From positions 4,120,095-4,159,517 of the forward strand of contig NZ_MQWA01000001.1 of NCBI RefSeq assembly GCF_002954445.1: 39,423 nt of DNA, read 5' to 3'. Source of the DNA: Rubritalea profundi. Lineage in GTDB: Bacteria > Verrucomicrobiota > Verrucomicrobiia > Verrucomicrobiales > Akkermansiaceae. Shown piece by piece: positions 1 through 39,423 of the stretch. Numbering within the stretch: the first letter of the stretch is position 1; the number at the start of each line of letters is the position of its first letter. The translations under genes were made by a program, and so were the position numbers. The notes beneath the pieces were generated by a model. That model worked only from the letters and a program-made list of their open reading frames with translations. It was not told the DNA's origin and did not search any database.

Positions 1-516
1 GGTTTAATAGTGATTAATAAGTTGGTCGAATACGGTCACCAACGCATCGTATTACTAGTGCGCGAGGAGCGCCGCAAACCCCACCCAGGATTACCCGAGC
101 GCTTCTTCCTCGAACAGCTTCAGGCGCATGGCATCCAAACGGGTCCCTACAACATTCCAGATTGGAAAGACACGCCGGAAGGCCTCGAACAATGCCTCAA
201 CAAGCTCTTTGCGCACACACCTCCAACGGCCCTATTGGTTGGAGACCCGGTTACCTTTCATGCGATCCAAACCAATTTGGGGCGCCTAGGAATCAATGCC
301 CCCGAAAACATCTCTCTCTACTGCAACGACTACAACGAAAGCTTTGAATGGTGCCGTCCATCCATCGCCCACCTCAGCTGGGATTATCGCCCGACCATTC
401 GCCGTGTCATGCAATGGATCAAAAACGTCTCCCAAGGACACGAGGACAAGAAGAAGAAGAGCTACACCAAGGCGGTTTTCAGTGAAGGCGCCAGCATTGG
501 CCCCGTGCCTCGATAA
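1..516 (+). CDS. LacI/GntR-type transcriptional regulator, C-terminal sensor domain (5' partial)
   Basis: The reading frame is open to the first base, so the gene starts outside the window and the GTG at position 10 is probably internal. The visible 171 residues look like the C-terminal half of a periplasmic-binding-protein-like effector domain: a YGHQRIVLL strand near the start, a PPTALLVGD segment, an LGINAPENISLYCND strand-turn and a final GASIGPVP. In LacI-family proteins the equivalents are the GHRRI, PTA, PEDISLVG and GxSxGP signatures. Such regulators bind a sugar-like ligand and release or bind an operator. In Verrucomicrobiota and Planctomycetota this type of sensor is often fused to a GntR-type helix-turn-helix, so the DNA-binding domain, which is not visible, could be LacI or GntR. 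The gene converges with the flavin reductase gene on the other strand, leaving 23 bases between them. Confidence 0.75.
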   Translation, partial: GLIVINKLVEYGHQRIVLLVREERRKPHPGLPERFFLEQLQAHGIQTGPYNIPDWKDTPEGLEQCLNKLFAHTPPTALLVGDPVTFHAIQTNLGRLGINAPENISLYCNDYNESFEWCRPSIAHLSWDYRPTIRRVMQWIKNVSQGHEDKKKKSYTKAVFSEGASIGPVPR

Positions 517-539
517 CTAGAATACCAGCCACTGGGGTT

Positions 540-1157
540 TTAACTGCTAGGTTTGCTTATTTGTATGCGGTCTCTGGTGCGGGTGTACCAGTCGGGGCTG
601 GCCATGCGGCCTATGGGCGCGTAATTAGAGCCGTTATCTAATAACCGTCCTGTTTCGGCATCGATCACACCGTCGCGTACGTGCACACGGTGGACAGTTC
701 CGACAACGAGCCTGTTGCCACCAATTTCAAGAGTTGTGTGCTCACGGCATTCTAGCGCAACTGGAGCTTCGACGATTCTGGGGACGGACACCACTGAGGA
801 TGCTTGGGTTGTGAATCCGACATGGTCGATTTCACTTTCTTCTGGCATCAAGCCCGCGGAGCATCCGACCATTTGTTGGGCTATTGCTTCATCGACCATA
901 TGCACGACAAACTCGCGGCTGCGGCGGATATTCCGAGCTGTGTCTTTTGGTATTCCAGACTCTTTGTTGCCTGGGGCCACGACAACCATCGGCGGCTCGC
1001 TACCGAAAACATTGAAAAATGAAAATGGTGCAGCATTCACCACTCCTGACTCGTTAATCGTTGTGATTAGAGCGATCGGCCGTGGTGTCACCAAGCCCGC
1101 CAAAATTCCATACGCCATGTCTGCATGACGTCCATCTAGATCAAATTCAATTGCCAT
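540..1157 (-). CDS. Flavin reductase family protein (FMN-binding split barrel)
   Basis: A 205-residue protein with the flavin reductase-like (DIM6/NTAB) layout: TPRPIALITTINESGVVNAAPFS near residues 24-46, where the backbone and the Asn/Ala/Pro loop contact FMN phosphate, then an S/F-rich strand, a KDTARNI segment (72-78) and a REFVVHMVDE strand (81-90). Members bind FMN and either reduce free flavin with NAD(P)H or act as flavin-dependent oxidoreductases of unknown substrate; which applies here cannot be told. ATG start. It follows hrpA by 47 bases on the same strand, so the two may be co-transcribed, but no functional link is evident. Length is normal for the family. Confidence 0.85.
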   Translation of the reverse strand: MAIEFDLDGRHADMAYGILAGLVTPRPIALITTINESGVVNAAPFSFFNVFGSEPPMVVVAPGNKESGIPKDTARNIRRSREFVVHMVDEAIAQQMVGCSAGLMPEESEIDHVGFTTQASSVVSVPRIVEAPVALECREHTTLEIGGNRLVVGTVHRVHVRDGVIDAETGRLLDNGSNYAPIGRMASPDWYTRTRDRIQISKPSS

Positions 1158-1204
1158 GGAAGACTACTAAGTCATCTTCCCCCTATTCGCCAACTTCTAA
1201 ACTG

Positions 1205-4200
1205 TTAAACCGTCACGCCGAGTTCGCTGAGTAGTGACTTTATCTTCTTTTCGCTGATGAACCCTGGCATTGATATGTTGGGAGCGAAAAGGGTGACTCG
1301 GAGAGCTTCTAACGCATAGCCGGCTTCGATGAGGCCGCAATCGGCGGGGCGATTTTTCATGTGATCATGCCACGGTAGGTAGATCTTGAGAATGCGGTCC
1401 ATTTTCTCGAGGTCCTTGTTGACTGGGTTTGCTTTGAGGCGATTTACCCGCTCAAGTATCGCGCTGAAGAAGACCTTGTAGTTGAGCAATGATTGCCAGC
1501 CTGCTTGAGTTGCGAAACCAGCGCGCAGGAGCCAATCGATTTGCTCTTGGATGTCTTCGGCAATTTCGTCGTAGTTAGGGTTTGAGCTATTGGTCTCGAG
1601 CCATGCAACCACTTCTCTGTAGTTAGAAATAGCGGATGCTAGAGCATCACATAAATTTTCAGCATGCACGAAGAGATCTCCACGACCATTGTCTGCTAGA
1701 GTTTCAAATGTCGATTGATCTCGCGGCATGCTCTTAGCGAAACTGCCCCGGACAACACAGCGTAGCAATTCGGATTGACTGACCCCCTTCCCTCCCAACA
1801 AAGGGAGGTACATTTTAGCGTCCATGCTCAGCGGCATTTTTTTACTGACGTATTTTGCGTGGTCGGTATTACGGAAAAGGAAGAATCGGACACAACCAGC
1901 TAAATGGCTGGTATCGGCTTGACGTTTGTCGGTGAAGACCTTCACGCTCACTCCATTGCCATCGTCGACTAGGGCTGGGTAACCTATACCACGTGGAGTC
2001 TCTACCCTTTCAGGTAAATCGCCACAGTCCCAGCTGCGCATGTCTTGGAAATCGTATTCTGCTCCAGTTTCTTCCTCAAATCGCTCAGTCATTTGGTCGC
2101 GCAGCGCATCACGTAATTCGCAAGCATCGTAGCCAATGGCTAGTTCATTTCCATCATCGTCACAGACCCATATCTTGGTGCGTAGCTCATCAGATAACTT
2201 ATCGATTTGAAACATGTTAGGCTCAATTCTCACGCGTGTTCTATCGCATAAAAACTCAGCCAACTCAGAATAAAGACCCTGACTGGGAGTTCGGCAGCAC
2301 CACTCGTCGGCAAATGCTTGGGCAGTGTGAGCCGCTGGATTACAGGCGATCCGAAGAGGTTTAGGCAACGACTTTATCAAGATGGTGACACGCTCATAGA
2401 GCTGCCCCATCACTCCCCATTCTGCAAGCCACTCAGGGAAATTGACTAATTGGTCGATGTGCGCACCGATAGTGACGCCGTCATCGGACTCACCGGGAGC
2501 GACTCGGTAATAGACCGGGTAGACTTCCTCATCAAAATAGATTTCATCTGGATAGAGACTCGAATCAGGCAGTTCGCCGTAGACAAATTCCTCCACCTTT
2601 GGATCGAGAGCGTCGGGGTGCTTAGTCATCCAGCGCCAGAACTGTTTGGCCGTGCACATGTCTGCGGGAAGCTGTTGCTCGAAGTACTCGACAACCGACT
2701 CCTCACTCCAGATTCCGTCGCGACGGCGTAGCTTCACTTCTAGACTGGCGATTTCCTCACGAAATCCCTCGATCGTAGCGAGGGCGTCAGGATTATTCTT
2801 CATGCCTCCAGCTAGCAAGCCTTCACGAATAAAGACTCCACGTGCGGCTTGTGGGTCGATCTTACCAAAATGAACATTGCGGTTATCAATGATTGTGAGG
2901 CCAGCGCAAACAACAATCTCTTTGGCATAGACCGCGCCTTGCTTCTTGTCCCACACTGCCGAGTGATAGCGGCTGCGACAGAGCTGCGGCGCCACTTCCT
3001 CTAACCACAATGGATCGAGCTTTGCGACACGGCGCGCCCAGAGACGTGTGGTATCGACCATTTCGTAGCCAATGACCCACTCGAGTGGCTTCTTCTTTCC
3101 GAATAGCCCAGAGCCGGGGAAAATGGCAAACTCAAGCCCGCCGCCACTTTTGTAAGTGCGTTTTTCTTTCTCATAGAGTCCGATCTGCCGGGGCATTCCA
3201 CTGAGCAATGACTTGTGGATCTGATCGTAGTCTAACGAATACGCCTCATTGGTATTAAGAATGTGGCTGTGCCAGCGGAAGGCCTCGCGACCTAACACGG
3301 CTAGCTCGTGGTGGAGATTCCCCCACTCTAGCACCCTTCTGAAATTTAAGAACTTCTGTCGGCAAAACTTCCTCAGCTGGTTTTGCTTCCACTTTCTACC
3401 ATCCTTGAATTGGTGGAGGTCGACCCAGAGATGAATCAACGACATGAAATCTGAGTCCACGTCTTGCCATTTCTGATGAACGGCATCGGCTTCTTTAGCC
3501 TTTTCCGCCGGACGTTCGCGAGGGTCCATGATGCTCAAGCCACTGACGATAACCAGCATCGCATCCAGACAGCCACGGTGGCGCGACTCTAGTAACATTT
3601 TGCCCAAGCGTGGCTCCACCGGAATGCGGCCAATCATGGCGCCAGTCTTGGTTAACTCATGGTCGCCATCGAGGGCATTTATTTCGCGCAGTGTGCGGTA
3701 GCCTTCGTTGATGTGCTTACTCGATGGTGGGTCGAGGAAGGGAAAATCCTCGATTGCAGCCAGCCCGAGTGATTTCATCCGAAGGATCACCCCTGCGAGT
3801 GATGAACGCCTGATCTCTGGGTCGGTAAATTCTGAACGTTCATCAAAATCATCTTCCTCATAGAGACGCACACAGACACCTTCACTGACTCGACCACATC
3901 GGCCTTTGCGCTGGTTGGCACTCGCTTGTGATGTTTTCTCTATCTGTAGACGCTGGACCTGACGGGCTGGGCTCCAACGGCTCACGCGGGCGACCCCAGT
4001 GTCCACCACGTAGACGATGCCTGGAATGGTCAGGGAAGTTTCCGCGACATTGGTAGCCAGTATCACTCTGCGGCTTCTGCCATTTGGACTGAAAACTTCT
4101 TGTTGCTCATTTAAACCCAGCCTAGCAAACAATGGTAAGATTTTAGTCCCGCCCCAGTTGCGTCCATCTAGCACATCCGCACACTCGCGGATCTCGCGCT

Positions 4201-4897
4201 CGCCAGGTAGAAAGACTAGAATGTCTCCACTGCGGTCCGTTCTAGAAATCCATTCGATCGCGCGGGCGACGTGTCGGGCCGAGTCTTCGGTATTTTCTTT
4301 TGGTAAATAGTGGGTCTCTACGGGAAAGGTCCGGCCCTCGACGTGAATCACTGGAGCCTTATTAAAGAACTCTGAGAAGCCACCGGCATCGAGTGTGGCT
4401 GAAGAAATGAGCACTTTGAGATCTGGTCGGCGAGCCATCAGGATCTTCAAATAACCTAAGAGGAAATCGATATTGAGGCTGCGCTCGTGCGCTTCATCAA
4501 TGATCAGCACGCTGTATTGCTTGAGCTCGGGATCTCCTTGAGTCTCGGCGAGCAGGATACCGTCGGTCATGAACTTCACACGCGTCGACTTGCATGTGTT
4601 GTCTTGGAAACGAACTTGGTAGCCCACCTCTTGCCCTAGGCTGACAGCCATTTCTTCGGCTACGCGTTTTGAGACGCTGGCTGCAGCTAGTCGCCTTGGT
4701 TGGGTACAACCGACACGTCCACGCATTCTTTTTTCCTGAATGTACTCGAGAGCCATTTTAGGAAGCTGCGTTGTTTTACCCGAGCCCGTGTCGCCCACGA
4801 CGACGGTGAGTTGATTTTCGTGAAGAGATTTTAGAATCGCTTCACGCTCCCTGCTGACGGGTAAATCCGGGTACTTTAGCGCTAATACAGTCTGCAT
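1205..4897 (-). CDS. hrpA: ATP-dependent RNA helicase HrpA (DEAH-box)
   Basis: A 1230-residue DEAH-box helicase. From the ATG at 4897, Walker A GDTGSGKTT is at residues 35-43 and the DEAH box is at 134-137, followed by SSATLD (motif III) and NVAETSLTIPG and QRKGRCGRV (motifs V and VI). Helicase-associated and OB-fold regions follow, and the C-terminal third matches the DUF3418 region seen in long bacterial HrpA proteins (DLPERVETPRGIGYPAL). HrpA unwinds RNA and is linked to mRNA processing and rescue of stalled ribosomes. The frame extends 14 codons further to a TTG at 4939, but neither start has a clear ribosome binding site. I prefer the ATG because the motif spacing then looks usual and the added residues look non-conserved. 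The gene is divergent from the SGNH hydrolase gene. Confidence 0.93.
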   Translation of the reverse strand: MQTVLALKYPDLPVSREREAILKSLHENQLTVVVGDTGSGKTTQLPKMALEYIQEKRMRGRVGCTQPRRLAAASVSKRVAEEMAVSLGQEVGYQVRFQDNTCKSTRVKFMTDGILLAETQGDPELKQYSVLIIDEAHERSLNIDFLLGYLKILMARRPDLKVLISSATLDAGGFSEFFNKAPVIHVEGRTFPVETHYLPKENTEDSARHVARAIEWISRTDRSGDILVFLPGEREIRECADVLDGRNWGGTKILPLFARLGLNEQQEVFSPNGRSRRVILATNVAETSLTIPGIVYVVDTGVARVSRWSPARQVQRLQIEKTSQASANQRKGRCGRVSEGVCVRLYEEDDFDERSEFTDPEIRRSSLAGVILRMKSLGLAAIEDFPFLDPPSSKHINEGYRTLREINALDGDHELTKTGAMIGRIPVEPRLGKMLLESRHRGCLDAMLVIVSGLSIMDPRERPAEKAKEADAVHQKWQDVDSDFMSLIHLWVDLHQFKDGRKWKQNQLRKFCRQKFLNFRRVLEWGNLHHELAVLGREAFRWHSHILNTNEAYSLDYDQIHKSLLSGMPRQIGLYEKEKRTYKSGGGLEFAIFPGSGLFGKKKPLEWVIGYEMVDTTRLWARRVAKLDPLWLEEVAPQLCRSRYHSAVWDKKQGAVYAKEIVVCAGLTIIDNRNVHFGKIDPQAARGVFIREGLLAGGMKNNPDALATIEGFREEIASLEVKLRRRDGIWSEESVVEYFEQQLPADMCTAKQFWRWMTKHPDALDPKVEEFVYGELPDSSLYPDEIYFDEEVYPVYYRVAPGESDDGVTIGAHIDQLVNFPEWLAEWGVMGQLYERVTILIKSLPKPLRIACNPAAHTAQAFADEWCCRTPSQGLYSELAEFLCDRTRVRIEPNMFQIDKLSDELRTKIWVCDDDGNELAIGYDACELRDALRDQMTERFEEETGAEYDFQDMRSWDCGDLPERVETPRGIGYPALVDDGNGVSVKVFTDKRQADTSHLAGCVRFFLFRNTDHAKYVSKKMPLSMDAKMYLPLLGGKGVSQSELLRCVVRGSFAKSMPRDQSTFETLADNGRGDLFVHAENLCDALASAISNYREVVAWLETNSSNPNYDEIAEDIQEQIDWLLRAGFATQAGWQSLLNYKVFFSAILERVNRLKANPVNKDLEKMDRILKIYLPWHDHMKNRPADCGLIEAGYALEALRVTLFAPNISMPGFISEKKIKSLLSELGVTV

Positions 4898-5016
4898 AAT
4901 GTGCGCCGCCAGATGGCACCAAATTTCTTGAAAGTTCAAGGACTAAGCCGCTGTATTACTACACTGATACCACAGATGTGACTATGCCCGACCACCAAGC
5001 AAGCCCACTTAATTTA

Positions 5017-5045
5017 TTGTGGTGCGGCCTGAACCACACTATGAC
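5017..5045 (+). promoter_or_regulatory. Candidate sigma-70-like promoter for the 5.1-9 kb operon
   Basis: TTGTGG (5017-5022) and TATGAC (5040-5045) are 17 bases apart, a plausible -35/-10 pair ahead of the SGNH hydrolase gene. An imperfect dyad GTGGT...ACCAC (9-base spacer) lies inside and could be an operator. The -10 match is weak, so this is only a candidate. Confidence 0.25.
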
Positions 5046-5113
5046 AAAGCCATATAGCGGCTAAATACCCCCACCAAGCTCATGACACCTTTCCCTACCT
5101 CCACATCTATCTA

Positions 5114-6067
5114 ATGAAGTTAGCTCTACAGATCATCCTCCTCTGCCTGTTACCCACCAATCTGATGGCGGGAGCAAGCCAAGATTCTAGAGCGCACCGC
5201 AAGCTTCTTGTACATGCCGACCGGATTGTCTTCTTAGGAGACTCCATCACCTACAGTGGTGGCTACGTCGCAAACTTTGAAACTTGGCTAAAGTCGCTCT
5301 ATAGCCGCCGCAACATTGACGTCATCAATCTTGGTTTGCCCTCTGAGACAGTCTCAGGGCTTTCCGAAGACGGCCATGCTGGCGGTAGATTCCCTCGTCC
5401 AGACTTGTTTACGCGACTCGACTCAGTACTGAGCAAGTCCAAGCCGTCGCTCATCTTTGCCAGCTATGGAATGAACTGCGGCATCTACCAAGCCTTCGAC
5501 CAAGAGCGCTTTTCTGCCTACAAACAAGGCATTGAGAGATTGAAGAATAAAGCAGAGGCTGCTGGAGCAAAGATCGTCTTCATCACCCCTACCCCATATG
5601 ACTCACACGGCAAAGCTCATCCTTACGTGGGAGTTCTCGATAAATACAGTGAGTGGTTAGTGAGCCGCCGCGGCGATGGCTGGATGGTGATCGATCTACA
5701 CAGCCACATGCTGGCGGCGTTAGAGGAAGCCAAAAAGGCAAACCCTAGCTTCACCTATCAAAAAGACAAAGTCCACCCGAACACTCAAGGTCACTGGGTA
5801 ATGACTCAGCCCATCCTTCAATGGTTTGGTGACACCCCATCATCCAGAGCTAGTTCCGTCACCGAAGTCATCAACCTGCACAAACTACCAGCAGGAATAA
5901 AGCCACTGATTCAAAAGAGAATGGAGCTCAAGCGATCCGCCTGGCTGACACACACTGGCCACACCCGACCAGGCGTCAAAGCTGGACTTCCTCTCGATAA
6001 AGCTAAAATTGAGGAGAAGAAACTCAACAGAGAAATCAATCGCTTGGTAAAACTCTCTGGTCAGTAG
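5114..6067 (+). CDS. Exported SGNH/GDSL hydrolase
   Basis: A 317-residue protein with a short signal peptide (hydrophobic residues 4-17, likely cut after LMA at 17-19). Block I is FLGDSIT with nucleophile Ser44; block III is the YGMNCG segment near 119-124; block V is the DKVHPN segment with Asp218 and His221. These make it an SGNH esterase or lipase-like enzyme acting outside the cytoplasm, on an ester bond of a polysaccharide acetyl group or a lipid. The true substrate is not evident. The roughly 80-residue tail after the catalytic domain is basic and Lys-rich, as in many Planctomycetota/Verrucomicrobiota homologues. It lies 29 bases upstream of creB in the same direction and could be read with it. 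Confidence 0.85.
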   Translation: MKLALQIILLCLLPTNLMAGASQDSRAHRKLLVHADRIVFLGDSITYSGGYVANFETWLKSLYSRRNIDVINLGLPSETVSGLSEDGHAGGRFPRPDLFTRLDSVLSKSKPSLIFASYGMNCGIYQAFDQERFSAYKQGIERLKNKAEAAGAKIVFITPTPYDSHGKAHPYVGVLDKYSEWLVSRRGDGWMVIDLHSHMLAALEEAKKANPSFTYQKDKVHPNTQGHWVMTQPILQWFGDTPSSRASSVTEVINLHKLPAGIKPLIQKRMELKRSAWLTHTGHTRPGVKAGLPLDKAKIEEKKLNREINRLVKLSGQ

Positions 6068-6096
6068 AGTAAAAGTATCTAGTTTCTCTGTCAGGT

Positions 6097-6789
6097 ATGG
6101 CAGCAGCACACATTCTCATCGTTGAAGACGAACTCTCGATAGCAGAGAACCTCATCTACGCTCTCGAAACGGAGAACTTCTCCACCACACATCTCTCTAT
6201 CGGAGCGACAGTTGTAGAGACCCTCAAAACTTCTCACTTCGACTTGGTTGTCCTAGATGTCGGGCTTCCCGACATTATGGGTTTTGATGTCTGTAGGGAA
6301 ATTCGCAGCTTTAGTTCAATTCCGATCCTCTTTCTCACTGCGCGCAATTCAGAGATCGACCATGTTCTCGGTCTCGAACTCGGCGCTGATGACTACGTCA
6401 CAAAGCCATTCAGCCCACGTGAACTCGCCGCCAGAATCCGGGCTATCCTGCGACGCAGCTCTGAAAAAAAACCTGAGGTTATCAGTAAATCGCTACTCGA
6501 ACACGACTCAAGCGCTATGCGCATCAACTGTGCTGGAGCCTTGTTAGATCTCACAGCACACGAATATAAATTGCTGGCAACATTCATGTCACAGCCTGGT
6601 CGCACCTTCACCCGTGACCAACTGCTAGAGCGAGCTTGGGAAGATCCAGGTTCAGCGATGGATCGCACTGTCGATGCCCACATCAAGTCCCTCCGAGCAA
6701 AATTACGCGATGCCTCTGAGCATTGTACTGAGGTCATCCAGACTCGTAGAGGGCTAGGCTACTGCTACCACTCCCCCGATGAAGTTTAA
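6097..6789 (+). CDS. creB: Response regulator, OmpR family, CreB-like
   Basis: A 230-residue regulator. The N-terminal receiver domain (about 5-118) has the acidic pocket EDE, phospho-acceptor Asp54 in VVLDVGLPD, and the conserved Lys of the YVTKPFSPREL turn. The C-terminal winged helix (about 135-225) shows LTAHEYKLL, RTFTRDQLLERAW, DRTVDAHIKSLRAKL and the RGLGYCY wing. The combination with the next gene points to the CreB/CreC pair of gammaproteobacteria, where it answers to carbon status and beta-lactam stress. The gene's last 11 bases overlap creC, which suggests translational coupling. The adjacent ABC transporter genes suggest a possible target operon, but no CreB box was identified. 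Confidence 0.85.
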   Translation: MAAAHILIVEDELSIAENLIYALETENFSTTHLSIGATVVETLKTSHFDLVVLDVGLPDIMGFDVCREIRSFSSIPILFLTARNSEIDHVLGLELGADDYVTKPFSPRELAARIRAILRRSSEKKPEVISKSLLEHDSSAMRINCAGALLDLTAHEYKLLATFMSQPGRTFTRDQLLERAWEDPGSAMDRTVDAHIKSLRAKLRDASEHCTEVIQTRRGLGYCYHSPDEV

Positions 6790-8230
6790 CCTCAAAGCCC
6801 CCATGCGGATCACCCGCATCGTTGTATTCCTAGTCGTCTACATTACAGGCTTAGGATTCTACTCGCTTTACCGGAACCTAACATCCGAGCTTGAAGATCA
6901 AACTTTCCAAGCAACAGAAGAATCTCTGGTAGATACAGCTCACATCTTTGCAGCTCAACTAGAGAGTCAACTTTCTGAGACTGACAAAATTCCTTATCAG
7001 AGCATACACCAAGCATTAACTAAAGCCAAAGAGCACCAATTCAAGGCCAACATCTTTGGTATGGAGAAGACTCAGATAGGTTGTAACTTCTACATCACTG
7101 GAGCCGACGGGATTATCATCCACGACTCCTCTCACCCAGAACGAATCGGCAAAAACTTTTCCCTCTACAACGATGTGCTGTTAGCACTGAAGGACGAATA
7201 CGCAGTGCGTTCCTCACGTGACGACGAAGACAACTCGAAGAGCTCGGTGCTCTATGTCGCAGCTCCTATCAAAAATGCGGAGGAGGACATCGTAGGAGTC
7301 ATTTCCGTCTACAAGGCACAAAACGATCTACGCCCCTTCATTGACAAGCGTCATCGCTCCATCCTTATCTCGCTTGCACTGATCGGCACTGGTATTGCCG
7401 CTTTTACCATCGCTGTTTTCATCTGGTTATTCAGACCATTGGGGAGACTCACCAATTACGCCCGAGCTATCACCCGTGGCGAACGCCCGCAATACCCAAA
7501 ACTTGGTAAAGGTCGGGAAGCTAACACCCTGGGTAAAGCCCTCCGTGACATGCGAGCATCCCTCGATGGTCGACGCTACATGGAGCAATACACCCAGATG
7601 CTAACACATGAGTTAAAAAGCCCACTGGCAGCGATTCAAGGAGCCTCAGAGCTATTAGAGGAAGACATGCCTGACCATCAGCGTGATAAATTTCTTAGGA
7701 ACATTCGTCAGGAGACCCAGCGCTCGACCGATATTATTGACGGACTACTCAAGCTCTCACATCTAGAAGCAAAGGATTCATTACTCCAACGACAGCCCAT
7801 TGTCGTAAGCAGCCTTTTTTCTGAGGTGAATGAATTTGTCAAAACTCGGCTAACCACGAAACAGCTCACACTTGAAATCTGCTGTCCGGAGACTTTGAAA
7901 ACTCATGGTGATGCCATGATGCTGGAAACCGCTCTGGTGAACTTGCTAGAAAACGCGATCGAGTTTTCCCCCGAAAAATCGGTGATCCACCTCAGTGCCT
8001 CTGAGTCAGATGGAAAAATCGTGCTATCGGTCATGGATCACGGTCCTGGTCTCGCACCATTCGTTAAAGAACGCGCATTCGAGCACTTCTTCTCGATGCG
8101 TGAGAACAGTAAAGGTAGCGGACTCGGACTCGTATTTGTCAAAGAAGTAGCCAAACTACACGCGGGCTCCGTCAGCCTAGAGAACCACCACAGTGGCGGA
8201 GCTGTCGCAAGCATCACTCTACCTCGATAA
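6779..8230 (+). CDS. creC: Sensor histidine kinase, CreC-like
   Basis: A 483-residue membrane kinase. TM1 lies at about 13-30 and TM2 at about 195-220, flanking an extracytoplasmic sensor of roughly 165 residues with a cache-like look (GCNFYITGADGIIIHDSS). A HAMP segment follows (RPLGRLTNYARAITRGE). The dimerisation/phosphotransfer box LTHELKSPLAAI carries His277, and the ATP lid has the N box (LVNLLENAIEF), DHGPG and GSGLGLVFVKEV. Length and arrangement fit CreC. The ATG at 6779 overlaps the creB stop region; the ATG eight codons later (MRITRI) is an alternative start that would give a basic leader just before TM1. Confidence 0.87.
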   Translation: MKFNLKAPMRITRIVVFLVVYITGLGFYSLYRNLTSELEDQTFQATEESLVDTAHIFAAQLESQLSETDKIPYQSIHQALTKAKEHQFKANIFGMEKTQIGCNFYITGADGIIIHDSSHPERIGKNFSLYNDVLLALKDEYAVRSSRDDEDNSKSSVLYVAAPIKNAEEDIVGVISVYKAQNDLRPFIDKRHRSILISLALIGTGIAAFTIAVFIWLFRPLGRLTNYARAITRGERPQYPKLGKGREANTLGKALRDMRASLDGRRYMEQYTQMLTHELKSPLAAIQGASELLEEDMPDHQRDKFLRNIRQETQRSTDIIDGLLKLSHLEAKDSLLQRQPIVVSSLFSEVNEFVKTRLTTKQLTLEICCPETLKTHGDAMMLETALVNLLENAIEFSPEKSVIHLSASESDGKIVLSVMDHGPGLAPFVKERAFEHFFSMRENSKGSGLGLVFVKEVAKLHAGSVSLENHHSGGAVASITLPR

Positions 8231-8273
8231 AAAAGCTTAAAACACCCCACTCTTTGCAGATTTCCGCTAACAC

Positions 8274-9098
8274 ATGAAAAAGCCATTGATCATCTTCCTT
8301 GGGCTGATTGCAGTCCTCGTGCTTTGCCTTATTGCACTCAGTCAACGCGAAAAATCCGATTCCTCAGACCACTCACCAGCAGACACTCTCACCCTCTATT
8401 GCGCAGCTGGATTGCGCAATCCAGTTAGTGACATCATCGATCAATACACCAGTGAAACCGGTCGTAAGGTCACTGTCATCTACAATGGGTCTGGAGCCTT
8501 GCTCTCACAGATTCAACTAGGCAAAGGTGACCTGTACCTCCCAGCTAACATTTTCTACATCAGAGAAGCACAGAAACTGGGACTCGCCGCTGACGAAACT
8601 ATCCCAGTAAGCTACCTCACCGCCAAGATCATTGTCCGAAAAAACAACACCAGCATCCAGAGCCTCGACGACCTAACCAAACCTGGGGTCCGCATTTCTT
8701 TCGCTAACAAGTCAGCCGCCATTGGCAAATTCACCCGGAGAATTCTCACAGAAAATGGTCTTCTAAAAAATATAGAAGCCAATATCATCGTCACTAAACC
8801 AACGGTCAACAGCATCATCCAGGACGTCACAATCGGTAGTGCCGACGCCACCATTGCATGGGGTGCTTTAGCAGAAAACTCACCCGAACTACGCACCATT
8901 GAAGTACCCATCTTTACTGCTCAAAAAAGCCACGCCAGCATCACGCTACTCAGATCCACAAGAAACCAAGCCAAGGCCATGCACTTAGCACGCTATATCT
9001 CAGCGAATGACAAAGGCCTAGAGACCTTCAAATCCTATGGTTTTGAAACTCACTCACCAACGAAGGATAAAAAAGAGCTTCCTAAACCATCACTCTAA
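8274..9098 (+). CDS. modA: Molybdate/tungstate-type ABC transporter substrate-binding protein
   Basis: A 274-residue extracytoplasmic binding protein with an N-terminal hydrophobic signal or anchor (residues 4-22; no good lipobox). The body follows the ModA plan: TLTLYCAAGLRNPVSDI, then NGSGALLSQIQLGKGDLYLPA, where backbone and Ser contacts hold the oxyanion, a DDLTKPGVRISFAN strand near the domain hinge, and a C-terminal DADATIAW-like segment. ModA proteins bind molybdate or tungstate and pass it to the permease; sequence alone does not separate the two oxyanions. The gene starts 43 bases after creC and the permease frame starts immediately after its stop, so modA-modB is a tight unit. Confidence 0.85.
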   Translation: MKKPLIIFLGLIAVLVLCLIALSQREKSDSSDHSPADTLTLYCAAGLRNPVSDIIDQYTSETGRKVTVIYNGSGALLSQIQLGKGDLYLPANIFYIREAQKLGLAADETIPVSYLTAKIIVRKNNTSIQSLDDLTKPGVRISFANKSAAIGKFTRRILTENGLLKNIEANIIVTKPTVNSIIQDVTIGSADATIAWGALAENSPELRTIEVPIFTAQKSHASITLLRSTRNQAKAMHLARYISANDKGLETFKSYGFETHSPTKDKKELPKPSL

Positions 9099-9943
9099 AT
9101 GGAAAAAAACGCCTCCATGCAACAAAGCAAGCCAAGCACACCTCAGCTGAAATCTGATCGGCCCTTCCTCGTTGGGCTCTTCGGCTTCACTTTGCTTTAT
9201 GTTGCGCTGATCGCCTTGTTAGTAGTAGCCAATGCCAGCTACATCACCTGGGATAAACTGGTGGAGGCGATCACTAGCGACGCCATTCAGCAATCACTCA
9301 CCCTCACCTTCCTCACCTGCACGGTCACCGCTATTCTCTCAGTCATTTTTGCGGTTCCCATTGGCTACACACTCTCGCGCTTCAACTTTCGCGGCCGCAC
9401 CTTGTTAGACACCGTACTAGATATCCCCATCATCCTCCCCCACTCGTTGTTGGGCTCAGCCTGTTGATTCTGTTTAACTCCTTTCCCACCCGCGATAGTT
9501 CATTGGAAAACTGGCTCAACGCCCACGGCATGCATGTCACCTTCCACATTCCCGCCATCATCCTCGCCCAGTTTACTGTGGCCGCAGCCTTCGCAGTGCG
9601 AAGCATGAAAAATACTTTTGATCAAATCTCTCCACGCGCGGAAATGGTAGCCCTCACCCTCGGCTGCAACCGCTCCCAGGCCTTCTGGCGCATCACACTC
9701 CCCCAAGCCGGCCGAGGCGTTCTCTCAGCGGGCGTTCTAGCCTGGGCACGCGCCCTTGGTGAGTTTGGCCCGATCCTCGTCTTCGCCGGAGCCACACGCG
9801 GCCGTACCGAAGTCCTCGCCACCTCGGTCTTCCTAGAAATCAACATTGGCAACCTAGGCGGTGCGGCTGCTGTCTCCCTCCTACTCATCACCCTCGCCGT
9901 CACCACCATCCTCATCATCCGAATCGCCGGAGACCGGAAGTAA
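9099..9943 (+). pseudogene. modB: Molybdate/tungstate ABC permease, split by a -1 frameshift
   Basis: Two overlapping frames together make one normal permease. The first (9099-9467) gives the N-terminal TM segment and the SLTLTFLTCTVTAILSVIFAVPIGYTLSR part, then runs out at a TGA just after DIPIILP. The second (from about 9441 to 9943) continues with the rest, including the EAA-loop equivalent (TLGCNRSQAFWRITLPQA), ALGEFGPILVFAGATRGRTE and the final TM segments. The break sits in a run of five C residues at 9437-9441: one more C would give DIPIILPPLVVGLSLLILFN, the expected ModB sequence, without a stop. The repaired product would have about 282 residues. Everything else looks under selection, so this is a recent mutation, a sequencing error in the C run, or a slip-prone switch; I cannot tell which. 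Confidence 0.8.
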
Positions 9944-10005
9944 CTCTCGGCCAGCGGTCACTGTCACCACTTGCTATCTTTCGCCTTCAACTTTAGTATC
10001 ACCCC

Positions 10006-10253
10006 ATGGAAACAGCTCAAAAACTCCGGGAATCCCGCTCCCGCAACTTGTTGCATCGCTCAGATCAAGCTGTGAAGCAGCTGCGCGTTTTCAAGGAGGT
10101 TTTACCTATTACACCGAAGAACTCGGAATCTTCCGAACCTTCGCCAAACAAAACAATCTCTTCCTCACCCAAGCGCCAGCAGAGTTAGCCACACACACGT
10201 CACATGAAAGTATAATACGTTTCCTCGTCCGAAACAAATTTTGTCAATTTTGA
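10006..10253 (+). pseudogene. Possible degraded gene between modB and modC
   Basis: No clean gene fits this 366-base gap (9944-10309). One frame starts METAQKLRES at 10006 and becomes low-complexity after about 27 codons. A different frame over about 10079-10200 reads like real protein (FTYYTEELGIFRTFAKQN and LFLTQAPAELA). Joining the two with a shift near 10080 gives a helical protein of about 65 residues that then ends. The family is not recognised. A truncated gene broken by a frameshift is the most economical reading, but an intact small protein or no gene at all is possible. Confidence 0.3.
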
Positions 10254-10277
10254 GAAATTCTGAAATTCTGTATAAAA
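10231..10277. repeat. AT-rich interspersed motif, copy 1
   Basis: An AT-rich stretch just upstream of modC. It shares the ordered blocks CAAATTTTGTCAATTTT, then GAGAAATT, then CTGTATAAAAA with a second stretch at 37859-37911. The two copies differ by small gaps. It may supply a promoter for modC, since TATAAA lies about 35 bases before the GTG, or be a small dispersed repeat. Confidence 0.4.
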
Positions 10278-10309
10278 AAACTCCTTCACTTTAAAAACAT
10301 AAAACCACA

Positions 10310-10942
10310 GTGTTAACAGTCCAACAACTCTCCATCAAATCAGGCAGCTTTGAACTCAATTCCATCAGCTTTGATGTTCCAACCGGTGCTTGCGTTGCCC
10401 TCATGGGCACCAGTGGATCTGGTAAAACAACCATCATGGAAGCCATTTGCGGACTCCGCCAGATCACTGCTGGTAAGATTATGTTAGATGGCCGCGACAT
10501 TACCAAGCTGCCACCCGGAGCTCGCCACGTGGCACTGGTACCACAAGATAACGTCCTCTTCCCCCACCTCAGTGTTCGCGACCACCTTGCCTTCGGCCCC
10601 AGTATCCAAAAATGGAGCAGCGCCGACACCAAGCTCCGGGTCGAAGAGCTCGCTGAAAGCCTCGGCATCACCCACTTACTAGACCGTGGACCAGACAAGC
10701 TTTCAGGTGGTGAATCCAAACGCGTCGCCCTCGGCCGTGCCCTTGCCACCCGCCCGTCATTGCTCTGCCTAGACGAAGCCCTCACCGGCCTAGACGACGA
10801 CACCCACGCCGAAATCCTCGACGTCATCAAGTCGCACATCAGCAAAGAGAACATCACCACCCTCCACATCACCCACTCCCTCAGAGAAGCCGAAGAACTA
10901 GCCGATCAAGTGATTCAGATGGCAGAGCTGCGGTCCAATTAA
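10310..10942 (+). CDS. modC: Molybdate/tungstate-type ABC transporter ATPase
   Basis: A 210-residue nucleotide-binding subunit: Walker A GTSGSGKTT near residues 33-41, Q-loop VPQDNVLFPHLSV, signature LSGGESKRVALGRALA, Walker B LLCLDEALTGLD and H-loop LHITHS. It lacks the C-terminal MOP/TOBE oxyanion-sensing domain found in longer ModC proteins, so it is the short type. The start is GTG at 10310, and no upstream ATG is in frame. It should power uptake with the modA and modB products, but a gap of 366 bases holding a possible gene remnant separates it from modB, so it may have its own promoter. A fragment closely related to its bases 10785-10858 recurs at 19278-19349. Confidence 0.85.
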   Translation: MLTVQQLSIKSGSFELNSISFDVPTGACVALMGTSGSGKTTIMEAICGLRQITAGKIMLDGRDITKLPPGARHVALVPQDNVLFPHLSVRDHLAFGPSIQKWSSADTKLRVEELAESLGITHLLDRGPDKLSGGESKRVALGRALATRPSLLCLDEALTGLDDDTHAEILDVIKSHISKENITTLHITHSLREAEELADQVIQMAELRSN

Positions 10943-11244
10943 GAATGAGGAAAGTTGCCACGCTAAAGCCGTGCATGGCTGAAGGCCATACTCACGCGGT
11001 GACGAGCTACACAACCCCATGCTCTTCCCCTTTCCTTTACGACCCACAAGCGTACACCACGGCCGTCTAAATCAATCTTAGTTAGACACTTACGGCAGAA
11101 CCCAACTCTGCAACCACAAGCCCCCATAAAAAAAGGCTATAAGTGCCCCCTATTTTACGTATTCTCTGCTCATTCGTGTGAAGAATTACTCTTAAATTCT
11201 AGCTCTCACACCTCCCTTTCACCACTCCTACGTTCCACCTTTTT
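10943..11244. other. Intergenic region, no gene seen
   Basis: 302 bases between modC and the restriction-methyltransferase gene. No convincing ORF, RNA gene or intrinsic terminator was found. A small hairpin ATGGC-TGAAG-GCCAT lies near 10975-10990 without a following T run. The second half is AT-richer and probably holds the promoter of the next gene, but no clear -35/-10 pair stands out. Confidence 0.5.
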
Positions 11245-14200
11245 ATGTCCTCCTCTTCTTCAGTCGAAACATTCATCTCCCGCTGGCAAAATTCCGGAGC
11301 CGCCGAGCGCTCCAACTACGCCCTCTTCATCTCCGAACTATGTGACCTACTCGAAGTCGAGCGTCCGCAGCCGTCCTCTGAGCACAACAACCAGAACGAC
11401 TACGTCATCGACCGCGCCTTCACCCGCAAGGACAAAGACGACAACAACTCCACCGTCTACCTAGATCTCTACAAGCGCGGCCACTTCGTGCTCGAAACCA
11501 AGCAAGGCTCAAACGAATCAGGCGGAAAAGTCGGCCACGGCAAGCGCGGAACCAAGGGCTGGGACAAAGCACTAGACAAAGCCTACCACCAAGCCCGCGC
11601 CTACATCCGCGATCTGCCCGCCGAGCACGGACGCCCACCCTTCCTTATCGTCGCCGACGTCGGCCATTGTTTCGACGTCTACGCCGAGTTCACTGGCACA
11701 GGCGGCACCTATCTAGCCTACCCTAACCCAGCCAAGCGCCGCATCTTCCTAGAAGACCTCAAGCAGCCCGAGACCCGCGAGCTACTCAAGACCATCTGGA
11801 GCACCCCGCACAAACTCGATCCCTCCAAGCACGCCGCCAAGGTCACCCGCGAAGTAGCCGACACCCTCGCCTTACTCGCCACCTCTCTGGAAAAGGAAAA
11901 CCACGACCCGCAGACCATCGCCACCTTCCTCCAGCGCATCCTCTTCACCCTCTTCGCCGAGGACATCGGCCTACTTCCTGAAAAAGCCTTTGAGAATCTC
12001 CTCATCAGCATCAAGGACACGCCTAAAGGCTTCCCCGTCATGGTCTCCAGCCTCTGGAATGAAATGGCAACTGGCACCGAGTTCTCCACCATCCTTCACA
12101 AAGAAATCGCCTACTTCAATGGCGGGCTCTTCGACAACCCCACAGCCCTCCCGCTCGACACCCCACAGATAGAACTCATCATCCACGCTGCCAAGCAAGA
12201 CTGGACAGAGGTCGAGCCTGCCATCTTCGGAACCCTGCTAGAGCGAGCCCTCGATCCAACGGAGCGGCACAAGCTAGGTGCCCACTACACCCCGCGCTCC
12301 TACGTCGATCGCCTGATCGAGCCCACCCTGATGCAGCCGCTTCGCGAAAATTGGGATGCCGTAAAGACCGCCGCGGCATTGCTCCACGATGCTAACAAGG
12401 ACGACAAAGCACGTGAAGAAATCGAGAACTTCCACCGCCAGCTCTGCGCTATCCGCGTGCTCGATCCCGCCTGTGGATCTGGAAATTTTCTTTACGTAGC
12501 ACTCGCCCGCATGAAAGAACTAGAGGCCGAGGTGCTCGACCTGCTCGACGCCCTCGGTGGCAACCGCACCCTAGAGATGGATTCGTTCAAAGTCCGCCCC
12601 GACCAATTCCTCGGTCTAGAGATCAACGAACGCGCCTGCGCCATCGCCCAGCTCGTTCTCTGGATCGGCTACTTCCAGTGGCATCACAAGACCACAGGCA
12701 CCGCCGATACCAACGACCGCCCACTACTGCCAAAGCAACAAACCATCTCCCACAAGGACGCCGTGCTCGACTACGACGCGCAAATCCCACGCACCGATCC
12801 CGACACTGGCGAGTTCCTCACCATCTGGGACGGCCGCACCACCAAGCCCCACCCCGTCACTGGTAAAGAAGTCCCCGACGAAACCGCCCGCAAGCCTCTC
12901 TACGACTACACCAACCCACGCCGCACCGAGTGGCCACAGGCCGAGTATATTGTTGGTAATCCGCCATTCCTCGGAAACAAACGTATGCGCGAAGGATTAG
13001 GCGATGGCTATGTCGAGGCGCTGCGTACAGCGTGGAAAAAACACAAAGCAGGGTCTTGGGACTTCGTCATGTTTTGGTGGCACCAAGCCGCCGAACTCGC
13101 ACGCGATGGAAAGACTAATCAATTTGGATTCATCACCACCAACTCGATCCACCAGACGTTCAACCGCCGCTGTGTCGAAGCGTTTCTCAATAACGACAAA
13201 AAACCGACCTCCATCACCTTCGCTATTCCTGATCATCCGTGGGTGGATTCGGCTGATGGAGCCGCTGTGAGAATTGCCATGAGTGTTGCAAAACACGGCA
13301 ATGCTATAGGTGTCATAAAAAATGTCTCTAGTGAGGAAGAGCTAAGCTCCGGTGAGATTGAAATACTCTTCTCTAGGAAAAAGGGTAAAGTCCTAGCAAA
13401 CCTGAAGATCGGGGCTCATACATCTTCCGCCTATAGCTTAAAGAGCAATGAAATTTTGTCAGGTCAAGGCGTCATCGTGCTTGGCGAAGGTTTCCAGCTC
13501 TCCCAGTCCGAGGCTGACTCTTTTAAAATAGCTCACCCAAACAGCGCGCATCTCATAAAGCGATACATGAATGGCAGTGACCTTGTGAGAGTGTCCAGAA
13601 ACCTCAGGATAATCGACCTTCACGGACTGACCGAAAAACAGGTCACTGAACACCCATTAATTTATCAGAGAGTCTATGATGAGGTTCGCCCTAAACGCCT
13701 TCAGATGAATGACAAACAACGTAGGGAAAAGTGGTGGTTATTTGGACGGAGTAATCAAATTCTGCGAAATGCTATTACGGGACTAGATCGATACATTGCT
13801 ACTTGCCGCACAGCAAAACATAGAACTTTCACTTTCCTTACTGGAGACATCCTTCCAGATGCTAAAATCGTAGCAATCGGATCAGCAGATTCAGATGTAT
13901 TATCTTCTCTCAGCAGCTCTATTCATTGTCTATGGGCACACCATACCGGTGCTTTTCTCGAAGATAGGCCAAATTACAATCACGCTGATTGTTTCAATAA
14001 ATTCCCTTTCCCCGAGTTCCCCGACGGTGAGTTAAAAGAAACCCTCCGCACCCTCGGCGAGCAACTCGATGCCCACCGTAAGGCGCGCCAAGCCGAGCAC
14101 CCCGATCTCACCCTCACTGGCATGTACAACGTACTAGAAAAACTGCGCAAAGAAGAACCTCTGACCGACAAAGACAAAGTCATCTACGACCATGGGCTTG

Positions 14201-14733
14201 TCACTCTGCTCAAGCAAATCCACGACGACATCGACGATGCCGTTGTGGAAGCCTACCGTAGAAGTGGCTTCCAGCCGCTTTCCAACTACCTCGACAACAC
14301 AGCAAAGAGCCTAGATGGCTCTTCTACGGCTACGCCCATCGCCGACCGTCTCGCCCGTGGCGACGAAGCGCTAGAACAAGCCATCCTCCAGTCCCTTGTC
14401 GACCTCAACCACGAACGAGCTGCCGAAGAAGCCCAAGGAAAGATCCGCTACCTACGCCCCGACTTCCAAGACCCCGAGAACACCCAAGCAAGCACTTCTA
14501 CCCAAACTCTGGAAACCGCCGACCTCAAGCTCGCCACCAAGAAAACCAAAACCACCAGCAAGCTGAAGTGGCCAAAGCCACTCCCCGAGCAAGTCACCAT
14601 CATCAAAGACCTCTGTGCCACCCACGGCACCAACGCCGAAACTCTCTCCCAACTCTTCGGCCGCGCCTCAAAATCCCGCCACACCCAGATCGACCAGATC
14701 CTCCAAACCCTCACAGCCCTCGGCCAAATCTAA
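11245..14733 (+). CDS. MmeI-like fused restriction endonuclease/DNA methyltransferase (type IIG/IIL)
   Basis: A 1162-residue single-chain restriction-modification protein. The N-terminus has a PD-(D/E)xK-like nuclease signature, Asp74 (YLDLYK) and Glu84-Thr-Lys86 (LETKQG), as in MmeI-type enzymes. A helical linker leads to an N6-adenine/gamma-class methyltransferase with motif [10 protein letters not shown] (from 407) and motif IV NPPF (572-575). After it, about residues 675-920 correspond to the target recognition region, and a C-terminal helical region follows. In MmeI relatives one protein cuts and methylates, host protection coming from hemimethylation, so no separate methylase is needed. 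The recognition region is encoded by visibly AT-richer DNA than the flanks, suggesting module exchange. A DUF2971 gene follows 3 bases later. BREX PglX is an alternative label, but no other BREX genes are present. Confidence 0.85.
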
Positions 14734-14736
14734 GCT

Positions 14737-15486
14737 ATGTCAAAACGCAAAAAGAACAGAGACATCCCATCACCGGATACGATCTACCGGTATCTCGACC
14801 TTCAAGCAGGGCTGGCAACTCTTGAACAAAAAGAATTTAAAGTCAGCCGCTTAAGCCAATTGAATGATCCATTCGAGTGGCTACCTACAATCATTGATTG
14901 GCAGGACACAAAAAATTTAACTCCTCATGATATCGAATTGGCTCAGCGTGAGATGATGGCAACCATTGGTGAGCTGTTGGGAATCATTTGTTTTTCAGGC
15001 AGATCTGATCTCCCCGCCTTATGGGCACACTACGCACAAGAACACCAAGGAATTGCCATCGGAGTTTCAGCTAGTAGCCCATGTTTCTCAAGGGTTGATA
15101 ACCCACCTAAACCGATTAATTATGATGATCGGAGAATCAAAATAAAATGGCGAGACCTATCCAGCAGCATTAACGGATCAAGTGCCAGCCCAGAGTTTAG
15201 CAAAGCACTTACGGACCTTGGATTTCGGAAGGGCGAGAACTGGGAATACGAGAATGAATACCGAGCTTTATTCCGATTAAAGGAATGCGAAACCGTCAAA
15301 AATGGAATGTATTTTGTAAAATCAGATGACACGTTTAAAATCACTGAGATCATCGTCGGCGCTAATTGTCGAGTTGACCCAGGCTATTTCAAAAAGAGTC
15401 TAGAGCTGCACGGTTATTCAAATGTGAAGGTATTTAAATCTAGATTAAGGAAAGACAAGCACCTCATGGAGAAAGTGCCTGTTTAA
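14737..15486 (+). CDS. DUF2971 domain protein, coupled to the restriction-methyltransferase gene
   Basis: A 249-residue protein that fits DUF2971: an N-terminal YRYL-DLQAGLATL start, then KVSRLSQLNDPFEW (near 36-49), IICFSGRSDLPALWAHYAQEHQGIAIGV (about 83-110) and, late, NWEYENEYRAL (about 168-178) with a conserved acidic/aromatic pattern. No membrane segment or signal peptide. The family has no settled biochemical role; members often sit beside restriction-modification and other defence genes. The ATG lies 3 bases after the stop of the MmeI-like gene, so the two are surely one transcript and probably translationally coupled. It could be an accessory defence factor or a regulator of the enzyme; the sequence does not decide. 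Base composition is AT-richer than most of the preceding gene. Confidence 0.75.
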   Translation: MSKRKKNRDIPSPDTIYRYLDLQAGLATLEQKEFKVSRLSQLNDPFEWLPTIIDWQDTKNLTPHDIELAQREMMATIGELLGIICFSGRSDLPALWAHYAQEHQGIAIGVSASSPCFSRVDNPPKPINYDDRRIKIKWRDLSSSINGSSASPEFSKALTDLGFRKGENWEYENEYRALFRLKECETVKNGMYFVKSDDTFKITEIIVGANCRVDPGYFKKSLELHGYSNVKVFKSRLRKDKHLMEKVPV

Positions 15487-15524
15487 GATGAGCCAAAGCT
15501 GTGGTCTAAAATCACAAGCCTGAC

Positions 15525-15540
15525 CCTAAGTCCACTTAGG
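15525..15540. terminator. Short hairpin between convergent genes
   Basis: CCTAAG-TCCA-CTTAGG is a perfect 6-bp stem with a 4-base loop in the 67-base gap between two convergent genes. There is no T run on either side, so it is at best a weak terminator or an mRNA 3' end structure. Confidence 0.3.
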
Positions 15541-15553
15541 CTTAGCGACTAAT

Positions 15554-15874
15554 CTAGCTACACTTGGCGACAGCGTACCCCACAATAGCTCCAAATAAAA
15601 TCTTCAATACATCCCACAAGCGATTAGACTTTTCACCTTCTTCGATCTTTTTGACTTCTAAATATTTGTTAGCTCTCTCTGTAAGTCCTAAAATGTATAT
15701 CTCATTGTCGCTGTTAAGCTGTGGGTTTATAATGCCAATTTCCACCCACCCTTCTTTCTCTAAGCTAGCGGCTTCTTCATTAGATAAATCTACACCACCA
15801 ACCGGCACTGGCTTGGTTTCAGGGCTGAGACGATCCAACTCAAACAACACTTTATGAAGTTTTTTTTCTTCCAT
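15554..15874 (-). CDS. Small hypothetical protein with C-terminal membrane anchor
   Basis: A 106-residue protein, no family recognised. Residues 1-80 are charged, and the stretch EIYILGLTERANKYLEVKK resembles the last helix and wing of small winged-helix proteins. The C-terminus (about 86-103: LWDVLKILFGAIVGYAVA) is one hydrophobic helix, so the protein is probably tail-anchored in the inner membrane with the rest in the cytoplasm. ATG start. It converges with the DUF2971 gene and borders the repeat-rich restriction-gene remains, so it may be accessory. A cytoplasmic sensor plus membrane helix is a common plan in small defence effectors, but nothing here proves that. Confidence 0.6.
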   Translation of the reverse strand: MEEKKLHKVLFELDRLSPETKPVPVGGVDLSNEEAASLEKEGWVEIGIINPQLNSDNEIYILGLTERANKYLEVKKIEEGEKSNRLWDVLKILFGAIVGYAVAKCS

Positions 15875-16012
15875 TTAAATAACCTATCAATGGATAGAAA
15901 ACAACTCTACTAAAAACACCAAGAAAGCCGAACACATAATAGAGGCCACCCCCCTAGTAAGTAGTATAATTTTAGAAACTAGAGTCCAGCCCAGTCGCTG
16001 AAAAACTAAGGC

Positions 16013-16045
16013 CTCATACACTATTAGACAGACTAACTGAGCTGC
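16013..16045 (+). repeat. 33-bp dispersed repeat, copy 1
   Basis: A 33-base sequence containing TATTAGACAGACTAACTGAG, identical to the copy at 16218-16250. A diverged shorter copy is at 17948-17977, and its core CTAACTGAGCTT recurs at 19264-19275. Confidence 0.85.
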
Positions 16046-16124
16046 TCAAAGAAGTAGGAAAGACAAATTAACCCCAGAAAGAATCCAGCGCCTTGATGCC
16101 TTGAAATTTGTTTGGAGAGTGTAG
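16041..16124 (+). pseudogene. Fragment of a helicase-associated (HA) domain
   Basis: One frame, bounded by stops, reads KDKLTPERIQRLDALKFVW before a TAG. This matches the C-terminal signature of the HA domain (consensus like LspERiarLeaLGFvW), repeated in the tails of some superfamily II helicases. Only this end of the domain survives, so it is a scrap of a lost gene. It lies inside the inverted-repeat-bounded element and 128 bases before the longer hsdR remnant. Confidence 0.55.
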
Positions 16125-16165
16125 TACTAGGGGGCTGTAGTACTAGGGGTCAGGCCTCCATTTTT

Positions 16166-16219
16166 GAGAATGTCCTCAAGTTCTCGGTGGAATATGTTGG
16201 ACGCTACAAGCAGAAGGCT
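16166..16219 (+). pseudogene. hsdR fragment, allele 1 (18 codons)
   Basis: Encodes ENVLKFSVEYVGRYKQKA, the same 18 residues as the start of the long hsdR remnant (16261-16314), but the DNA differs at several third codon positions only. The fragment is followed directly by a copy of the 33-bp repeat. It therefore comes from a related but different hsdR allele or an old duplication, not from a recent tandem copy. Confidence 0.65.
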
Positions 16220-16250
16220 CATACACTATTAGACAGACTAACTGAGCTGC
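16218..16250 (+). repeat. 33-bp dispersed repeat, copy 2
   Basis: Identical to 16013-16045. It sits exactly between the two hsdR fragments. Confidence 0.85.
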
Positions 16251-16251
16251 G

Positions 16252-17644
16252 ATCAAGGACGAGAACGTCCTCAAGTTCTCAGTAGAATATGTGGGACGCT
16301 ACAAGCAGAAGGCTGATTCCCCTAACAACGTCGACATCGAGGTCGAAGGAATCGACACCAAGGAGCTGATGGAGTCTCCAGCGCGACTCGAAAAAATCAC
16401 CGACTACATTCTCGACCGCCACAAAGCCAAGACCAAGCACCCACAATTCAACGCGATGTTCTGCGTGAGTTCGGTGGACGTGCTGATCCAGTACTACCAG
16501 CTCTTCGCTAAGAAGAAGAAAGAAGGAAAACATAATCTCAAAATCGCCACGATCTTCAGCTACGCAGCCAATGAAGACGACAAAGATGCGGACGGCATTC
16601 TCGATGATGGTGGTGAAATCGTCGGTGGTGATGTGGGTAACAAACACACCAGAGAACACCTAGACAGCTTCATCAGCGAATACAATGGGATGTTCGGGAC
16701 GAACTACTCGACCAAGGATTCCAAGTCGTTCTACGGCTATTACCAAGACATCGCCAAGAAGGTCAAAGCCAAGAAGGTCGACATCTTGCTAGTCGTGAAC
16801 ATGTTTCTCACTGGCTTCGACGCAAAGACACTCAACACGCTCTACGTCGACAAGAACCTTCGCTACCACGGACTGATCCAAGCGTACTCCCGCACCAACA
16901 GGATTCTCAACCAAGTGAAGTCACAGGGAAACATCGTGGTGTTCCGCAACCGTCGACGAAGAAGCCGAGCTTCAATTCATCAAAACTTTCCGCGAACTGA
17001 TGAGGCTGATGAACACCCTCGAAAGCTACGCTGAATTTGATTCCGATGATCTAGCGATGACAGCTCAACGCTTTGCTGACTTCAAGAGCGCCTACCTCGA
17101 CCTCTATGCCAAAGCAAAATCTGACACCGAGAAAGAGAAGGTCTCGATCCTCGACGATGTCGACTTCGAGCTTGAGCTGATCCACCGCGACGTGATCAAC
17201 GTCCAATACATCCTCCAGCTCCTAGCCCAGCTCTATGACGCTGACGATGCCGAACAGAAAGCAATCAAGAAGCGTATTCTCGATGCTCTAGCAGGAGATC
17301 CAGAGCTACGCACCAAGAAGGAACTCATCGAAAAGTTCATCGAAACCACCCTCCCCACCATCACCAACGCCGCCGAAATCCCAGAGTGCTTCGAGGAGTA
17401 CTGGGAACAAGAAAGGCGCAAGGCATTCGAGGAGCTAGTGAAGGAGGAGCAACTCAACGAAGACAAACTCGCCAAGGTGATCGAACGCTACGTCTACACA
17501 GGCAAAGAACCCCTCTCCAACCCCGACATCATCCAACTCATCGAGAAGAAGCTCAAGCTCAGCGAACGCAAACCGACAAGAGAACGTGTGCTAAGCAAAG
17601 TCATCGATTATGTGAGTACTTTCATCAAGGGAGTTGCTGCGTAG
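16252..17644 (+). pseudogene. hsdR: Type I restriction enzyme R subunit, 3' remnant with internal deletion
   Basis: About 460 codons from the C-terminal half of HsdR, whose full length is near 1000. The first frame (to about 16950) carries the late motor motifs: NMFLTGFDAKTLNTLYVDK (motif V-like) and LIQAYSRTNRI (motif VI-like), then GNIVVFRN. A second frame, readable from about 16952, begins VDEEAELQFIKTFRELMRL and runs through the C-terminal helical region to the stop at 17644. In EcoR124-type HsdR several dozen residues separate these two blocks, so about that much is deleted at 16945-16953, with a frame change. The N-terminal nuclease domain and the Walker A and DEAD motifs are absent, and no hsdM or hsdS is nearby. 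The gene cannot make an active enzyme. Confidence 0.85.
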
Positions 17645-17727
17645 GCTCTATGGGAACACTAGACGGTCAATATTGCTCCCTGATCTTTCTATAAGGATCC
17701 TAACGCGCCGAACTCAGCAGTCTTCTA

Positions 17728-17751
17728 GCGCCTCCCACTGTCAAAAGTCCA
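17728..17751 (+). repeat. 24-bp repeat pair, copy 1
   Basis: GCGCCTCCCACTGTC followed by AAAAGTCCA. A second copy at 17910-17933 differs at one base. The two copies flank the shared hairpin repeat at 17802-17851. Confidence 0.75.
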
Positions 17752-17801
17752 AGGTCTAAAAGTCCAACCAACGAAGTCTGGTGACTTCACCCAAAAAAAC
17801 C

Positions 17802-17851
17802 ATCGCGACCACGCGATCTAACCCGACCTTCGACCTTCCGACCTTCGACAC
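17802..17851 (+). repeat. Hairpin repeat shared with 36201-36250, copy 1
   Basis: Begins with the perfect hairpin ATCGCG-ACCA-CGCGAT, continues CTA, then GACCTTCGACCTTCCGACC and TTCGACAC. The copy at 36201-36250 keeps the hairpin exactly and the rest with a few substitutions. Both are intergenic. Confidence 0.75.
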
Positions 17852-17909
17852 CGCCACCCACCAAAAAACTCCCCAACACGAACAACGCACTCTAACCCTA
17901 CCCTTTCTC

Positions 17910-17933
17910 GCGCCTCCCACTGTCGAAAGTCCA
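17910..17933 (+). repeat. 24-bp repeat pair, copy 2
   Basis: Second copy of the 17728-17751 sequence, with G for A at one position. Confidence 0.75.
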
Positions 17934-17947
17934 CGTACACAATGAGA

Positions 17948-17977
17948 CATACACTATGAGACAGACTAACTGAGCTT
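17948..17977 (+). repeat. 33-bp dispersed repeat, diverged copy 3
   Basis: CATACACTATGAGACAGACT and the following AACTGAGCTT match the 33-bp repeat of 16013 and 16218 apart from a few bases. It lies about 300 bases after the hsdR stop, so copies of the repeat flank the hsdR remnant on both sides. Confidence 0.7.
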
Positions 17978-18061
17978 AAGTACTCATAGCTTTCCGCGTA
18001 GCGCATTTTCCTAAAGCCCTCAAAAAGAACATTTGTCTCTTTAGTTTTGCTAAGTGGTATT

Positions 18062-18268
18062 ATACCATTTTCACAGTTACCTTGGTGTAATGATTGGCTT
18101 TAAGGTTGGTGATTTCTCAGCCAAGCTGAATTCTAATAGAGCGCTGAACCTTCCCCATTCTAGCAGCGTTCTGCGTCAGTCACATAGCTTGCTATACTCC
18201 TTCCTTGAGCCTTGCTAGAATAGAAAAAATTCAGCGTCATTACCCCAATCTAACTATTCAAATGGTAT
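18062..18268. mobile_element. MITE-like inverted-repeat element (about 207 bp)
   Basis: Outer arms 18062-18093 and 18237-18268 (reverse complement) match at 26 of 32 bases, both starting ATACCATTT and ending GTAATGA. Inner arms 18142-18165 and 18213-18236 match at 19 of 24 (CGCTGAA...ATTCTAGCA). On the right the two arms abut; on the left they are separated by 48 bases. It encodes nothing, so it would be a non-autonomous palindromic element. Related end sequences occur at 18481 and 19154. Confidence 0.6.
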
Positions 18269-18341
18269 TACTGCTAGGTCGAGTCACTACGGGGATTGCT
18301 GATTCCCATCGACTTGCTTTTCCAATTATCAATCACCCGAC

Positions 18342-18421
18342 AGACGACTAGACGACTAGACGACTAGACGACTAGACGACTAGACAACTAGACAACTAGA
18401 CAACTAGACGACTAGACAACC
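18342..18421 (+). repeat. 8-bp tandem repeat, 10 copies
   Basis: Ten head-to-tail units of AGACGACT or the variant AGACAACT, the last ending in C. The order is five GACG-type, three GACA-type, one GACG-type and one GACA-type. Such arrays change length by replication slippage. It is not a CRISPR array, since there are no spacers. Confidence 0.95.
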
Positions 18422-18450
18422 AACCCACTCTCTACCCACCACAATAATTT

Positions 18451-18475
18451 CAACAACAACAACAACAACAACAAC
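18451..18475 (+). repeat. CAA trinucleotide run
   Basis: About eight CAA units in a row, 30 bases after the 8-bp tandem array. Simple-sequence DNA, with no coding frame around it. Confidence 0.9.
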
Positions 18476-18480
18476 TCACG

Positions 18481-18514
18481 TCTAACTATTAGAATGTTAA
18501 TCAATTATTCAGCA
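18481..18514 (+). repeat. Dispersed terminal motif, copy A
   Basis: TCTAACTATTAGAATGTTAA then TCAAT...TTCAGCA. It resembles 19154-19196 and, over the first 22 bases, the right end of the MITE-like element (18249-18271). Probably ends of related elements. Confidence 0.5.
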
Positions 18515-18549
18515 TTCAGAATCGCCCAAATCGATTATGGGACTAGATC

Positions 18550-18607
18550 GCCCCTTCAGGGCTGTTTTATGGTGAATGCTCCTTGTCCCAGGGCGTTGCT
18601 CTGTGGG
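18550..18607 (+). repeat. Pair of GC-rich hairpins
   Basis: A first hairpin GCCC-CTTCA-GGGC at 18550-18562 and a second, CCCA..GGC-GTT-GC..TGGG, at 18587-18607. Paired hairpins like this are typical of bacterial intergenic palindromic repeats. Only one copy is seen in this window. Confidence 0.4.
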
Positions 18608-18889
18608 CTGACATAGGTGACAACGTTGGTGTCTCGTATGGGTCATTGATGTGGTCTTGGTTGCGTAGCGAAGGCACCGGAACGAGGCACAAGGGGTTTT
18701 CCATGCTAGCTACTCGCTACTACCTACTGGCTACTACATAGAGACGCCGAAAGCGCTCTTGTACGCCGGGCTGAAGCACAGCTTAAAAATCTGTCGTGTA
18801 TAGTGATAAGGGATCTCAAGAAATAATTGGGTTCTATGGTGGGCTATATCAGCCAGGTTTGTGTGGAGATGGCGAGCCTGAATGGTACC

Positions 18890-18921
18890 GGCACCCGGCA
18901 CCTGGCACCCGGCACCTGGCA
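18890..18921 (+). repeat. 14-bp tandem repeat, two copies and a bit
   Basis: GGCACCCGGCACCT twice head to tail (18890-18903 and 18904-18917) followed by GGCA. Non-coding. Confidence 0.85.
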
Positions 18922-18977
18922 GTTCGCTGGTGAAGTCTGAGCACTGTGAGTCAGCAGCTTCGCTGGAATTATTTTGA

Positions 18978-18994
18978 GCGACCGAGACGGTCGC
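18978..18994. repeat. REP-like perfect hairpin
   Basis: GCGACCG-AGA-CGGTCGC, a 7-bp perfect stem with a 3-base loop, followed by GCTACG. This is the shape of a repetitive extragenic palindrome; one copy is seen here. Confidence 0.5.
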
Positions 18995-19005
18995 GCTACG
19001 TGGAG

Positions 19006-19037
19006 CGGCAGAATTAGACTCAGAATCTCTGAGGTGA
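19006..19037 (+). repeat. 32-bp repeat, copy 1
   Basis: A 32-base sequence CGGCAGAATTAGACTCAGAA...GAGGTGA, identical to 19216-19247. The starts are 210 bases apart. Confidence 0.9.
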
Positions 19038-19153
19038 TGAATGTAAAACCACCATCGACACAACATTTCGTACCTTTCGTCTATTTCTGGGTATGAATCT
19101 ACTCGCACTATAACGCACTATAATATAGACAATTTCGACCTTCTACAAATCAT

Positions 19154-19196
19154 TCCTAACAATTAGAACGATAATCAATGGACATATTTTCAGCAT
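19154..19196 (+). repeat. Dispersed terminal motif, copy B
   Basis: TCCTAACAATTAGAACGATA then ATCAAT...TTTTCAGCAT, aligning with 18481-18514 apart from a short insertion. It lies between the two copies of the 32-bp repeat. Confidence 0.5.
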
Positions 19197-19215
19197 CGTC
19201 TAGATAGCTGAAACA

Positions 19216-19247
19216 CGGCAGAATTAGACTCAGAATCTCTGAGGTGA
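19216..19247 (+). repeat. 32-bp repeat, copy 2
   Basis: Identical to 19006-19037. Confidence 0.9.
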
Positions 19248-19277
19248 CTTGGAGCGCAGCAGTCTAACTGAGCTTGC

Positions 19278-19349
19278 CCCGGCTAGATTGACACTCACGC
19301 GGAAATTCTCGACGTCATCAAGTCGAACATTAGCAAAGCAAACATCAAC
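19278..19349 (+). pseudogene. Fragment of a modC-like ATPase gene, joined in frame to the next gene
   Basis: Aligns with bases 10785-10858 of the modC gene in this window. Over the last 51 bases 44 are identical, including 18 in a row. The encoded residues DTHAEILDVIKSNISKANI match ModC DTHAEILDVIKSHISKENI. Two small deletions break its 5' part. The frame continues without a stop into the pRiA4b-like gene at 19350. It is a scrap of modC or of a close paralogue moved here. Confidence 0.75.
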
Positions 19350-19790
19350 ATGGCACACCACACATATTCCATCACATTCGGCACAGGTAAAGACAAGGCG
19401 GTAGCGAAGGTTCGTGTTGTCGAGACGGCGAGCTTATTCGAACTCGCTGATGTACTACTAACCGCCATCGGCTTTGATCTGGATCACGCCTTCGGTTTTC
19501 ACAGCAGTCTCAAGAGCCCCTACGATCGTAACATGAAGCGCGAATTCACGGCATTTGCAGACCAAGGAGAAGGCCGTCTCGAAAGCGATACGGGAGTCGA
19601 AAGCACCAAGGTGTGTGATGTTTTCAGCGAAGGTGAGAAGATGCTCTTTCACTTTGACTACGGCGACGACTGGATATTCATCGTCCAGTGCCTCAGCATC
19701 GAGAAGACCAACAGCCGCAAACGGAAACCTGAAATCCTAGAAGTCGTGGGCATCTTCCCAGAGCAATACCCGGACTATGATGAGGAGTGA
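19350..19790 (+). CDS. pRiA4b ORF-3-like family protein
   Basis: A 146-residue protein with the pRiA4b ORF-3 (IS1096 passenger TnpR-like) look: an N-terminal strand YSITFGTGKDKAVAKVRVVE, then SLFELADVLLTAIGFDLDHAFGF (about 28-50), where the family has its helix and D-H-F-F turn, and the key MLFHFDYGDDWIFIVQCL block (about 97-114). The usual C-terminal PPEDVGG part is replaced by VVGIFPEQYPDYDEE, so it is a short variant. Biochemical function is unknown; the family is found on plasmids, in IS passengers and on chromosomes. The ATG at 19350 lies at the end of a modC-derived sequence in the same frame, so its natural promoter and start may have been lost or replaced. Confidence 0.75.
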   Translation: MAHHTYSITFGTGKDKAVAKVRVVETASLFELADVLLTAIGFDLDHAFGFHSSLKSPYDRNMKREFTAFADQGEGRLESDTGVESTKVCDVFSEGEKMLFHFDYGDDWIFIVQCLSIEKTNSRKRKPEILEVVGIFPEQYPDYDEE

Positions 19791-19855
19791 GGACCCTCCG
19801 GTAAAACCGGGGAGACTACTGTGGAATAATTTTCGTACATTTCGCGGCAGGTAAC

Positions 19856-20566
19856 CTACTCAGCCAGGCTGGGAAAACACCTGAGGAAGTTGGGGCCTAA
19901 TGGGGCGGTGATGGTGAGTTTATCGCCGGTGATAGGGTGGTCGAGGGTGAGGGATTTTGCCTGAAGTAGCATGCGGGTGCCGGAGGCTAACAACTCACCT
20001 ATGCGGTCGCAGGTTTCTATGCCGGCGTAGCGGTAGTCGCCGACGATTGGGATGTCAGCATGGAGCAGGTGACGGCGGATCTGGTGGAAGCGACCCGAGT
20101 GTGGGATGGCTTCGATGAGGGTGAGAATGTCTCCGTGGCCAGCGCATTGTTCCTCGAGACTTGCTAGAGCTTCAACCTTGCGGGACTCTAACACGCGAAA
20201 GCTGGTGTGCGCTTCGCGGACTGGGGCTCCGTCCTCTTTTTGGATTGGCTGGTGGCATTGCCATTGCTCGGCGGGTGCCTTGCCTTGGACAACTGCCCAG
20301 TAAGACTTGTCAAAATCGTGGAGTTCGAGCGCCTTGTGGAGCTTTTTGGTTGCCTGCTTCTCTAGTCCAAACAAAAGAACACCCGAGGTTGGACGGTCAA
20401 TTCTGTGGATGGTATTGACTCGTTTGCCAATCTGGTCGCGCAGGATCTTCATGGCGACGAGGTCATCGTCCTGTGGTGACTCGGCTGGGTGCACTAGGTG
20501 GCCGGCCGGCTTATCAATCGCGACCAGCCATTCGTCTTGGTATAGGATTTTCAATGCTTCCGTCAT
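19856..20566 (-). CDS. truC: RNA pseudouridine synthase, TruC-like
   Basis: A 236-residue RluA-family synthase. The catalytic motif is HRIDRPTSGVLLFG, with the nucleophilic Asp in HRIDRPTSG. The N-terminus LKILYQDEWLVAIDKPAGHLVHPAES and the ILRDQIGKRVNTIHRIDRP spacing fit TruC, which makes pseudouridine 65 in certain tRNAs. RFHQIRRHLLHADIPIVGD is the C-terminal RNA-binding/active-site strand. An upstream in-frame extension to 20632 exists, but the ATG at 20566 has GAGG 8 bases upstream and gives the family's normal start. It follows the DUF58 gene on the same strand after 72 bases and may be the last gene of that transcript. Confidence 0.85.
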   Translation of the reverse strand: MTEALKILYQDEWLVAIDKPAGHLVHPAESPQDDDLVAMKILRDQIGKRVNTIHRIDRPTSGVLLFGLEKQATKKLHKALELHDFDKSYWAVVQGKAPAEQWQCHQPIQKEDGAPVREAHTSFRVLESRKVEALASLEEQCAGHGDILTLIEAIPHSGRFHQIRRHLLHADIPIVGDYRYAGIETCDRIGELLASGTRMLLQAKSLTLDHPITGDKLTITAPLGPNFLRCFPSLAE

Positions 20567-20638
20567 GCTCAATGCCTCTGTATCAGTTTTCTTCACACTT
20601 ACCACTTCACACTTATCACTCCCAAAATTCATTTTGGC

Positions 20639-22051
20639 TTAGACTCCTTCTCTCGCAACTAAGTAGGCATTGGCTAGCGCCACTGGTAAGTCTTCGGCGG
20701 TCGCATCGACTGAGTGAACTCCGTGGGAGCGTAGCTCGTTGAGTACGGCATTGCGCTCATCCAGATAAATCTGGCTAGCACCGAGAGCCAGTGCGTCATC
20801 GAGCGACTCGACGGGTTCTTCCATCCGGTCCATCACTTCTTTTTCCTGAAGGTTCGCTAGAATGGTCACATGACGTTTACGGACGAGTCTAAGTGGTTCG
20901 ATCAAATCGACTCCATCTTCACCACGGACATTACTCAAGAAAACCACGAGCGAACGACGCTGTTGCCGTACTAACAAGCGCTCGGCGGCCTCAGCATAAT
21001 CGCTTGGAGAGGTGGAGGTTTGGTAGTCGTAGAGGTGGTTGAGAATGGTAGTCATCGAGTTAATTCCTTTGACCGGTGGTAGCCATCGTTCTTGTCCACC
21101 AAAGCTCAAAATACCGACATTATCCCCTTGTTTTAAAGCGACATAGGCTAACAAAAGCATGGCATTGAGACAGTGATCAAACTGAGGGATATCACCATCC
21201 ATAGCGCGCATCCGTTGGCCACAGTCGACTGCTAGAATCACGTTCTGGTCCCGTTGTTCTTGGTAGTCACGAGAGATCAAATGGAGCTTTCTAGAAGTGG
21301 CTTTCCAGTCAACCTTAGAAAGTGTGTCACCGAGTTGGTAGTCGCGTAGTTGGTGGAAGTCTTTGCTCATACCAGCGCGATTTTTCATGACGATGCCCAT
21401 TTGCTCTGGGCTACTCTCCATCGCTAGCAGGGCGAACTGGATCACTGGCTCGTAGTTTGGGTAGACTTTGGTTTCTTCAGATTCACCAGCACGCACTTGT
21501 CGGGTCCAGAATTTCAAGAATGAAGCGTACTGGATGTGAGCAGCTTCTACCGTCGTCCTACCACGCTGGCGCATTTTCAGAGGGTAGGTTATTTCGGTAA
21601 ATCCATTGGCGGGTAATTCCCCCTGCCAAGGAAGTCCATCGCTCTCGTGCTCCTCCGCGAGTCCATCATAGACGGAAACGGTGAGAGGTAATTGCGAGCA
21701 GTTAGTGAGCTTGAGTACTACCTCAGATTCTATCTCGATCGCAAATCGTCCCGGAAGCGTCCGTGAGACCTGAGGGGATTTAGTGGATACGAGGACTAGA
21801 AAATCAACCAGTAAAAGAACTGCCCAAGCGATCAATGACCACCACCAAATATTTGTTAAATCGGGAAGAACTGAAGCAATCACGCCGAGAGCTAGCCAGA
21901 TAAACCCACAGTAAATCGTGAGTCCATTTGGTTTCACCTTTAGCCTCTTCCACAGCCACACAATGAGCAGGAAGGGGCCAACATAGAGGAGTATCCCAAT
22001 GATAAATTGAGAAAACCCACCTAAGTTTGCTAGCTGATAGAATGACTGCAT
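20639..22051 (-). CDS. DUF58 domain protein (MoxR partner, vWA-like)
   Basis: A 470-residue protein. Two hydrophobic segments near the N-terminus (about 15-33 and 44-85) anchor it in the membrane. Then comes a beta-rich region and the DUF58 core: DFHQLRDYQLGDTLSKVDWKATSR (about 230-253) and a vWA-like ILAVDCGQRM (MIDAS-like DxG rather than DxSxS). DUF58 proteins accompany MoxR AAA+ ATPases and are thought to assemble or activate enzyme complexes or to act in envelope maintenance. It lies 19 bases after moxR and belongs to the six-gene operon. Start ATG at 22051, without a strong ribosome binding site. Confidence 0.85.
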   Translation of the reverse strand: MQSFYQLANLGGFSQFIIGILLYVGPFLLIVWLWKRLKVKPNGLTIYCGFIWLALGVIASVLPDLTNIWWWSLIAWAVLLLVDFLVLVSTKSPQVSRTLPGRFAIEIESEVVLKLTNCSQLPLTVSVYDGLAEEHESDGLPWQGELPANGFTEITYPLKMRQRGRTTVEAAHIQYASFLKFWTRQVRAGESEETKVYPNYEPVIQFALLAMESSPEQMGIVMKNRAGMSKDFHQLRDYQLGDTLSKVDWKATSRKLHLISRDYQEQRDQNVILAVDCGQRMRAMDGDIPQFDHCLNAMLLLAYVALKQGDNVGILSFGGQERWLPPVKGINSMTTILNHLYDYQTSTSPSDYAEAAERLLVRQQRRSLVVFLSNVRGEDGVDLIEPLRLVRKRHVTILANLQEKEVMDRMEEPVESLDDALALGASQIYLDERNAVLNELRSHGVHSVDATAEDLPVALANAYLVAREGV

Positions 22052-22070
22052 CTCTGAATTTCCAGTAATC

Positions 22071-23063
22071 CTACTGACGTGGAGCTTCGACTCCTGCTAT
22101 GATATTGAGGATGGCGTCGTCTACTTTTTGCCCGCTAATCGCCAATTCTGGAGCCAGCTGCACACGGTGACGTAACACGGGAAGCGCCGATTGTTTGATA
22201 TCATCTGGCACTAAGAAGTCTCGTCCTGCCATGTAGGCAAATGCTTTAGCTACACGCACGAGGCTGATGGCGCCTCGGGTACCAGCACCTAGGCTAATAC
22301 CCTGAGCACTACGAGAAGCACGCACGAGGTTCACGGCATAGTTGACCACTTCATCGACGCAACGGATGTTAGCTACATCCTGCTGAGCGGAGATGATGTC
22401 CTCCGACGAACAAAGCTGAGCGACCGATGAGGCGCTGAGACCTGTGCCGCTGGTGACGTCACGCACGACCTGAGCCTCATCGCAGTGGGATGGGTAGTCC
22501 ATTACCACCTTCATTAAGAAGCGGTCGAGTTGGGCCTCGGGTAATGGATAGGTCCCCTCTTGCTCGATAGGGTTCTGCGTAGCCAATGTCATGAATGGCG
22601 GATCTAACTTGATCGTCTCACCATCGATAGTGACTTGGCGTTCTTGCATCACCTCTAACAATGCAGCCTGGGTCTTTGCCGGCGAGCGGTTGATCTCATC
22701 AGCTAACAAGAGGTTGGTAAAGATAGGGCCGCGGCGCACCTGGAAAGTCTGGCTCTTCATATCGAAGAGCGTGAACCCAGTGACATCTGAGGGCATCAAA
22801 TCAGGAGTAAACTGAATACGGCTAAACACGCCAGCGAAGGTGTTGGCGAGGGCCACAACCAGATGAGTTTTCCCCAGGCCGGGTTTACCTTCCAACAATA
22901 CATGACCGCCAGCGAGGAAGGTGGCGATCACTTGGTCGATCACTACATCCTGGCCGAAAACAACTTTACGCAGTTCCGTGCGCAGGCTTTGTGCTAGGCT
23001 ATTGGTGAGTGAAGCCGGCTGAACTGCTGGCGGCTCGGGTTCTGTCATTGGGTAATCGCTCAT
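22071..23063 (-). CDS. MoxR-family AAA+ ATPase
   Basis: A 330-residue AAA_3-type ATPase: Walker A GKPGLGKT at 59-66, Walker B LLADEINR (Asp122-Glu123), the MoxR stretch SPAKTQAALLEVMQERQVTIDG, sensor I TQNP and the PLPEAQLDRF arginine-finger region. Such proteins act as chaperones that remodel partner proteins, typically the neighbouring DUF58/vWA product. The ATG overlaps the DUF4350 stop by 4 bases (ATGA), so translation is coupled. Confidence 0.93.
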   Translation of the reverse strand: MSDYPMTEPEPPAVQPASLTNSLAQSLRTELRKVVFGQDVVIDQVIATFLAGGHVLLEGKPGLGKTHLVVALANTFAGVFSRIQFTPDLMPSDVTGFTLFDMKSQTFQVRRGPIFTNLLLADEINRSPAKTQAALLEVMQERQVTIDGETIKLDPPFMTLATQNPIEQEGTYPLPEAQLDRFLMKVVMDYPSHCDEAQVVRDVTSGTGLSASSVAQLCSSEDIISAQQDVANIRCVDEVVNYAVNLVRASRSAQGISLGAGTRGAISLVRVAKAFAYMAGRDFLVPDDIKQSALPVLRHRVQLAPELAISGQKVDDAILNIIAGVEAPRQ

Positions 23064-24259
23064 AAGCTTTTTAGTATTTGTTGGAGTGTTTTTGTGATTT
23101 TCACCATGGTGCTGCCATCGCGCACATCAGTGCGGGTCATTGCCTCGGATACGAGGTCGTTGTCGATACCTGAGGACTGGCTAAGGGAATCTATTAGAGC
23201 TTTGGAATCTAGGCCTTGCTGGTAAAAGTGCCGAGACTTCTTCACAACGGCATCGCGTAGTGACTTGAGCAAGACATCCTCGCGCTTGTGTCTCCACAGG
23301 AATTGTCCGGTACTTTTCAGCTGCTTGGCATAATTCCTGGCATCACCATCGGCGACATCTAACAATGGCCCAAAGCGTGGCAGGCTCTTCCAAACCCAAA
23401 GGACCGTGAGAGCAAGCAATGCCCACATCGCCGGCCAAGCGTATTCACCAAGCATGGAAGTGAAGCTCCTGACTTTCCCGAGGGAAAATACGATCTTGCC
23501 ACCGCGAGCTGCAACATAATCGAGTAGCTCTGCGTGGTCCGCAATTTTTAGGTAGGGATTGCGAAACGCGCGCGCGTCCGAGATAAATGTGATTCTCCCC
23601 TCACCCAGAGTGCGACTATAGAAGTGGTGTTCCTCCCCTTCATCGTGCCAGTCTGACTCATAATAAAGATTGTCATACGGGACCAACAATCGGGTCCCAC
23701 CGAGCTCCATTTTAAACTCCTCGTCGTCATCATCGGTAAATACCAGGACGGATTCGGTAAATGGTAGTTCTTTTCCTTTTGCCACATCGCTACCGCGCTC
23801 TTGCCAATCGTATTCTTCTTTAAGATTATCAACGAGGCTTAGCTCTGCAGACTCTAGCAGTAAGTTAAGACCAGTTTCCTCCTCAGTGTCCTCGCGCCAA
23901 GCTTCAGGATCGTGGTGGGCCCAATCACCCACATCTTTCCAATAGTCTTCGCCACGCTCAAGGAAACAAAGGTAGTGCCCCCCCATATTGACCCAATCAA
24001 GAACCCGATCGGCGTCAGCTACCGAGCGCACACTGGATGCTGGCGAGAAAACGACTCCTTCGTCTTCATCAAATTTCAGGACCCCAGTAGAAGATATCAC
24101 TTCATGTCCATCACTCACTAAGTAGCGTTCTGCTGCTAGATAGGGATTCTTCCTAGCCCGTCCATCGTAGCCAATAAATTGCTCACGGTCTTCCGTCTCT
24201 GAACACGAGGTCAGAGAAATAAAGCCTAAAATCAGCAAACATAAAGAGCGCAACTTCAT
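23060..24259 (-). CDS. DUF4350 domain lipoprotein
   Basis: A 399-residue protein. The N-terminus LILGFISLTSCSETED has a lipobox-like LTSC, so it is probably a lipoprotein with its lipidated Cys near residue 19. DUF4350 follows: GYDGRARKNPYLAAERYLVSDGHEV, then GVVFSPASSVRSVADADRVLDWVNMGGHYL, a Rossmann-like part that normally binds no known ligand. A single TM helix (about 271-290: AWPAMWALLALTVLWVW) precedes a cytoplasmic tail with R-H-K-R-E-D and a helical end. It overlaps its neighbours by 4 bases on both sides. Function is unknown; in such operons it is thought to work with the MoxR/DUF58 pair. Confidence 0.8.
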   Translation of the reverse strand: MKLRSLCLLILGFISLTSCSETEDREQFIGYDGRARKNPYLAAERYLVSDGHEVISSTGVLKFDEDEGVVFSPASSVRSVADADRVLDWVNMGGHYLCFLERGEDYWKDVGDWAHHDPEAWREDTEEETGLNLLLESAELSLVDNLKEEYDWQERGSDVAKGKELPFTESVLVFTDDDDEEFKMELGGTRLLVPYDNLYYESDWHDEGEEHHFYSRTLGEGRITFISDARAFRNPYLKIADHAELLDYVAARGGKIVFSLGKVRSFTSMLGEYAWPAMWALLALTVLWVWKSLPRFGPLLDVADGDARNYAKQLKSTGQFLWRHKREDVLLKSLRDAVVKKSRHFYQQGLDSKALIDSLSQSSGIDNDLVSEAMTRTDVRDGSTMVKITKTLQQILKSL

Positions 24260-25749
24260 CGGCTATCCTCCTCAGTTTTCTGAACTTTAGTAAATGGCCA
24301 AGAACTACAGAGGCTAGAGAAGTCGTGCACGTCTGGTTCAATTTTTCCGTAGGCTAGGTTGACCCAATGCTTGGTTAGATCTGAGAAATAGCGGGATGCT
24401 ACTAGTTGGCCACATCGGGCTACCCGCTGGACACAATCATTTTCGGTGTCCCCTTCCTCGATCTCAATCGCCATTTCATTGACAGCCCACGAGATAGAAC
24501 CTCGATAAAGGTAGCTCAGTGCCAGTTGCTGGTCGCGTGCATCCCAAGCCGCTCTCGCAGCCGCCACGATGTCCTCTGGCAAACTCTCAGGAGTGACATC
24601 CATCCCCATCACGCTACGCACTCTTGGGACCGAGGACGTGGTCGCCCTACCAGTACCTCTGAATACATGCATATTGGTATGAATAAGCCAACAGATGCCG
24701 ATGATCAAAGCGAACAAAATCACCCAAAATAGAATGTTAGAAACGATTCCCAGAGCACCAAATAACGCCAAGCTCCCTGATCCATTTGACTGATTATCAT
24801 CTTTTTCAGGCACCTGAACAATCTCAGAGCGTATCTCAAAGTCGTCATCAGCCATCACTTTATCTAAGCGTTCGTTAGAGGCCTCTACTGATGTCTGGCT
24901 GAGTGAAAAACACAGCAATGCCGCGAGTGTTATGAGCAAGGATTTACCCGTGCTTTGGAGGACGGAACTGACTCTTTCGCTCATCCGCTTGAATGCGAGC
25001 TCGATATCCCAGCCTTCAGTGATCGTACGGCTATTGATATACATAGCAAAACCGGCCCCGACATAAAATGGCTCGATCAGGGTCACCGCGGAAAGTATCA
25101 AGCCAAGCATAATCCAGACATAGGGCTCAGGCATGAAGGACGCATCGCTATCCAGCACGTGGTCGATCCAAAATTCCTCGATCACAATGGAGTCCCCGAA
25201 CAAGCCTACAACACTAGTGAATACGAAGAGCATAGAGAACATCGAGCCTAAAACGAGCACCAGAGAAACCAAAGCGGCCTGACTAGCACCTTCTCCACCG
25301 TTACGTGAGAGCAGGTTGACTCTTTGACTGTATGCCTTTCCCTTCAGACCTTCCAGCTCCATCACGGGCTGGGCCAAGCCTCTTGCTAGATTCAGCGGGC
25401 CCATCAATACTGTGATGAAAAATCGCCTACAGAACATAGAGGGCAAGGCTTTTAGCAATTCTCTGGTAGTTGAATCTTCGCCAAAAAGCCGACGGCTGAG
25501 CACAAAAAGTGGGATACGATCACAGAGTGGTAAAATCCAGATACAGAGAAAACCAGCAATCCACGGCCGCCCTTCAGCCCATGGCCAAAATTGACTCAGG
25601 GCGATGATAATAAACCACAGTGGCACCACAGTGATAAACCACGCATTCATGACCTTACCATAGTTTTCACGGACCAAGGCACATCCGAGATCGATCGATT
25701 CCCAACGGCCACGAGGGCGAATCTCCGCCGTTACTTTCTCAAGCTTCAC
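24256..25749 (-). CDS. Multi-pass membrane protein with DUF4129-like C-terminus
   Basis: A 497-residue protein with about six or seven hydrophobic segments. The C-terminal region after the last TM (EDIVAAARAAWDARDQQLALSYLYRGSISWAV, then a DTENDC and ARYFSDLTKHWVNLAYG pattern) fits DUF4129, a domain seen next to transglutaminase or MoxR genes. A strong Shine-Dalgarno GGGAGGGGA (25754-25762) sits before the GTG at 25749, which decides the start; a longer frame back to 25791 lacks one. It overlaps the SpoIIM gene by 11 bases and the DUF4350 gene by 4. Exact role unknown. Confidence 0.7.
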   Translation of the reverse strand: MKLEKVTAEIRPRGRWESIDLGCALVRENYGKVMNAWFITVVPLWFIIIALSQFWPWAEGRPWIAGFLCIWILPLCDRIPLFVLSRRLFGEDSTTRELLKALPSMFCRRFFITVLMGPLNLARGLAQPVMELEGLKGKAYSQRVNLLSRNGGEGASQAALVSLVLVLGSMFSMLFVFTSVVGLFGDSIVIEEFWIDHVLDSDASFMPEPYVWIMLGLILSAVTLIEPFYVGAGFAMYINSRTITEGWDIELAFKRMSERVSSVLQSTGKSLLITLAALLCFSLSQTSVEASNERLDKVMADDDFEIRSEIVQVPEKDDNQSNGSGSLALFGALGIVSNILFWVILFALIIGICWLIHTNMHVFRGTGRATTSSVPRVRSVMGMDVTPESLPEDIVAAARAAWDARDQQLALSYLYRGSISWAVNEMAIEIEEGDTENDCVQRVARCGQLVASRYFSDLTKHWVNLAYGKIEPDVHDFSSLCSSWPFTKVQKTEEDSR

Positions 25750-26716
25750 GTTGTCCCCTCCCTGCAAAAATAAAGTAACCAGCGATGGCAATCCAGCCAG
25801 CGAAGCCGACTCCGTATTTTAAATTGGGAGCGAAGTCATGTGCCGACCAAAACCCTTCAACACAGGCTGCGATGAAGGTGAGAAAAAAGGCTCCGAAGAT
25901 CAAGGGCAGTCCACGCTTGCCACTTTCTAACAACGCACGGCTACGGGTCATCCGACCTGGGTTAAGAATCCCAAGTCCAATCCGCATACCCGCCATCCCA
26001 GCGACCACCATGCCAGTAAGCTCGTAGGATGCGTGGCCGGAGACAAAGGTGAAAAACTTTACCGGGTCCCCGTACTCGATCACGTAGGCCATCGATCCGC
26101 CAATACCTAGGCCATTCATCAAAAGAATAAATAAGCTCCCCACACCAGCAAGTGCACCACCAGCAATGATTTGGAAATCGATACCAATGTTATTGTGAAT
26201 GTAATGACTAAACATCATGAAGTCAGCCCCAGCTTCACCGCGGAAATTCTCAACCACATTATCATCTCCCTTGCCGTACATTTCATCCATACCCGCCATG
26301 CCGTCACTTCCTAGAATGCTGCGCACCCAATCGAGATCGTAATAGATCGAGACCCACATGCCAATTGCCGGGATCAAAAAGAATACCCAACAAAGCACAA
26401 AAAGTTTCCACTCACGACGAATCGCCTGCGGGAAACCAACCGCTAAAAAGTGCACCATTGTTTCTAGAAAACTAGAAGAACTGCGAGCTACCATCTTGTG
26501 ACCGCGGATGACCTGCTGGTTGAGGTACTCGCACATCGTCTCGCCGTACATCCGATGCCTAGCCATCGCTAGCTCGACACAGCGCTCGCGCACCATCTTA
26601 GGAATTTCAGCCACATCTGTCTGGTAGTCTGCTTTGCCTTTTTCCAAAGACTGCATACTGGCATCATAGCGTTGCCACTTTTCGGCATTCTTGGCCTTAA
26701 ATTGATTTGCGTTCAT
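25739..26716 (-). CDS. SpoIIM-family (stage II sporulation protein M-like) membrane protein
   Basis: A 325-residue protein with a charged N-terminus (to about 100) and about five TM helices. The signature is the last part: IHNNIGIDFQIIAGGALAGVGSLFILLMNG and the VSGHASYELTGMVVAGMAGMRIG pattern (E-L-x-x and GxxG), as in SpoIIM/YfoU-type proteins. In non-sporulating bacteria its job is unknown; in Bacillus SpoIIM takes part in septal wall hydrolysis with SpoIID and SpoIIP, which are absent here. It lies between RDD (6 bases away) and the DUF4129-like gene (11-base overlap), so the membrane proteins are probably made together. Confidence 0.85.
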   Translation of the reverse strand: MNANQFKAKNAEKWQRYDASMQSLEKGKADYQTDVAEIPKMVRERCVELAMARHRMYGETMCEYLNQQVIRGHKMVARSSSSFLETMVHFLAVGFPQAIRREWKLFVLCWVFFLIPAIGMWVSIYYDLDWVRSILGSDGMAGMDEMYGKGDDNVVENFRGEAGADFMMFSHYIHNNIGIDFQIIAGGALAGVGSLFILLMNGLGIGGSMAYVIEYGDPVKFFTFVSGHASYELTGMVVAGMAGMRIGLGILNPGRMTRSRALLESGKRGLPLIFGAFFLTFIAACVEGFWSAHDFAPNLKYGVGFAGWIAIAGYFIFAGRGQREA

Positions 26717-26722
26717 CCCCCT

Positions 26723-27481
26723 TTATTTCCCCTCAGTTAGCCAATGTGCCATTCCTAACAACCGAGTTTTTCCCAGCTGCCCCTGCGCATTAGTCACAGC
26801 CAAGGCATGGTCGGCTAGCTCAACTCGACGCGCCTCAGACCAGAGCCCCGCACGATCACGAAAAGCGACAATGGCCGCCTGCTCCTCACGGGTCAAAGCC
26901 ACGGGGGGGGCCACTTTTTTAAAAGCTGGAGGGATCGACGCAGTGAGATGGTCGACTGGTTTATTGTACACCACCACGGTATTGGCAACGAGGTCACCCA
27001 CCCGTTGAAACTTTTTTGAGAGCAAGCAAGTGGTGAGCCCAACTCCGTAACCACCAATAAAAAAACCGGCTGCACCAGTCGGTATCCCTGGCAACATATC
27101 CACGTAACGCAGGATATTGCGCACAAAGACCTGGCCACGTGTGGCGGCATTACCAGAGCGGTCGATCACACGAATCCCCATCGATCGTTTGCCAGGTGTG
27201 GCAGAGCGCTTGCCACCTTCGAAAAAGGCAAAATACCCCCAAGATAAAAGAAACAACGAAATCATCATAATGCCATTGGCTATATTGTCATTTGTACCAA
27301 AACCGATAAAACTGGTTACAATCCCTAACACTATCAAGATACCAATAATGATCAGATAATCGATAATCAGCGCCATCGAGCGCACAAATGGACCCGCGAC
27401 ACGCAGAAGAATCTCGACCCCATCACCGAGTTCCACACTCTGTAATGTATCAATTTTCTTAATCTCAGACCTATTTCCCAT
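26723..27481 (-). CDS. RDD family membrane protein
   Basis: A 252-residue protein with the RDD domain: a basic/acidic first helix (VRSMALIIDYLIIIGILI, with the Asp of RDD inside TM1), then ATPGKRSMGIRVIDRSG and RNILRYVDMLP in the middle (R-N-I-L-R is family-typical), and two TM helices. RDD proteins are small membrane proteins, some with ion antiport roles. The ATG at 27481 has GAGGGA 6 bases upstream; a frame back to 27556 exists but lacks support. First gene of the six-gene operon. The C-terminal tail after about residue 175 is hydrophilic. Confidence 0.85.
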   Translation of the reverse strand: MGNRSEIKKIDTLQSVELGDGVEILLRVAGPFVRSMALIIDYLIIIGILIVLGIVTSFIGFGTNDNIANGIMMISLFLLSWGYFAFFEGGKRSATPGKRSMGIRVIDRSGNAATRGQVFVRNILRYVDMLPGIPTGAAGFFIGGYGVGLTTCLLSKKFQRVGDLVANTVVVYNKPVDHLTASIPPAFKKVAPPVALTREEQAAIVAFRDRAGLWSEARRVELADHALAVTNAQGQLGKTRLLGMAHWLTEGK

Positions 27482-27813
27482 ATACATTCCCTCAAAATGA
27501 TTGAGGCAAAGGCACCCTAACCAAAGCTCACCCCCCGTAAAGACGAAAGATCCCAAGAGGCATTGAGATACTTAAATTCTTGCTGATTTCATCACGGTGC
27601 CCAGAGATCATGCATCCATGCCAATTCACAGCTACACAGGAAGAAAAGAGCCAGCCAGCACAACGCCCTATGAAATTTGACTAACAACATGGATAGGTAT
27701 GCCTTCCTGCAGGGATAATCAGGGTTCCTACACTCGGGAGTTTATCTAGGTTGATGGCTGCAGCGCTCGATAGAATGAACAGAACTTTCCAGAACTGGCC
27801 CCACTCAGCTAAT

Positions 27814-29556
27814 TTAGCTTTGTTTGTTTTTAGCCTGTGGAAAATATAGTCCGAAGAGTAGAGTCACAATCGTGGTAATCGGCCAAAACCAAGCATAACA
27901 ATACACCACTGATATAGCTCCTTCAGAAGAGGCTGTATAAGTAGGAAGGTTTGCCAGCCAAGTGATGTCCCCTTCCATCTTTTTGACTAAAACCCATACA
28001 TCCATTCTCCCAAACATTGTTAACAGAAAGGATACTGATGCTCCTACTAGTAGACCGCGTAAGCTACCGCGTCCAATCAGAGCACACAGGAAAAGGGCTA
28101 GTAATGGCCCCATAGTGTAGGCTGACATCCCGAAGGCCAGTGGTAAGACCGGTATCCCTTGTGCCGCAACGACTAACAGCAAGGTAAATCCAGTGAGTAA
28201 GATCCCCCACATCACAACAAGCCACTTTGACTTTGTAACTAGATTAAGCTCTTCCAGCTCAGCGTCAGTTTTATCCTCGGGGTGGTAAATAAATGAGAGA
28301 GTAGTTTGGCTCAATGCCGCAAGGATACTATCCAAACTAGAGATCGCCGCGGCAAAAACACCTGCCAAAATAAGTCCCGATAAACCAACAGGCATCTGAG
28401 TGACTATCCACATAGGGAACACATTGTCCCCTTTCACTGGGACCGCTACATTTGAGACTAAAGGATTTGCATCCACTCCACCAATTCCATGATCAATCGC
28501 ATACTGGGCTGCGTCTGGGTGCTCAATTCTCGGAGCTGCATCTAGTGCTGTCTGAGCTAGGGCTACATCGCTCTCAATATGATGCGTCTTTGGAGTCCCC
28601 ATGATTTCACGACCTTCATAGCCGTTGAATGGGTTATTATTATAATGAACAAACAGTGCGGTTCCCACTAGCAACATCAATAAGGTCAGCAGCTGACCAC
28701 CACAGCTCCAAAGTAGGGCTTTTGATGCGTCCTTTGCATTCTTACAACAAAACATCCGTTGCGCATTGAGTTGATCCACACCGAAAGCTGTTAGATTCTG
28801 GAATGGCACTGCAATCAGCGCTACCCAAAAGGTAAACTCCAGTTTCGCGTCAAACCCCCAACGAGCATCCCACACTGTCGTGCGACCAAATTGCTCAGCG
28901 ACTTCCCAGTATTGGCCCCAGCCTCCGTCGAGTGATGTTATAACCCAAAAAAGGGCAGCTAGACCGCCGAAGGTAAATAGTCCGAACTGCATTACATCGG
29001 TCCATATGACTGTACTCATCCCGCCCATTAGAGTCCAACCAATGGCAAACAGGCCAATGATGATGATACAAATCGATATCGGTAAGCCAGTGACAACTTC
29101 TAGTGGTATAGCTGCCACAAAAACACGCACACTTTGCCCCAATATACTTCCCATGGTGAAGATTACTGTAGCGAGCTTTTTCACCCCCACTCCTAGCCTC
29201 TTCCCCATATAGTCGTAGGGACTATAGATCTCATCTTCGTAATACCGTGGTACAAAATATTTTGCCACTATGACTCGGCCTATGACTGAGCCAATTCCCC
29301 ATAGTAGATAGGTAAAATTTCCGTGGAGAGCGAACAAAGTTCCAGCTACGCCGATGAAAGTAACCCCTGAAATTTCGGTGGCTATAATAGAGCCACTCAC
29401 TGCTTGCCACGGTAAGGATCTTCCTCCTAAGAAAAAATCACGAATAGTCCCCTGCTTGCCACGCATGCAATGCCCAACTATAGTCGTTAATAATAGGTAG
29501 CCGAAAATTACAGACCAGTCCCACATTGTGAAATACTCATGAATCGCTTTATCCAT
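27814..29556 (-). CDS. Sodium:solute symporter (SSS family)
   Basis: A 580-residue transporter with about 13 TM segments. SSS features: FFLGGRSLPWQAVSGSIIATEISGVTFIGV near the start (TM2 with the unwound sodium-binding region), GWTLMGGMSTVIWTDVMQFGLF, PFQNLTAFGVDQLNAQRMFCCKN and GLILAGVFAAAISSLDSILAALS (the TM8 region, with the Ser-Ser sodium ligand). The substrate cannot be told (sugar, amino acid, organic acid). The ATG at 29556 gives the usual start; a TTG three codons upstream also fits the frame. A roughly 50-residue hydrophilic loop between TM segments (about 325-385) is common in Verrucomicrobiota/Planctomycetota versions. Confidence 0.88.
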   Translation of the reverse strand: MDKAIHEYFTMWDWSVIFGYLLLTTIVGHCMRGKQGTIRDFFLGGRSLPWQAVSGSIIATEISGVTFIGVAGTLFALHGNFTYLLWGIGSVIGRVIVAKYFVPRYYEDEIYSPYDYMGKRLGVGVKKLATVIFTMGSILGQSVRVFVAAIPLEVVTGLPISICIIIIGLFAIGWTLMGGMSTVIWTDVMQFGLFTFGGLAALFWVITSLDGGWGQYWEVAEQFGRTTVWDARWGFDAKLEFTFWVALIAVPFQNLTAFGVDQLNAQRMFCCKNAKDASKALLWSCGGQLLTLLMLLVGTALFVHYNNNPFNGYEGREIMGTPKTHHIESDVALAQTALDAAPRIEHPDAAQYAIDHGIGGVDANPLVSNVAVPVKGDNVFPMWIVTQMPVGLSGLILAGVFAAAISSLDSILAALSQTTLSFIYHPEDKTDAELEELNLVTKSKWLVVMWGILLTGFTLLLVVAAQGIPVLPLAFGMSAYTMGPLLALFLCALIGRGSLRGLLVGASVSFLLTMFGRMDVWVLVKKMEGDITWLANLPTYTASSEGAISVVYCYAWFWPITTIVTLLFGLYFPQAKNKQS

Positions 29557-29640
29557 ATTTCGCAAACTAGCAAGACTCGCCAGTGGCGTCGATACGAATT
29601 ACTTTACATCCCTTAAATATATCCATACAGCCCTCTGAGC

Positions 29641-29883
29641 ATGACAGCCCATTACCAAGCACTAGCAGAAACGCTAAAGAAACGGATCGAAGTGATCTCT
29701 GACACCGAGCTACGCGACAGCAACCCGCAGCAACAACTTCGCCAACTGCAGCAAGCAAGTGAGTCAATCCAAGCCTGGCATTCAGCGCACCGAGGAAACA
29801 TCCCCTCGCAGCTCAACCATTTCCTCCAGCAATCGAGCCTGAGCAAAGCGCTCGACTACCTCGAGAGTGAAGGGCTCATTTAG
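29641..29883 (+). CDS. Small hypothetical protein
   Basis: An 80-residue helical, Gln-rich protein (ALAETLKKRIEVISDTELR, then QQLRQLQQASESIQAWHS) ending LSKALDYLESEGLI, as in a simple coiled-coil/helix pair. No family recognised; no TM or signal peptide. ATG start without a clear ribosome binding site. It lies divergent from the symporter gene and 243 bases before kdsB. The amphipathic pattern suggests a real gene, but this is not certain; a shorter frame on the other strand looks spurious. Confidence 0.5.
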   Translation: MTAHYQALAETLKKRIEVISDTELRDSNPQQQLRQLQQASESIQAWHSAHRGNIPSQLNHFLQQSSLSKALDYLESEGLI

Positions 29884-30126
29884 TGCTGATACGCATCAAG
29901 ATTTGTCCAATTGAGAACGAGCTCTGAGGTTGAGGGAGTTCCTTTCAGCGCCTCGTAGTGTTACGTTTTACGTGTTAAGTATTATGCCCCCCTTGGAGTG
30001 GAAATCCCAAAACATGGTGCGTAGCAGTATAGCACACTTTCTAGGGGATATTTCTGAGTGACTATTTTAAAGCAAAAGAACCTTGCACCACATCGGGTCA
30101 CCTCCTAAATTGCCGCAACTCATACC

Positions 30127-30894
30127 GTGGACACAGATTCTAACAATTACGTTTTAGGGATCATTCCAGCGCGTTGGGCCTCTACCCGCTTCCCGGGAAA
30201 ACCATTGCACCTCATTGCCGGTAAACCGCTAGTGCAACGCGTTTGGGAACGCTGCCTAGAGTGCTCAAAACTGGACAGTATCATTGTCGCTACGGACGAC
30301 GACCGGATTGCCGATGTTTGCCGTAGCTTTGGTGCTAATGTGGCGATGACCGCAGCTGATCATCCTACCGGAACTGACCGGATCGCAGAAGCCGCCGCCG
30401 CTGTCCCACAGGCGACCCATCTGATCAATATCCAAGGCGATGAGCCATTGATTGAGCCATCGCTAATCGACCAACTCGCCTCTGCATTACTCGCTGATTC
30501 AGCCTTAGAAATGGCAACTGCAGCCAACGCGATCGATGACGAGGCGCTGATGAATGACCCAAATGTGGTCAAGTGTGTGCTCAAACAGAATGGAGACGCA
30601 CTCTATTTTTCACGTTCACCGCTGCCATTTCAGCGAAGTGCCAGCCCAGAGTTGACATGCTACCGCCACAAAGGCATCTACGCCTATCGCAAAGACTTCC
30701 TTCAGCAATTCATCCTGTGGCCACCCTCACCACTAGAGCTTGCCGAATCCCTCGAGCAGCTGCGAGCACTCGAAAATAACGCCCGCATCAGAGTCATCAT
30801 CACCGATGACTCCTCTGGCGGGGTCGACACCCTCGAACAAGCTCAGCAACTCGAAACTTTCTTACTTTCAAAAAATGCGTCAGCAGACGCGTAA
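30127..30894 (+). CDS. kdsB: 3-deoxy-manno-octulosonate cytidylyltransferase
   Basis: A 255-residue enzyme that activates Kdo with CTP to CMP-Kdo, needed for lipid A/LPS core synthesis in Gram-negative bacteria. Signatures: IIPARWASTRFPGKPLHLIAGKP (nucleotide binding), VATDDDRI, DHPTGTDRIAEA, NIQGDEPLI (metal/CTP) and YRHKGIYAYRKDFL. GTG start at 30127. Next gene pyrG (37 bases away) makes the CTP used here, so the two probably form an operon. Confidence 0.95.
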   Translation: MDTDSNNYVLGIIPARWASTRFPGKPLHLIAGKPLVQRVWERCLECSKLDSIIVATDDDRIADVCRSFGANVAMTAADHPTGTDRIAEAAAAVPQATHLINIQGDEPLIEPSLIDQLASALLADSALEMATAANAIDDEALMNDPNVVKCVLKQNGDALYFSRSPLPFQRSASPELTCYRHKGIYAYRKDFLQQFILWPPSPLELAESLEQLRALENNARIRVIITDDSSGGVDTLEQAQQLETFLLSKNASADA

Positions 30895-30931
30895 TCACAC
30901 ACTTAACTATTAACTGATCACTTCTTTTCAC

Positions 30932-32542
30932 ATGGCACATCCTACTAAATACATCTTCGTCACTGGCGGCGTCGTTTCCTCACTCGGAAAAGGCCTCTGT
31001 GCAGCATCGCTGGGCACACTGCTTGAGCACCGCGGGCTCGACGTTCTCATCCAGAAGTTTGACCCCTACCTCAACGTAGATCCTGGCACCATGTCACCCT
31101 ACCAGCACGGCGAAGTTTACGTTCTTGCTGACGGCGCTGAGACAGATCTAGACCTCGGCCACTACGAGCGCTTCACCAACAGCCAGTGCTCCAGCCTCAA
31201 CAACATCACTTCCGGCCAGGTTTTCGAGAAAGTGATCCAGAATGAACGTGCGGGCGTTTACCTAGGTAAGACAGTGCAGTTCATCCCACACTGCACCGAC
31301 GTCATCAAAGACCGCATCCGCGAGGTCACCCTCAAGAGCGATGCGGATGTCATCATCACAGAAATCGGTGGAACCACTGGTGACATCGAAGGCCACCTTT
31401 TCCTCGAAGCCCTCCGTCAGTTCTCGCTCGAAGTTGGGCGCGACAACGCTTGCTTCATCCACGTCACCCTCCTTCCCTACATCGCAGCTGCGGGTGAGAT
31501 CAAAACCAAGCCAACCCAGCAATCAGTCGCTAAGCTTCGCGAAATCGGAATCGTTCCTGACATTATAGTTTGCCGTACCGAGCACGACCTCGACGACGAC
31601 AACCGCGCTAAGATCGCCATGTTCTGTAACGTGGAAGCCAAGAACGTCGTCGCATTCCGCGATGTGAAGCACACCATCTATGAGTGCCCGCTCGATCTCC
31701 GCCGCGACAAGCTCGACCGACTCGTAAGCGACCGTCTCGGGCTTGAATCCGAGACCCCTGACCTCGAGAAATGGCGCCACTTTGTCGACCGCATCATCAA
31801 CCCGACACACGAAGTAAACATCGCAGTCGTGGGTAAATACATCGAGCTTCAGGACGCCTACAAGTCGATCTACGAATCACTCGTCCACGCAGGTGCGGCA
31901 CATGACACCAAGGTAAATATCGTTCGCGTTGATGCCAGCGTCCTCGAATCAGACGGCCCAGCCACTGAGCTCAAGGACTGCGACGGCATCCTCATCCCAG
32001 GTGGCTTCGGCGACCGCGGCACAGAAGGCAAAATCATCGCAGCCAAGTTTGCCCGCGAGAACAAGATCCCCTACTTTGGTATCTGTCTCGGCATGCAGAT
32101 CGCCACCATCGAATTCGCCCGCAACGTGTGTCACCTAGAAGCCGCCACTTCCACAGAATTCGACAAAGACACCAAGCACCCCGTCATCTCCCTTCAGGAA
32201 GAGCAAAAAGGAATCACCACGATGGGAGCTAGCATGCGCCTAGGTTCATCTGAATCGGTAGTCTACAAAGACTCCAAAGCGTACGAAATCTACGGCAGCG
32301 AACGGATCACCGAGCGTCACCGCCACCGATACGAGTTCAACCCAGCTTACCGCGAGCAGATGGAAGCTGCAGGTCTCAAGATCAGCTCAGTTTCCTCTGA
32401 CCAAGGCCTTGTCGAGATCGTGGAAATCCCTGAACACCCATTTTTTATCGGCGCCCAGTTCCACCCAGAATTCCAGTCACGGCCGAACAAACCACACCCA
32501 CTTTTCGCAGGTTTTGTAGCCGCATCACTGGCGTCGAAGTAA
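30932..32542 (+). CDS. pyrG: CTP synthase
   Basis: A 536-residue enzyme that makes CTP from UTP, ATP and glutamine, in the cytoplasm. N-terminal synthase domain: [16 protein letters not shown] (P-loop-like), [21 protein letters not shown] and [12 protein letters not shown]-terminal class I glutamine amidotransferase (from about 290): the GGFGDRG oxyanion loop, GICLGMQ with nucleophile Cys385, and [10 protein letters not shown] carrying the catalytic His and Glu. Length is normal. It follows kdsB and precedes a RidA gene by 27 bases. Confidence 0.97.
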
Positions 32543-32569
32543 TTTCAAATCTCAAATCACAAATTTCAA

Positions 32570-33040
32570 ATGAGCATCGAAGCCCGCATCGCCGAACTCG
32601 GCTACACACTTCCTGAAGTCCCAGCTCCCGCTGGTTCCTACCTCAACTACACCCGTAGTGGCAATCTCCTCTTCCTCGCTGGCGGCATCCCACCAGTAGA
32701 AGATAAATATCAAGGGAAAGTCCCCACTGATACCACCATCGAAACCGCCCAAGATGCCGCCCGCCTCATCACACTCAATCGCCTCGCCGTCGTCAAAGAC
32801 GCAGTCGGATCGCTCGATAAAGTGAAAAAGATCGTCACCGTCAACGGCTTCGTCAGCTCCGAACCAGATTTCTACGCCCACCCCGCAGTCATCAATGGTT
32901 GCTCAGATCTTCTCGTCGAAATCTTTGGCGACAAAGGCAGGCACTCGCGCACTGCCTGTGGTGTCGCGGCACTGCCGCTCAACGTCTCAGTAGAAATCAA
33001 CATGGTTGTGGAAGTCGAGGAATCAATACTGGCACAGTAA
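32570..33040 (+). CDS. RidA/YjgF family protein
   Basis: A 156-residue protein of the long RidA type (YjgH/UK114-like): AELGYTLPEVPAPAGSYLNYTRSGNLLFLAGGIPP near the start, VKKIVTVNGFVSS in the middle and HSRTACGVAALPLNVSVEINMVVEV at the end (R-x-A-x-G-V-x-x-L-P is typical, with the Arg binding the substrate). RidA proteins deaminate reactive enamine/imine intermediates, protecting PLP enzymes. Some members of this subgroup have unknown substrates. It ends the kdsB-pyrG run. Confidence 0.9.
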   Translation: MSIEARIAELGYTLPEVPAPAGSYLNYTRSGNLLFLAGGIPPVEDKYQGKVPTDTTIETAQDAARLITLNRLAVVKDAVGSLDKVKKIVTVNGFVSSEPDFYAHPAVINGCSDLLVEIFGDKGRHSRTACGVAALPLNVSVEINMVVEVEESILAQ

Positions 33041-33099
33041 ATACCCCCCCAAAAAATCCTTTGTTTAACTTATCTTAATGAAAAAGTTCAAATAAATAC

Positions 33100-33127
33100 T
33101 TGCCCGCCCCCCCACAAACGCTAAATT
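33100..33127 (+). promoter_or_regulatory. Candidate promoter for the TIGR02597/PEP-CTERM pair
   Basis: TTGCCC (33100-33105) and TAAATT (33122-33127), 16 bases apart, within an otherwise AT-rich leader with a C run in the spacer. The leader to the ATG would be about 65-70 bases. Candidate only. Confidence 0.35.
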
Positions 33128-33197
33128 AAGTCATTCAGAACTTATACATCCGACTTAAAATCAAAGTATAAGCCACAATGAAAAACATAAACAACAC

Positions 33198-34265
33198 ATG
33201 AATAAAATCCAAATCGCCGGCTTCACAGCTCTCACTTTACTCGGTTCTCTGAGCGCCATCCAGGCGGCGGAAGCCACTACTGACCCAGTCGGTTATATGA
33301 GTACTCCATGCCCATTAGGTTCAGACACCCTAGTCACCGTCCCCTTCGCTGGCGAACTAGCTTATCCTGGAGCTGTATTAGGCACGCCAATACAGATTGA
33401 TGAGACACTTACAATTGATGTAAGTGGCACACCTTTTATAGCTGACGAATACAACACACTTTACATGCTGCGCGTCACTAGTGGAGCATCTGAAGGTGAT
33501 GTTTTTCAGATCACAGGCACGACTGCTTCTTCAATCGATATAGACCTCAATGGAGCTACACCAACCATCGTAGATACTACAACATTCAGAATTGTTAAAT
33601 TTTGGACCCTATCCACTCTATTCCCACCAGCAACGCAAACAACAGTTGACCCCGCAGCCAGTGCTTTCGCTACTCTAAATCACACACTTATTCTGTTACC
33701 AAGTAGCGGTAACGGTATTAATTTATCTTCTGGTAGCTCTCACTACATTCTATCCGGCCAATGGAATATAGTAGGAGGAGGTGACTCAAGTGATACGCTA
33801 CTCTGGCCTGGCTCTCACTTCACCATAAGACATAATGCAGGGGTGACAGTACCAACAATATACACACCAGCAGGCACCGTAGATACAGGTAAGATAATTA
33901 TTCCACTTAACTCACTTCAAGCGAGTGATCAAGACAACTACGTGTCCATACCAAGACCTATCGACATAACAATTGCGGACTTAGGCCTTACGACTACTGG
34001 TACTCCTGCTGTATTCGAGCCAAAAAATGGAGCGTTCGATTCCACTTTTGATCAAATTATTGTTTTCGATAACACTGATGAGAATCAAAATAAATCTGCA
34101 TCAGCTACATACTTTTATAACAACGATTCAAGCCAATGGGAAAAATTTGGTTCCTCCGCTGATGCAGGTACCGACATAATTCCAGCCGCGTCTGGAATCA
34201 TCATACGAAAAACAGCAAGCACTGTAGACCAAACCGTTCTCTGGACTAACACACCAACTTACTAA
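33198..34265 (+). CDS. Exported TIGR02597 family protein
   Basis: A 355-residue secreted or outer-envelope protein. Signal peptide 1-23 (FTALTLLGSLSAIQAAEA, cut after AA). It begins TDPVGYMSTPCPLGSDTLVTVPFA, the hallmark of TIGR02597, a family of unknown function typical of Verrucomicrobiota, and continues with short Thr/Ser/Gly-rich beta repeats. No catalytic residues are recognised. The PEP-CTERM gene begins 3 bases after the stop, so the two are one operon and may be delivered to the same surface structure. The C-terminus has no PEP motif. Confidence 0.8.
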   Translation: MNKIQIAGFTALTLLGSLSAIQAAEATTDPVGYMSTPCPLGSDTLVTVPFAGELAYPGAVLGTPIQIDETLTIDVSGTPFIADEYNTLYMLRVTSGASEGDVFQITGTTASSIDIDLNGATPTIVDTTTFRIVKFWTLSTLFPPATQTTVDPAASAFATLNHTLILLPSSGNGINLSSGSSHYILSGQWNIVGGGDSSDTLLWPGSHFTIRHNAGVTVPTIYTPAGTVDTGKIIIPLNSLQASDQDNYVSIPRPIDITIADLGLTTTGTPAVFEPKNGAFDSTFDQIIVFDNTDENQNKSASATYFYNNDSSQWEKFGSSADAGTDIIPAASGIIIRKTASTVDQTVLWTNTPTY

Positions 34266-34268
34266 AAA

Positions 34269-34940
34269 ATGAATAAAAATTTAATAATTACACTCGGCAT
34301 CACATGCGTGAGCCTAGCTCTACCTCAGAAATCAGAGGCCGCAACACTGAACTTTAGTTTAGGACAAATGTGGGATAGCAGCAACGTTCTAATCCCTGAA
34401 AACACAGTAGGAATTCTAGTTGCAGACATAACTGGCTCAGGTTTTGGCAGCATGGAAACGGACTTATTCAATTTTGATCTCAATTCGACAATTGACGTTA
34501 CTGGTGGAGGCTCTCAAACTCTCATTGGAACTGACTTTGAGGTTCTATCAATCCTCTCAGCCGATAGTAACAACGCCTTTCTCACCCGCTCCGTTAGCGG
34601 GATTGCATACGATGATGGACTAGGTGCTGGTGATAATTTAGCCTTCATCTGGCTTCCTGGACTAACCTCTACGGGAGATTCCATTACTGGTGGTCAATCA
34701 TTCGGACTAATAACTGGACTTACAGGCGCACAAAACGGTTCAGGGACTGATGATTTCATAATACCAGGAAGTCCATCAGACACTGTTACTTTCAGCTTCT
34801 TTTCCACCAACATTGGGGGTGGACTGGTCCCTATTGTAGATTTCACTGCAGACTTAAACATCGCAGCAATCCCAGAGCCAACGAGCATCGCTCTTCTTGG
34901 ACTTGGTTCCGTAGCACTTCTTCTTCGCCGCCGTCGCTAG
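34269..34940 (+). CDS. PEP-CTERM sorting domain protein
   Basis: A 223-residue secreted protein: a signal peptide (hydrophobic about 5-20, cut near KSEA), a beta-rich Gly/Ser/Thr/Asp body, and a PEP-CTERM anchor at 202-223 (PEPTSIALLGLGSVALLLRRRR: PEP motif, hydrophobic helix, Arg cluster). Such proteins are processed by exosortase and usually go to the outer surface or exopolysaccharide. No exosortase lies in the window. ATG start 3 bases after the upstream gene's stop. The intrinsic terminator at 34975 ends the transcript. Confidence 0.92.
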   Translation: MNKNLIITLGITCVSLALPQKSEAATLNFSLGQMWDSSNVLIPENTVGILVADITGSGFGSMETDLFNFDLNSTIDVTGGGSQTLIGTDFEVLSILSADSNNAFLTRSVSGIAYDDGLGAGDNLAFIWLPGLTSTGDSITGGQSFGLITGLTGAQNGSGTDDFIIPGSPSDTVTFSFFSTNIGGGLVPIVDFTADLNIAAIPEPTSIALLGLGSVALLLRRRR

Positions 34941-34974
34941 TCGACAGCAAACGAGAATCACTAAATTAATCTTT

Positions 34975-35011
34975 AAAAGCCTTCATCCTTCACAGGATGA
35001 AGGCTTTTTTT
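34975..35011 (+). terminator. Strong intrinsic terminator
   Basis: A 12-bp perfect stem AGCCTTCATCCT / AGGATGAAGGCT with loop TCAC, flanked by A and T runs. It ends the PEP-CTERM operon. Confidence 0.95.
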
Positions 35012-35016
35012 GTCTC

Positions 35017-35192
35017 TGGAGTGCTGTGGCTCGACACAGCTCTGCGGCAGGCGCGGCTTGACGCCCGCGGTCGGCCAGCCACCAAGAAACCTCCATCCTC
35101 AAAAGCAACTCCAATCAACCCAACAGCAGCTCCGCACCGCATGCGTCAAGCCACAGCCATCCCCAAAAGCTGCATCAAGCCGCAGCACTCCA
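35017..35192 (+). repeat. Composite REP-like repeat, unit 1
   Basis: About 176 bases whose ends are inverted repeats: it starts TGGAGTGCTG and ends with CAGCACTCCA. Inside are several copies of a hairpin core: GCTGTGGCTCGACACAGC (35023-35040), GGCGCGGCTTGACGCC (35050-35065), and reversed copies near 35141-35157 and at 35169-35186. Unit 2 follows in the same direction after a 16-base linker. It overlaps no gene: its translated frames look like low-complexity shadow peptides. Confidence 0.8.
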
Positions 35193-35208
35193 AAAAGCCC
35201 CCTCCCTC

Positions 35209-35384
35209 TGGAGTGCTGTGGCTCGACACAGCTCTGCGGCAGGCGCGGCTTGACGCCCGCGGTCGGCCAGCCACCAAGAAACCTCCATCCTCAAAAGCAA
35301 CTCCAATCAACCCAACAGCAGCCCCGCACCCCACGCATCAAACCACAGCCATCCCCAAAAGCTGCATCAAGCCACAGCACTCCA
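35209..35384 (+). repeat. Composite REP-like repeat, unit 2
   Basis: Nearly identical to unit 1. It ends 3 bases before the stop codon of the RAYT gene on the other strand. Confidence 0.8.
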
Positions 35385-35386
35385 AA

Positions 35387-35929
35387 TTAGAAATCATCTC
35401 TTATATTGAGTCGGTCAATCTTGAAGCTATTCACCATCTCGTAAAAACTAGTGCTGGACACTCTCACAAACCATCGAGCTGAACACCATGGATAATCCGT
35501 CGCCTGGTCCACCAATCCATGGTGTACAGCGTTTTCATTCACATACTTCAACCGGGCATAGTGTGAGGTATCGTGCGTAATCTGCGTTTCCCAATAATTG
35601 TGCCAAACCCTTCTCTCCTCAACACCATCGCTCTTATTCAGAAATCTTGCTGTAGATGTGTGTAAATGGCTAATAAATTTTGAAAGGTTTCCCGCTCCCA
35701 CCTCAGGAGAAATAGCAACAAAGTGATAATGATTCGAAAGAACAGCCCACGCCTGGAGAGTCCAACCGTAATGACTCGCTAGACTCAGTAGCATCTCGTT
35801 CGTATAACGTAAACGCATTCGACTCCCTAAATAATGGCGTTTCTCATAAGTCGACCCCGTCACTATATAAATTCCAAACTCCTCAGTGAAATGTGGTGGA
35901 GCATGAGGCCAAGCAGAATTATCAGACAT
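35387..35929 (-). CDS. REP-associated tyrosine transposase (RAYT)
   Basis: A 180-residue single-domain Y1 transposase (IS200-like fold). The HUH motif is His67-Tyr68-His69 (NHYHFVA). The catalytic Tyr is probably Tyr129 in YVNENAVHHGLV, equivalent to YIHLNPVRAGL in family members. TDYPWCSA follows, as in the TnpA_REP group. RAYTs bind and nick hairpins of the repetitive extragenic palindromes that surround them and are thought to mobilise them or to be domesticated for that. Here composite repeats lie immediately 3' (units 1 and 2) and 47 bases 5' (unit 3). The ATG at 35929 is chosen as the first in-frame start before the repeat. Confidence 0.85.
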   Translation of the reverse strand: MSDNSAWPHAPPHFTEEFGIYIVTGSTYEKRHYLGSRMRLRYTNEMLLSLASHYGWTLQAWAVLSNHYHFVAISPEVGAGNLSKFISHLHTSTARFLNKSDGVEERRVWHNYWETQITHDTSHYARLKYVNENAVHHGLVDQATDYPWCSARWFVRVSSTSFYEMVNSFKIDRLNIRDDF

Positions 35930-35976
35930 AATCTACACACTAACACACAAATCAAGCCAATCCAACACCCTCCCTC

Positions 35977-36153
35977 TGGAGTGCTGTGGCTCGACACAGC
36001 TCTGCGGCAGGCGCGGCTCGACGCCCGTGGTCGGCCAGCCACCAAGAAACCTCCATCCTCAAAAGCAACTCAACCTCAACCCGACAGCAGCTCCGCACCA
36101 CATGCGTCAAGCCACAGCATCCCCAAAAAGCTGCGTCGAGCCGCAGCACTCCA
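35977..36153 (+). repeat. Composite REP-like repeat, unit 3
   Basis: Same orientation and plan as units 1 and 2, with a few substitutions and small indels. Its last hairpin is GCTGCG-TCGAGC-CGCAGC, a perfect 6-bp stem; compared with the first hairpin of unit 1 (GCTGTG-GCTCGA-CACAGC) both sides of a base pair have changed together. Confidence 0.8.
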
Positions 36154-36200
36154 GATCTCCTCACTTCACCGTACTGGAACGGCTTCAGCCCATTTTATCT

Positions 36201-36250
36201 ATCGCGACCACGCGATCTATTTGGACCTTTGACTTTGCGACCTTTGACAC
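36201..36250 (+). repeat. Hairpin repeat shared with 17802-17851, copy 2
   Basis: Hairpin ATCGCG-ACCA-CGCGAT then CTA, GACCTTTGACTTTGCGACC and TTTGACAC. See copy 1. Confidence 0.75.
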
Positions 36251-36323
36251 TGATGGCCGTCTAAAGTCTGAAAGTCAAAAGTCGAGTCAGCAAAGTCTGG
36301 GGACCTCGTAAGCTTACATCCCC

Positions 36324-37748
36324 CTACACCTTCACCGCTGCGCAAATACGCTCAAACACCTCCTCAGCCGCATTGACTGGCATATGCTTGCCCCTTGTCG
36401 CATAAATCGGTTGTTCGTCCTCACAGACCTTGTCACGACCATGTGAGCCCTTAACTAAGCTCGCATCGAGCGGAATCACATCGAGCAAGGCTCGGAAGCC
36501 CAGTTTCTTCTTCAACAAGAACTGAGCAATCTTCAACTTCGGCGATTTCAATGCTGGATCGAGGAAAAGCTCGACCGGATCGTAGCCCGGCTTGCGGTGG
36601 ATATCGACACAGCGCGCAAAATCAGGAGCCAGCGCATCGTCCAACCAATAATAATAAGTAAACCAAGCATTCTCCTCACTGACGGCAATCAAATCCCCAG
36701 AGCGCTGGAGCGCTACGCTCGATTGCTGATTTGTTTCACCATGCTGGCTCTGAACACCGTCAACTGAACACTGAACACTCAAGCCGAAGGATTCCTCAGC
36801 GGTCCTAATTTCCTCAACTCCTGGAGTCCCACTGAGAACTTCGATCACTTCATCCCTCAGGCTCGCATCATTTAAATAAACGTGAGCGACCTGATGGTCT
36901 GCCACCGCAAAAACCTTAGAGGCACCGCAATCAAGCATCTCAGTCCCCTGTTCTTCTTTGATGGTGATCCAGCCTTTCTCGCGGAAAATGCGATTCAGGT
37001 GCACCGGCTTATCCACCTTAGAAATTCCGTACTCAGAAAGCAAAACCACCTCGACCTCACGGGCCTCGAAGTAGTCAATCAACTCACCGACCACCGTATC
37101 GATTCGCTGGATTTCTACATCCATCTCGGGAGCACCGGGTCCAAACTTCTGCAGTCCATAATCCAGATGCGGCAGGTAGACTAAGCTCAGTGTCGGTTGA
37201 TGCTTTTGCTCGACCCATTTGGCCGACTCCGCAATCCATTCAGAAGAAGGAATGCTAGCATTGGGGCCCCAAAATGTGGTGAACGGAAAATTACCAAGGT
37301 CCATCTTAATTTGCTCACGCATCTCCATCGGCTGGGTGTAGACATCAAACACCTTGCTGCCGTCGGCGGGGTACATCGGTCTCGGCGTGATCGTCCAGTC
37401 GGCAGTGGCATACATGTTATACCACCAAAACAGCTTGGCACAGGTAAAACCTGGCACCTCACGGCGGAGTTTATCCCAAATTTTTTCACCCTGAACAATA
37501 TGGTTACTTTGCTTCCAAAACTTCACCTCGGCCGCCTCACGATCGTACCAACCATTGGCCACAATCCCATGCTCAGCCTCACGCGCGCCAGTCAGATAGC
37601 TCGACTGCGCGGTACAGGTCACCGCGGGAAATGCTGGCGCAAAGGTAGAAACCTCCCCCTCTTCCAGAAAGCCATTGATCCTCGGTGTATGCACACCAAG
37701 CACGGATTTGGTCAACCCAACCACATTGAGAACAACGACTCGCTTCAT
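36324..37748 (-). CDS. Alkaline phosphatase superfamily / nucleotide pyrophosphatase-like protein (EboF-like)
   Basis: A 474-residue phosphodiesterase of the alkaline phosphatase superfamily: RVVVLNVVGLTKSVLGVHTPRINGFLEEG at the start, then FPAVTCTAQSSYLTG (about 40-54), whose Thr44 would be the nucleophile, LPHLDYGLQKFGP (about 193-205) and LSEYGISKVDKPVHLNR (about 242-258). These Asp and His residues would bind two metals. Homologues in ebo clusters (eboF) are involved in moving precursors across the cytoplasmic membrane, e.g. for scytonemin in cyanobacteria. A stretch of about 26 residues (LSVQCSVDGVQSQHGETNQQ and following) between FGL and RSGDLIAV looks inserted. An EboD-like gene is directly upstream. 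Confidence 0.75.
   Translation of the reverse strand: MKRVVVLNVVGLTKSVLGVHTPRINGFLEEGEVSTFAPAFPAVTCTAQSSYLTGAREAEHGIVANGWYDREAAEVKFWKQSNHIVQGEKIWDKLRREVPGFTCAKLFWWYNMYATADWTITPRPMYPADGSKVFDVYTQPMEMREQIKMDLGNFPFTTFWGPNASIPSSEWIAESAKWVEQKHQPTLSLVYLPHLDYGLQKFGPGAPEMDVEIQRIDTVVGELIDYFEAREVEVVLLSEYGISKVDKPVHLNRIFREKGWITIKEEQGTEMLDCGASKVFAVADHQVAHVYLNDASLRDEVIEVLSGTPGVEEIRTAEESFGLSVQCSVDGVQSQHGETNQQSSVALQRSGDLIAVSEENAWFTYYYWLDDALAPDFARCVDIHRKPGYDPVELFLDPALKSPKLKIAQFLLKKKLGFRALLDVIPLDASLVKGSHGRDKVCEDEQPIYATRGKHMPVNAAEEVFERICAAVKV
36708..36783 (-). repeat. In-frame repeat-like insertion inside the EboF-like gene
   Basis: About 76-78 bases encoding low-complexity Gln/Ser/Val-rich residues between two conserved blocks. 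The DNA contains ACTGAACACTGAACACT and GAGCGCTGGAGCGCTACGCTC, repeat and palindrome sequences of an intergenic type. The length being close to a multiple of three keeps the frame open. Confidence 0.5.
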
Positions 37749-37858
37749 ATAAATAGGTGTACCTGCCTAGCAAGTAGGAGAAAAGCTGAATCCTGCGGCG
37801 CCATACAGAATTATTAGAATTTTACAAATCTACAGAATCCATCGCTTTTGGTCAGGAG

Positions 37859-37911
37859 CCAATTTTGCCAATTTTTCCAATCCTGAGAAATTTTGATAAA
37901 ACTGTATAAAA
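37859..37911. repeat. AT-rich interspersed motif, copy 2
   Basis: Ordered blocks CCAATTTTGCCAATTTTT, then GAGAAATT, then CTGTATAAAAA, matching 10231-10277 apart from gaps. It lies between the EboD- and EboF-like genes, in the opposite orientation to their transcription, so the motif is not tied to one gene direction. Confidence 0.4.
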
Positions 37912-37924
37912 AGATGAGATCTGA

Positions 37925-39106
37925 TTAGTGAAAAAGTTTTTCGCGTTCTTCTGAAGTGGAAGCAGCCGCATAACTCTTCAGCATCTGCATACAATATTCG
38001 ACCAGAGCTTCATCCATGAAATGCACATCTTCACCGGTACCCACTCCACGCAGAAGCAAGACTGTGAGCTCACCTCCTAGGTGCTCACGAAATTCTTCTA
38101 AACCATCAAAAATCTTACGGCGGCCGTTGTCGTGCCTGAGCTCGAACCCCTCGTGATACAAAGGCAATTTAAGCCCATGAAGTATCGCGAGAACGCGCTT
38201 GGCATCCTTTTCCTCCAGTCGACCCGTGCGCCAAGAATACAAAGTATCCAATGCCAAGCCAACACTCACAGCTTGCGCGTGAGTCATTCCAAAGTCAGTC
38301 AGTTGCTCAAGCTTGTGCGCGGCCCAGTGGCCGTAGTCCAGCGGCCGGCTAGAACCCAGCTCGAATGGATCTCCACCTTGAGCAATATGCTCGGCATGCA
38401 GAATAGCGGATCGCTCAACGGCTTCCTCAAGCGCATGCGGACGTAACTTCGCCAGCAACTGGACATTATCCTCAAGCCAGTCAAAGAAGGCTCCATCGCG
38501 AACCAGCGCCACTTTCACAGCCTCCACCAGTCCATCGCGGCGCACATCCTCGGGCTGCGTATGCAGGAAGGCAAAATCATTTACCACCGCATAGGGAACA
38601 GCAAACGATCCCAGCCAGTTCTTCTTACCAAAAGCATTGATTCCATTTTTCACACCCACACCTGAATCATCCTGAGAAAGTGTGGTAGTCGGAAAGCGCA
38701 CCAGACGAACTCCACGGTGAGAAGTGGAAGCGGCAAAGCCGATAACATCCAAAAAGGCACCACCGCCAATCGCAAAGATATAGCTGTGACGGTCGATCTT
38801 TTCCTCATTCACGGCATCCCATGCTGAATGCAGGACTTTCTCGTCACGCTTACAGATCTCGGCACCTGGCGCAATGACCACGCGTTTTAGTTCCAGTCCT
38901 GGCGTGCTAGCAAAATAATCTGCAATCTGTTGTTCCAATTTAGGAAACGCTTCAGCAACTGAGTCCTCCAAGAAAATCAAAACCTTAGCATGGCCATTAG
39001 TCTGCAATAACCGAGCCAACATGCGGTTTCCCTCAGAGAAAGCATCGCGCGTGAAGCGGATGCGATGCTGATAATTTAGGCTAATGGTATAGTCGTGTTC
39101 AGTCAT
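37925..39106 (-). CDS. 3-dehydroquinate synthase-like protein (EboD-like)
   Basis: A 393-residue sugar phosphate cyclase-type enzyme. NAD-binding GGGAFLDVIGFAAS (about 114-127), RFPTTTLSQDDSGVGVKNGIN, AKKNWLGSF-type segment, DGLVEAVKVALV with the metal Glu (near 193-204), and DYGHWAAHKLEQ with metal-binding His. This family includes DHQ synthase, but the sequence diverges from shikimate-pathway AroB, and in ebo clusters the equivalent (eboD) makes an unknown product. The last residues are a charged tail (AAASTSEEREKLFH). Start ATG at 39106. The EboF-like gene follows 176 bases downstream. No eboA, B, C or E is visible; eboE would normally lie between D and F. Confidence 0.8.
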   Translation of the reverse strand: MTEHDYTISLNYQHRIRFTRDAFSEGNRMLARLLQTNGHAKVLIFLEDSVAEAFPKLEQQIADYFASTPGLELKRVVIAPGAEICKRDEKVLHSAWDAVNEEKIDRHSYIFAIGGGAFLDVIGFAASTSHRGVRLVRFPTTTLSQDDSGVGVKNGINAFGKKNWLGSFAVPYAVVNDFAFLHTQPEDVRRDGLVEAVKVALVRDGAFFDWLEDNVQLLAKLRPHALEEAVERSAILHAEHIAQGGDPFELGSSRPLDYGHWAAHKLEQLTDFGMTHAQAVSVGLALDTLYSWRTGRLEEKDAKRVLAILHGLKLPLYHEGFELRHDNGRRKIFDGLEEFREHLGGELTVLLLRGVGTGEDVHFMDEALVEYCMQMLKSYAAASTSEEREKLFH

Positions 39107-39232
39107 AATCGGTGTTACAGAGATTTAGTAGTACAGGAAACGCGACTACGCCACTCATTCCTATCATATATTTGCGATTATGACACTTTTAGCGTTGGTT
39201 TAAAACTCTCTGTACGCGAGTCATCCAGACAC

Positions 39233-39258
39233 AAAAAAAGCGCAGCAAATGCCACGCT
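39233..39258 (-). terminator. Intrinsic terminator of the RNA-binding protein gene
   Basis: On the minus strand AGCGTGGC-ATTT-GCTGCGCT forms an 8-bp stem (two G-T pairs) with a 4-base loop, followed by seven T. It lies about 57 bases after the stop at 39315. Confidence 0.8.
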
Positions 39259-39314
39259 CTTATAAGTTTCACGAGTAGTCGACAAATCGCCTACTGAGAT
39301 GTAGATGGGGAGAT

Positions 39315-39423
39315 CTATCGACGGTTTCCACCGCCGTAGCCGCCGCGACCACTGCCGCCGCCGCCATTGCGATCGCCACCATAGCCACCGCCACCGCCAC
39401 CGCCACCGCCGCCACCACCGTAG
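39315..39423 (-). CDS. Glycine-rich C-terminus of a probable RRM RNA-binding protein (5' partial)
   Basis: The last 35 or so codons of a gene that starts outside the window. They read YGGGGGG... with about 12 Gly, then YGGDRNGGGGSGRGGYGGGN and RR before TAG. Gly-rich tails with Tyr, Arg and Asn like this are typical of small bacterial RNA-recognition-motif proteins with a 'GGYGG' end (Rbp-like). The RRM itself would be upstream and is not seen, so the assignment rests on the tail and the following terminator. Confidence 0.55.
   Translation of the reverse strand, partial: YGGGGGGGGGGGGYGGDRNGGGGSGRGGYGGGNRR

Follow-up and report, generated by a model that had tools for sequence, protein, structure and literature searches.

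The window analysed here, a stretch of 39,423 nucleotides from the genome of Rubritalea profundi, contains a minus-strand gene encoding a Y1/HUH transposase of 180 aa, which is flanked by three repeats of about 181 bp (Table 1). All three are in the + orientation, two located 3' of the gene and one 5' of it, as had been described in the first-pass annotation of this DNA. Each unit starts with TGGAGTGC and ends with GCACTCCA, and the GCACTCCA of unit 2 ends at 35384, 2 bases before the stop codon of the transposase gene (35387-35389). The inverted ends pointed out in the same annotation were recovered, since six of the eight matches to TGGA[GC]TGC in the whole window (chance mean 3.2) are the six unit ends. 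The classical 5' GT[AG]G foot is absent at these six ends, where TGGAGTGC is present instead. In gapped alignments, units 1 and 3 show 97% and 91% of identity to unit 2, respectively; the ungapped comparison gave 65% for unit 3 because of small indels.

At 34975-35008 there is a perfect inverted repeat of 15 bp with a T run after it, and unit 1 comes directly behind. This repeat is apparently the terminator of the PEP-CTERM ORF at 34269-34940. Several ORFs of the + strand run across the units (34997-35482, 35010-35390, and others), one of 161 aa overlapping the units of the window. Since their translations are those of the repeats, these ORFs were regarded as spurious and a coding role was discarded.

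Table 1. Features of the RAYT locus. Positions are those of the window; for the modules they correspond to the genome coordinate minus 4120094.
Feature	Position	Strand	Basis or remark
RAYT/TnpAREP-like Y1 transposase	35387..35929	-	ORF, Pfam, NCBIfam, PDB alignment, AF2 model, structure match
HUH motif H67-Y68-H69	codons 35723-35731	-	residues of the RAYT
Putative catalytic Tyr129 of the RAYT	codon 35543-35545	-	catalytic role suggested by the 4er8 alignment
T118 of the RAYT, aligned with R104 of E. coli TnpAREP	codon 35576-35578	-	4er8 alignment
REPIN unit 1	35014..35194	+	3' side of the RAYT, immediately preceded by a terminator-like inverted repeat
REPIN unit 2	35206..35386	+	3' side of the RAYT
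REPIN unit 3	35974..36154	+	starts 44 bp upstream of the RAYT start codon
Double-hairpin REP module, left arm of unit 1	35013..35074	+	covariance model R1, 79.6 bits
Double-hairpin REP module, right arm of unit 1	35133..35196	-	covariance model R1, 69.9 bits
Double-hairpin REP module, left arm of unit 2	35205..35266	+	covariance model R1, 79.6 bits
Double-hairpin REP module, right arm of unit 2	35325..35388	-	covariance model R1, 59.2 bits
Double-hairpin REP module, left arm of unit 3	35973..36034	+	covariance model R1, 78.8 bits
Double-hairpin REP module, right arm of unit 3	36094..36157	-	covariance model R1, 73.4 bits

Pfam assigns the protein to Y1_Tnp (2.9e-5) and shows no other domain in it. 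The NCBIfam model NF047646 (REP_Tyr_transpos) matches with an E-value of 6.4e-21 and 74.8 bits, under its cut-off of 80, and it is also matched at E<=0.001 by 48/48 subfamily members of the wider alignment. The sole PDB sequence match at E <= 0.001 is 4er8, which is TnpAREP with a REP hairpin. This entry was also the best structural match to the AF2 model of the protein, built with 48 rows (pLDDT 91.0, pTM 0.86): 160/165 residues were aligned with 4er8_A (Z 18.0, rmsd 2.7), the next match being the IS608 transposase (Z 11.1), and Foldseek ranked 4er8 first (E 5.8e-10). Hence, this RAYT is predicted to fold like the E. coli TnpAREP. Its HUH motif reads NHYH and its tyrosine motif YVNENAV; H67, H69, and Y129 are invariant in the 18-row and 48-row alignments, and the Y129 column is conserved in 85/85 sequences. 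W109 was marked as a further residue beside the HUH, Tyr129, and T118. The Y motif of class 2 is given as Y---NP in the text of the 2018 survey (PMC6006769), and the YVNENAV of the window RAYT does not match it. Across the subfamily (n=85) the residue at the P position is A in 43, P in 41, and S in 1.

Each unit is composed of two modules of about 62 nt that face inwards and are separated by a spacer of 58-59 nt. In the module, the foot TGGA[GC]TGC is joined to a hairpin whose loop is GCTYGA in most cases, and a second hairpin, similar in its loop, comes after a short linker. Each hairpin is about 16-18 nt long; REP length is given as 20-40 bp in the text of PMC3733652. The first-pass annotation had considered the unit as a composite repeat with four hairpins. 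Four hairpins do fit the sequence, two per module and with loops mostly GCTTGA/GCTCGA, but the unit is an inverted pair of REPs, that is, a REPIN. The single composite repeat was rejected because the modules are also found alone and in other pairs.

The paired changes in the stems, noticed previously between the units, hold in a wider sample. In an alignment of 27 modules of this genome, out of 39 found, 88.6% of the stem cells pair and 39 cells are changed on both sides of the stem, against a mean of 12.8 in shuffles. The covariation score is 0.371 versus 0.170 in shuffles, and none of the 500 shuffles was as high in either measure; sliding the partners by 1-3 columns lowered the score to 0.010-0.184. 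Two coarser measures were less extreme, with 7 doubly changed pairs reached by 23/500 shuffles and 16 further pair types reached by 12/500. RNAalifold alone displayed hairpin 2 in full and, instead of the modelled hairpin 1, another helix of 3 pairs. As single-stranded DNA, unit 2 folds better than shuffles (z of -7.30 for the minus strand and -3.55 for the plus strand), with energies of -46.5 kcal/mol for the minus strand versus -29.3 for the plus strand. No strand asymmetry of REPIN folding is proposed, as 6 of the ten REPINs folded favour the minus strand and 4 the plus strand.

A covariance model (R1) was built from the 27 aligned modules, whose rows match it by construction. This model revealed at least 77 modules in the 4.17-Mb genome (E <= 0.01; 150/1802 candidates scored). 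Among the 77 found, neighbouring modules form 16 inward pairs (span 159-281 bp) and 3 outward pairs, and 43/77 have no neighbour within 400 bp. None of the 27 modules tested is inside an ORF of 150 aa or more. The modules are palindromic, extragenic in many copies, and show paired stem changes. Since they are spread in the genome, form inward pairs, and none of the 27 lies in such an ORF, the unit is a dispersed REPIN-type repeat. A local duplication was rejected in view of these modules, which answers the genome-wide search proposed in the earlier annotation. Near-identical full-length copies of the unit are present only beside the RAYT gene, the next best full-length match having 71% of identity; these copies seem to stem from an amplification at this locus, added to an older family.

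Part of this family has been multiplied in another way. Pieces of a MITE are located within 260 bp of 23/77 modules found, so that the copy number is not all driven by the RAYT, and some REPINs sit inside the MITE, whose inverted ends are CACACTACACGACAA. A DDE_Tnp_1 insertion sequence (1186-1188 bp) has similar ends, CACACTACACGAGGAA; it is found in this genome at 536495-537680 and 2353350-2354537, with ends CACACTACACGA... like those of the MITEs. Among the MITE copies at loci L240-L253, several contain a REPIN, which is spread with them. Three (L238, L241, and L244) of the seven elements looked at display an exact target duplication of 9 bp. It could be argued, then, that an ordinary transposon or MITE has the repeats of the window as its ends and that the Y1 gene has no relation to it, being a chance neighbour or a passenger. 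Nevertheless, 54/77 modules are away from MITE pieces, those beside the RAYT among them, and the foot plus hairpin beside the RAYT recurs at most loci of the subfamily (see below), so this explanation appears very unlikely; the MITE has multiplied part of a REPIN family that is also found away from it.

One MITE copy of 178 bp (genome positions 1853750-1853927) carries no REPIN. Its sequence AATAACCACTCCAAGG equals the left flank of filled copies, AATAACCACTC..., followed by their right flank, ...GCACTCCAAGG, with CACTC common to both, while other filled copies have a different left border. This copy is a possible footprint of REPIN movement: CACTC is complementary to GAGTG of the foot, matching what a site-guide pairing like that of IS608 would ask. 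However, a slippage deletion between the same 5-bp repeats can give an identical product. No fixed CACTC upstream of every foot was seen by eye in the flanks listed, and the empty-site argument thus rests on this one copy.

Concerning other Y1 genes, this genome holds 19 matches to NF047646 and several other Y1-like genes, with one gene of the RAYT subfamily described here and no repeated transposase element. In a crude look, TGGA[GC]TGC was absent at six other Y1 loci of the genome (L031, L033, L034, L035, L038, and L049), where GT[AG]G was listed as a bare string.

Within the genus (12 genomes), only this genome is rich in modules (74 in that run) and only this one has a close RAYT; one other genome has 2 weak module matches, and two others have weak Y1 matches. 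Model R1 matched in 13/58 related genomes. Seventeen further RAYTs, at 41-55% of identity, were found, and most of their flanks carry, by eye, inverted hairpin repeats with the foot [GT]GA[GC]TGC and differing stems. Arrays of repeated REP units with quite different stems are located beside the RAYT at two loci of one genome (L093 and L095 of G051).

A scan of named genomes found 372 relatives, of which the best 80 were kept. Among these best 80 of 372, 57 titles name Verrucomicrobiota or its genera, and the other 23 name Kiritimatiellae, Acidobacteria, Gallionellales, Nitrosomonadales, Chlamydiae, Lentisphaerae, Schlesneria, and more. Host phyla were read from record titles, in which MAG labels may be wrong; by these titles, the subfamily is not confined to Verrucomicrobiota. 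The earlier proposal of a RAYT-REP system of a different architecture in Verrucomicrobiota is supported, with a host range that by the record titles extends to other phyla. Likewise, RAYTs had been considered there as mostly described in gammaproteobacteria, and the texts of PMC3733652 and PMC6006769 already report them outside this group.

With no foot preset, GGAGTGCG was the top 8-mer in the 450-bp flanks of the best 80 loci, being present at 65/80 (not de-duplicated), versus 10/80 in far flanks 2.3 times longer. The best 80, the 17 further RAYTs, and the window were then reduced to 85 non-redundant loci by leaving out those at 90% or more of protein identity. GA[GC]TGC joined to a hairpin occurs within 500 bp at 77/85 of these loci, and 287/393 feet have a hairpin versus 6/79 for the reversed motif. 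The strict test fails at 8/85 loci, L149 having no foot; when longer loops were allowed, foot plus hairpin was found at 82/85 loci, at 69 on both sides of the gene and at 55 with an inward pair. In a distant Y1 set, separated from the subfamily by a 100/100 branch, foot plus hairpin was present at 4/19 loci (6/18 feet; reversed 4/30). The bare six-base foot is a weak marker, as it is present at 84/85 subfamily loci, with the reversed motif at 48/85 and the distant set at 10/19. In the set of 80 best REPs, GA[GC]TGC is preceded by G in 69 and, one position further out, by T in 61; 47 of them have TTT after the hairpin. Relatives usually have, by eye, one hairpin per REP versus two in tandem in R. 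profundi. The feature common to the relatives is the GGA[GC]TGC foot and not the four hairpins.

The comparison of REP copy number with RAYT presence, also proposed in the first-pass annotation, was carried out on 239 genomes of the order by counting the pattern AAAGCGGN{4,26}CCGCASTCM. Genomes were classed as having a subfamily match (E <= 1e-40), only a weaker Y1 match (1e-15 or better), or none. At least five pattern matches were found in 60/72 genomes with a subfamily RAYT (median 10; mean of the reversed pattern 0.88), in 6/17 with only a weaker match (reversed mean 1.00), and in 13/150 with neither (median 0; reversed mean 0.47). Fisher's p for 72 versus 150 genomes is 4e-29, a value inflated by relatedness, and for this reason the states were also shuffled within the 14 genera holding both (59 versus 82 genomes). 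None of the 20,000 shuffles reached the observed difference (p = 5e-5), although REP number varies little or not at all with the RAYT in two genera (g29 and g43). Thus, the REP type is enriched in genomes with the RAYT subfamily. Twelve of the 72 genomes with the RAYT have fewer than five matches; the genome of R. profundi itself is one of them, with a single match, since the pattern does not fit its stems. Conversely, two genomes of one genus of the same family, G018 and G030, have 13 and 54 R1 modules, and no subfamily RAYT was found in these fragmented assemblies (best matches 4.2e-12 and 1.8e-16; 230 and 470 contigs, 94% and 84% complete).

These data also bear on the idea that the inverted units are mainly RNA elements, such as terminators or mRNA stabilisers, that propagate by recombination, with a RAYT domesticated for a different function. 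The 27 modules tested are outside ORFs of 150 aa or more, a hairpin followed by TTT resembles a weak terminator, and unit 1 comes after a terminator-like repeat. However, neither the inverted pairing, nor a fixed foot in several phyla, nor the association with one RAYT clade is needed for an RNA role, and we consider it improbable. Instead, the locus is probably a REPtron, formed by one Y1/HUH RAYT gene and its cognate REPINs, with a guide that would be non-canonical.

The residues W94, Q95, E100, H101, and R104 of the E. coli TnpAREP are discussed in relation to GTAG recognition in the text of PMC6006769. Counting along the 4er8 alignment, R104 falls on T118 of the window RAYT. This column is T in 78 and S in 7 members of the subfamily (n=85) versus R in 12, K in 5, S in 1, and A in 1 of the distant Y1 set (n=19). 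At five distant Y1 loci of the same order judged by eye to have GTAG-type hairpins (L106, L107, L206, L216, and L217), the Arg is kept in all. These calls are soft, as the scan for GT[AG]G plus hairpin lacked a reversed control and flagged 14/20 distant loci, most of which look like chance. In these sets, the loss of the basic residue thus coincides with the other foot, and the Thr or Ser in this column may read the new foot.

REPINs of Pseudomonas, as reportedly described by Bertels and Rainey in 2011, are inverted REP doublets that form the dispersed unit, with a low-copy RAYT. The REPINs of R. profundi have longer arms (about 62 nt, with a double hairpin) and another foot. Regarding the E. 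coli REPtron (TnpAREP, subclass 2.2, GTAG REPs), the likeness includes the predicted fold, the HUH plus one Tyr, the dispersed REPs, and one gene flanked by inverted REP pairs, three REPINs being described at the E. coli gene in the text of PMC6006769. The present system differs in its foot (GGA[GC]TGC and not GTAG), in having T118 where TnpAREP has R104, in its Y motif (NA or NP versus a strict NP), and in the two tandem hairpins per REP of R. profundi. The locus is therefore classed as a RAYT-REPIN system predicted to work like TnpAREP, from which it departs in the foot, the Y motif, and the guide-contact residue.

TIRtrons (Di Nocera 2013), in which a RAYT-like gene (TIRYT) lies between long terminal inverted repeats unrelated to REPs, must also be considered. 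As in them, the RAYT of the window is flanked by long, inverted, and partly self-complementary repeats of a moderately abundant family, and double-palindromic TIRs are mentioned in the text of PMC3733652. Nevertheless, the common motif GGGGWSAS, found in many but not all TIRtrons, is absent from 35014-36154, its nearest match being at 33840. According to the text of PMC6006769, 20/26 TIRYTs belong to subclass 2.1, which has an HTH-like C-terminal extension. Pfam shows Y1_Tnp alone here. The repeats are moreover hairpins with a fixed foot and covarying stems. Set against these text descriptions, a TIRtron is an unlikely reading of the locus, and a REPtron with its own foot is preferred.

TnpA_Y1 class 3 (Quentin 2018) also presents REP-like structures with a non-GTAG foot and has Planctomycetes and Acidobacteria among its hosts; in the text of that survey its foot is CnGA and its motif Y----Q, against GGA[GC]TGC and YVxxN[AP]V here (PMC6006769). 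IS200/IS605 elements such as IS608 have a guide beside a hairpin and a cleavage site chosen by complementarity, according to the text of PMC8266576, as CACTC/GAGTG suggest here. Unlike them, the subfamily has one gene in this genome, where several near-identical transposase copies were not found.

GTAG and CGTC REPs and TIR-flanked RAYT-like genes were described in 2013, with GTAG REPs in the verrucomicrobium O. terrae (text of PMC3733652). The text of the 2018 survey (PMC6006769) gives GT[AG]G feet in five subclasses and atypical structures in subclass 2.6 and class 3 (CnGA), and Verrucomicrobia are not named in its main text. In the texts of both works, RAYT-linked feet other than GT[AG]G are restricted to subclass 2.6 (atypical) and class 3 (CnGA), and the CGTC REPs have no dedicated transposase. 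The text of a 2021 study (PMC8266576) shows that the tetranucleotide takes part in the choice of the cleavage site in one system and that biochemical tests of RAYT-REP recognition cover only few GTAG systems; the foot of the Marinomonas Mb REP was altered there to see if the cleavage site would follow by complementarity. The available text of RepRanger 2025 (PMC12306157) contains no mention of Verrucomicrobi- or RAYT. In the text of the open literature matches listed, no report of GGA[GC]TGC as the foot of a REP was found, and the titles of eight papers that contain such a string are on unrelated subjects. By published text, then, the foot fits none of the GTAG, CGTC, subclass 2.6, or class 3 descriptions.

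The REP is thus made of the foot TGGA[GC]TGC, with its last GC as the base of the hairpin, and often has TTT after the hairpin; two inverted REPs make the REPIN, which is the dispersed unit. A mechanism can be outlined by analogy. As in the E. coli TnpAREP and IS608, the transposase would most likely bind the hairpin on single-stranded DNA. The foot could then act as a guide, defining the cleavage site by complementarity (a GGAGTG foot against a CACTCC site, within which CACTC would be cut), Tyr129 would cut the single strand, and REPINs may be moved or copied, perhaps still at present. Extended to the whole clade, the proposal is that RAYTs of several phyla have switched their guide code from GTAG to GGA[GC]TGC, with R104 replaced by Thr/Ser, that they cut the complementary CACTCC, and that an IS608-like guide rule governs the exit of REPINs from DNA and their entry into it. 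We hold this tentatively, as a possibility somewhat on the doubtful side.

This clade is well separated and combines a different foot with a matching protein change, which makes it a natural experiment on the guide code. With hairpins tagged by GGAGTGC and not by the classical GTAG, the rule by which RAYTs choose their DNA becomes testable, and Verrucomicrobiota and other phyla are brought into the study of REPIN-RAYT partnerships.
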